A stretch of DNA of 35,254 bases from an uncultured Bacilli bacterium (GTDB taxonomy: Bacteria; Bacillota_I; Bacilli_A; RF39; UBA660): positions 1 to 35,254 of the forward strand of contig CALVQE010000008.1 in NCBI GenBank assembly GCA_944355355.1. The letters are read 5' to 3'. Numbering within the stretch: position 1 is the first letter of the stretch; every line of letters starts with the position of its first letter. Shown piece by piece: positions 1-35,254 of this stretch. Both the position numbers and the translations under genes were made by a program. Under the pieces are notes generated by a model. The model was not told the DNA's origin and made no database searches. It saw nothing but the letters and a program-made list of their open reading frames with translations.

Positions 1-2
1 AG

Positions 3-48
3 AAAAAAAACTCTCTAAACCCCCATAAACAGGGGCCTAGGGAGTTTT
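3..48 (-). terminator. Intrinsic terminator ending the pilin operon
   Basis: An 18-bp stem with two mismatches pairs positions 6-23 with 31-48 around a short loop. On the minus strand it is followed by eight T residues. It lies about 130 bp beyond the stop of the last pilin gene. The plus strand also has a T run after the stem, so it could work in both directions for an unseen gene to the left. Confidence 0.8.
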
Positions 49-178
49 TACTTCTCAAAAAGTGTTTAAGATGAGATTATAACAAATGAGCAAATAAATT
101 ACCACTTTAATTGTATCAATTTTTACCAAATAACACAATCAAAAAAAGCAAAAGATTTTATCTCCTGCCCAAGTTTAC

Positions 179-577
179 CTAATCATTATTAAGACAACTA
201 CCAACATCCCAAATACATTTAAAACATTCTTGATAATTTGTACTATAATTACTCCATCCATCAACCAAACTAAACACAAAATCAACAATAGAAGGTAAAA
301 AGAAAATACATACGCCAGCAATCAAACGCATAACTAAAGACTTGGCAGCCTTTTTAATTTCATCATCCTTAGAACCTACAATTGCTTTAAAAAGATCCAT
401 CATTCCAAAACCTATAATTAATATAGGTACCAAAATCTTAGCAATTCGGACAATATGACCGATCATAATAAAAGTAGAACGAAGACCAGTACAATAGTTA
501 ACATCAGCAGCTGACACAGAACAACCTACAAACAATGCCCCAAGAAAAACAAGGATTCCAATAACTTTTTTTTGCAT
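179..577 (-). CDS. VirB2/T4SS-type two-helix pilin-like protein, short form
   Basis: This 132-residue protein has a signal peptide (residues 1-23, ending SVSAA). It then has one Cys (YCTGL), a first membrane helix (about 40-62), a short charged loop (SKDDEIKKAAKS), a second helix (about 80-105) and a Cys-rich tail with a C-x2-C-x6-C pattern. The helix-loop-helix resembles the T4SS_pilin/TrbC-VirB2 family, whose members form secretion or conjugation pili or sit as small membrane subunits. The predicted topology puts both ends outside, so the cysteines could form disulfides. The start has a GGGAGTG ribosome site and overlaps the upstream stop as TAATG, so it is translationally coupled to the preceding pilin gene. 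The family assignment is by pattern only; the function is unknown. Confidence 0.75.
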   Translation of the reverse strand: MQKKVIGILVFLGALFVGCSVSAADVNYCTGLRSTFIMIGHIVRIAKILVPILIIGFGMMDLFKAIVGSKDDEIKKAAKSLVMRLIAGVCIFFLPSIVDFVFSLVDGWSNYSTNYQECFKCIWDVGSCLNND

Positions 578-1416
578 TATTTACACTCCCTAACATTAAA
601 CACACATTTTTGACAAGCATCAAAAGAGCCTTCAATTTGAGCAAAATCACTAACCAAAGAGAAAACCGTACTAACAATCGTTGGGATAAAGAAAATAACC
701 ACACCAGCTAAAACTCGCATCATTAAAGAACGCGCTGACTTCTTAATCTCTTCATCCTTAGCCCCAGTAACAGCTTTAAAGAAATCAATCATTCCAAAAA
801 GAATAATAATAATAGGAATAACAATTTTAAAAATCAAAACAATATTTCCTATAAACTGTAAAGGTGCCTTTAACTGCGTACAATAACCCGTTTCATCAAC
901 AAGCTCTTCTTCATTATTATCAGTCTCAGTATTACCAGAATCCCCAGGATTACCGGTTTGCTCATAACTACTATTATAATAATATGTATCCCCTGGAACT
1001 CCAGGACCATCTCCATTATTTAAAATAATTCGATCTTGATTACTTATTGTTGCCCCCATAGCAACCAACCGATCATAAGTATAAGTTGTACAATCTCCCA
1101 CTTGATCACACAAAACATATCGATCCCCATTCATATAAAAATACATTCTCGTCTGACCATACTTCGTAGCATAATATGCTTCCTGAGCCTCTTCATTATA
1201 AGAATAAGTAAACCCCTGGTAATCAACCTCTTTAGCACTACTATTAAAAGAAAGACCATTAGCATTTTTTTCTACCTCAAAACATCCTGGTTGATAGCCA
1301 CCACATAAAGCAAATTTCCCTTCATCCGTTTCATAATAATAACTTGTACCATATGCTGAAACATTTAAAAGATTAAAAGTCAAAAAGACACATACACCTA
1401 TTAAAAACTTTTTCAT
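577..1416 (-). CDS. VirB2/T4SS-type pilin-like protein with about 160-residue extracellular head
   Basis: The 279-residue protein has a signal peptide (1-21). A Tyr-rich head with several Cys (residues 22-175) follows, then an acidic linker (NTETDNNEEELVDE). The common base comes last: YCTQL, helix 1, loop GAKDEEIKKSARS, helix 2, and a C-x2-C-x5-C tail. The head has no family I recognise and does not resemble the heads of its neighbours. It is the middle gene of a three-gene operon with TAATG stop/start overlaps on both sides. Its own ribosome site, GGAGGT, lies inside the end of the upstream gene. Whether the base inserts in the membrane as a pilin subunit or simply anchors the head to the cell surface cannot be told from sequence. 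Confidence 0.75.
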   Translation of the reverse strand: MKKFLIGVCVFLTFNLLNVSAYGTSYYYETDEGKFALCGGYQPGCFEVEKNANGLSFNSSAKEVDYQGFTYSYNEEAQEAYYATKYGQTRMYFYMNGDRYVLCDQVGDCTTYTYDRLVAMGATISNQDRIILNNGDGPGVPGDTYYYNSSYEQTGNPGDSGNTETDNNEEELVDETGYCTQLKAPLQFIGNIVLIFKIVIPIIIILFGMIDFFKAVTGAKDEEIKKSARSLMMRVLAGVVIFFIPTIVSTVFSLVSDFAQIEGSFDACQKCVFNVRECK

Positions 1417-1943
1417 TAATTACTCATACCTCCAATCGAACAAGAATTACTGCAAGAATCAATATTAACATTACAATCTCCATTTAATAAACACTCCGTA
1501 CAACAACACCAATTCACTTGATAATCACTCCAATCTTGAACTAAATTCAAAGCAAACTGAACCAGACCAGGCAATAGAAAAACAAATACACCTGCAACCA
1601 CTCGTAAAGCAATAGACCTAACAGCCTTTTTAATCGCATCATCCTTAGATGCAGTAACAGCTTTATACAAATCAATAAGGCCAAAAAGAATAATCAAAAC
1701 CGGTACAGCAATCTTAACAAAATTCAAAGTAATTCCCAAAAAACGCATCGGAACTCGATAATTTCTACTTGCACAAATATCCTCAACATTTGTATCAACA
1801 ACAGAATAATCTGTCTCATCATCAAGTAAAATAAGCGAATCGCCAACTATAAAACCATCATTGAAAACCCTAGCCGAAGTAGAATTAATACATAGAAAAA
1901 AGCTTATTCCCAAGACTAAAAACACTAAAATCTTTCTCATCAT
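1416..1943 (-). CDS. VirB2/T4SS-type pilin-like protein, medium form
   Basis: The 175-residue protein has a signal peptide (1-24) and an acidic extracellular segment of about 30 residues. The family base follows, with a Cys before helix 1 (ICASR), loop ASKDDAIKKAVRS and helix 2. Its tail is unusually rich in cysteine (WCCCTEC, then further Cys to the end), giving nine Cys after helix 2 where the paralogues have three or four. It is the first gene of the three-gene operon. The promoter and terminator block upstream (1944-2015) is a near copy of the one at 3286-3357. The two initial ATG codons are adjacent; the first follows a GGGGAT ribosome site. Confidence 0.75.
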   Translation of the reverse strand: MMRKILVFLVLGISFFLCINSTSARVFNDGFIVGDSLILLDDETDYSVVDTNVEDICASRNYRVPMRFLGITLNFVKIAVPVLIILFGLIDLYKAVTASKDDAIKKAVRSIALRVVAGVFVFLLPGLVQFALNLVQDWSDYQVNWCCCTECLLNGDCNVNIDSCSNSCSIGGMSN

Positions 1944-1970
1944 AAAATCCCCACTTTAATCGCTAAAACC

Positions 1971-1976
1971 ATTATA
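1971..1976 (-). promoter_or_regulatory. Extended -10 promoter for the three-gene pilin operon
   Basis: The minus strand reads TGATATAAT, an extended -10 element, about 30 bp before the first ATG. No strong -35 is visible. The same element recurs at 3313-3318 in the duplicated block. Confidence 0.6.
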
Positions 1977-1990
1977 TCAGTAAAACTACC

Positions 1991-2015
1991 AAAAAACTAG
2001 TAAATTTTTACTAGT
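1991..2015 (-). terminator. Intrinsic terminator of pilin gene 2011-3285
   Basis: A 9-bp perfect stem (ACTAGTAAA/TTTACTAGT) overlaps the TAG stop codon of the pilin gene and is followed by six T on the minus strand. It directly precedes the promoter of the next unit. Confidence 0.8.
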
Positions 2016-3285
2016 CTTCGCTTTCTTTAACATAACATGCACTTGAGTTTGGTGTCATTAAACATGCCTCACAATTATCAAAAGCACTAGTTCCCCCATT
2101 ACTTACAATATCCGAAGCAACATCATACACCGCATCAATTATTGACGGCAACAGAAAAATCAAAACACCAATAACCACTCGCATCCCTATATTTTTAGCA
2201 TGCTTTTTCATATCCTCTTCTTTACCAGAAGTAATAACTTTAATAAGATCTACAATACCGACAATAATAATAATCGCTGGCACAAGTATCTTAGCTATAA
2301 AAAATGCCAACCCAATAAACTTAAGTGTCCGTGCAACATTACCATCATTACAAAACAAAGCTAAAGAAATATTACAGTTTTCTCCTGAGCACAAACCATT
2401 TGGATTAAAACCTTGATTATTATCATCATCGGGTTGTTCAGTATTTCCATAATCAGGATTATGATAACGTATTAATCGATTTGTAGAATCCAAAAACAAA
2501 TTGCGATCAAATGAGCAAACCACATCTCCATTATTAATCTCTCCACCACCAGAAACAATAACCGCATCATTTGAAACTAACAAATAACTTGCAATAGTTC
2601 CACAATAAACACTTTCAGGAAACTGATTTTCTCGAGCTTTATCAAGAACAGAAGTTTTAAAATGCTCAATACTTGTATCAATAATTATAGGATTAACTTC
2701 TGAATTACTAAAACTCATAATTTGCTGAGTATAATTTTCCGTAACTGTATTATATTTAAAACGAAAAGTAACATCGCCTAAACTATTACTAATAAGGGAC
2801 TGATAAGTTTTAGAATATAACACTTCATTTTCTCCAACATTATTTTCAGGATCATCTTCATCACCAGAAGAACTAGTAAGCGAAGCAGAATAAGCTTCCG
2901 TATACCAAGTATCATAATCATTAATAAAAGCATCTTTAGACTCTTCATCGAAAAAAAATCGATAACGAACCACGCCAAAGTTTAACCCAAGATCCGTAAC
3001 ACGATAACTAACAATATAAGACGGACATTCATGATTTTCATTAAATTGATTTACGACATCATCAACATCATCCATATATGTCTCAATAGCTCTTTCTTGA
3101 TCAAGTTGATGACCATCAAAATATTGAGCCCCAGTAACAGTACCATCGTCCCAAAAATGAATATAAGCGCCAATATAATCTTCTTCATATCTACATGTCT
3201 TAATTATCTCAGCAGCCGAAACAATTGAAATATTTAACAAAAAAAAGATCAAAAAAAGCAATACAAATTTTATCTTTCTCATCAT
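2011..3285 (-). CDS. VirB2/T4SS-type pilin-like protein with about 270-residue extracellular head
   Basis: The 424-residue protein has a signal peptide (1-24, ending SAA). A long acidic head of about 270 residues follows, then a linker containing CSGENC, and the common base: FCNDG, helix 1, loop GKEEDMKKHAKN, helix 2, tail C-x2-C-x7-C. The last 130 or so residues are almost identical to those of gene 3353-4474, while the heads are unrelated. This is what head exchange or gene conversion over a constant base would leave. The gene has its own extended -10 promoter (3313-3318) and terminator (1991-2015), so it is a separate transcription unit. I recognise no fold in the head. Confidence 0.75.
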   Translation of the reverse strand: MMRKIKFVLLFLIFFLLNISIVSAAEIIKTCRYEEDYIGAYIHFWDDGTVTGAQYFDGHQLDQERAIETYMDDVDDVVNQFNENHECPSYIVSYRVTDLGLNFGVVRYRFFFDEESKDAFINDYDTWYTEAYSASLTSSSGDEDDPENNVGENEVLYSKTYQSLISNSLGDVTFRFKYNTVTENYTQQIMSFSNSEVNPIIIDTSIEHFKTSVLDKARENQFPESVYCGTIASYLLVSNDAVIVSGGGEINNGDVVCSFDRNLFLDSTNRLIRYHNPDYGNTEQPDDDNNQGFNPNGLCSGENCNISLALFCNDGNVARTLKFIGLAFFIAKILVPAIIIIVGIVDLIKVITSGKEEDMKKHAKNIGMRVVIGVLIFLLPSIIDAVYDVASDIVSNGGTSAFDNCEACLMTPNSSACYVKESED

Positions 3286-3312
3286 AAAATCCCCACTTTA
3301 ACCGCTAAAAAC

Positions 3313-3318
3313 ATTATA
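3313..3318 (-). promoter_or_regulatory. Extended -10 promoter for pilin gene 2011-3285
   Basis: The minus strand reads TGATATAAT about 28 bp before the ATG, inside the duplicated block. The -35 region is poor. Confidence 0.6.
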
Positions 3319-3332
3319 TCAGTAAAACCACC

Positions 3333-3357
3333 AAAAAACTAGTAAATTTTTACTAGT
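3333..3357 (-). terminator. Intrinsic terminator of pilin gene 3353-4474
   Basis: A 9-bp stem (ACTAGTAAA/TTTACTAGT) overlaps the stop codon and is followed by T6 on the minus strand. Confidence 0.8.
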
Positions 3358-4474
3358 CTTCGCTTTCTTCAACATAACATGCACTTGAGTTTGGTGTCAT
3401 TAAACATGCCTCACAATTATCAAAAGCACTAGTTCCCCCATTACTTACAATATCCGAAGCAACATCATACACCGCATCAATTATTGAAGGTAAAAGAAAG
3501 ATTAAAACACCAATAACCACTCGCATTCCTATATTTTTAGCATGCTTTTTCATATCCTCTTCTTTACCAGAAGTAATAACTTTAATAAGATCTACAATAC
3601 CCACAACAATAATAATTGCTGGTACAAGTATCTTAGCTATAAAAAATGCCAGTCCAATAAACTTGAGTGTACGTGCAACATTACCATCATTACAAAACAA
3701 AGCTAAAGAAATATTACAGTTTTCTCCTGAACACAAACCATTTGGTTGAAAGCTCTGATTCCCTGGATCATCAACATCCACTTTTTCTCCATTTACCCGA
3801 TCCAAAACATTAGCATTATCACCAGTTGAAGCAACAGCGGAAGTCAGTAAAACACATTTGCCTCCAGTATCATCTCCATTACAAATTTCGTAAATTCTTG
3901 TTGGACATGCTGTTGAATCTCGTAAGCGAACGATAACATCATTGTATTGAAATATAGAAGAAGTAGTTACGGCACTAGTATCTCCCGTATTAAAACGTAA
4001 AGTAAAATTCTCATATTCACAAACCCAATCATATTCTGTATCAATAACAGTATCACCACCACTATTTTTACAAGAATTTTCATTAACATTTTGAGTAGAT
4101 AAACTTGGATTTAAAGTGGCTTGCAATAACGAACTAGGACCGTTGTTAATAGCATAAATATCATAAGTAGCAAAACCACTTTCATCATCCAAATCAACAT
4201 AATAATAAATGTTTGTAGGACAAGCATAAGGTCGAGATTCGTTATCTGTTTCCAAATCAGCTATCGTAAAATTTGTTGTATTTATTGTACAACGATTCCC
4301 ATAAGAACCAGAAGTACAAGTAAAAGTCGGATCAGCACAATCAAAATTAATACTAATCCTACCATATCGGGTATTATAAACACAATCCAATACTTCAGCA
4401 TCCGCCTTAACATTTCCTAAAAAAAATAACATAAACCCCAAAAGACAAACAAAAATATACCTAAATCTAATCAT
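3353..4474 (-). CDS. VirB2/T4SS-type pilin-like protein with about 220-residue extracellular head
   Basis: The 373-residue protein has a signal peptide (1-24). Its Cys-rich, Thr/Asn-rich head (about 25-240, ten or more Cys) differs from all its neighbours. The linker and base (CSGENC, FCNDG, helix 1, GKEEDMKKHAKN, helix 2, Cys tail) are nearly identical to those of gene 2011-3285. A TATAAT -10 box lies about 30 bp before the start, just beyond the terminator of the upstream gene, and a GGAG ribosome site precedes the ATG. The number of paired Cys suggests an oxidised, exported head. The two-helix family is assigned by pattern; the role of the head is unknown. Confidence 0.75.
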   Translation of the reverse strand: MIRFRYIFVCLLGFMLFFLGNVKADAEVLDCVYNTRYGRISINFDCADPTFTCTSGSYGNRCTINTTNFTIADLETDNESRPYACPTNIYYYVDLDDESGFATYDIYAINNGPSSLLQATLNPSLSTQNVNENSCKNSGGDTVIDTEYDWVCEYENFTLRFNTGDTSAVTTSSIFQYNDVIVRLRDSTACPTRIYEICNGDDTGGKCVLLTSAVASTGDNANVLDRVNGEKVDVDDPGNQSFQPNGLCSGENCNISLALFCNDGNVARTLKFIGLAFFIAKILVPAIIIVVGIVDLIKVITSGKEEDMKKHAKNIGMRVVIGVLIFLLPSIIDAVYDVASDIVSNGGTSAFDNCEACLMTPNSSACYVEESED

Positions 4475-4506
4475 TTGAACGCTCCACTCTTCTTAACAAG
4501 ATTATA

Positions 4507-4552
4507 CAAAAAAAAACATAAAAAAACTAGTGCTTTTACACACTAATTTTAC
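4507..4552 (-). terminator. Intrinsic terminator of pilin gene 4556-4924
   Basis: A 10-bp stem (AAAATTAGTG with CACTAGTTTT, one G-U pair) sits a few bases after the stop and is followed by a T-rich tail on the minus strand. Confidence 0.8.
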
Positions 4553-4555
4553 TTC

Positions 4556-4924
4556 CTACCATGCGTCTTGAGCATAAGTATCACATTCTCCATCTCCTGG
4601 ATTTGTAATACATGTCCGACATACTTGCCAATCATCTTGCGCTCCAGATTCAGAGAAATTAGAAACAACTCCTAACACAACATTAACAATCGTTGGAATA
4701 AAGAAAATCAAAACAGCTGAAATAGCTCTCATTGCCAAAGACTTTGTTGCTTTTTTTATTTCATCATCCTTAGCAGCCACAACAGCTTTCCCTAAATCTA
4801 ACATTCCCCATACGATTAACAAAATAGGAATAACAATTTTTACAACTAATAATATATAACCTACAACTTGCCAAATATTAGCCGTATTCACACAAAAACC
4901 ATCAAATTCAGTTCCTGGAGTCAT
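4556..4924 (-). CDS. VirB2/T4SS-type two-helix pilin-like protein without signal peptide
   Basis: The 122-residue protein starts with about 12 polar residues and a Cys (GFCVN). It then has helix 1 (about 18-42), loop AKDDEIKKATKS, helix 2 (about 62-86) and a C-x2-C-x7-C tail. Unlike its five paralogues it has no cleavable signal peptide, so helix 1 would itself have to direct insertion. It has its own strong promoter (4955-4983), a GAGGTA ribosome site and a terminator, so it is transcribed alone. It may be the simplest or ancestral form of the array. No VirB4, VirB6 or coupling protein is present in the window. Confidence 0.75.
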   Translation of the reverse strand: MTPGTEFDGFCVNTANIWQVVGYILLVVKIVIPILLIVWGMLDLGKAVVAAKDDEIKKATKSLAMRAISAVLIFFIPTIVNVVLGVVSNFSESGAQDDWQVCRTCITNPGDGECDTYAQDAW

Positions 4925-4954
4925 AAACTATACCTCATTTCTTTTCATAAGAAT

Positions 4955-4983
4955 ATTTTATAAAGATTTCCCTTCAAAGTCAA
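4955..4983 (-). promoter_or_regulatory. Sigma-A-type promoter of the first pilin gene
   Basis: On the minus strand, -35 TTGACT (4978-4983), a 17-bp spacer and -10 TAAAAT (4955-4960) lie 31 bp before the ATG. It follows directly on the pyk stop; only a weak GTCAAG/CTTGAC hairpin separates the units, so some read-through from pyk is possible. Confidence 0.75.
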
Positions 4984-5003
4984 GCAATAATAACCTCTTG
5001 ACA

Positions 5004-6413
5004 CTAGATTTCTTCAATTTGCATTAAATTTGTTGTTCGATTAACATCATTATTTGGATAACCACCTGTAATAACAACAACATCCTTTTTCTCTAAAGGC
5101 ATAAATGCTTTAGCCTTTTCAATGCTTTCTTTAATAACCTCATCGGTTGAATTCATCAAAGGCATAACTACAGGATAAATACCGTAATTCAAAATCAAAC
5201 GACGTCCATCTTTCTCATTTGGTGTTAAAGCAAGAATAGGTGCAACTGGTCTATAGTTACTAATCAAACGAGCCGTTCTACCATGAACAGTTGCTGTTGT
5301 AATCACTTTAGCATTTAAACGATTAGCTGTATCAACAACTGCTGTTGCCACTGCATCACGAATATTCGTAACCAAACGCATCTCTTCAACATAATTATAT
5401 TCAGCATACTTTTCTGTAGCTTCACAAATACGTGCCATTGCTGCCACTGTTTCAATTGGATGTTTACCAACAGTTGTTTCGCCAGAAAGCATTACAGCAT
5501 CAGTACCGTCCAAAACAGCATTTGCAATATCACTTGTTTCAGCTCTTTTAGGACGAGCATTTTCCATCATGGTTTCAAGCATCTCAGTTGCTACAATACA
5601 AATTTTATTTTTACGACGACAAGCCTTAATCATTTTCTTTTGTTCAATTGGGACAATCTCACTAGGAATTTCTGTTCCAAGATCACCTCTAGCTACCATA
5701 ACACCATCAGAAACATCTAAAATACTCTCTAAATTTTGAATACCTAAAGCACTCTCAATCTTACAAATAATTTGAAAATCTTCACGACCATGTTCTTTAA
5801 GTAAAGCTTTTGCTTCTAAAACATCCTCTGGTGTACTAACAAAAGATAAAGCCACAAATTCTCCACCATGTTCACAAGCGTAAATCAAATCTTCACGGTC
5901 AGCTTCGCCAATAAATGGAATATCAAGTTTAACACCTGGAACACTCATACTCTTACGATTTCCTAAAGTTCCACCAGCGACAATTTTACAAGTCACGCCA
6001 TCACTTTCTTTAGAAACAACTTCTAATCTCATCTTAGCATTTTCAAGTAAAATTACGTCGCCAACTTTTAAAGAATCAATAGCTTCAGGATGATTTACTG
6101 AAAATCTTTCTTTCGTTCCTAAAACACTTTCTTTTACAAGACGAACTAACTCGCCTTCAGCAAGTTCAATCGCATCATTTTCCATGACACCACATCGAAA
6201 CTCAGGACCTTTCGTATCCCATAAAATAGCTACATTCATTCCTGTTCTTTTACGTACCTCACGAACAGAGTCTTGTGCCTTTTGTCTTTCTTCCAATGTT
6301 GCATGAGAAAAATTAATACGTGCAACATTCATACCAGCAAGAACCATTTGTTCCATAACATCTACATCATTACTTTTTGGTCCTATACTACATACAATTT
6401 TTGTCTTTTTCAT
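5004..6413 (-). CDS. pyk: Pyruvate kinase
   Basis: This enzyme makes pyruvate and ATP from phosphoenolpyruvate and ADP, the last step of glycolysis, in the cytosol. The 469-residue protein has the N-terminal KTKIVCSIGPKS, the ARINFSHA substrate loop, the IICKIESALG segment with the catalytic lysine, the VARGDLG motif and the conserved ATEMLE/RAETSD/DAVMLSGET block, then a normal C-terminal allosteric domain. It lacks the extra C-terminal PEP-utiliser-like domain found in Bacillus enzymes. I chose the ATG at 6413 because TAAAGGAG lies 8 bp upstream and the family begins there; an in-frame start 45 bp earlier has no ribosome site. Confidence 0.97.
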   Translation of the reverse strand: MKKTKIVCSIGPKSNDVDVMEQMVLAGMNVARINFSHATLEERQKAQDSVREVRKRTGMNVAILWDTKGPEFRCGVMENDAIELAEGELVRLVKESVLGTKERFSVNHPEAIDSLKVGDVILLENAKMRLEVVSKESDGVTCKIVAGGTLGNRKSMSVPGVKLDIPFIGEADREDLIYACEHGGEFVALSFVSTPEDVLEAKALLKEHGREDFQIICKIESALGIQNLESILDVSDGVMVARGDLGTEIPSEIVPIEQKKMIKACRRKNKICIVATEMLETMMENARPKRAETSDIANAVLDGTDAVMLSGETTVGKHPIETVAAMARICEATEKYAEYNYVEEMRLVTNIRDAVATAVVDTANRLNAKVITTATVHGRTARLISNYRPVAPILALTPNEKDGRRLILNYGIYPVVMPLMNSTDEVIKESIEKAKAFMPLEKKDVVVITGGYPNNDVNRTTNLMQIEEI

Positions 6414-6442
6414 ATAATACAACTCCTTTAGAACAATTAAAA

Positions 6443-6471
6443 ATTTTACTATAAACACGCATAAAAATCAA
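6443..6471 (-). promoter_or_regulatory. Promoter of pyk
   Basis: On the minus strand, -35 TTGATT (6466-6471), a 17-bp spacer and -10 TAAAAT (6443-6448) lie 30 bp before the pyk ATG, in the divergent gap with the aminopeptidase gene. Confidence 0.75.
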
Positions 6472-6495
6472 GAGTTAAAACACAATAAAAATGTG

Positions 6496-7776
6496 ATGCC
6501 TATGAAAAAAGAAAAATTATTTAATCTAATTGAAAACAGTCCAACTGCTTTTAACTGTATTCACTACCTTAAAAATATCCTTAAAGAACATAACTTTCAA
6601 GAAGTCGTAGAACAAGAAAACTGGGACCTCAAAGACTCTCTATACTTTACTACACGCAACGATGCTAGCTTAATTGCTTTTAAAATTCCCGCCAATCCAG
6701 ATCACTTTCAAATCATAACGACACACTGCGATACCCCCTCTCTAGAATTAAAACCAGCTGGTGAAAACATCAAAGAAAACTACTTAAAATATAACATCAT
6801 GCCTTATGGAGGACTTTTAAACTATGGCTGGCTAGACCATCCACTATCCCTAGCAGGACGCGTATTTATCAAAAAGAAAAATACTTTCCAAAGCAAAATC
6901 ATTGACTTTCAAAAAACCGTAGCCGTTGTTCCAAGCGTAGCAATACACCAAAATGATAAAGCAAATTCTAATCTAGATTTAAACATGCAAACAGACTTAC
7001 AACCAATCTTAAACTTAAGCGAAAAAAAAGAAGACTTTCTAAAACTACTTAAAGACTTCTTAAAACTTAAAAAAGAAGAAACTCTGTGTGATTATGATCT
7101 TTTCTTTTATAACAATACATCTCCCCAAACCTTTGGTCTAAAAGAAGATCTACTTCTTTCTCCACGTATCGATAACCTGACAAGCGTATCCGCAGCCTTT
7201 GAAAGCTTCATCGAAAGTGACCCCAAAAGCATATCCATATTTACTACATTCAACAACGAAGAAATCGGTAGCTTAACCCAAGAAGGCGCTGACGGATCAT
7301 TTCTCTTAGATACCCTAAAAAGAATTACAACAAGCCTAAATATACCACTTGCCCAGGCCCTAGCTAAAAGTTTTATTATCAGTTCAGACAATACCCACGC
7401 TACCCATCCAAACCATCCAGAATACATGGACACGACAGCTAATGCTTACCTAGGAAAAGGCTTTGCTATCGTCAAAGAATCATCATCTACAACTAATGCT
7501 TACTTCTCATCCCTCTTAAAAGAACTCTGTCACCAACATAAAATCCCTTATCAAGATTCTACAGCTAAAAACGATTTAGCTGGAGGATCTACCCTAAGTG
7601 GTATAAGTCTTCGTCATGTCAGTGTAACCTCAATTGACGTTGGCATACCCGAACTAGCTATGCATTCATCCCTAGAAGTTTGTTCTCTAAAAGACTATGA
7701 AGCTCTGTATCAAATGATGAAAATCTTCTATCAAACAAACATCACAATCACCAAAAAAGGCACTACTCTTTCTTAG
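6496..7776 (+). CDS. M18 family aminopeptidase
   Basis: M18 enzymes are dinuclear zinc aminopeptidases that trim N-terminal, often acidic, residues from peptides in the cytosol. The full-length protein (about 425 residues) has the metal-binding sequences THCDTP (near residue 78), RIDNLTS, FNNEEIGS with the catalytic and bridging glutamates, SSDNTHATHP, and AMHSSLE near the C-terminus. The start is uncertain: GTG 6493, ATG 6496 and ATG 6502 are all in frame, and none has a clear ribosome site. The leader after the divergent pyk promoter is very short, so weak or near-leaderless translation is possible. Its 3' end overlaps the convergent RDD gene by 14 bp. Confidence 0.92.
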   Translation: MPMKKEKLFNLIENSPTAFNCIHYLKNILKEHNFQEVVEQENWDLKDSLYFTTRNDASLIAFKIPANPDHFQIITTHCDTPSLELKPAGENIKENYLKYNIMPYGGLLNYGWLDHPLSLAGRVFIKKKNTFQSKIIDFQKTVAVVPSVAIHQNDKANSNLDLNMQTDLQPILNLSEKKEDFLKLLKDFLKLKKEETLCDYDLFFYNNTSPQTFGLKEDLLLSPRIDNLTSVSAAFESFIESDPKSISIFTTFNNEEIGSLTQEGADGSFLLDTLKRITTSLNIPLAQALAKSFIISSDNTHATHPNHPEYMDTTANAYLGKGFAIVKESSSTTNAYFSSLLKELCHQHKIPYQDSTAKNDLAGGSTLSGISLRHVSVTSIDVGIPELAMHSSLEVCSLKDYEALYQMMKIFYQTNITITKKGTTLS

Positions 7777-8476
7777 TACCTTTTTTTGTTTTCTTTTTCG
7801 GAGTACTCTTCTTCTCTTCCTTAGCCTCCAAATCAATAATCTTCTGCTCAGCCTCTACCTTATCTTCCTTAACTTGAGGATCATCTAAAACAACCTTTGT
7901 ATTAGCTACAAAATCATGAAGTCCTCGACCATCAGCCCGAACCACAATCATAAATAACATAATATACAAAATAATTGATCCAACCAAATTAACATTCTCA
8001 TAAACCATATAATAATGATCAACATCCATAAAATGAACAATACACTGTAAAGCAATTGAAATAATCATATTGCTAAGTACAACCGTTCTTAAAATAAAAT
8101 TCACAATCGTTAAAGGCCTCTCATCATTACTTACAACCCGTATCTGAAACAACTTCTTACCAATCGTTTGTCCCTTACAGAAAAACTGTAAAACACCAAA
8201 ATACAGTAAAGTACAAACCAAATCAATAATAACATAATACGTATTATAACGATAAATTTCATAAGCAATCGGCACAAAAGCCTGATTATACTCATCTAAA
8301 CTAATCTCATTACTAGTATACTGTTCCTGTAAATTAACAAGCTCATTATACTTTTCTGAATATGCATCTCGACTTGGGTTTAAAAACGGAACATAAGAAA
8401 GCAAAGATACGAGCAAAGAAACAATAAGAACATCCAAAACATAAGCCCCTATTCTTTTAAAAAATGTATGATTCAT
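7763..8476 (-). CDS. RDD family membrane protein
   Basis: The 237-residue protein begins with the typical RDD start (FFKRIGAYVLDVLIV) and has about four membrane segments (roughly residues 11-29, 77-98, 125-146 and 160-180). The conserved GQTIGKKLFQIRVV loop and the GRGLHDFVANT segment are present. It ends in a highly charged, lysine-rich cytosolic tail of about 40 residues. RDD proteins are poorly defined; some act in ion or small-molecule transport. A GGAGGAAATG ribosome site sets the start, and a strong promoter lies just upstream (8502-8530). Function beyond the family is unknown. Confidence 0.88.
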   Translation of the reverse strand: MNHTFFKRIGAYVLDVLIVSLLVSLLSYVPFLNPSRDAYSEKYNELVNLQEQYTSNEISLDEYNQAFVPIAYEIYRYNTYYVIIDLVCTLLYFGVLQFFCKGQTIGKKLFQIRVVSNDERPLTIVNFILRTVVLSNMIISIALQCIVHFMDVDHYYMVYENVNLVGSIILYIMLFMIVVRADGRGLHDFVANTKVVLDDPQVKEDKVEAEQKIIDLEAKEEKKSTPKKKTKKGTKKE

Positions 8477-8501
8477 TCATTTCCTCCTTGATACACCAAA
8501 A

Positions 8502-8530
8502 ATTATAACATGACTCATACATTATTTCAA
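8502..8530 (-). promoter_or_regulatory. Promoter of the RDD gene
   Basis: On the minus strand, -35 TTGAAA (8525-8530), a 17-bp spacer and an extended -10 TGTTATAAT (8502-8510). Confidence 0.8.
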
Positions 8531-8550
8531 ACCCTACTTTTCATCAAAAG

Positions 8551-8582
8551 AAAAATGCATCAGTTTTACACTAATACATTTA
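8551..8582 (-). terminator. Terminator of the M23 peptidase gene
   Basis: A 12-bp stem with two G-U pairs (AAATGTATTAGT with ACTGATGCATTT) and a GTAAA loop lies 4 bp after the stop and is followed by T5 on the minus strand. Confidence 0.85.
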
Positions 8583-8585
8583 TAA

Positions 8586-9368
8586 TCACTTAATCTGAAT
8601 TGCATCAATACTACTGCCATAAATACCAGCATAGCCTTGACTCGTATTATCCACTTTATTTACCCACGGAAGCCAAGAACCATTTTTAATATGTACACGA
8701 TACGTAACGCCTTCAATTTGAACACCATCAATATCATTGCCCAAATTACCAGCATAATCATCACGACTTTCTACCCATGGAAGCCAATAACCTTTAACCT
8801 TATCATGAACCCGCATCCGATACTTATCTAAATAAATTCCCCCAATAGCATTTCCAAGATTACCAGCATAATCACTAGACCCCATAAACACATTAGGAAG
8901 CCAATACTTCTTTACATTATCATAAGCCTGATAAGAAAGCTTTGCTGATTCACTTGCTACAGGCAAATCACTATCAATAAAAGGTGTTGGATCAATTCTT
9001 GTATCATACTGATTACGAACCTCAAAATGCAAATGAACACCATAAGCATTTCCTGTCTGACCCATATATCCTATTTGTTGGCCCTTAGTCACCTTATCAC
9101 CCTTATTCACATAAACTGTATTAAGGTGAGCATATAAAGTATAATACCCATCCTCATGCCGAAGTTTGACAAAATTTCCATAACTAGCATTTCCCGTACT
9201 ACCAGGACTATTTGTCATACCAGTTTGTACCAACACAACTTCACCATCACTATGAGCAATCACAGCATCTGCCTGATACCATTTTTTTACTACATCAACA
9301 CCCTGATGAACACCCGCTCGATAGTCATTCGTAATTTGATTCTCACCATCATATAAAATTCGACTCAT
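8586..9368 (-). CDS. M23 (LytM-type) peptidoglycan endopeptidase with wall-binding repeats, no signal peptide
   Basis: This is a zinc metallopeptidase predicted to cut peptide cross-links in peptidoglycan. The catalytic domain (about residues 15-130) has the H-x3-D metal motif in GVHQGVDVV and the HLHFEV motif. The C-terminal half (about 145-260) holds three related repeats of about 38 residues, with W-L-P, Y-A-G-N and I-D-A/G-x-Q-I positions, like the tryptophan-rich wall-binding repeats of Clostridium-type and phage amidases. There is no signal peptide or membrane segment, which fits a phage-derived or phage-like endolysin rather than a normal autolysin; no holin gene is adjacent. The start codon and ribosome site lie in a hairpin (9363-9399). 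It is transcribed alone, with its own terminator. Confidence 0.88.
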   Translation of the reverse strand: MSRILYDGENQITNDYRAGVHQGVDVVKKWYQADAVIAHSDGEVVLVQTGMTNSPGSTGNASYGNFVKLRHEDGYYTLYAHLNTVYVNKGDKVTKGQQIGYMGQTGNAYGVHLHFEVRNQYDTRIDPTPFIDSDLPVASESAKLSYQAYDNVKKYWLPNVFMGSSDYAGNLGNAIGGIYLDKYRMRVHDKVKGYWLPWVESRDDYAGNLGNDIDGVQIEGVTYRVHIKNGSWLPWVNKVDNTSQGYAGIYGSSIDAIQIK

Positions 9369-9399
9369 AAATAACTCCTTTCACGGATAATTTATGAGT
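9363..9399 (-). promoter_or_regulatory. Hairpin enclosing the lysin ribosome site and start codon
   Basis: A perfect 10-bp inverted repeat (ACTCATAAAT at 9390-9399 on the minus strand and ATTTATGAGT at 9363-9372) would place the ATG of the M23 gene in a stem and its AAAGGAG ribosome site in the 17-nt loop. Such a fold would limit translation. Read on the plus strand, the stem is followed by T8 and resembles a terminator, but no plus-strand gene ends here. A possible extended -10 (TGATATAAA, minus strand) lies about 27 bp upstream. Confidence 0.5.
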
Positions 9400-9458
9400 T
9401 TTTTTTCTTTTTGACCGGATTTATATCACAAATTTTAAAATTTCGCATAAAAAAGAAC

Positions 9459-9671
9459 CTATTTACTGTTATCATGTGAAATAACTTTAATAAGTCCTTT
9501 TTCCAATTCTTCTAATGCCCGACCAATAGTTCTCTTATTCTTATAATCCTTCTCAGCCATTTGATAATGATTATTTTCAAGCATTTGTTTACTACGTATA
9601 GAAGCAACATGAACCAATTTATATTTTGAATCAACTATTGTCAGCAATTTATCAATAGATGGATATAACAT
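9459..9671 (-). CDS. rpoZ: RNA polymerase omega subunit
   Basis: The 70-residue protein begins MLYPSIDKLLTIVDSKY and continues with the ASIRSKQM segment and a KNKRTIGRALEELEKG stretch, the standard layout of bacterial omega, which helps assemble RNA polymerase by holding the beta-prime subunit. An AAGGACG ribosome site precedes the ATG and a promoter lies at 9694-9723. In Bacillus rpoZ sits beside gmk and priA; that context is missing here. Confidence 0.92.
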   Translation of the reverse strand: MLYPSIDKLLTIVDSKYKLVHVASIRSKQMLENNHYQMAEKDYKNKRTIGRALEELEKGLIKVISHDNSK

Positions 9672-9693
9672 AAAATCACGTCCTTACTTTACT

Positions 9694-9723
9694 ATCATAC
9701 TAGATATTCTCTAAAACATACAA
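9694..9723 (-). promoter_or_regulatory. Promoter of rpoZ
   Basis: On the minus strand, -35 TTGTAT (9718-9723), an 18-bp spacer and -10 TATGAT (9694-9699), 23 bp before the ATG. Confidence 0.6.
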
Positions 9724-9740
9724 GAAAAGGAATTACTTCT

Positions 9741-11615
9741 TTACGCCTCATTTACAATTTTTCGCAAAGCATTCAAAATCTCTACCATTGCCCAAGTATC
9801 CTGAGCACAATAAACACGCAAAGCATCTTGCTTCTCTTTTAGCACTTCTTTACACATCTTTTCATAATTAGCATACTCAACAATTGCATCAGTACCATTT
9901 TTAACAACCAAATCCTTATATGAAAGTTCACTAAAAACCGGCAAAGTTTTTTTAATCGAAAAAGAGCCACTTAAATTCTCATCATAAAAGTTAAACGTTT
10001 CTAAATCCTCTCCCTTAAAACCTAACCTTTCATACAACTCTTTATTATTATTTAAAAGCCATAGCAAATCAAATCCACGATTATAAATCTTCATTAAAGA
10101 CTCCTTATATTTTGGAAAAATCATAGCCAATTCTTTTATTCTTCCTTTCTCAAAAGCCACATTTTGAGCAAACAAAGTTCCTTTATCGGGATCAATATAT
10201 TTTAATAATTCCTTGATCAACTCTTCTCTTTCATCACCTGTTGTTTGAGCCAAAAAAACAACATTATCTTTATACGGATCACAAACACCTGGCGAAGATT
10301 CAATATGTAAACTAAACTCAAAAGGACTTTGAATATAAGGCCATTCTCCCTTAAATCTTGGTAATGGACAAGGAAAAGTTTCAAAATCTAAATGATAAAT
10401 CGGATATTCCAAACAAGCCAAAGCTTTTCTAATTTTCTCTTTATGAACAAATTGACTATGATTTAAAACACATTCCCTTTGAATCACATGATTTTTCTTT
10501 GTAATCCATCTCTCTGGAATATCTAAAAGATGCAAATATCCCGCATTAATAAGTTCCAAACCTTTCAATCTCTTATTGTCATCTGTTACAAACCCAAAAG
10601 GATTATTCACATAACACAAACTACTATTTTTAAGTGGAATACACTTCCCACATACACTTTGAAAATACTTACAACAATTCTGTGCCTTATAACCACAAGA
10701 AATACCAAGCGGACAAGGTTTCGTATCCATATCATGAATAGCTTTTAAAATACTTTCATTTTCTTTTTCAATCAAAGGTAAATACTCCAAAGTAACCTGA
10801 TCTAACTGAAACAAAGTAATCAACTCTTCGCCATGATGTTCATGATAAACAGGTTCATTATCTTTATAAGTCCCATCAAAAACATAATTTTGATTTAACA
10901 CGGCCAAATAATAATGAAACTTTGGTAACTTATCTTCTTGATGTCTTAACTTATACATAGACTCAATAAAAAATCTTTGAACAGCTAAATCATGAACATA
11001 CTCACCAACCCTATAACGATCAAAAAGCTTTTGTCTTTCCCGTTCATAACTTTCTAAAGGCATTTCGTTTTCTAAAGGATATCCTTCAATCTCACCCTTT
11101 AATTGATATATGTTGTTCTTTTTCCTGAAAATTGAATACTTCTTTCCTTTACGATATCCCCCAGCTAAATCCGTATACTTCTTAGAAGTAGTAGCCTTTA
11201 CCTCAACAATATTAATACATTTTTCGCTTTCATTATAAACATCCACATAACATAAATATCTAATCCCATTCAAACAAAACTCATACTTTACTTGATCATG
11301 CGTTTCCTGAGCATAAATAGTTTTACCTCCAAACATCAGAGAAACAATTCTACCTGCCTCAAATTCTACCCGTTTATAATAAGGAAGCATAGCCTCAAGT
11401 TGTCGATTAACAACCTCCGTTTTATCCACTACATTCCCATCTTCATCAACATCAACCATAGCCTGATAAAGCTCAGAAATTTCACTTTGATACTCCTCTT
11501 TCTTATACATATCATAAGAAAGATCACCATCTAAAGCATCCTTTTTAACCCCCTCCAAAGCAACATACCTTGGACACCGCGAATAATTTAAAAATCGTGT
11601 CTTAGAAATAGTCAT
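9741..11615 (-). CDS. DUF2779 protein: PD-(D/E)XK nuclease plus DEDD-type exonuclease-like domain
   Basis: The 624-residue protein starts with the family's SKTRFLNYSRCPRY. The first half looks like a Cas4/RecB-type nuclease: an IVEVKATTS motif near residue 135, followed by a cysteine cluster (CPLGISCGYKAQNCC, CGKC, near 300-325) that could bind an iron-sulfur cluster or zinc. The second half has an RNase H-like exonuclease pattern: LDFET (near 410), AQNVAFEKGR, and YCAQDTWA near the C-terminus. DUF2779 proteins are common in mollicute-related bacteria and have no settled role; DNA or RNA processing is likely. Its ATG overlaps the stop of the pseudopilin gene as TAATG, so the two are translationally coupled. 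Confidence 0.85.
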   Translation of the reverse strand: MTISKTRFLNYSRCPRYVALEGVKKDALDGDLSYDMYKKEEYQSEISELYQAMVDVDEDGNVVDKTEVVNRQLEAMLPYYKRVEFEAGRIVSLMFGGKTIYAQETHDQVKYEFCLNGIRYLCYVDVYNESEKCINIVEVKATTSKKYTDLAGGYRKGKKYSIFRKKNNIYQLKGEIEGYPLENEMPLESYERERQKLFDRYRVGEYVHDLAVQRFFIESMYKLRHQEDKLPKFHYYLAVLNQNYVFDGTYKDNEPVYHEHHGEELITLFQLDQVTLEYLPLIEKENESILKAIHDMDTKPCPLGISCGYKAQNCCKYFQSVCGKCIPLKNSSLCYVNNPFGFVTDDNKRLKGLELINAGYLHLLDIPERWITKKNHVIQRECVLNHSQFVHKEKIRKALACLEYPIYHLDFETFPCPLPRFKGEWPYIQSPFEFSLHIESSPGVCDPYKDNVVFLAQTTGDEREELIKELLKYIDPDKGTLFAQNVAFEKGRIKELAMIFPKYKESLMKIYNRGFDLLWLLNNNKELYERLGFKGEDLETFNFYDENLSGSFSIKKTLPVFSELSYKDLVVKNGTDAIVEYANYEKMCKEVLKEKQDALRVYCAQDTWAMVEILNALRKIVNEA

Positions 11616-11953
11616 TATTCCACAATCTCTGCCTTATAAGAATCCCCAGACTTAATCACCTTAATCTTAGCCTGACTATAATCTAAACTCTCTGTATCCA
11701 TAAGAAGACCCTCATTCACTAACTCACTACCAAACAAATAAGTTTCTTCATCCTGAAATTTATCCTCATTCATCTTTGCATAAGTTTCCGCAGCTAAAAT
11801 CAATGTATTTGTTTGAACCTCTTTAATCTCATCCGTATTATAAGCTTCCTTTAAAGCATAACTTCCTCTGATAATTCCTATAGCAAACACAATAGCTAAA
11901 AGTGAAAACAAAATAACTAATTCTTTAATCGTATAACCATTCTTATTCATCAT
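11615..11953 (-). CDS. Type IV pseudopilin-like protein (class III signal)
   Basis: The 112-residue protein begins with a short basic leader, then G-Y-T-I-K-E-L and a hydrophobic helix (about residues 8-28). This is the class III signal cut by prepilin peptidase between G and the aromatic residue, with the usual Glu at mature position 5. The rest is a small globular domain with no Cys. Such proteins build type IV pili, competence pseudopili or type II secretion filaments, but no pilus ATPase, platform protein or prepilin peptidase is in the window. It heads a two-gene unit with the DUF2779 nuclease, with an extended -10 promoter (11981-11989). A link to DNA uptake and processing is possible but only inferred. 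Confidence 0.75.
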   Translation of the reverse strand: MMNKNGYTIKELVILFSLLAIVFAIGIIRGSYALKEAYNTDEIKEVQTNTLILAAETYAKMNEDKFQDEETYLFGSELVNEGLLMDTESLDYSQAKIKVIKSGDSYKAEIVE

Positions 11954-11980
11954 AATCCACTACCTACCTTCATTACCAAA

Positions 11981-11989
11981 ATTATAACA
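11981..11989 (-). promoter_or_regulatory. Extended -10 promoter of the pseudopilin-nuclease unit
   Basis: The minus strand reads TGTTATAAT, 28 bp before the start codons; the -35 is weak. Confidence 0.65.
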
Positions 11990-11995
11990 CATTTA

Positions 11996-12028
11996 AAAAA
12001 AATATTAAGTATTTTTCACTTAATATTT
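11996..12028 (-). terminator. Terminator of gene 12020-12526
   Basis: An 11-bp perfect stem (AAATATTAAGT/ACTTAATATTT), overlapping the stop codon, is followed by T-rich sequence on the minus strand. Confidence 0.85.
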
Positions 12029-12526
12029 AATTTTCCTAATCCTTCCCTCTTCTTCACGAGGTTGAAATCCATACTTCCCATACATATCCAAAAGTTCCAA
12101 TTCCACTTGAGGTAAAGAAGGAACTTTCTTCATTAAACCTAATAACTTCTTTCTCTTTAACAACTCCCCATTTAAAAGCCTCTTGCGAATAGCCCAAATA
12201 TCTTTACCACAAAACTTATCTGGAAAATTACTAAAATATAAACTACTTCCCAAAGAATACTCATCAATAACTCCAAAAGAAATATCATCTTGCAAAAACA
12301 AACTATTATCTAAAACAGGATAATAAGGACTCTCATAAAGCAAATCATCCACAAAATTAGCATCAAAAAACTTGCGATACAATATACTTCTTAATACTTT
12401 ATAACGAACAATCTGCTTATCTCCAGCCCGAACATTACCTTCCGGAAAATCATGTCGATATTCAACAACATCCAAAGGTTGAATCACCTTGCCAACATAA
12501 ATCCCTTTTTGACCTAAATATCTCAC
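12020..12526 (-). CDS. Conserved-looking protein of unknown function
   Basis: The 168-residue soluble protein begins MRYLGQKGIYVGKVIQPLDVVEYR in overall outline and ends in a basic tail (EEEGRIRKIKY). It has no signal peptide, no membrane helix and no motif I recognise; the middle is rich in Tyr, Phe and Asp and the last third is helical and basic. Translation starts at a GTG, supported by AAAGGTG eight bases upstream. It is a single-gene unit with a good promoter (12551-12579) and terminator, so it is very likely a real expressed gene. Confidence 0.7.
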   Translation of the reverse strand: MRYLGQKGIYVGKVIQPLDVVEYRHDFPEGNVRAGDKQIVRYKVLRSILYRKFFDANFVDDLLYESPYYPVLDNSLFLQDDISFGVIDEYSLGSSLYFSNFPDKFCGKDIWAIRKRLLNGELLKRKKLLGLMKKVPSLPQVELELLDMYGKYGFQPREEEGRIRKIKY

Positions 12527-12550
12527 GAAACATCACCTTTCATGAAAAGT

Positions 12551-12579
12551 ATTCTAACACACTTCCCAAAAAAGAACAA
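12551..12579 (-). promoter_or_regulatory. Promoter of gene 12020-12526
   Basis: On the minus strand, -35 TTGTTC (12574-12579), a 17-bp spacer and -10 TAGAAT (12551-12556). Confidence 0.65.
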
Positions 12580-12609
12580 TAATTTTAGCTTTAACATTTC
12601 ACGATCAAA

Positions 12610-13787
12610 TCAGCCAACCCGATATGGATTACTAGCACTTCCATCACCCAATTTTAGACTATCAGCCTTTAGATTTAAGGTGGGCCTTACACCGTACGAG
12701 GCATTCACGACGTTGAGGTTGACCACGTGGCCGTCCGAACTAACGCTATGAACATACGCAAAGCTGCCATTGAAGCTGTGAGAAGTCATAGTCCAGTACT
12801 CATTCCCTATATATAAATAATACCCTGAATTAGACGTACTATATCCTCCAGCTAAAACAACTTCATCCGTTGTAACAAGTCCGATCGGATAACTTAAATC
12901 GCCATTTCCTGTAATTTCATCATCTGCGGTAAAGCGATCATTTTGCTCTGTACATGTAAGTCTTGGATATTGCGTTCCTGTACTATCCCATGGGCCATAA
13001 CCCCAACGGTAGTAAGTTGTACTTGTACCTGCACCGGTACCACTATTGTATGAATTAAACGAACGATCATTACAGAATAAAGTGTCACTGATATAGCTTG
13101 ATAGACCTTTGTCTTCAATATTTGTATTATACCAACTATCTAAATAGGTTTTAATCGTACTATCATTATCATTATCATTGGCATGCGTAGCATCATAGGT
13201 GCTCGCGCCTACCGTCCCATACATATACCCAACATAGGCATTGTCATTATAAGATGAATTATAGGCACTCGTTCCAACTTGACGATCTTCACTTGATTCA
13301 CCATTCGCGTGAGCACTTGTTCCATCATAGATGATTCTTATCGAGCCATCCCCATTAATACGGATAATTCTCCAGTAATAATCGCCAAACTTAACATAGT
13401 TATTTGTAACATTACCACGGTAATAATAAGAGGTGCCATAATCATCTGGTGCACTGCATAAGTAGCCATTTGTACTTTCAGCACTTGTTACTTGCACTGT
13501 TCCATCTTCACTCACTACTGGACATGCTCCAGTTTTGTCTAACTGGTCAATGATTTGGCCAACTACACCTTTAACAAAGTACAAGGTACATTTGGTGTTG
13601 GTTACGGTTAGGTTGTTTACGGATACACTCCAATCATCAGTATTTAAAACGGAAAGTTTTGATTTTGTTCATAAATAGCAAAACTACTATAAAGATAAAC
13701 TCCTGTAATTAATAGGATACAGCAAACAGTAAAGATAATAATTCCAGCCTTCTTATGATCCTTTTCTTTAAACTTTTCTTATTTCAT
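12610..13787 (-). pseudogene. Broken surface-protein gene with C-terminal lectin-like variable domain
   Basis: The largest open frame (12610-13584) lacks its N-terminus, which can be read upstream in pieces. An ATG at 13785-13787 with an AGAGGGAT ribosome site is followed by a TAA at codon 3. The same frame then encodes a basic stretch and one membrane segment (AGIIIFTVCCILLITGVYLY). A shift of one base near 13644-13660 joins the next frame (LNTDDWSVSVNNLTVTN). The promoter at 13855-13883 is intact. The body (NGYLCSAPDDYGTSYYYRGN, then GDYYWRI) and the C-terminal YWTM...GVRP domain are paralogous to gene 33303-35179. About 100 bp encoding the segment before GVRP are GC-rich and hypervariable relative to that paralogue. 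With two lesions it is probably not expressed as a full protein. Confidence 0.75.
12678..12790 (-). other. Candidate DGR-type variable region
   Basis: Between conserved TACTGGAC and GGTGTAAGGCCC the codons are mostly NNC or NNT. They differ from the paralogue at 33373-33483 mainly at codon positions 1 and 2, while TTC-AAT-GGC, GTT, TCG, GTG and GTG-x2-TCG codons stay fixed. GC is about 55% by hand count, in sequence that is otherwise strongly AT-rich. Confidence 0.55.
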
Positions 13788-13854
13788 AACTATCCCTCTT
13801 TTTATTACTATGATCACTTTCATTTTTTTTATGACATCATATCCTGTTATACTA

Positions 13855-13883
13855 ATGATAACATTTTTCTAACACTTCTACAA
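13855..13883 (-). promoter_or_regulatory. Promoter of the broken surface-protein gene
   Basis: On the minus strand, -35 TTGTAG (13878-13883), a 17-bp spacer and an extended -10 TGTTATCAT (13855-13863). It lies in the stretch 13788-13916, which otherwise shows nothing. Confidence 0.6.
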
Positions 13884-13916
13884 CGTCCAAAACTTACTTT
13901 ACAATAAATTTTTAAA

Positions 13917-13944
13917 TCAAAAAAAGATGTTATTTCACATCTTT
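13917..13944 (-). terminator. Terminator of greA and of the long operon
   Basis: An 8-bp stem (AAAGATGT/ACATCTTT) overlapping the greA stop is followed by a T run on the minus strand. Confidence 0.85.
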
Positions 13945-14391
13945 AATTGTCACTTTATAAGAACCATTTGGACTAGCTACTTCAACAACTTCACCTTTTT
14001 GGTGACCAATAACTGCTACTCCAATAGGACTTTCATTAGAAATCTTATTTTCAAATGGATCAGCCTCTAAAGAACCAACAATAGAATATTCGTCCTCTTC
14101 ACCATCTTCATATAAGATAACTACTGTAGAACCAATAGAAACAGCACCCTTAGCACTCTTCTCGGCAATCTTACTATGTTCTAACTTATATTCTAACTCT
14201 TTAATACGAGCTTCAACTTGAGCTTGCTCATCCCGAGCAGAATCATAATCTGCATTTTCAGACAAGTCACCTTGTGCTCTAGCATCTTTCAAATCTTTTA
14301 TAACACGAGGACGAACCACGTTCTTTAACTCATTCAATTCTTGTTCTAATTCCAAATAACCCTCAGGAGTTAAAATAATTTCTTGTTTCAT
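13930..14391 (-). CDS. greA: Transcription elongation factor GreA
   Basis: GreA rescues backtracked RNA polymerase by stimulating cleavage of the transcript 3' end. The 153-residue protein has the N-terminal coiled coil (about 1-75), with the acidic tip GDLSENADYDSARDE holding the catalytic Asp/Glu pair, and a C-terminal FKBP-like domain (SPIGVAVIGHQKGEVVEV). Its place after trhP2 matches the Bacillus order yrrM-yrrN-yrrO-(udk)-greA, with udk absent. It is the last gene of the operon; its stop lies within the terminator. Confidence 0.96.
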   Translation of the reverse strand: MKQEIILTPEGYLELEQELNELKNVVRPRVIKDLKDARAQGDLSENADYDSARDEQAQVEARIKELEYKLEHSKIAEKSAKGAVSIGSTVVILYEDGEEDEYSIVGSLEADPFENKISNESPIGVAVIGHQKGEVVEVASPNGSYKVTIKDVK

Positions 14392-14428
14392 TAATCATCA
14401 CTTTCCTTAAATCACGCACAACATCATA

Positions 14429-15613
14429 CTATAAATAATCTTCTTTGTCAAACACTTTTATCCGCATCATATCATATTTCTGTAAAGGCCTTTCAACTGG
14501 CAACTTTACAATCATATTAGGATGATTTGCCACCTCAATTTTTTCATGATTTTCATTTTCTATTGTATGAATAGTATACGTAAAAGTTTCTATATTTGGT
14601 CCAAAAAATTCTACAACATCGCCCACTTTAAATAAATTTCGTTCTTCAAGAAGGACATAACCATCCTGATAATCAAGAACCAATCCCAAAAAGTCCTGAT
14701 TAGAAACCTCTTGTCTTCCTAAAAAATACTGCTCACTTTCCGAAGGCAATTTTTCAAAAAACTGTGGACTAGATTCCCGATTTGCACAACGATTAAGTAT
14801 AGCTAAAGCATATCCTACATCCCCAGCCTCCAACGTATGACTCTTTATTTTATCAAGTAACTCCCGATACGTCTTCATAATCGTTGCAATATAATAAATG
14901 CCTCTCATTCTACCTTCAACTTTAAACGAATTCACCCCTAATTGGATCATTTCTTCAATATGAGAAACCATATTCAAATCTTTACTCGTCATACTAAAAA
15001 TAGGTTCTTCATCCGTCTTAAAAGTCCAACGACATATCTGTGCACATCCCCCACGATTCGCATCGCGATTTGTCACCACATTAGAAAGCACACACCTTCC
15101 GGAAAAAGACGTACACATTGCCCCATGAACAAAACACTCAAGTTCTAATCCTGTAGCTTCCTTAATAGCCAAGATATCTTCCTTACTAGCCTCACGAGCA
15201 AGCACAATCCTCGTTACCCCTAAACTCTTATAAAACATAGCAGCCCACGAATTTAACACACTAGCTTGTGTCGATAAATGTACTTCCAAAGGAATCTTTT
15301 TATCTCTAATAAGCTCAATCACATAAACATCACTAACAATTACTGCATCAACACCTATTTCACTTAAAGACCATAAATACTCCTCTAATCCAGCCGTATC
15401 CTCTTCATGAAAAATAATATTTACAGTTACATACACTTTTTTTTGATACTTATGTGCAAAAGAAGTAGCCTCCTTTAAATCACTCAAAGAAAAATTCTTC
15501 GCATTAGCTCGCAAACTAAAATTTTGGCCTCCAACATAAACGGCATCTGCCCCGTATAATAAAGCAAACTTTAACTTTTCTAAATCACCTGCCGGTGCTA
15601 ATAACTCAATCAT
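14429..15613 (-). CDS. trhP2: U32 family tRNA hydroxylation protein TrhP2 (YrrO-type)
   Basis: In Bacillus TrhP1 and TrhP2 are needed for prephenate-dependent hydroxylation of wobble uridine 34, giving 5-hydroxyuridine. The 394-residue protein has the U32 start MIELLAPAGDLEKLKFAL and four conserved Cys at 167, 174, 190 and 194 (GAMC, GRC, GGCAQIC) that fit an iron-sulfur site. It ends in a beta-rich C-terminal domain. I chose the ATG at 15613 because AAAGGAAGTG lies upstream and the family begins there; the open frame extends 27 bp further. A second, damaged copy of this 5' end lies at 16581-16644, on the other side of the KilA-N gene. Confidence 0.9.
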   Translation of the reverse strand: MIELLAPAGDLEKLKFALLYGADAVYVGGQNFSLRANAKNFSLSDLKEATSFAHKYQKKVYVTVNIIFHEEDTAGLEEYLWSLSEIGVDAVIVSDVYVIELIRDKKIPLEVHLSTQASVLNSWAAMFYKSLGVTRIVLAREASKEDILAIKEATGLELECFVHGAMCTSFSGRCVLSNVVTNRDANRGGCAQICRWTFKTDEEPIFSMTSKDLNMVSHIEEMIQLGVNSFKVEGRMRGIYYIATIMKTYRELLDKIKSHTLEAGDVGYALAILNRCANRESSPQFFEKLPSESEQYFLGRQEVSNQDFLGLVLDYQDGYVLLEERNLFKVGDVVEFFGPNIETFTYTIHTIENENHEKIEVANHPNMIVKLPVERPLQKYDMMRIKVFDKEDYL

Positions 15614-15628
15614 GAAGCACTTCCTTTC
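15550..15628. repeat. Direct repeat A: 5' end and ribosome site of intact trhP2
   Basis: This block matches 16581-16644 except for three substitutions and a 15-bp in-frame gap there. It runs from codon 21-22 of trhP2 to just upstream of its ribosome site. Confidence 0.9.
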
Positions 15629-15679
15629 TACGATTTTCATAAGATTTTTTAGTCGATATTAATACATTAAATGTTACTA

Positions 15680-16561
15680 TCAATCCAACAAATATTTTTC
15701 CTTATTTACTTGTTCTTGAAGTTTTTCTAGTTCATGTATATTTTTATTATTTTGCAAAATTTTCATTTGTCTTCTGGCAGAATTATTTAATCTAACCAAT
15801 CTTTCACTTTGCGGAATATTATTTTCTATCAATTCTGCATTAGTATTTTGCAAATTGTTTAAAATAACCAAATGAAGTAAATCAGTATAATCCCTTATGT
15901 TTCCTTTTTTAGCCAATTCTGGGTTTGCATCTCTCCATTCCTTAGCAGTCATTCCAAATAAAGCAACATTTAAAACATCAGCCTCTTCAGCATACACAAA
16001 CCTAATTTGCTGTTCAGTAAGTGTTGGTATTATATAGTCTTTTATAGCATCAGTATGTACAACATAATTTACTTTAGATAATAATCTAGTGGCATTCCAC
16101 TCAACTTTATATTGATACGCCTCATTATGTTTTAACCTCTCAAATTCTTTTATCAAATATAATTTGAATTCTGGAGAAAGCCAACTAGCAAACTCAAATG
16201 CTATATCAGGATGCGCAAATGTTCCACTATTGTACCTTCCTTGTCTTGAAATAATCCCAATTGCATTAGTAGCTTTAATCCATTTTTTAGGAGTCATCAC
16301 AAATGCATTAGTTCCAGATTCTTTTTTAAACCCATCGAATTCGATGGAATTAAAATTTTCATTATTTAGATACTCCCATGTGCCTAAGAACAACAAACTG
16401 TTCATTGATCTCATCCAGTTCTGAATAATATAATCGGTTCTTTCTTTATCTTTATAACGAGCTAAATCAGTAAGTGATATATAATCAATATTCCCCACTC
16501 TCATTATTCCAATTTTATTATTTATCACATTCAATTCTGTTTTTATTAATTCTTGTCCCAA
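15680..16561 (-). CDS. KilA-N domain protein, inserted in the trhP1-trhP2 junction
   Basis: The 293-residue protein has an N-terminal KilA-N domain (about 20-130: YISLTDLARY, NWMRSMNS, TPKKWI, GTFAHPDIAFEFASWLSP, KEFERLK), a DNA-binding fold shared by phage antirepressors and large-virus proteins. A C-terminal domain (about 150-290) ends in a helical, charged tail. Such proteins also occur as single chromosomal genes; their role there is not established. It starts with TTG, supported by AGGAGG seven bases before. It lies between trhP1 and trhP2 with copies of the trhP2 5' end on both sides (15550-15628 and 16581-16644), so it is an insertion into the operon that kept trhP2 whole. It is probably co-transcribed with the operon. 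Confidence 0.85.
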   Translation of the reverse strand: MGQELIKTELNVINNKIGIMRVGNIDYISLTDLARYKDKERTDYIIQNWMRSMNSLLFLGTWEYLNNENFNSIEFDGFKKESGTNAFVMTPKKWIKATNAIGIISRQGRYNSGTFAHPDIAFEFASWLSPEFKLYLIKEFERLKHNEAYQYKVEWNATRLLSKVNYVVHTDAIKDYIIPTLTEQQIRFVYAEEADVLNVALFGMTAKEWRDANPELAKKGNIRDYTDLLHLVILNNLQNTNAELIENNIPQSERLVRLNNSARRQMKILQNNKNIHELEKLQEQVNKEKYLLD

Positions 16562-16572
16562 TATTATTCCTC

Positions 16573-16629
16573 CTAATTTACCCCATATAATAAAACAAAC
16601 TTACCTGCCGGTGCTAATAACTCAATCAT
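16573..16629 (-). pseudogene. 18-codon remnant of the trhP2 5' end
   Basis: The ATG at 16629 overlaps the trhP1 stop as ATGA, the presumed original trhP1-trhP2 junction. It encodes MIELLAPAG, then KFVLLYG after a 5-codon in-frame deletion, then a TAG that forms part of the AGGAGG ribosome site of the KilA-N gene. It may now act as a short leader that couples KilA-N translation to trhP1. Confidence 0.8.
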
Positions 16630-16644
16630 GAAGAACTTCCTTTC
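16581..16644. repeat. Direct repeat B: damaged copy of trhP2 5' end
   Basis: Partner of 15550-15628. It includes the same ribosome site and start codon and ends at the same CCTTTC boundary. Confidence 0.9.
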
Positions 16645-17417
16645 GGTGGTAAACGATAAATCGTTTTTTGTTGTAAAAAAGCATCTGTTGTATTAGGTAA
16701 AGCCTTACCATCCAAAAACTCCCTAAACCATCCATCAAAATCCAGATCTTCTTCCCAATCCAAATTCACCAGAGCATATCGTATACCTTCATTTTCCATA
16801 AGTATTCGCCCATCAAAAAGACATTTATCAAACAAAACTGTTCCAAACGCATTTTCTATGCCTAAAAAAGCCTTTCGTGTCATTTCCTCTTCTAAAGAAA
16901 GTTCTTTATTGACCGGCAAATCAAAATGATTTTCATAATTGCTGAGCAAAGTCCTTCTTGAATACATATAAGCAATCGGTCCATAAATATACAAACTAAC
17001 TGGCCTTTTAGCCTGACTCACAATAAGATCAGTCTCTTCCTTCGTAATATCTAAAGACAAAACCACCGTATCACAATAATCCAGATAAGTATCTACCGTC
17101 TTCAAACTACAACTAGCATGGGTGGCATACAAAATAGTTTCGATCTCTAACTCTTTTTCTCGGATATACTCTAAAACACCTAAATCCTCAAACACAATTC
17201 CTCGAAAAGAACTCTCTTCTAAAATATTCCCTAAAGCTTCCAATGAAGATGTATCGAGTAAGCGATTAACATACACATAACTATCACTAGGAATATCTTG
17301 ATAATCATACTCATGCTTAAACCCCACACAAAACCCTTTTAAAGGAAAAAGAAAGTCTACATCTGTATCTTTCTTCTCTATTCTAAAAGGAGGAATCACT
17401 AAAAACCTAGTTTTCAT
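16626..17417 (-). CDS. trhP1: TrhP1-like U32 family protein (YrrN-type)
   Basis: This is the short, divergent U32-type partner that, with TrhP2, is required for 5-hydroxyuridine at tRNA position 34 in Bacillus. The protein (263 residues from the ATG at 17417) has a barrel-like pattern but lacks the Cys cluster of TrhP2, as expected for the YrrN type. The call rests mostly on gene order (trmR before, trhP2 after). The ATG has AAGGTGTC upstream and lies inside the 3' end of trmR (11-bp overlap); an in-frame start 21 bp earlier is less likely. Its stop overlaps the remnant trhP2 start as ATGA. Confidence 0.75.
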   Translation of the reverse strand: MKTRFLVIPPFRIEKKDTDVDFLFPLKGFCVGFKHEYDYQDIPSDSYVYVNRLLDTSSLEALGNILEESSFRGIVFEDLGVLEYIREKELEIETILYATHASCSLKTVDTYLDYCDTVVLSLDITKEETDLIVSQAKRPVSLYIYGPIAYMYSRRTLLSNYENHFDLPVNKELSLEEEMTRKAFLGIENAFGTVLFDKCLFDGRILMENEGIRYALVNLDWEEDLDFDGWFREFLDGKALPNTTDAFLQQKTIYRLPPKGSSS

Positions 17418-18006
17418 GAGACACCTTTTTACTGACACTTATGCCATCCCCAACATCATAAAACTTCGTCTCAAATTCCTCATTATTCTTTAAAAATTCA
17501 ATATAATTCTCTATCTTCTTTACTAATTGTTTCAAATTCTTACTCTCGATCTCTTCAGACTTTCCAACATATCCATGAAACTTCAAATTATCCGTAATAA
17601 TTACCCCATTAGACGCAAGAAAATATTGAAACTTCTCAAAAAACTTTTGATATTGTCCTTTTGCTGCATCAATAAAAATTAAATCGTACTGTGTACCCTC
17701 AGCCAAATTCACCTCTAAAGCATCCTGAAACACAACATTAACCTTACTCTCAAAATTACATTTCTTAACATTTTTAATACATTCCAAATAATTCACTTCA
17801 TCACGCTCAATAGTTGTTACTTTCACATCAGCTCCAGATGAAGCCATCAAAATAGCAGAATAGCCAATTGCACTTCCAATCTCTAAAACATTCTTAATTT
17901 CATTATTCTTAATATACTTCATTAAAAAAGCAATCCCATCTTTTTGCATAATTGGAATATTGTTTTCCTTAGCATATTCTTCCATTTCTACAATTAATTG
18001 TTTCAT
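17407..18006 (-). CDS. trmR: tRNA 5-hydroxyuridine methyltransferase (YrrM/TrmR-type O-methyltransferase)
   Basis: TrmR methylates 5-hydroxyuridine at tRNA position 34 to 5-methoxyuridine using S-adenosylmethionine. The 199-residue class I methyltransferase has the SAM motif VLEIGSAIGYSA (near 40-52), the acidic residue in TTIERDE, the FIDAAKGQY motif (near 107-115) and the IITDNLKFHG strand, all typical of the catechol-O-methyltransferase-like YrrM group. The operon position before the two U32 genes supports the specific call. It follows mltG by 17 bp. Confidence 0.88.
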   Translation of the reverse strand: MKQLIVEMEEYAKENNIPIMQKDGIAFLMKYIKNNEIKNVLEIGSAIGYSAILMASSGADVKVTTIERDEVNYLECIKNVKKCNFESKVNVVFQDALEVNLAEGTQYDLIFIDAAKGQYQKFFEKFQYFLASNGVIITDNLKFHGYVGKSEEIESKNLKQLVKKIENYIEFLKNNEEFETKFYDVGDGISVSKKVSHEN

Positions 18007-18023
18007 TTTTTAACACACTCCTG

Positions 18024-19082
18024 TTAATTAAGCGAACAAACCGTCCTTAACTCCTCAGCCTTAGCTAAAAATTCATTATAATCTTCCTGAAAGAAAACCT
18101 CTCCCGTACAAACATTAGCCACAAAATACATATAATTTGTCTCAGCTGGAGATATCGCAGCTTCAATAGCTGTTAACGAAGGACTAGCTATCGGTCCAAT
18201 AGGTAGTTTACCATTCATTGAGCCATCTGTCAAACGCGTATTATAAGGATTGACATCATATAGATCATTTAAAGTCAATTCTTCATTCATATCTTTATTA
18301 ACTCCATAATAAGAAGTTACATCACTTCCTAAAGACATATTAGCATTAAGTCGACTATAAAACACCTGAGCAGCCATCTTTCTATCCTCACTAGAATTTG
18401 CTTCCTTTTCCACAATTGAAGCCATCGTCATAATTTGATGAATAGAATATCCACTGCTTTCTATACTCGCTTTTAAAGGTTCTAACTTTGACTCCGTATG
18501 ATTAAGAATCGTCCGCACAACATCATCAACAGAAGCATTTTCTAAAAACTCATAAGTATCAGGATACAAATACCCTTCCATTGGATAATAAATCGCTACA
18601 TCTAAAATATCATTAGTCAAAAACCAATACGTATTAATAAGTTCATTCAAATATGTTGTATCACTTAAAGTCTCAATAAACTCATCAGCCGTAAAATTTA
18701 AACTTTCTGCTAAAGTATTTGCATACTCTCTTAAAGTCTTACCCTCAACCAAAATTACATCCACCGTATGAACGACAATATCCCCATTAGAAAACTTACT
18801 GAGCATTTCCTTAGGCGTCATACTAGCACTTAAAGTATATTCACCAGCCTGAATATTAGGTCTAGTTAAATACATATACACATCCAAAACATATTCATTT
18901 CGAATAAGCCCTGCATTTGCTAAATTCTGAGCCACAGTCGTCTTAGCAGTACCAGGTTCAATAACAAACGTTACCTCAGTCGTATCACTACTCTTAGCAC
19001 CAAGCCCCCAAACATAAAAAGACGCTAAACCTGCACATAATAAGATAAGCACCACACAAACAATTAAAACCACTTTCTTCAC
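18024..19082 (-). CDS. mltG: Endolytic transglycosylase MltG
   Basis: MltG is a membrane-anchored lytic transglycosylase that cuts nascent glycan strands and sets their length. The 352-residue protein has one N-terminal membrane helix (about 4-27), a LysM-like region (VTFVIEPGTAKTTVAQNL onwards) and the YceG catalytic domain. Its EGYLYPDTYEF motif, catalytic Glu in ASIVEKEA, NPYNTR and GPIASPSLTAIEAAISP are all visible. It starts with GTG, overlapping the stop of the DUF1292 gene as TAGTG, with GAGGGTG upstream. Confidence 0.95.
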   Translation of the reverse strand: MKKVVLIVCVVLILLCAGLASFYVWGLGAKSSDTTEVTFVIEPGTAKTTVAQNLANAGLIRNEYVLDVYMYLTRPNIQAGEYTLSASMTPKEMLSKFSNGDIVVHTVDVILVEGKTLREYANTLAESLNFTADEFIETLSDTTYLNELINTYWFLTNDILDVAIYYPMEGYLYPDTYEFLENASVDDVVRTILNHTESKLEPLKASIESSGYSIHQIMTMASIVEKEANSSEDRKMAAQVFYSRLNANMSLGSDVTSYYGVNKDMNEELTLNDLYDVNPYNTRLTDGSMNGKLPIGPIASPSLTAIEAAISPAETNYMYFVANVCTGEVFFQEDYNEFLAKAEELRTVCSLN

Positions 19083-19375
19083 TACTTTTCACCCTCACTA
19101 TTCTTTTCTTCTAACTTAGCCAAAATAGACTCCACCGTATTCCATTCCTCTTCCGTTTCAATAGGCATCAAATTCTTACTTTGACCAGTCTTATCATAAA
19201 TATTCGCATAAACCTGTAAAGCTCCATCCCCTGTTTTCACATTATCCGTATACACAATATAATCTTTATTCGTTTCAGGCGAAGAAAAAGTAAACAAAAC
19301 CTCACACTCAATTATATTTCCTGCTTCATCTCGGATCGAAAAAACATTATTATTTACTGGATCATCTTTTTTCAT
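19082..19375 (-). CDS. yrzB: DUF1292 protein (YrzB-type)
   Basis: The 97-residue acidic protein has the family layout: short polar N-terminus, FSIRDEAGNIIECEVLFTF, NKDYIVYTD, then LMPIETEEEWNTVESIL. Members are small cytosolic proteins of unknown role, found almost always between ruvX and mltG in Firmicutes, as here. It overlaps ruvX by 14 bp and mltG by 1 base, so the genes are translationally coupled. Confidence 0.9.
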   Translation of the reverse strand: MKKDDPVNNNVFSIRDEAGNIIECEVLFTFSSPETNKDYIVYTDNVKTGDGALQVYANIYDKTGQSKNLMPIETEEEWNTVESILAKLEEKNSEGEK

Positions 19376-19796
19376 TATTTCCCTCTTTCTGTTTTAAATA
19401 AGTCTCTAAAATAAGTGAAGACGCAACATTATCAATCACTTTTTTTCTCTTTTTTCTACTCTTATCCCCTGTAATTAAAATCTTCTCAGCCTCAACTGTT
19501 GAAAGCCTCTCATCAACTAACCTTACAGGCAAATGAAAATACTCCTCTAATTTTTCTTTAAATTGAAGACTACGCTCCGCCGCAAAACCTAAACTATTAT
19601 TCATATTCTTAGGAAGTCCCAAAACAAACTCAGTAATTCCCTTATCTCTTACAATCTCCTCTAAATCCTTTAAAACCTCTTCATAATGATCTTCCTCAAA
19701 ATAAAGTGTCCTATAAGGCATAGCAATTGTATTTGATTTATCACTCAAAGAAATACCTAAACTCTTTGTTCCTAAATCCAAACCTAAATATCTCAT
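19362..19796 (-). CDS. ruvX: Putative pre-16S rRNA nuclease / Holliday junction resolvase-like YqgF
   Basis: The protein (144 residues) has the RNase H-like fold of YqgF: YLGLDLGTKSLGISLSD at the start, VLGLPKNMNNSLG in the middle and VDERLSTVEAE near the end, with the conserved acidic residues. It matures the 5' end of 16S rRNA in E. coli. I chose the ATG at 19796 because it overlaps the ireB stop as ATGA; an in-frame TTG nine bases earlier is possible. Confidence 0.94.
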   Translation of the reverse strand: MRYLGLDLGTKSLGISLSDKSNTIAMPYRTLYFEEDHYEEVLKDLEEIVRDKGITEFVLGLPKNMNNSLGFAAERSLQFKEKLEEYFHLPVRLVDERLSTVEAEKILITGDKSRKKRKKVIDNVASSLILETYLKQKEGNNEKR

Positions 19797-20032
19797 CGCA
19801 AACAATCTTTCAAAATATACGCGAGTAAATCAGCTCTTTCAATAGAAACAATCTTATCACGAGCTCCCTTATAACTAGAAATATATCCCGGATCACCACT
19901 AATAAGATATCCAACAATCTGATTAATCGCGTTATAACCTCTTTCCTCCAAAAGCTGATAAACTTCCTTTAAAATAAGTTTAGCATTTGCTACTTCCAAA
20001 TCAGAAACCTTAAATAAACTTGTATTATCCAT
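19793..20032 (-). CDS. ireB: IreB family regulatory phosphoprotein
   Basis: The 79-residue protein carries the family core: KVSDLEVANAKLILKEVY, ALINQIVGYL-like AINQIVGYLISGDPGYISS, and a C-terminal RADLLAYILKDCL. IreB is a small helical protein phosphorylated by the PASTA kinase IreK in Enterococcus, where it influences cephalosporin tolerance; neither kinase nor phosphatase is in this window. It is the first gene of the long operon, with a strong promoter (20058-20086) and GGTGAAAT before the ATG. Confidence 0.95.
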   Translation of the reverse strand: MDNTSLFKVSDLEVANAKLILKEVYQLLEERGYNAINQIVGYLISGDPGYISSYKGARDKIVSIERADLLAYILKDCLR

Positions 20033-20057
20033 ATTTCACCTACCTAAATACATTAAT

Positions 20058-20086
20058 ATTGTAGCAAAAATACTTAGAGATTACAA
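20058..20086 (-). promoter_or_regulatory. Promoter of the ireB-to-greA operon
   Basis: On the minus strand, -35 TTGTAA (20081-20086), a 17-bp spacer and -10 TACAAT (20058-20063), 25 bp before the ireB ATG. It follows directly on the terminator of the HipA-like gene. Confidence 0.8.
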
Positions 20087-20091
20087 CGAAA

Positions 20092-20119
20092 AGAAAAAGA
20101 ATAACTTGTAGCTATTCTC
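20092..20119 (-). terminator. Terminator of the defence cassette
   Basis: A short stem (AGAATA/TATTCT) overlapping the TAG stop of the HipA-like gene is followed by T5 on the minus strand. It separates the cassette from the ireB promoter. Confidence 0.65.
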
Positions 20120-21284
20120 TTCCCAATTTCTTTAACTTATTTATCCGGCTATTCAATAAAATACATAACTTATGAATCCTTCTATCAGACATATTCGTAA
20201 TATATTGATATTTATGTAGTAAATCATCAAACCATAAAGCAAGATCATCTAACCTTGATAAATCAATTCTTTTGATATCCTTCACTACAGCTATGATTTC
20301 ATCAAAGCACTTAACTTCATAAAATAAACGTCCTTGTCCAGAAATAATCACTTCTTCATCATTGTAATCTTGAATATTCAAACTTTGTCCATTATCAAAT
20401 ATCGGCGCTACATCTAACCACTCTAAAGTATTAACATCACGAATTATACCAAAATTATTTAAATGTCTATCTTCATTCAACATCAAAAAATCTAAGATAT
20501 ACATGTTTTCCATTTTTATTCGCGCGTCTTTAATACCATGACTCTCTAATAGTTTAATATAATCCTCATAGTCTTTAGTACTATCATGTCTTTCCATATC
20601 ATTTCTTATTTGAGATGCTGTAATAAACTCTGTGTCTTTAGTAATAAAACATGGACATTTAGAAACCACCATATCCTGATAAGTATCCAATGTATAAGTA
20701 ACATGTTCAAAACCTAATCTTTCACAAATCATTGAAGCTAATACTTCATTAAAAGGCTGCAATACTTCGTTTTTATAACCACCTTTTAAAAGATATCTCA
20801 CACCATCTTCAATAATCCAAGCCTTCTTAAGCATACCATCAGTAGTATTATTTGGTGTCATCAAAGCCTCTTCACGGGTTACCATTTTACTATTTTTAGA
20901 TAAAGAAGCTTCCATAAATTCAGTATAGTCAAAATCATGATCAAAGAAATTAATATCATCATATTTAATATCCGTATCATAAGGTTTTAGCCAATATTGA
21001 TCAGATAAAGAAAGACCAAAAGCTTTATCTAAGAGTTCACTAGGAGTAGTTTGGTTTAATCGGTGTAATAACAAATCCAGCTTATCTCGCCACGAAGGTA
21101 TTCCTCTTCCTTGAAACCATTTACTAAGGTTTGTTCTTAAAGAAGTATCATTATAAAAATTTTTCAAAATATATGGAGCATAATTAATATTATAAATATC
21201 ATAAATTTTTGAAAATACACCAAGTCCAGAGTCATATTCTGCTAATAACACCTCAGTATTTTTATTCATAAAAATATATTTCAT
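20112..21284 (-). CDS. HipA-like kinase-fold protein
   Basis: The 390-residue protein has a HipA/CtkA-type kinase-like C-terminal domain. A nucleotide-binding part is seen in RYLLKGGYKNEVLQPFNEVLA (near 163-185 in outline), followed by the catalytic-loop sequence LNEDRHLNNFGII with the Asp and Asn of the kinase site, and a metal-binding Asp in APIFDNGQSL. The N-terminal 150 residues (RGIPSWRDKLD, LSLSDQYWLKPYD, NTTDGMLKKAWII) follow a layout I associate with solitary HipA-like proteins of Firmicutes. No HipB-type antitoxin gene is adjacent. It follows the RloB-like gene by 23 bp with AAAGGTG before the ATG, so it is probably the third gene of that operon. A phosphotransfer function is inferred. 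Confidence 0.75.
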   Translation of the reverse strand: MKYIFMNKNTEVLLAEYDSGLGVFSKIYDIYNINYAPYILKNFYNDTSLRTNLSKWFQGRGIPSWRDKLDLLLHRLNQTTPSELLDKAFGLSLSDQYWLKPYDTDIKYDDINFFDHDFDYTEFMEASLSKNSKMVTREEALMTPNNTTDGMLKKAWIIEDGVRYLLKGGYKNEVLQPFNEVLASMICERLGFEHVTYTLDTYQDMVVSKCPCFITKDTEFITASQIRNDMERHDSTKDYEDYIKLLESHGIKDARIKMENMYILDFLMLNEDRHLNNFGIIRDVNTLEWLDVAPIFDNGQSLNIQDYNDEEVIISGQGRLFYEVKCFDEIIAVVKDIKRIDLSRLDDLALWFDDLLHKYQYITNMSDRRIHKLCILLNSRINKLKKLGRE

Positions 21285-21307
21285 AAAACACCTTTGCTTT
21301 TATTGCC

Positions 21308-21940
21308 TCACTTCCAGCCATTATTTTGAAAATATTCAATAATTTTATAAATTTCTGTACTAGGATTTGCCTCAACCATACCAATAATTGCCTTATTTGA
21401 TTTTTGAAATTGTTCAAGTTTTTTTGCACGTTCAACAGCTAAACTAGTCTTTGAACAAATATCTAAAAAAATATTATAACTTTTTTCATATTTTGGAAGA
21501 TACTTTTTTAACTTTTTCATAATTTCACTATTAGTCAAACAAGCAGTTGTATACTCATAATGTAATAAAAACCATAATTCAATACTTGGTGTAGATGTTA
21601 TTATCTCAATCCCTAATGGAATTGCTTGTTTTTTTGCTTCTTCAATAATCCTATTTTTTTGAGGATCCAAATCTACATCAAAAACACAATAAGCCTTATC
21701 TCCATTATCTAAATCTAACCCTCTTTTTTTTATTTCATTAGCTAAACTATAAATCAAATTTAAAGGATCAGTATCATTACCCCTAGCAATCACTATAGAA
21801 TAAGATTGATTACCTGTATCAAAATTATTAAAATAAATTTTTTCAGTCTTATTTGTGCCTTCAACCGCGATAATAACAGTATTTTTAGGCTGTCTTATTT
21901 TTCCTACTCTGTCTTTACTAATTTTTCGCGTTTTTATCAT
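21308..21940 (-). CDS. rloB: RloB-like TOPRIM-type protein (AbiL second component)
   Basis: The protein (210 residues from the chosen start) has the RloB pattern: VIIAVEGTNKTEKIYF near the N-terminus with the first acidic residue, AYCVFDVDLDPQK with the Asp-x-Asp of a TOPRIM-like metal site, TSTPSIELWFLLHYE, and a C-terminal NPSTEIYKII. RloB proteins pair with AAA ATPases in RloAB/AbiL abortive-infection systems and are probably nucleases. The ATG at 21940 overlaps the stop of the ATPase gene as ATGA; in-frame starts 12 and 21 bp earlier exist but the coupling favours this one. Confidence 0.8.
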   Translation of the reverse strand: MIKTRKISKDRVGKIRQPKNTVIIAVEGTNKTEKIYFNNFDTGNQSYSIVIARGNDTDPLNLIYSLANEIKKRGLDLDNGDKAYCVFDVDLDPQKNRIIEEAKKQAIPLGIEIITSTPSIELWFLLHYEYTTACLTNSEIMKKLKKYLPKYEKSYNIFLDICSKTSLAVERAKKLEQFQKSNKAIIGMVEANPSTEIYKIIEYFQNNGWK

Positions 21941-23148
21941 TTTTCTGACCATAAATTCCAATCGTTTTTGATAAATGGAACAGCTCCATATCGTCCTAAT
22001 AAATAGCCTTTTTCAACATTTTCAGATTTTCTTACAGAAAAATCAGCCAAACAATATAAAGTACTTATTCCACTTTCTTGCTCCTTTTCAGTAAACCAAA
22101 TTTGATCACGTCTTAAAATATTTAAATCTAACAAATTAGTATCATGAGTATTAAAAATTAATTGAGAACCACTTTTATTCACATCTGGATCATTAAACAT
22201 TTCAACAATATAATGAACCAAAAAAGGATGCAAACTCCGATCAAGCTCATCAATAATAAGAACCTTTTTATGATGAAGAGAATCTGAAATAAAAGGAATA
22301 AACGAAAATACCATTTGCGTACCAATAGATTCTTCATCAAAACTCAAATATACATCTGAACCCTTGTGTTTAAACAAAACTTGAAATGCTTGAGTATTTG
22401 GCATTTTAGAGAGTAATTCTGCTGGAAGATCTATCTTAGAAACCTTAAAATCTTCGATACTAAAATCAGTTTTTTTCAAAAATTCTAAAGCAAATTGCTT
22501 TAAAGTTTCATCATTTCTAACATATTCATTCAGAGACATATTCTTCAATTCTTCAAGATTAAAACATGTCCCCATTCCAAAAGTTAAAAATTCATAAGCC
22601 TTCTTCGTTTTCTCAAAATTCCAATTTGTTGCGGTAGAAAGAAAAAACTTATTTGCTGAGGTTTTCATTTGAATATCTTTTAAGACCTTTTCATCTTTTT
22701 GAGAAAATGAATAAAAATCCACATTAGTTCTATCAAATATTTTCGTTTCCCTACCATTAGGATAATAATATAAATACTCTTCATATATTTTATTTTGATC
22801 AGCTAAAAAACCATAGACATATTTAATATCTTCCACTACAAATTTAATTTCAAATTCACTTGGCTCATCCACCGTTTTAGAATCTAGTTTAAATGGTACA
22901 ATCGGTAACTTTGCATTAATATCATTTTGACTAGAATTTCTAAGCATAAGAATTACTAAACTTAAAATTTTAAATAAATTTGATTTACCACTCGCATTTG
23001 CACCATAAATTGCAGCTGTTTTAAGAATTTTTTTATTATTCAATAAAACAAAATTATCATTTAATCCTTCAGTTGCATTGGCAAGCATACTAAATGTCAC
23101 TCTTTCTTTAAAAGAAAAAAAGTTAGCGACACTAAATTCCAAAATCAT
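21937..23148 (-). CDS. AAA family ATPase, RloA-like (AbiL first component)
   Basis: The 403-residue protein belongs to the OLD/ABC-type AAA ATPases. It begins with FSVANFFSFKERVTFSM, has Walker A in YGANASGKSNLFK (near 47-58), a signature-like segment SIGTQMVFSF, Walker B in KKVLIIDELDRSLHP and a switch His in FNTHDTNLL. The middle is a variable helical insert. Such ATPases sense infection and control a partner effector; here the next gene encodes an RloB-like protein with an ATGA overlap. The ATG at 23148 is set by AGAGGAG; the open frame continues 51 bp upstream across the promoter. It is the first gene of the cassette. Confidence 0.85.
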   Translation of the reverse strand: MILEFSVANFFSFKERVTFSMLANATEGLNDNFVLLNNKKILKTAAIYGANASGKSNLFKILSLVILMLRNSSQNDINAKLPIVPFKLDSKTVDEPSEFEIKFVVEDIKYVYGFLADQNKIYEEYLYYYPNGRETKIFDRTNVDFYSFSQKDEKVLKDIQMKTSANKFFLSTATNWNFEKTKKAYEFLTFGMGTCFNLEELKNMSLNEYVRNDETLKQFALEFLKKTDFSIEDFKVSKIDLPAELLSKMPNTQAFQVLFKHKGSDVYLSFDEESIGTQMVFSFIPFISDSLHHKKVLIIDELDRSLHPFLVHYIVEMFNDPDVNKSGSQLIFNTHDTNLLDLNILRRDQIWFTEKEQESGISTLYCLADFSVRKSENVEKGYLLGRYGAVPFIKNDWNLWSEK

Positions 23149-23170
23149 AATAATTCTCCTCTCTGCTATT

Positions 23171-23199
23171 ATTATATGTATTTTTAAACAAAAATTCAA
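23171..23199 (-). promoter_or_regulatory. Promoter of the defence cassette
   Basis: On the minus strand, -35 TTGAAT (23194-23199), a 17-bp spacer and a perfect -10 TATAAT (23171-23176), 22 bp before the ATG. Confidence 0.85.
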
Positions 23200-23271
23200 C
23201 TTTTTTATATTTTATTATTATTTTTTGCACTTTTTATGCATTTTTTATATTTAAATTATTTTTTTGATAGT

Positions 23272-23972
23272 TTAACAATTTATACTATTCAAAAGTTCAA
23301 TATACTTCTTCAAATATTTATCCTTATCTTTTCCATGATATTGAGTAATATATCTAGGATGTTCTAAAGCTATAATTTGATCAAAAAAGTGATATTGTTC
23401 ATTTATTCTCGTCAAAAAGTTAAAATTTTCCCCACTGCCAATACAAAAGCATACCGAAGGATCAATGCCAAAAGAAAGCTGTCTCTGTAAAGATTCGACA
23501 ATGAAATCAAACAAAGCTTTCTCTAGTTTCTTTGATTCATAATAATTGGCATTCACTTCATTCCCCTTAGTATTAATATGAGTTATACCAAGTGGACAAA
23601 CAAAACTTAGAACAAAGTCTTCATAAAACTTTACACATCCACCATAGCCTTCCATCACTTCGTATAAAAAATCAGACGAAGACTTATTCACATGAAAATG
23701 CTCAATTTGAATACCCGTTTCTTGATAAAGATGAGCAGCATCCTCAAAAGGAATGCCCGTCACTGCCGTTCCACCTCTAGCTGGCGAACTCCCCAAAATT
23801 AAAAATCTTTTCTTATTGTCTGCATAATATTTTGATAAAACAATTTAGTAACTTCTTTAATTTGATCCTGATTTTCTCCCCGAAAAGGATTACGCACAGC
23901 ATCAGGCAGATCTAAAGAAACATTTGCTAGCCATTCATTAAACTCTAGTACCTTATCAGCAAAAGTTTTCAT
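23272..23972 (-). pseudogene. SMUG2-like uracil-DNA glycosylase gene with one frameshift
   Basis: Two open frames (23799-23972 and 23272-23796) together make one protein of about 233 residues, the usual SMUG2/DUF4918 length. The first gives TFADKVLEFNEWLANVSL and NPFRGENQ; the second gives ILGSSPARGGTAVTGIPFED, the glycosylase catalytic-loop region, and later CIGSGENFNFL. The frames join if one base is added near 23806-23832, for instance one A in the AAAA run at 23808-23811 (minus strand). SMUG2 proteins remove uracil or related damaged bases from DNA. The ATG at 23972 follows the restored end of the MazG-like gene by 2 bp. This is either a true mutation or a homopolymer sequencing error. 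Confidence 0.75.
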
Positions 23973-23974
23973 CC

Positions 23975-24321
23975 CTATTTCCAAAACCTTTCTAAATTTA
24001 TCTTTTCTTTATCCTTTAAAGCCTTTAAAAGATCAATTTGATAATAATTGCATATAGCCAACAAGTAAATAAATACATCAGCAATCTCATCATTTAAACT
24101 TGAGAATACTCTTTATGACTATCCATAACCATATTTTTTTCTGTCTTTCTTATTTCTTTGGCTAATTCTCCTACTTCCTCAGTTAAATAACAAAACAATT
24201 CCAAAGAAGTATTAGACCATCCATTGGCTTCCATCATCTTTGCAATATAATTTTGAATATCTCCTAAATTACTATTACCATTTATCTTATTAAATTCATC
24301 AACTAAATTTTCTTTATTCAT
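23975..24321 (-). pseudogene. MazG-like nucleotide pyrophosphohydrolase gene with one frameshift
   Basis: The open frame from the ATG at 24321 gives an N-terminal helix and EEVGELAKEIRK, the first metal-binding part of the MazG fold, then stops at 24094. The other frame continues with SLNDEIADVFIYLLAICNYY, the second E-x2-D motif, and ends at a TAG at 23975-23977, giving about 115 residues, normal for the family. One added base near 24094-24115, such as an A in the AAA run at 24112-24114, restores the frame. MazG-like enzymes clean aberrant nucleotides from the pool, which fits a following DNA glycosylase gene. The gene follows the U32 pair by 17 bp. Confidence 0.75.
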
Positions 24322-24338
24322 TCTTAACACTTTCTTTT

Positions 24339-24959
24339 CTATTTATTAAAAACCAAATCCATTATCTTCTTAACTTGCTCTTTATTTTCGATTGTAAAAT
24401 CAAGTCGAAAAGAAGTAATTCCAATACTTTGATACGCTTCCAACTCATCCAATCTATTAACAGGATCAGCACTTAAAAGAGAAACAACATCATTTTCATC
24501 TACCAAAACTTTCCATCTTCTTTTTTGATAATCTTCTAATTCATAACCATTTTCCTTAAATAATGGATGACTTTTCAAAGTCATAACACCCACATGACCA
24601 TAAACCAAAACCTCCAAAGGATACTTTGCTAACCCTTTTAAATCCTCTACACTACACTCCAAAGAAGGAGTAATTTTAGTAGCCCCTCTTTTTAACAATT
24701 CTTCTACACTAAAGTGATTTGCCACATTCAAATTATAATCCGTTATAATAGTATGATTCTCACTCTCCATAAGCCATCCGACATCCCCACATAATAAACG
24801 ATGAGGCATCTTTTTTTCTGAAAAATATTTAGGTGTCTGATAATATAAAGAAGGATTTTCCATTGCAAGGTCATAATTAGCCGTATAAATCTCGTCAACT
24901 GGATACTCCTGCACAACCTCATACTGTTCCTTCGTATAAACAAGCACACTAATCTTCAT
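24339..24959 (-). CDS. C-terminal partner of the split U32 protein
   Basis: The 206-residue protein resembles the second barrel-like portion that in many Firmicutes is fused to the end of the long (about 700-780 residue) U32/DUF3656 proteins: a short beta-start MKISVLVYTKEQYEVV, TDYNLNVANHFS, and EVLVYGHVGVMTLKSHPLF. It overlaps the U32 gene by 11 bp and has a perfect AGGAGG about 9 bases before its ATG, so it is made as a separate, coupled protein. It has one Cys near the middle and no membrane segment. Function probably follows the U32 partner. Confidence 0.75.
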   Translation of the reverse strand: MKISVLVYTKEQYEVVQEYPVDEIYTANYDLAMENPSLYYQTPKYFSEKKMPHRLLCGDVGWLMESENHTIITDYNLNVANHFSVEELLKRGATKITPSLECSVEDLKGLAKYPLEVLVYGHVGVMTLKSHPLFKENGYELEDYQKRRWKVLVDENDVVSLLSADPVNRLDELEAYQSIGITSFRLDFTIENKEQVKKIMDLVFNK

Positions 24960-26421
24960 GCCTATTCATCCTCCTTTCCTGCAACACTTCAATTCCTTCT
25001 CTTCGTACCATGTTCATCAAACTTACAGGAATAAACAACTCTCCATCAATAACCACATCAATATTCTTCACCTCAAAAGGTGTATCGCCTACCCTCGTAA
25101 ATTGTTTGATAATCTGCTCTTTTGTTACCTCTTGACTTCGTGCTTCTTCGCAAATATCCTTTTGAACCACTACCTCATTTACTCCATCCGATACCCAAAA
25201 TGTTAACTCTGGAAAACTTGCTCGAACCTTCATCCATATAGGAATTTTTCTTTTATCATAACCTTGAATTTCTTGAGTGATTCGTTTACCAGTTGTCTTA
25301 AGAACACTCGTCTTACTTGCAAGTCCAACCTTATTATCTACAAAAACAACATCCCCACTCTTAGCCTCATGAATCAAATTCCCTTTATCATCATACAAAT
25401 AATTAACAATAAAACCCTTGTCTTCACTCCCAAACCGAATTCCATCTTCTTGCACCAACTCATCCGTTAACCTTATCTTAATCTTACTTTTATTCCATTC
25501 CAAAACCTTACCAATCACAATCCCCTGATGATTTGAAGTCTTAAAATTCATAACTTCATCATTAAACAAATACCCTTCCGTAAACTTACGATTAAAAAGT
25601 AAAGAAAGCTTCTTCTCTTCTTTAGAATCCACCTCAAAAGACTTCATAACCTTTTTATAAAAACGCGTGATAAAACCAACATACTCCGCACTTTTCATTC
25701 GGCCCTCAACTTTAAAAGAATCAATAGGACTATCCATAAGTTCCTTCATCTTATGAGACGTATTTAACTCCCTAGTTGATAATAAATACTTGCCCTCTGT
25801 CTGAACCCTTTTTCCCTTATAATATAACGTATATGGCATCCGACACAACTGACTACAAGTTCCTCGATTACCACTCCTGCCATCACTAAAATAACTAAAC
25901 AAGCACTGCCCCGAAAAAGAAACACATAAAGCCCCATGAATAAACGCTTCAAACTCCATAACCTTAGGTAAAGCCTTAATTTCTTCCAAAGATAACTCAC
26001 GATCAAGAACAACACGACTAACCCCTAAACTCTTCCAAAAATAAAGTTGTCTGGCCGAAAACGTATGAGCCTGCGTAGATAAATGAACGACTAACCTAGG
26101 ATAATGAGCATGAATAAAACTCACCAACCCTAAATCCGAAACAATAACAGCATCAACCTTAATTTTATCTAAAAAAGAAAGATAATCTTTAACACTTTCT
26201 AATTCACGTTCAAAAAGCATTGTATTGACTGTCACATACACTTTTACTCCATATAAATGCGCAAATAAAACAGCGTCTTCTAACTTGCTTTCCGTAAAAT
26301 TATTTGCATAAGCCCTTGCTCCAAAACGCTTACCAGCCAGATAAACAGCATCAGCCCCCTGATACACAGCATACTCTAAAGCTTCCCAAGAACCAACCGG
26401 AATAAGTAACTCCTTCATCAT
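24949..26421 (-). CDS. U32 family protein with DUF3656 domain (RlhA-related)
   Basis: The 490-residue protein has the U32 domain (1-290), with ELLIPVGSWEALEYAVYQGA at the start, VHLSTQAH, and four conserved Cys at 166, 173, 189 and 193 (GALC, GQC, GTCSQLC). A DUF3656-type region (about 300-480) follows. U32 proteins of this longer type include the E. coli 23S rRNA hydroxylation factor RlhA; a similar RNA hydroxylation role is plausible but not certain, and the old label peptidase is probably wrong. It lies first in an operon with its C-terminal partner, the MazG-like and SMUG2-like genes, from the promoter at 26442-26470. Confidence 0.85.
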   Translation of the reverse strand: MMKELLIPVGSWEALEYAVYQGADAVYLAGKRFGARAYANNFTESKLEDAVLFAHLYGVKVYVTVNTMLFERELESVKDYLSFLDKIKVDAVIVSDLGLVSFIHAHYPRLVVHLSTQAHTFSARQLYFWKSLGVSRVVLDRELSLEEIKALPKVMEFEAFIHGALCVSFSGQCLFSYFSDGRSGNRGTCSQLCRMPYTLYYKGKRVQTEGKYLLSTRELNTSHKMKELMDSPIDSFKVEGRMKSAEYVGFITRFYKKVMKSFEVDSKEEKKLSLLFNRKFTEGYLFNDEVMNFKTSNHQGIVIGKVLEWNKSKIKIRLTDELVQEDGIRFGSEDKGFIVNYLYDDKGNLIHEAKSGDVVFVDNKVGLASKTSVLKTTGKRITQEIQGYDKRKIPIWMKVRASFPELTFWVSDGVNEVVVQKDICEEARSQEVTKEQIIKQFTRVGDTPFEVKNIDVVIDGELFIPVSLMNMVRREGIEVLQERRMNRHED

Positions 26422-26441
26422 ATCACCACAATTTCACTTCT

Positions 26442-26470
26442 ATTATACATAATTCGGCAATTTTAGACAA
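26442..26470 (-). promoter_or_regulatory. Promoter of the U32-MazG-SMUG2 operon
   Basis: On the minus strand, -35 TTGTCT (26465-26470), a 17-bp spacer and a perfect -10 TATAAT (26442-26447), 21 bp before the ATG. The -35 lies inside the 27-bp repeat, the -10 outside it. Confidence 0.8.
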
Positions 26471-26475
26471 CTAAC
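26449..26475. repeat. 27-bp direct repeat, left copy
   Basis: Identical to 30274-30300 over 27 bases, same orientation (begins ATAATTCGGC, ends GACAACTAAC). The two copies bracket the peptide/ABC transporter cassette, as attachment sites or recombination joints would. Confidence 0.9.
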
Positions 26476-26518
26476 TCTATTATCGCCAATCATTTACTTT
26501 TAAGTTAACATTTCTGTC

Positions 26519-26564
26519 AAAAAAAAGAACTTTAAATGATTTATCTCAATCAAATAAAGCTCTT
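26519..26564 (-). terminator. Terminator of the secreted-peptide gene
   Basis: A 10-bp stem (AAGAGCTTTA with TTAAAGTTCTT, one G-U pair) with an inner TGATT/AATCA stem is followed by T8 on the minus strand. Confidence 0.85.
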
Positions 26565-26582
26565 AAATACTTATAAGTAACA

Positions 26583-26972
26583 TTAATACAACGAAAAGGT
26601 TCCTGTTATTGAAGTACCATTTGTTATATTTTTCCAAGTAGCCCTAGTTGCATATGAGCCATTGGCAGACCAAGTTGTATAATAAGTTACTCCAGTAGAG
26701 GTTATCCCGCGTGTAGACTTACCAGAATCATGCCATATTAAATTAAACATTTTTCTTCCGGTCTGCGTTTCAATAGTAGGTGAATAAGTCAAAGATGAAG
26801 CATAAATTGTGGTGGTAAAACTACTACCTAAATTACCATCACTCTCAATTTGATAATTAGAATTATATCCTAACGTAGCACTACCCGATTTAGCGCTTAC
26901 TAAAGATACAAACGCAAAACAAACATTAAATACTATTACTGCTACTACGGCTTTTTTCATAACATTCTTCAC
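26583..26972 (-). CDS. Small secreted peptide, candidate lactococcin-972-like bacteriocin
   Basis: The protein (about 129 residues) has a clear signal peptide (basic start, hydrophobic stretch VVAVIVFNVCFAFVSL, cleavage after VSA) and a mature part of about 103 residues. The mature part has no Cys and is rich in Thr, Ser, Tyr and Gly, with a C-terminal half of aromatic/beta pattern (TTWSANGSYATRATWKN, ending FSLY). Size, signal, lack of Cys and an aromatic C-terminus recall the lactococcin 972 group, which also pairs with an ABC transporter, but I see no decisive family motif. The GTG at 26972 is chosen from the AGGGAG nine bases upstream; GTG 26978 and ATG 26960 are alternatives. It has its own promoter region and terminator. 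Confidence 0.65.
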   Translation of the reverse strand: MKNVMKKAVVAVIVFNVCFAFVSLVSAKSGSATLGYNSNYQIESDGNLGSSFTTTIYASSLTYSPTIETQTGRKMFNLIWHDSGKSTRGITSTGVTYYTTWSANGSYATRATWKNITNGTSITGTFSLY

Positions 26973-26989
26973 AAACACACACTCCCTTC

Positions 26990-27068
26990 TAGTCGACTAA
27001 AATATACTCCAGCCTACACTTTAATTATACCAGCTATAAAACTTTTAACGATATACTCTAATGTATAT
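26990..27068 (-). promoter_or_regulatory. Promoter region of the secreted peptide with two palindromes
   Basis: An extended -10 (TGGTATAAT, minus strand, 27024-27032) lies about 55 bp before the start. The inverted repeat ATATAC-N6-GTATAT (27051-27068) sits at or just upstream of the -35, and a perfect 10-bp palindrome TAGTCGACTA (26990-26999) lies in the leader. Both look like regulator-binding sites, suggesting controlled expression independent of the transporter genes. Confidence 0.5.
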
Positions 27069-27104
27069 TTCATTTATGGAAAAACTAAAATTTTAAACTT
27101 TAAG

Positions 27105-28253
27105 CTAACTTTTTATTTGAATAGTCAAAGCTAACACCACACTAGATATTATTCCTAAACTTAAACAAATTAACATAAAAGAAATATTTGGCAAAAGCAA
27201 AGATAAATCAAACAGAATATTTCCCAACCATAAAATTAAAACAGATATACAAAATCCAATACCAAAACTTAAAACAAGCAAAGATGCTACTCTCACAATA
27301 CATAAACGACTTAAATGTGATTTACGAAATCCCAATTTACTCAACAAACTAATATTCTTTCTTAAATCGCTAAAAATGTTTTTTATAATAACTATCAAAA
27401 GAATCAAAACAAAAACTATTCCTAACCACCCAAAAATTTTGAGAAACGAAATAGTATCTTTCAAATGAGAATCATAAATTCCTTCTCCATGAGGATAATA
27501 AGTATCCAAAACAACAGATACATTGTCATTTTCCAAAGATCTCATCTTTTCTTGAAATTCTTGAACATCATCCACATTAGACAAAGATATTGTGTAAAAA
27601 AAACTTTTTTGAGAACGTTGCAATATCTGATATAAATTCTCAGAAATAACTAATTCCGGAAAATTTGTCCATTCTTCAGAGGAATAAACATCCTTAATAA
27701 TAAATTCTAAAGATTCATCGTCATAATAGAAAGCAACAGGCTGACCTAAAATTTTCTGAATATATTGACTTTTTTTTAACTCCTCATAAGACCCAGCCCT
27801 TATTCCTAAAACAATTTCATCGTCATTCAAATCCAAATCTCGTTCTTTATCTGAAACCACCAAAATATTTTGATCAAATCCAGAAATTTTAAATTCATCC
27901 CAAGTCATTACATATGTATTATTATGGTTATCAGGAATATAAGAATCTAAAATGTTTCCATCAGAGTTTTCAACAACATATCCCGGATCCTTAATTGTAT
28001 TTAATCTTTTATCAGGAACAAATGCAAGATTACTATGAATTTGCTGAGGGAAAAAATAAGTTTCCAGCTGTTTATCTATGTTTTGATTACTAATCACAAT
28101 AGCAATAGAATAACTCGAGAAAAGCTCAGCACTTAATCTTGAAAAATATTGAATAAAACTTTGCAAAGTTAACACAAGTGCAATAACTAAAGATAATAAA
28201 ATAATATAAACTTTTGTAACTTTTTTTCGATAAAAACTTTTTAACAGTATCAT
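27105..28253 (-). CDS. FtsX/MacB-type ABC transporter permease, second subunit
   Basis: The 382-residue protein has an N-terminal membrane helix (about 15-37), a long extracellular domain (about 38-270) and three C-terminal helices (about 272-296, 318-345 and 352-377), the FtsX/MacB permease layout. It overlaps the first permease gene as ATGA, so the two form a likely heterodimer with the ATPase encoded upstream. This mechanotransmission type moves lipoproteins, peptides or antimicrobials, or gives immunity to them, rather than importing nutrients. It lies next to the secreted peptide gene. Confidence 0.82.
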   Translation of the reverse strand: MILLKSFYRKKVTKVYIILLSLVIALVLTLQSFIQYFSRLSAELFSSYSIAIVISNQNIDKQLETYFFPQQIHSNLAFVPDKRLNTIKDPGYVVENSDGNILDSYIPDNHNNTYVMTWDEFKISGFDQNILVVSDKERDLDLNDDEIVLGIRAGSYEELKKSQYIQKILGQPVAFYYDDESLEFIIKDVYSSEEWTNFPELVISENLYQILQRSQKSFFYTISLSNVDDVQEFQEKMRSLENDNVSVVLDTYYPHGEGIYDSHLKDTISFLKIFGWLGIVFVLILLIVIIKNIFSDLRKNISLLSKLGFRKSHLSRLCIVRVASLLVLSFGIGFCISVLILWLGNILFDLSLLLPNISFMLICLSLGIISSVVLALTIQIKS

Positions 28254-29467
28254 AACCCACCTCTCAAATCCATAACAATCTCATTTTTTAGTTGCCTAAG
28301 AAGAAGAAAAAGAGTAACCCCAATATTTACAATAAATAACACACCAAACGTCAAAGCATATGGAAGAAAAAATAATTGGAGATGAAAAGTTGTATATACT
28401 TTTGGTCCTAAAAAAACTATAAAGCAAAAATATAATAAACAAAATAATACACAACCAATTAAAAATGCTAATACACTAATCAATATTATTTCCTGTAAAT
28501 ACATTTTAATCAAATTTATTTTAGAAAAACCACTAGCACGTAACAGACTTAAATATCTAGCATCACTAACTATCTTTTTTCTAACAAAAAAGACAGTTAA
28601 GAAAAAGAGAAAAGTTAAAAGTAAAGCAACAACTAAACGACAAACTAACAAAATCAGATTAACAGATGAAAAATCAATTTCATTACGTATATTAGTACCA
28701 TAAAAACCTAACTGTTCTAACTGCTCTATTACTTCATCAACATGGGACAAATCGTCCACCAACGCAATAAAGCCATATACAACAGAATCATCGTTTGAAT
28801 TAGAATCATTAGCCATATCAATAATATCATTTTCAGAAACATAACAAACATTGGCGGGATTCATTACGGTATCCGAATCATATAAACCAACTATTTTAAA
28901 TTCCTTAGAAAAATTTTCGTTAGGAACCATTTTTTCGCCATCAAACTTATATGAATAATATTCAACCTGAAAGTTTGTATTTAATAAATCACTACCTTGT
29001 AACATTTTTTCTTTATTTAAAACAAATCCATACGCTAGAGAAGATGGATAAAAATTTACAGGACAAATAGCCTCACCAAAAGAATTAGACGACAAAGTTC
29101 TACCTAAAACGACCTGAGGGAGCACTGGCGCATTACCGTAAACCAAATCTATACTTCCATCAAATTGATCGTTTTTAAAACTTGATACAACCGAAACAGT
29201 GTCATAAAGGGCACTATGAACATCAACTATGTAATCAAGTTCTTGAATTGTTCTCAATCCATAATCTTCTTGATTCAAATCTGGAGAAATACTCAATGTT
29301 CTAAATCCTATATTTTTAGTAATAGTATTTTCTATATAATAAACAAAATTTTGATAAAAAGTAAAAGCAATAAGTATCAGTAAAGTGAAAAAAGAAAAGA
29401 AAAAAAGATAATACCAATTTTTTTTGTTTCTAATAATATGTTTCCAACATAAAGATTGCCACGTCAT
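28250..29467 (-). CDS. FtsX/MacB-type ABC transporter permease, first subunit
   Basis: The 405-residue protein has the same layout as its neighbour: helix at about 18-42, extracellular domain (43-265), then helices at about 268-292, 318-350 and 358-390, ending in a short basic/acidic tail. It follows the ATPase stop by 3 bp and overlaps the next permease by 4 bp. Sequence similarity between the two permeases is low, as in paired heterodimeric exporters. The extracellular domain is acidic and has no motif I recognise. Confidence 0.82.
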   Translation of the reverse strand: MTWQSLCWKHIIRNKKNWYYLFFFSFFTLLILIAFTFYQNFVYYIENTITKNIGFRTLSISPDLNQEDYGLRTIQELDYIVDVHSALYDTVSVVSSFKNDQFDGSIDLVYGNAPVLPQVVLGRTLSSNSFGEAICPVNFYPSSLAYGFVLNKEKMLQGSDLLNTNFQVEYYSYKFDGEKMVPNENFSKEFKIVGLYDSDTVMNPANVCYVSENDIIDMANDSNSNDDSVVYGFIALVDDLSHVDEVIEQLEQLGFYGTNIRNEIDFSSVNLILLVCRLVVALLLTFLFFLTVFFVRKKIVSDARYLSLLRASGFSKINLIKMYLQEIILISVLAFLIGCVLFCLLYFCFIVFLGPKVYTTFHLQLFFLPYALTFGVLFIVNIGVTLFLLLRQLKNEIVMDLRGGL

Positions 29468-29470
29468 TTT

Positions 29471-30151
29471 TTACTCCTCAACCACTCGTCCATTTAAAAT
29501 GGTATATACCTTATCAGCATACTTTTTTATCTCTTTACTATGACTAACAACAATAACACATTTTCCTTCTTTAGCGATTTCCGCTAAATAACTAAAAATC
29601 TCTTGTTCCATTTCTTCATCTAGATTGCCAGTAGGCTCATCAGCAAGCAATACACTTGGATTATTAGCTAATGCTCTAGCTATAGCTACCCGTTGTTGCT
29701 CGCCACCAGACAACTCTTTAGGAAAATGATTCATTCGATCTTTAAGTCCAAACATTGAAAGTAAATCCTCTGCTTTATTTTTCTTTTCTTTTTGAGTAAT
29801 GGATTTGTCGAGTAGCATTGGTACCATAACGTTTTCTGAAGCGTTTAAATAAGCATCTAATTGATAATCCTGAAAAATAAAACCTATATTTTCTCGTCTT
29901 ATATCTGCTAACTCTTTATCAGAAAATTCTTGAACATTCTTATCAAAAAAAATATATTCACCCTCATCAAAAGAATCAATTAAACCTAAAAGATTTATTA
30001 GAGTAGACTTACCACTACCACTTTTACCCATAATCGCATAAAATTTTCCCTTACAAAACTCTACATTTACATCACATAAAACCAAAATCTTTTTCTTAGA
30101 ACTGTAATTCTTTGTCACATGAACAAGTTTTAAACTATTGTTTTTCGACAT
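29471..30151 (-). CDS. ABC transporter ATPase, LolD/MacB type
   Basis: The 226-residue ATPase has Walker [16 protein letters not shown] (near 40-54), Q-loop [17 protein letters not shown], signature [15 protein letters not shown], Walker [14 protein letters not shown] and switch VVSHSKEI. This is the MacB/LolD/lactococcin-972-exporter group that works with FtsX-type permeases. I chose the ATG at 30151, which has GGTGAATG upstream; an earlier in-frame ATG (30178) has no ribosome site. It is the first gene of the cassette operon; the upstream AT-rich leader (30152-30273) has several TATA-like boxes but no clear full promoter. Confidence 0.92.
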
Positions 30152-30273
30152 AACATTCACCAGTCTTTCTAAAATCATTTTAACATTAATCTATCTAAAT
30201 TTCTATATAGTTTAAGTTTATATAAATTTACATATAATTTCATTTTAATTATTAAAAAAAGAAACTTTTTTCT

Positions 30274-30300
30274 ATAATTCGGCAATTTTAGACAACTAAC
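30274..30300. repeat. 27-bp direct repeat, right copy
   Basis: Identical to 26449-26475. It lies 35 bp before the helicase start codon. Confidence 0.9.
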
Positions 30301-30335
30301 CCCTCTATACTAAAAAGAAAAAAAGGAGTACCATC

Positions 30336-31799
30336 ATGAAAATCAATGGCTATGCTTTAGACAAAGAACAACTAAAACCTATCATAGAAAATAAACCCTA
30401 TTCCCTAATTATTGCCGGAGCAGGCTCTGGTAAAACCTTAACACTAATTGGCAAAATCAAATATCTTTTAGACCAAGGCTATGCTACCAACGAAGAAATC
30501 CTGTGTCTTTCTTTTACAAACGAAACCACTCAAAATTTAAAAGCAAACATTCAAAAAAATTGCCATACCCATTGTCCCGTTTTTACCTTTCACAAACTTG
30601 CCTTAACAATACTTAAAGAAAAAAACTTTACAATCGCCTCACCAACCCTCTTAGAAGAAACAATTACTGAATTCTTTGCCTCAGCCTGTCTCGGAAACAA
30701 AACCCTTCAAAATATCATCTATCACAAATTTACCCTCTTCAAAAAACCATGGTCTAAACTCTTAAAAACTAAGTCTCTTCTTAATTATCAAAAGACTATC
30801 CTAACCTTCATCAACCTCTTCCAAAACAAAGACCTATCCCTACAAGATTTCAAAAACTTTTTTAATACCCAAAAATACATCCCCGATCTGTGTATCATCT
30901 ACGCCATTCTCCTACTCTATGAAACCGAAAAACAAAGCACAAACTCTATCGACTTTGACGACATGATCAAACTTGCAACCCAATACTTAAAAGAACACAA
31001 ACCATCACTTCCATATAAATACATTATCATTGATGAATTCCAAGACACCTCTTTAGTCCGTTTTAACCTCATCCAAGAAATCCTTCACTTAACAAATGCC
31101 TCTTTATGTGTCGTCGGTGATGACTACCAATCCATCTATCGTTTCTCAGGATGCGACAACAACCTCTTCCTAAACTTTCAAAACTATTTTCCCAACACAA
31201 CCATATATAAACTAGAAAAAACCTATCGCAATAGCGAAGAACTTATAACCATAGCCGGAAAATTTATTCAAAAAAATCCTTACCAAATAAAAAAGAATTT
31301 AAAAAGTGATAAACACCTTAAAAATCCTTTAAAACTCATTTATTACACCAATCCTAAAAAAGACTTAATAAACTTAATTCATACTCTAGATCCCACAAAA
31401 GAAATACTAATACTAAGTAGAACAAGTTATGACTTAAAAAACTATACAACCTATACCCAAAAGAAAAACAACTATATTACTATTCCTACTTTAGAAAACT
31501 ATTCCATTCGTTACCTAACCATCCATAAATCTAAAGGCCTAGAAAGCGATATAGTTATACTCTTAAATGTCTCAAACGACCTATACGGTATTCCTTGTCA
31601 AAGAAAAGACGAACACATCCTACAGCTTATCCAAAACCAAGAGACTTATCCCTATGACGAAGAAAGACGACTTTTCTACGTAGCCCTAACAAGAACGAAA
31701 TCAAGAATTTACTTACTTATTCCCAAAAAGAATCCTTCTATATTTCTCAAAGAAATAAAACATCTAACTGCCCAAAAAAGGAGAATAAAATTCCCCTAA
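30336..31799 (+). CDS. Short UvrD/Rep-type superfamily 1 helicase
   Basis: The 487-residue protein has the SF1A helicase motifs in order: I AGAGSGKTLTLI (near 27-38), Ia CLSFTNETTQNL, II IIDEFQDTS (near 232), III VVGDDYQSIYRFSG, IV EKTYRNSEEL, V YLTIHKSKGLESDIV, VI EERRLFYVALTRTKSRIYL. It is about 250 residues shorter than UvrD or PcrA because the 1B and 2B insertions are reduced. Small helicases of this type occur in mollicute-related Firmicutes; the exact repair role is unknown. AAAAAAAGGAG lies nine bases before the ATG. It is divergent from the ABC cassette, and before that cassette arrived probably from the U32 operon. Confidence 0.9.
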   Translation: MKINGYALDKEQLKPIIENKPYSLIIAGAGSGKTLTLIGKIKYLLDQGYATNEEILCLSFTNETTQNLKANIQKNCHTHCPVFTFHKLALTILKEKNFTIASPTLLEETITEFFASACLGNKTLQNIIYHKFTLFKKPWSKLLKTKSLLNYQKTILTFINLFQNKDLSLQDFKNFFNTQKYIPDLCIIYAILLLYETEKQSTNSIDFDDMIKLATQYLKEHKPSLPYKYIIIDEFQDTSLVRFNLIQEILHLTNASLCVVGDDYQSIYRFSGCDNNLFLNFQNYFPNTTIYKLEKTYRNSEELITIAGKFIQKNPYQIKKNLKSDKHLKNPLKLIYYTNPKKDLINLIHTLDPTKEILILSRTSYDLKNYTTYTQKKNNYITIPTLENYSIRYLTIHKSKGLESDIVILLNVSNDLYGIPCQRKDEHILQLIQNQETYPYDEERRLFYVALTRTKSRIYLLIPKKNPSIFLKEIKHLTAQKRRIKFP

Positions 31800-31807
31800 A
31801 CACTTTC

Positions 31808-31834
31808 AACTGTCTTACATACGGACAGTTTTTC
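31808..31834 (+). terminator. Terminator-like hairpin formed across the IS left end
   Basis: AACTGTC (31808-31814) pairs with GACAGTT (31824-31830), followed by T5. The right arm belongs to the IS inverted repeat, so the IS either landed in a terminator or completed one for the helicase gene. Confidence 0.6.
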
Positions 31835-31891
31835 TAAATGAATAAAAATGATCCAAAGATAATCTGAATCATTTTGTCTTTTTAAATAGAA

Positions 31892-31950
31892 ATAAGCAAC
31901 CTTTTGTGCTATCCTTATATAAGAATAATAATAGAATAGAGGTTGCTTAT
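31892..31950 (+). promoter_or_regulatory. Inverted repeat able to hide the transposase ribosome site
   Basis: ATAAGCAACCT (31892-31902) is the exact complement of AGGTTGCTTAT (31940-31950), which covers most of the ribosome site and runs into the ATG. Read-through transcripts from outside would fold and block translation, while transcripts started between the arms would not, a device known from other insertion sequences such as IS10 and IS50. Confidence 0.6.
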
Positions 31951-33115
31951 GTCTAAATTATATAATACTCAATCTGATTTTACAACGGGTTTTAAAAATT
32001 TCTTTGAAAATTTTCATTTGAGAAAAACCCAATTAAAAATCATTCCGCCTATTCTTTTCGGGATGATTCTAAGTGAATCTGTTTCAGCTCCTGATATTGC
32101 CCGAGTTTTAAAAGATGAGTTTTCTCTCATTCAATATGATTCTGTTGTAAAAAGAATTCGAAGATTTTTTAATAATACTTTATTTGATCCTTATGCCTTT
32201 TATGAAGAATTTATTTCTTATATTATTGATAATTATAAGAAAAAACATTTAGATAAACGGGTTCATATTATCTTTGACCATATGTTCTCTCACGAGAACT
32301 ATACGGTTTTCATGTTAACAATGAGAATTGGTAAACAAGGTATACCTATTTGGTTTCAATGTTTTAAAGGAATCTCAGAAAATAAAGCTTTTGAAATAGA
32401 AACCATTAAAAATGCGATTACAAAAGTCAGCGATTTATTTAAACACAAAGATTTAGAATTAATCTTTTTAGCTGATCGCTGGTTTAATTCTATCGATTTA
32501 TTAAAACATATTGACTCCTTAGGTCACACTTACTGTGTTCGTCTTAAAAAGAATATTCACGTTTATCCTTATGATCCTAAAGAAGGTCACATTGTTCAAA
32601 AATACATAAGTGATTTATTCTACTATAAATATAAATCAACTACTTATGAAAACATTTTACTATCTGATGAAAGATATAAAACTAACATTGTTTTTAGTGA
32701 TTGGGCTAGTGTCGAAGAACCTTGGATTATTGTGACAAATGGAGATACCAAAAGAGCTATTAAAGACTATAGTTATCGTTTTGGTGGTGTTGAAACAGTA
32801 TTTAAGAATCAAAAATCCAATGGTTTTCGCTTAGAAAATATTTCTAATGCTAACTTACAAGCTTTTACAACAATGTATACTTTATTATGTGTTGCTGTTA
32901 CTTACTTAACTATTTTAGGTACTGAATTTTCTAAAAACTCTAAATGTTATAGAAACGAGAAAATTGAAACCCATAAAACATATATAAAAAATGGAATTCA
33001 TTGTAAACAAAGAATTATGTCTTTATTTAACACCGGGTTAACTTTATTTCATCGAGCTTTTAATTCTATAAAATATATTCGAATTCCCTTTCGATTTATC
33101 TTATATGATATTTAA
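31949..33115 (+). CDS. IS4-type DDE transposase
   Basis: The 388-residue protein has the DDE pattern of IS4-type enzymes: first Asp in HIIFDHMFS (near 108), second in IFLADRWFNSIDLL (near 175), and the C-terminal YRFGGVETVFKNQKSNGF segment with the catalytic Glu and following Lys (near 275-290). There are no internal stops, so the element may be active. The ATG at 31949 is chosen from the AGAGG ahead of it; a TTG six bases earlier is in frame. The ribosome site lies in an inverted repeat (31892-31950). Confidence 0.9.
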   Translation: MSKLYNTQSDFTTGFKNFFENFHLRKTQLKIIPPILFGMILSESVSAPDIARVLKDEFSLIQYDSVVKRIRRFFNNTLFDPYAFYEEFISYIIDNYKKKHLDKRVHIIFDHMFSHENYTVFMLTMRIGKQGIPIWFQCFKGISENKAFEIETIKNAITKVSDLFKHKDLELIFLADRWFNSIDLLKHIDSLGHTYCVRLKKNIHVYPYDPKEGHIVQKYISDLFYYKYKSTTYENILLSDERYKTNIVFSDWASVEEPWIIVTNGDTKRAIKDYSYRFGGVETVFKNQKSNGFRLENISNANLQAFTTMYTLLCVAVTYLTILGTEFSKNSKCYRNEKIETHKTYIKNGIHCKQRIMSLFNTGLTLFHRAFNSIKYIRIPFRFILYDI

Positions 33116-33212
33116 ATCACTTCATATTTCTATTTTTTAAAATTTCACTTTTGTGAAATCTCTTTAACATGCTTTAAAATTGCTAAAATCTTCGATTTTT
33201 CCTCAAAGTATT

Positions 33213-33266
33213 AAAAAAAGATGGAATTTGTTCATCTCTGGACGAACTTTTTCCATCTTTTTTTTC
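33213..33266. terminator. Bidirectional terminator inside the IS right end
   Basis: A stem of GATGGAA with TTCCATC, extended by A/T runs and an inner GTTC/GAAC pair, is followed by T8 on the plus strand and T-rich sequence on the minus strand. It can end the transposase transcript and also that of the surface-protein gene coming from the right. Confidence 0.75.
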
Positions 33267-33302
33267 TTTTATTTCCTAACTTAATCTAAAACTGTCCGTA
33301 GG

Positions 33303-35179
33303 TCAGTCAACTGTATATAGATTACTAGCTGTTCCATCTCCCAATTTTAGACTATCAGCCTTTAGATTTATAACGGGCCTTACACCTTCCGAGCCACGCA
33401 CGGTGCTACTACTGCTCACACCACCGTTCGAACCGACGCGACGAACATCTGCATTAAAGCCATTGAATCCGATAGGCGACATGGTCCAGTAAGTGTTGCC
33501 TGTATATAGATAATATCCATAATTATCCAAACCATATCCTCCTGCTAAAACTACCTCGTCTGTATTAACAAGTCCTATTGGATATATTAAATCCCCATTT
33601 CCTGTTACTTCATCATCTACTGTAAAGCGATCATTTTGATTTGGACATGTAAGTCGTATTCCATTACTAGAACTATTCCATCGATAACGAGTTTCACTTG
33701 TCCCTATACCAGTCCCACTATTGGAAGAACCAAACGAACGATCATTACAAAATAAGGTATCTGCAATATATTGTTCATACTCTGTCCCTAATAAGTTTGT
33801 TTCATACCATTCATCTATTTTTCCTTTAATGGTACTATCTGTTATGTTAGCATACGTATCTTCATAAGTTGTTCCTGTTCCACTTATGGTCTTTACATTT
33901 GCTGTTGTAATGGTGTTTTCACTTTCTAGGTAATATAATGTCGTACAACTTGAACCACCATTATTACATGTATATTTTCCTACTTGACTTCCGTCATATA
34001 TACTTCTTGTATAATCCGTGAGTCTAAATTCTCCGGTTGTTTTATCAAAAGTATAACTATCCGCATAATAGTAATTTCTTGCTAATGGTCTTGTACTTCG
34101 ACTTGTTCCATGATTCTCTTCATATCCTCCTTCTACACTAGTTCTAGTATAACTATATACATATGCATAGGAAGAATCATAATAAGAATCTATAACATAC
34201 ATTGTTGTACAACTTGTTGATGTGCTTGCACACGTATATTTTCCTACTAATTCTTCACTCCATACAGCTTGTGTAGGATCTGTTAAAGTATATGTTCCTG
34301 TTGTTGTATCAAAGGTATAACTATCTGCATAATAGTAATAATAATTTAAGCTTTGACTGCTCGTTGTTTCACTTGTTTCAGGTTCTCCCCAATAATTCTC
34401 TCCATACATATAGCCAACATCCGCATTGTTATTACCACGTGAATTGTATGCACTGGTTCCTATTTGAGTATAATCTGTACTGGCATCATTATATCCATTT
34501 TTTAAAACATCACTCTTATTTGATAAAGTATCAATTACACTGGCATCTCCAGCATAAATCATCCTTATACTTCCGTCACCATTGATTCTTAGTATTCGCC
34601 AGTAATATCCTCCAAACTTAACCCAGTTGTTTTCTACATTTCCACGATAGTAATAACTAGTTCCATAGTCATCTGGGGCACTACATAAGTAACCATTAGT
34701 ACTTTCACCACTAGTCACTTGAACTGTTCCATTGTCCCTAACCGTTGGACAACCTTCAGTATCTGCATCTGCTAAGATACTACATTGAATGGAATCTTCA
34801 CCATATTTATCTACACATTGTTCATAATCACTTGGCATATGATCAATATAACTTGCTGTAATCGTAATCTTACTCACAAAAGAAGTATTCATGACATCTA
34901 CATCTTCCATCGTAATATTCTCATCCATCCATAATCTTAAATCATAACTTACACTTTCATTATGATCTAAATATCCTGTTTTGAGTTTAAAAGATGTTAC
35001 TGCATTATCTAATGTCGTTTGTACAACTTCATTACTAGATAAAAGTACTGGTGTATCTTCGTTTAGTTCAACATTAATTGCCTCATAACGACTCAAAGTA
35101 GATGAATCTAAAACTTCAAGATTTACTTGATAAGAAGCATAAGAAGAACATTGATTGGTAATCGTAAATGTATAAGGTG
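33303..35179 (-). CDS. Surface protein with lectin-like variable C-terminus, 3' exon of an intron-interrupted gene (partial)
   Basis: The open frame runs without a stop from 33303 to the group II intron boundary at 35179, about 625 codons; the 5' exon lies outside the window. An apparent TTG start at 35096 is an artefact. The exon-side sequence reads PYTFTITNQCSSYASYQV and continues in an adhesin-like region (35179-34800). A module follows (NGYLCSAPDDYGTSYYYRGN, GGYYWRILRINGDGS), shared with the broken gene at 12610. Next come two internal repeats of about 55 residues (YYADSYTFD...LTD...VGKYTC...CTT), at about 34195-34348 and 33930-34083. The C-terminal lectin-like domain (LFCNDRSF, YPIGLVNTDEVVLAGG, YWTMS, GVRPVINLKADSLKLGDG) contains the variable region. 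It is probably exported and membrane- or wall-bound. Substrate unknown. Confidence 0.75.
33373..33483 (-). other. Candidate DGR-type variable region
   Basis: Between TACTGGACC and GGTGTAAGGCCC the codons differ from the paralogous region at 12678-12790 mainly at positions 1 and 2 of NNC/NNT codons, for example ATC/CAC, AAT/TTT, GAT/TAT, CGC/AGC, AAC/GAC, AGC/GTC, ACC/GTC and CGT/AAT. Interspersed TTC-AAT-GGC, GTT, TCG and GTG codons are identical. GC is about 56% by hand count, against strongly AT-rich flanks. Downstream sequence (AATCTAAAGGCTGATAGTCT and on) is identical in both genes. Confidence 0.55.
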
Positions 35180-35254
35180 ATTAAGTAGACGTATATATCA
35201 CTATATACGTCCCTTTCAGATCTGGGCGTGCAGCTTTCCCGCACCCAGCTCTTC
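35180..35254 (-). mobile_element. 3' end of a group II intron (domains V and VI), partial
   Basis: On the minus strand, 35252-35218 folds as domain V. It has the AGC triad, a C-U-G-G-G stem paired with C-C-C-A-G, a two-base CG bulge, a GTGC/GCAC-side upper stem and a GAAA loop. Next, 35216-35180 folds as domain VI: AAGGGACG pairs with CGTC-T-(A)-CTT, leaving a single bulged adenosine seven bases from the intron end, which reads ACTTAAT with the usual terminal A-Y. The bulged A is the expected lariat branch point. The rest of the intron, with any reverse transcriptase, is beyond the window. The intron is on the same strand as the gene it splits, so splicing could restore the reading frame. Confidence 0.8.

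Follow-up and report, generated by a model that had tools for sequence, protein, structure and literature searches.

A tandem array of probable VirB2-like pilins with exchangeable heads in a chromosomal type IV secretion system of gut Bacilli

The tandem array of six genes at the start of the window (the whole analysed stretch of 35,254 nucleotides, which is an entire contig) belongs, as judged from sequence, to a chromosomal, relaxase-poor type IV secretion system (T4SS) which one family of gut Bacilli with small genomes keeps as core; the six genes are best explained, with a probability of about 0.7, as VirB2-like pilins of this system, for which roles as pilus, as adhesin and in protein delivery are proposed. 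The six open reading frames all lie on the minus strand, span positions 179-4924 and each encode a two-helix base; they are listed here together with the repeats and the contig-end features.

1-75, unstranded: dispersed repeat in which the contig ends, recurring in this genome on contigs C63 and C22
75-276, unstranded: overlap with contig C36 (L010:64-269), 206 aligned bases, 98%
179-577, minus strand: pilin of slot g1 (132 aa) with a signal-like N-terminus and hardly any head
577-1416, minus strand: pilin of slot g2 (279 aa) with a beta-rich head of apparently two repeats, kept genus-wide
1416-1943, minus strand: slot g3 pilin, 175 aa, short head
1931-2403, unstranded: direct repeat copy 1, 473 bp, comprising the base of 2011-3285, the spacer and the first codons of the next gene
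2011-3285, minus strand: pilin of slot g4/5 (424 aa), the second copy, with another head (about 290 aa) and a base region 96% identical
3273-3745, unstranded: direct repeat copy 2, 473 bp, 96.0% identical to copy 1
3353-4474, minus strand: pilin of slot g4/5 (373 aa) with a signal-like N-terminus and a Cys-rich head (about 240 aa), followed by the base and a CxxC-x8-C tail
4556-4924, minus strand: headless VirB2-like pilin of slot g6 (122 aa), the gene that opens the array, no signal-like N-terminus

The base consists of two adjacent hydrophobic helices, recognised as hydropathy segments, joined by a short charged loop of the KDDEIKK type, and its alignment in the six proteins contains 19 invariant columns, including the lysines of the K-rich loop and three tail cysteines. 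This agrees with the sequence-only reading, which had described six proteins sharing one base under unrelated heads; the cysteine motif that it gave for the tail is also present, with the last spacing corrected from x(5-7) to give C-x2-C-x(5-8)-C in the six proteins. The residues preceding the conserved base number 33, 183, 63, 318, 267 and 15 in window order, starting from 179-577, and, shared linkers excepted, the heads are unrelated by sequence. A hydrophobic, signal-like N-terminus is found in five of the six genes, the exception being 4556-4924, whose orthologues in slot g6 have 11-27 aa ahead of the base throughout the genus; in slot g3 orthologues the corresponding stretch is mostly 58-346 aa. 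Complete arrays in relatives hold 5-8 pilins with heads. The observation is not a product of chance: 1-12 copies occur in every one of the 36 genus genomes searched.

The assignment of the base to VirB2-like pilins, proposed from the outset, is supported by profile similarity. T4SS_pilin (PF18895) is the best pilin family match of the base, with E-values down to 1.4e-5 (4556-4924); the scores of the window's six genes range from 14.2 to 25.6 bits, and none reaches the curated cut-off of 26.6, which L040:10047-11942, a relative occupying the adjacent VirB6-proximal slot, exceeds with 27.7 bits. A weak similarity of the pilin to Mbov_0395 of Mycoplasma was also found. Generic two-helix membrane proteins (Frizzled, rhodopsin) likewise match the base weakly in profile searches, and against solved structures the base profile gives mostly rhodopsin-like helical matches with E-values of 0.08 or worse. 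In the model of the g2 protein a helical hairpin is predicted at residues 177-217 and 221-258, where pLDDT is mostly about 80; the pTM of the g2 and g4 models is 0.31 and the pLDDT of the g4 model is 54. A fold search with the g2 model returned no usable match (best E-value 0.09, TM about 0.1), and a PDB search with the C39-head pilin gave no match. A further PF18895 match, on contig C9 (L009), was dismissed, being located in a 498-aa multi-helix membrane protein.

Within the window there is no other secretion-system gene, as had been stated earlier, but in the genome the T4SS genes follow past the contig end. This end lies 178 bp beyond the array, inside the dispersed repeat, which is likely the reason for the break at base 1; past the overlap, contig C36 encodes a seventh pilin with a C39-peptidase-like head, VirB6, VirB3 and a split VirB4, the two contigs being joined via the 206-base overlap and not by one read. 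All evidence comes from fragmented metagenome assemblies; in the 26 of 26 relatives that show both, the array is directly upstream of virB6 on the same strand, with a gap of -18 to 127 bp. The array, which had been taken to stand apart from any secretion system, is thus the upstream part of a cluster running into virB6-virB3-virB4, and an orphan array was rejected in view of the contig end and of the linkage to T4SS genes throughout the genus. The VirB4 C part matches NF045975 with E=2.4e-100 and the N part with 3e-15; VirB4 is above the Pfam cut-off for P-loop_TraG and below the curated cut-off of NF045975, a shortfall due at least in part to the splitting of the gene. VirB3 is a weak match under the curated cut-off (E=0.007), yet VirB3, VirB4N and VirB4C are collinear with one fused Mycoplasma protein, the Mbov_0397-type ATPase model. 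VirB6 matches NF045889 (E=3.7e-9, under the NCBIfam cut-off) and has five hydrophobic segments, while no VirB8, of which a diverged form could escape detection, was recognised among the linked genes with Pfam and NCBIfam. A second locus of the same genome encodes a VirB1-like wall hydrolase and VirD4, the latter with 187.6 bits for PF02534 and 279 bits for NF045973 (cut-off 250). In sister genera the array cluster is linked to the VirB1-like gene and to virD4 downstream; in particular, 30 sister loci have virD4 on the strand of virB4 and downstream of it.

Comparison across the genus bears out the idea of a two-helix base anchoring exchangeable heads. Slot order is kept, with 12 inversions out of 470 against a random mean of 234 and a minimum of 171 in 2000 shuffles, while the heads vary in sequence and in length and pass from one slot to another. 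The head of 2011-3285 (slot g4/5) matches the slot g3 head of L040 (E about 1e-96), whereas the base of that L040 protein is of the g3 kind by score (142 bits, against 62 bits for g4); the head of 3353-4474 is related to L038:11491-12675 (E=2e-42). An apparent match of an L043 slot g1 head to slot g2 heads was rejected as a misassignment (110 vs 109 bits), and cross-slot claims therefore rest on g3/g4 pairs. Head types differ with position: the VirB6-proximal pilins (n=53) include 13 with NlpC/P60, 10 with Amidase_3, 10 with C39_2 and two with M15, counts that overlap where a pilin carries two domains, and none of the 69 distal pilins matches these wall-hydrolase domains. Two of the 69 match the Ig-like Big_2 domain, and the distal-slot heads, including those of the window, may be adhesins. 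No description of head fusions to VirB2-like pilins was found among the open-licence papers that were searched.

A possible route of exchange is offered by the 473-bp block common to 2011-3285 and 3353-4474, which covers base, spacer and next start codon and whose two copies bracket the head of 2011-3285. Recombination between such near-identical base-plus-spacer blocks would diversify the heads. Each pilin would span the membrane as a helical hairpin, exposing its head and Cys-rich tail on the outside and keeping the K-rich loop on the inside, and would be recruited by VirB4 and VirB6 into a short pilus or channel rim; pilins with hydrolase heads may open the cell wall, the headless pilin may act as filler or as the major subunit, and those pilins of the window that have variable heads may serve as adhesins or receptors choosing the partner cell. 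The sequence-only reading had further suggested that a fibre may be assembled with disulfide links. Because VirD4 is present and a relaxase is missing, the cargo would most likely be protein delivered to another cell.

That the genes are instead conjugation machinery, a decayed or resident ICE with its relaxase elsewhere or obtained from mobile elements and the array as mating pilus, is considered quite unlikely. VirB4, VirB6 and the pilin do best resemble Mycoplasma ICE proteins, VirD4 resembles the CD1115 conjugal family, and some relatives have relaxases and extra coupling proteins: PF03432 passes its cut-off in 10 of the 59 genomes from the family and in 8 of the 36 from the genus. However, in several genomes (G026:C14, G015:C1, G009:C12) the relaxase has a different coupling protein gene close by on its contig, and PF03432, PF02486 (Rep_trans) and PF03389 (MobA_MobL) are absent from the source genome, an absence that covers the three families with a working control, that of PF01076 (Mob_Pre) being silent. 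Moreover, the system is single-copy, with VirB4 or VirD4 in about 90% of sampled family genomes (VirB4 in 29/32, VirD4 in 54/59), and genus arrays often adjoin pyk and a gene for an M18-type peptidase, both of them housekeeping genes. An ordinary ICE was accordingly rejected as the main reading on core distribution and the lack of a detected relaxase; the sequence-only reading had named a full conjugation operon outside the window as evidence against itself, and what lies there is a T4SS cluster, but one with no relaxase found and forming a family-wide chromosomal core. In a plasmid search, VirB4 relatives among the best ten matches were all below 30% identity.

A fibre for surface display only, whose variant pilins mediate adhesion without export, would fit the diversity and exchange of heads and has a precedent in the proposal for Bartonella Trw, where tandem TrwL pilins serve host-specific adhesion in a system without coupling protein (PMC2883598); it is nevertheless judged unlikely, given that VirD4 is retained across the family, at the frequency given above, and its gene sits together with virB4 in sister genera, which is what export of a substrate would lead one to expect. 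That the array has no role as a set, its heads being unrelated secreted proteins that are decaying or have been annexed, is very improbable: head identities are low and a few array frames in metagenome-assembled genomes have an internal stop, whereas slot order and base identity are kept, the heads are in frame and wall-hydrolase domains are recognisable in the VirB6-proximal slot. A defence system was also discarded, as three headed pilins and two VirD4-locus proteins had no PADLOC match.

Under the preferred reading of a pilin-array T4SS, a family of gut Bacilli keeps this system as a core, largely relaxase-free trait. Fusions of pilins to NlpC/P60, Amidase_3, C39 or M15 domains would couple the opening of the wall directly to the pilus, and pilins that keep their slots but exchange heads provide a testable model for partner recognition in widespread uncultured gut bacteria. 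The wider proposal, in which the Gram-positive T4SS pilus is a modular display device with exchangeable adhesin-like heads, wall-cutting pilins near VirB6 and delivery of proteins to neighbours, is tentative and held at somewhat under even odds.

Among known systems, the VirB2 arrays of Patescibacteria and the ICE core of Mycoplasma come closest. According to a 2025 T4SS review, VirB2 is absent from Gram-positive systems with Patescibacteria as the sole exception, with which the Bacilli family contrasts, and dedicated effector translocators in Gram-positives are a long-standing open question (PMC12857230). As in the family described here, the T4SS of Patescibacteria (Saccharimonadia) is reported to be chromosomal in monoderm cells, with VirB4/VirB3/VirB6/VirD4-type genes and mostly without relaxase; its tandem VirB2-like arrays hold 2-11 genes, six in Southlakia epibionticum (PMC12102498; reviewed in PMC12857230). 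The Patescibacteria-type combination of VirB2-like genes in tandem with a chromosomal, relaxase-poor T4SS of monoderm cells is found here too, but in a different phylum, and the available passages of these sources describe no large N-terminal heads or fused wall hydrolases. The Mycoplasma core Mbov_0395-0396-0397 (NF045849, NF045889, NF045975) has VirB6 and VirB4 homologous to those of the family, with scores under curated cut-offs; it is an ICE with a single Mbov_0397-type ATPase, whereas here VirB3, VirB4N and VirB4C are separate genes in a fixed chromosomal core with 5-8 headed pilins. Bartonella Trw likewise combines tandem duplicated, diversified pilins with a chromosomal T4SS for host contact, but it is Gram-negative, lacks a coupling protein and, in the available text, has no large TrwL heads described (PMC2883598). 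Anaplasma phagocytophilum has a cluster of 8-15 VirB2 paralogues with hypervariable termini; these are small pilins with short variable regions in a Gram-negative intracellular pathogen (PMC3556328), in contrast to the large exchangeable heads of the Bacilli array.

Six consecutive ORFs are indeed present in the array, as the sequence-only reading had claimed; all are on the same strand, and together with the secretion locus on a second contig they provide the following parts:

4556-4924, minus strand: VirB2-like pilin, slot g6
3353-4474 and 2011-3285, minus strand: pilins, slot g4/5
1416-1943, minus strand: pilin, slot g3
577-1416, minus strand: pilin, slot g2
179-577, minus strand: pilin, slot g1
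L010:3559-6201 (locus on contig C36): virB3 as its own ORF and virB4 in two ORFs, together collinear with one fused ATPase of a Mycoplasma ICE

The alignment of the six proteins bears out a common base consisting of Cys, helix, KDDEIKK-type loop, second helix and C-x2-C-x(5-8)-C tail; this base aligns well, and 19 columns of the full alignment are invariant. According to hydropathy the base has two membrane segments, and five of the six pilins, 4556-4924 being the exception, have a signal-like segment at the N-terminus. The predicted topology places the heads and tails on the outer side of the membrane and the K-rich loop on the inner side. The pilin assignment is partly sustained by Pfam, as all six match T4SS_pilin (PF18895; E 1.4e-5 to 0.05) but each falls 1 to 12 bits below the cut-off, which is exceeded by a relative from the VirB6-proximal slot (L040:10047-11942).

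The absence of other secretion genes is correct for the window but not for the genome, and they were missed because the window corresponds to one complete contig of 35254 bases, whose end lies 178 bases beyond the last pilin gene. Its terminal 75 bases are a repeat found on two further contigs of the same genome. Contig C36 shares 206 aligned bases (98%) with this end of the window; beyond the overlap it encodes a seventh pilin, with a head related to C39 peptidases, followed by virB6, virB3 and a virB4 divided into two parts. In NCBIfam, VirB3 and the two VirB4 parts are collinear on one Mycoplasma ICE ATPase model of the Mbov_0397 type, and VirB6 aligns to Mbov_0396. In a relative (G016) the array leads straight into the same genes on a single contig, and all 26 genus loci showing a full virB6 and pilins together have both on the same strand with a gap of -18 to 127 bases; the array is thus not separate from a type IV secretion system (T4SS). 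In three loci (L033, L034, L035) the array is split round the T4SS, with extra pilins downstream of virB4 and a few unrelated genes between.

In the genus, VirD4 is encoded at a second locus, together with a membrane-anchored protein of 252 aa and a VirB1-like protein carrying a C39_2 domain. Thirty sister loci have VirD4 downstream of VirB4 and on its strand; wherever a VirB1-like gene can be recognised there, it stands between the two. An older, undivided cluster therefore appears to have been split in the genus. VirB4 is present in 29 of 32 sampled family genomes, this one counted (64-79% identity to the others having it; <=35% in other families of the class), and VirD4 in 54 of 59; the named relatives are uncultured Bacilli, chiefly of animal guts, including Candidatus Ventrenecus and Candidatus Coprovivens. 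The relaxase profile PF03432 exceeds its cut-off in 10/59 family and 8/36 genus genomes; profile searches of the window's genome found neither this at cut-off nor PF02486 or PF03389, and PF01076 gave no match there, its control being likewise silent. Several genomes also encode, away from the T4SS, a solitary VirD4-like ATPase of ~350 aa (PF02534; L068:6782-7831 on the window genome's contig C13, L069:1116-2171, L070:6954-8009), adjoined by a small ORF that in L068 resembles a MerR-type regulator.

When each pilin of the genus is assigned to its best-matching base in the window genome, 35 arrays follow the order g6, g4/5, g3, g2, g1, VirB6-proximal slot, virB6, and 12 of 470 pairs are inverted, compared with a mean of 234 for random order; complete arrays in the genus hold 5-8 pilins. 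Compared with the window genome's orthologue, bases have a median identity of 50-66% and heads one of 20-42% (10% in slot g3) when the longer head sets the length. Slot g6 has 11-27 residues ahead of the base in every genome and slot g2 a head similar in size and sequence in most, whereas in slots g3 and g4/5 the heads vary in length and family. The head of 2011-3285 is of the same family as the slot g3 head of L040 (E about 1e-96), the bases belonging to different slots, and a 473-bp block (base, spacer and next start) flanks it on both sides at 96.0% identity; through recombination, blocks of this kind could allow heads to be gained, lost or swapped. In L018:8358-10817, L018:14376-16001 and L028:6120-7613 the base lies mid-protein or close to the N-terminus and is followed by a long C-terminal extension, so that some heads are on the opposite end.

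Among 53 pilins of the VirB6-proximal slot, heads match NlpC/P60 (13), Amidase_3 (10), Peptidase_C39_2 (10) and Peptidase_M15_4 (2), counts that overlap since some carry two domains. Wall-hydrolase matches are absent from all 69 pilins sampled from distal slots, two of which match Big_2 (Ig-like); no head of the window's six pilins matches a family. The g2 head is modelled as beta-rich, apparently with two repeats (pLDDT near 80), but the full-length model (pTM 0.31) had no match in a fold search; the g4 model is poor.

Elsewhere in the window, two large Tyr/Ser-rich ORFs (12610-13584, with a weak DUF6273 match, and 33303-35096) have common sequence of the CSAPDDYGTSYYYRGNV type, a small ORF (11615-11953) with a prepilin-like N-terminus, MMNKNGYTIKELVILFSLLAIVFAIGI, is possibly a type IV pilin-like protein, and a group II intron match (Rfam RF00029, 47.5 bits; 35180-35253) lies at the right contig end beside a large surface-type ORF.

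The set of components, their linkage, the order of the slots and the exchange and types of heads are supported by sequence comparison. For pilin assembly, surface exposure and cargo we infer a scheme in which the pilins would sit in the membrane as hairpins and be built by VirB4 and VirB6 into a short pilus or the rim of a channel; pilins with hydrolase heads would breach the wall, the headless pilin would act as filler of the helix, distal headed pilins may recognise partners, and VirD4 would supply the substrate, most likely protein.

The open-licence literature searched yielded no description of VirB2-like pilins with large heads or fused hydrolases, which does not in itself prove novelty. 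Multiple pilin paralogues are also described for Bartonella and Anaplasma. The closely comparable features reported for Patescibacteria are relaxase-poor, chromosomal T4SSs in monoderm cells, with arrays of 2-11 VirB2-like genes (PMC12102498), and a 2025 review presents Patescibacteria as the sole Gram-positive case (PMC12857230).
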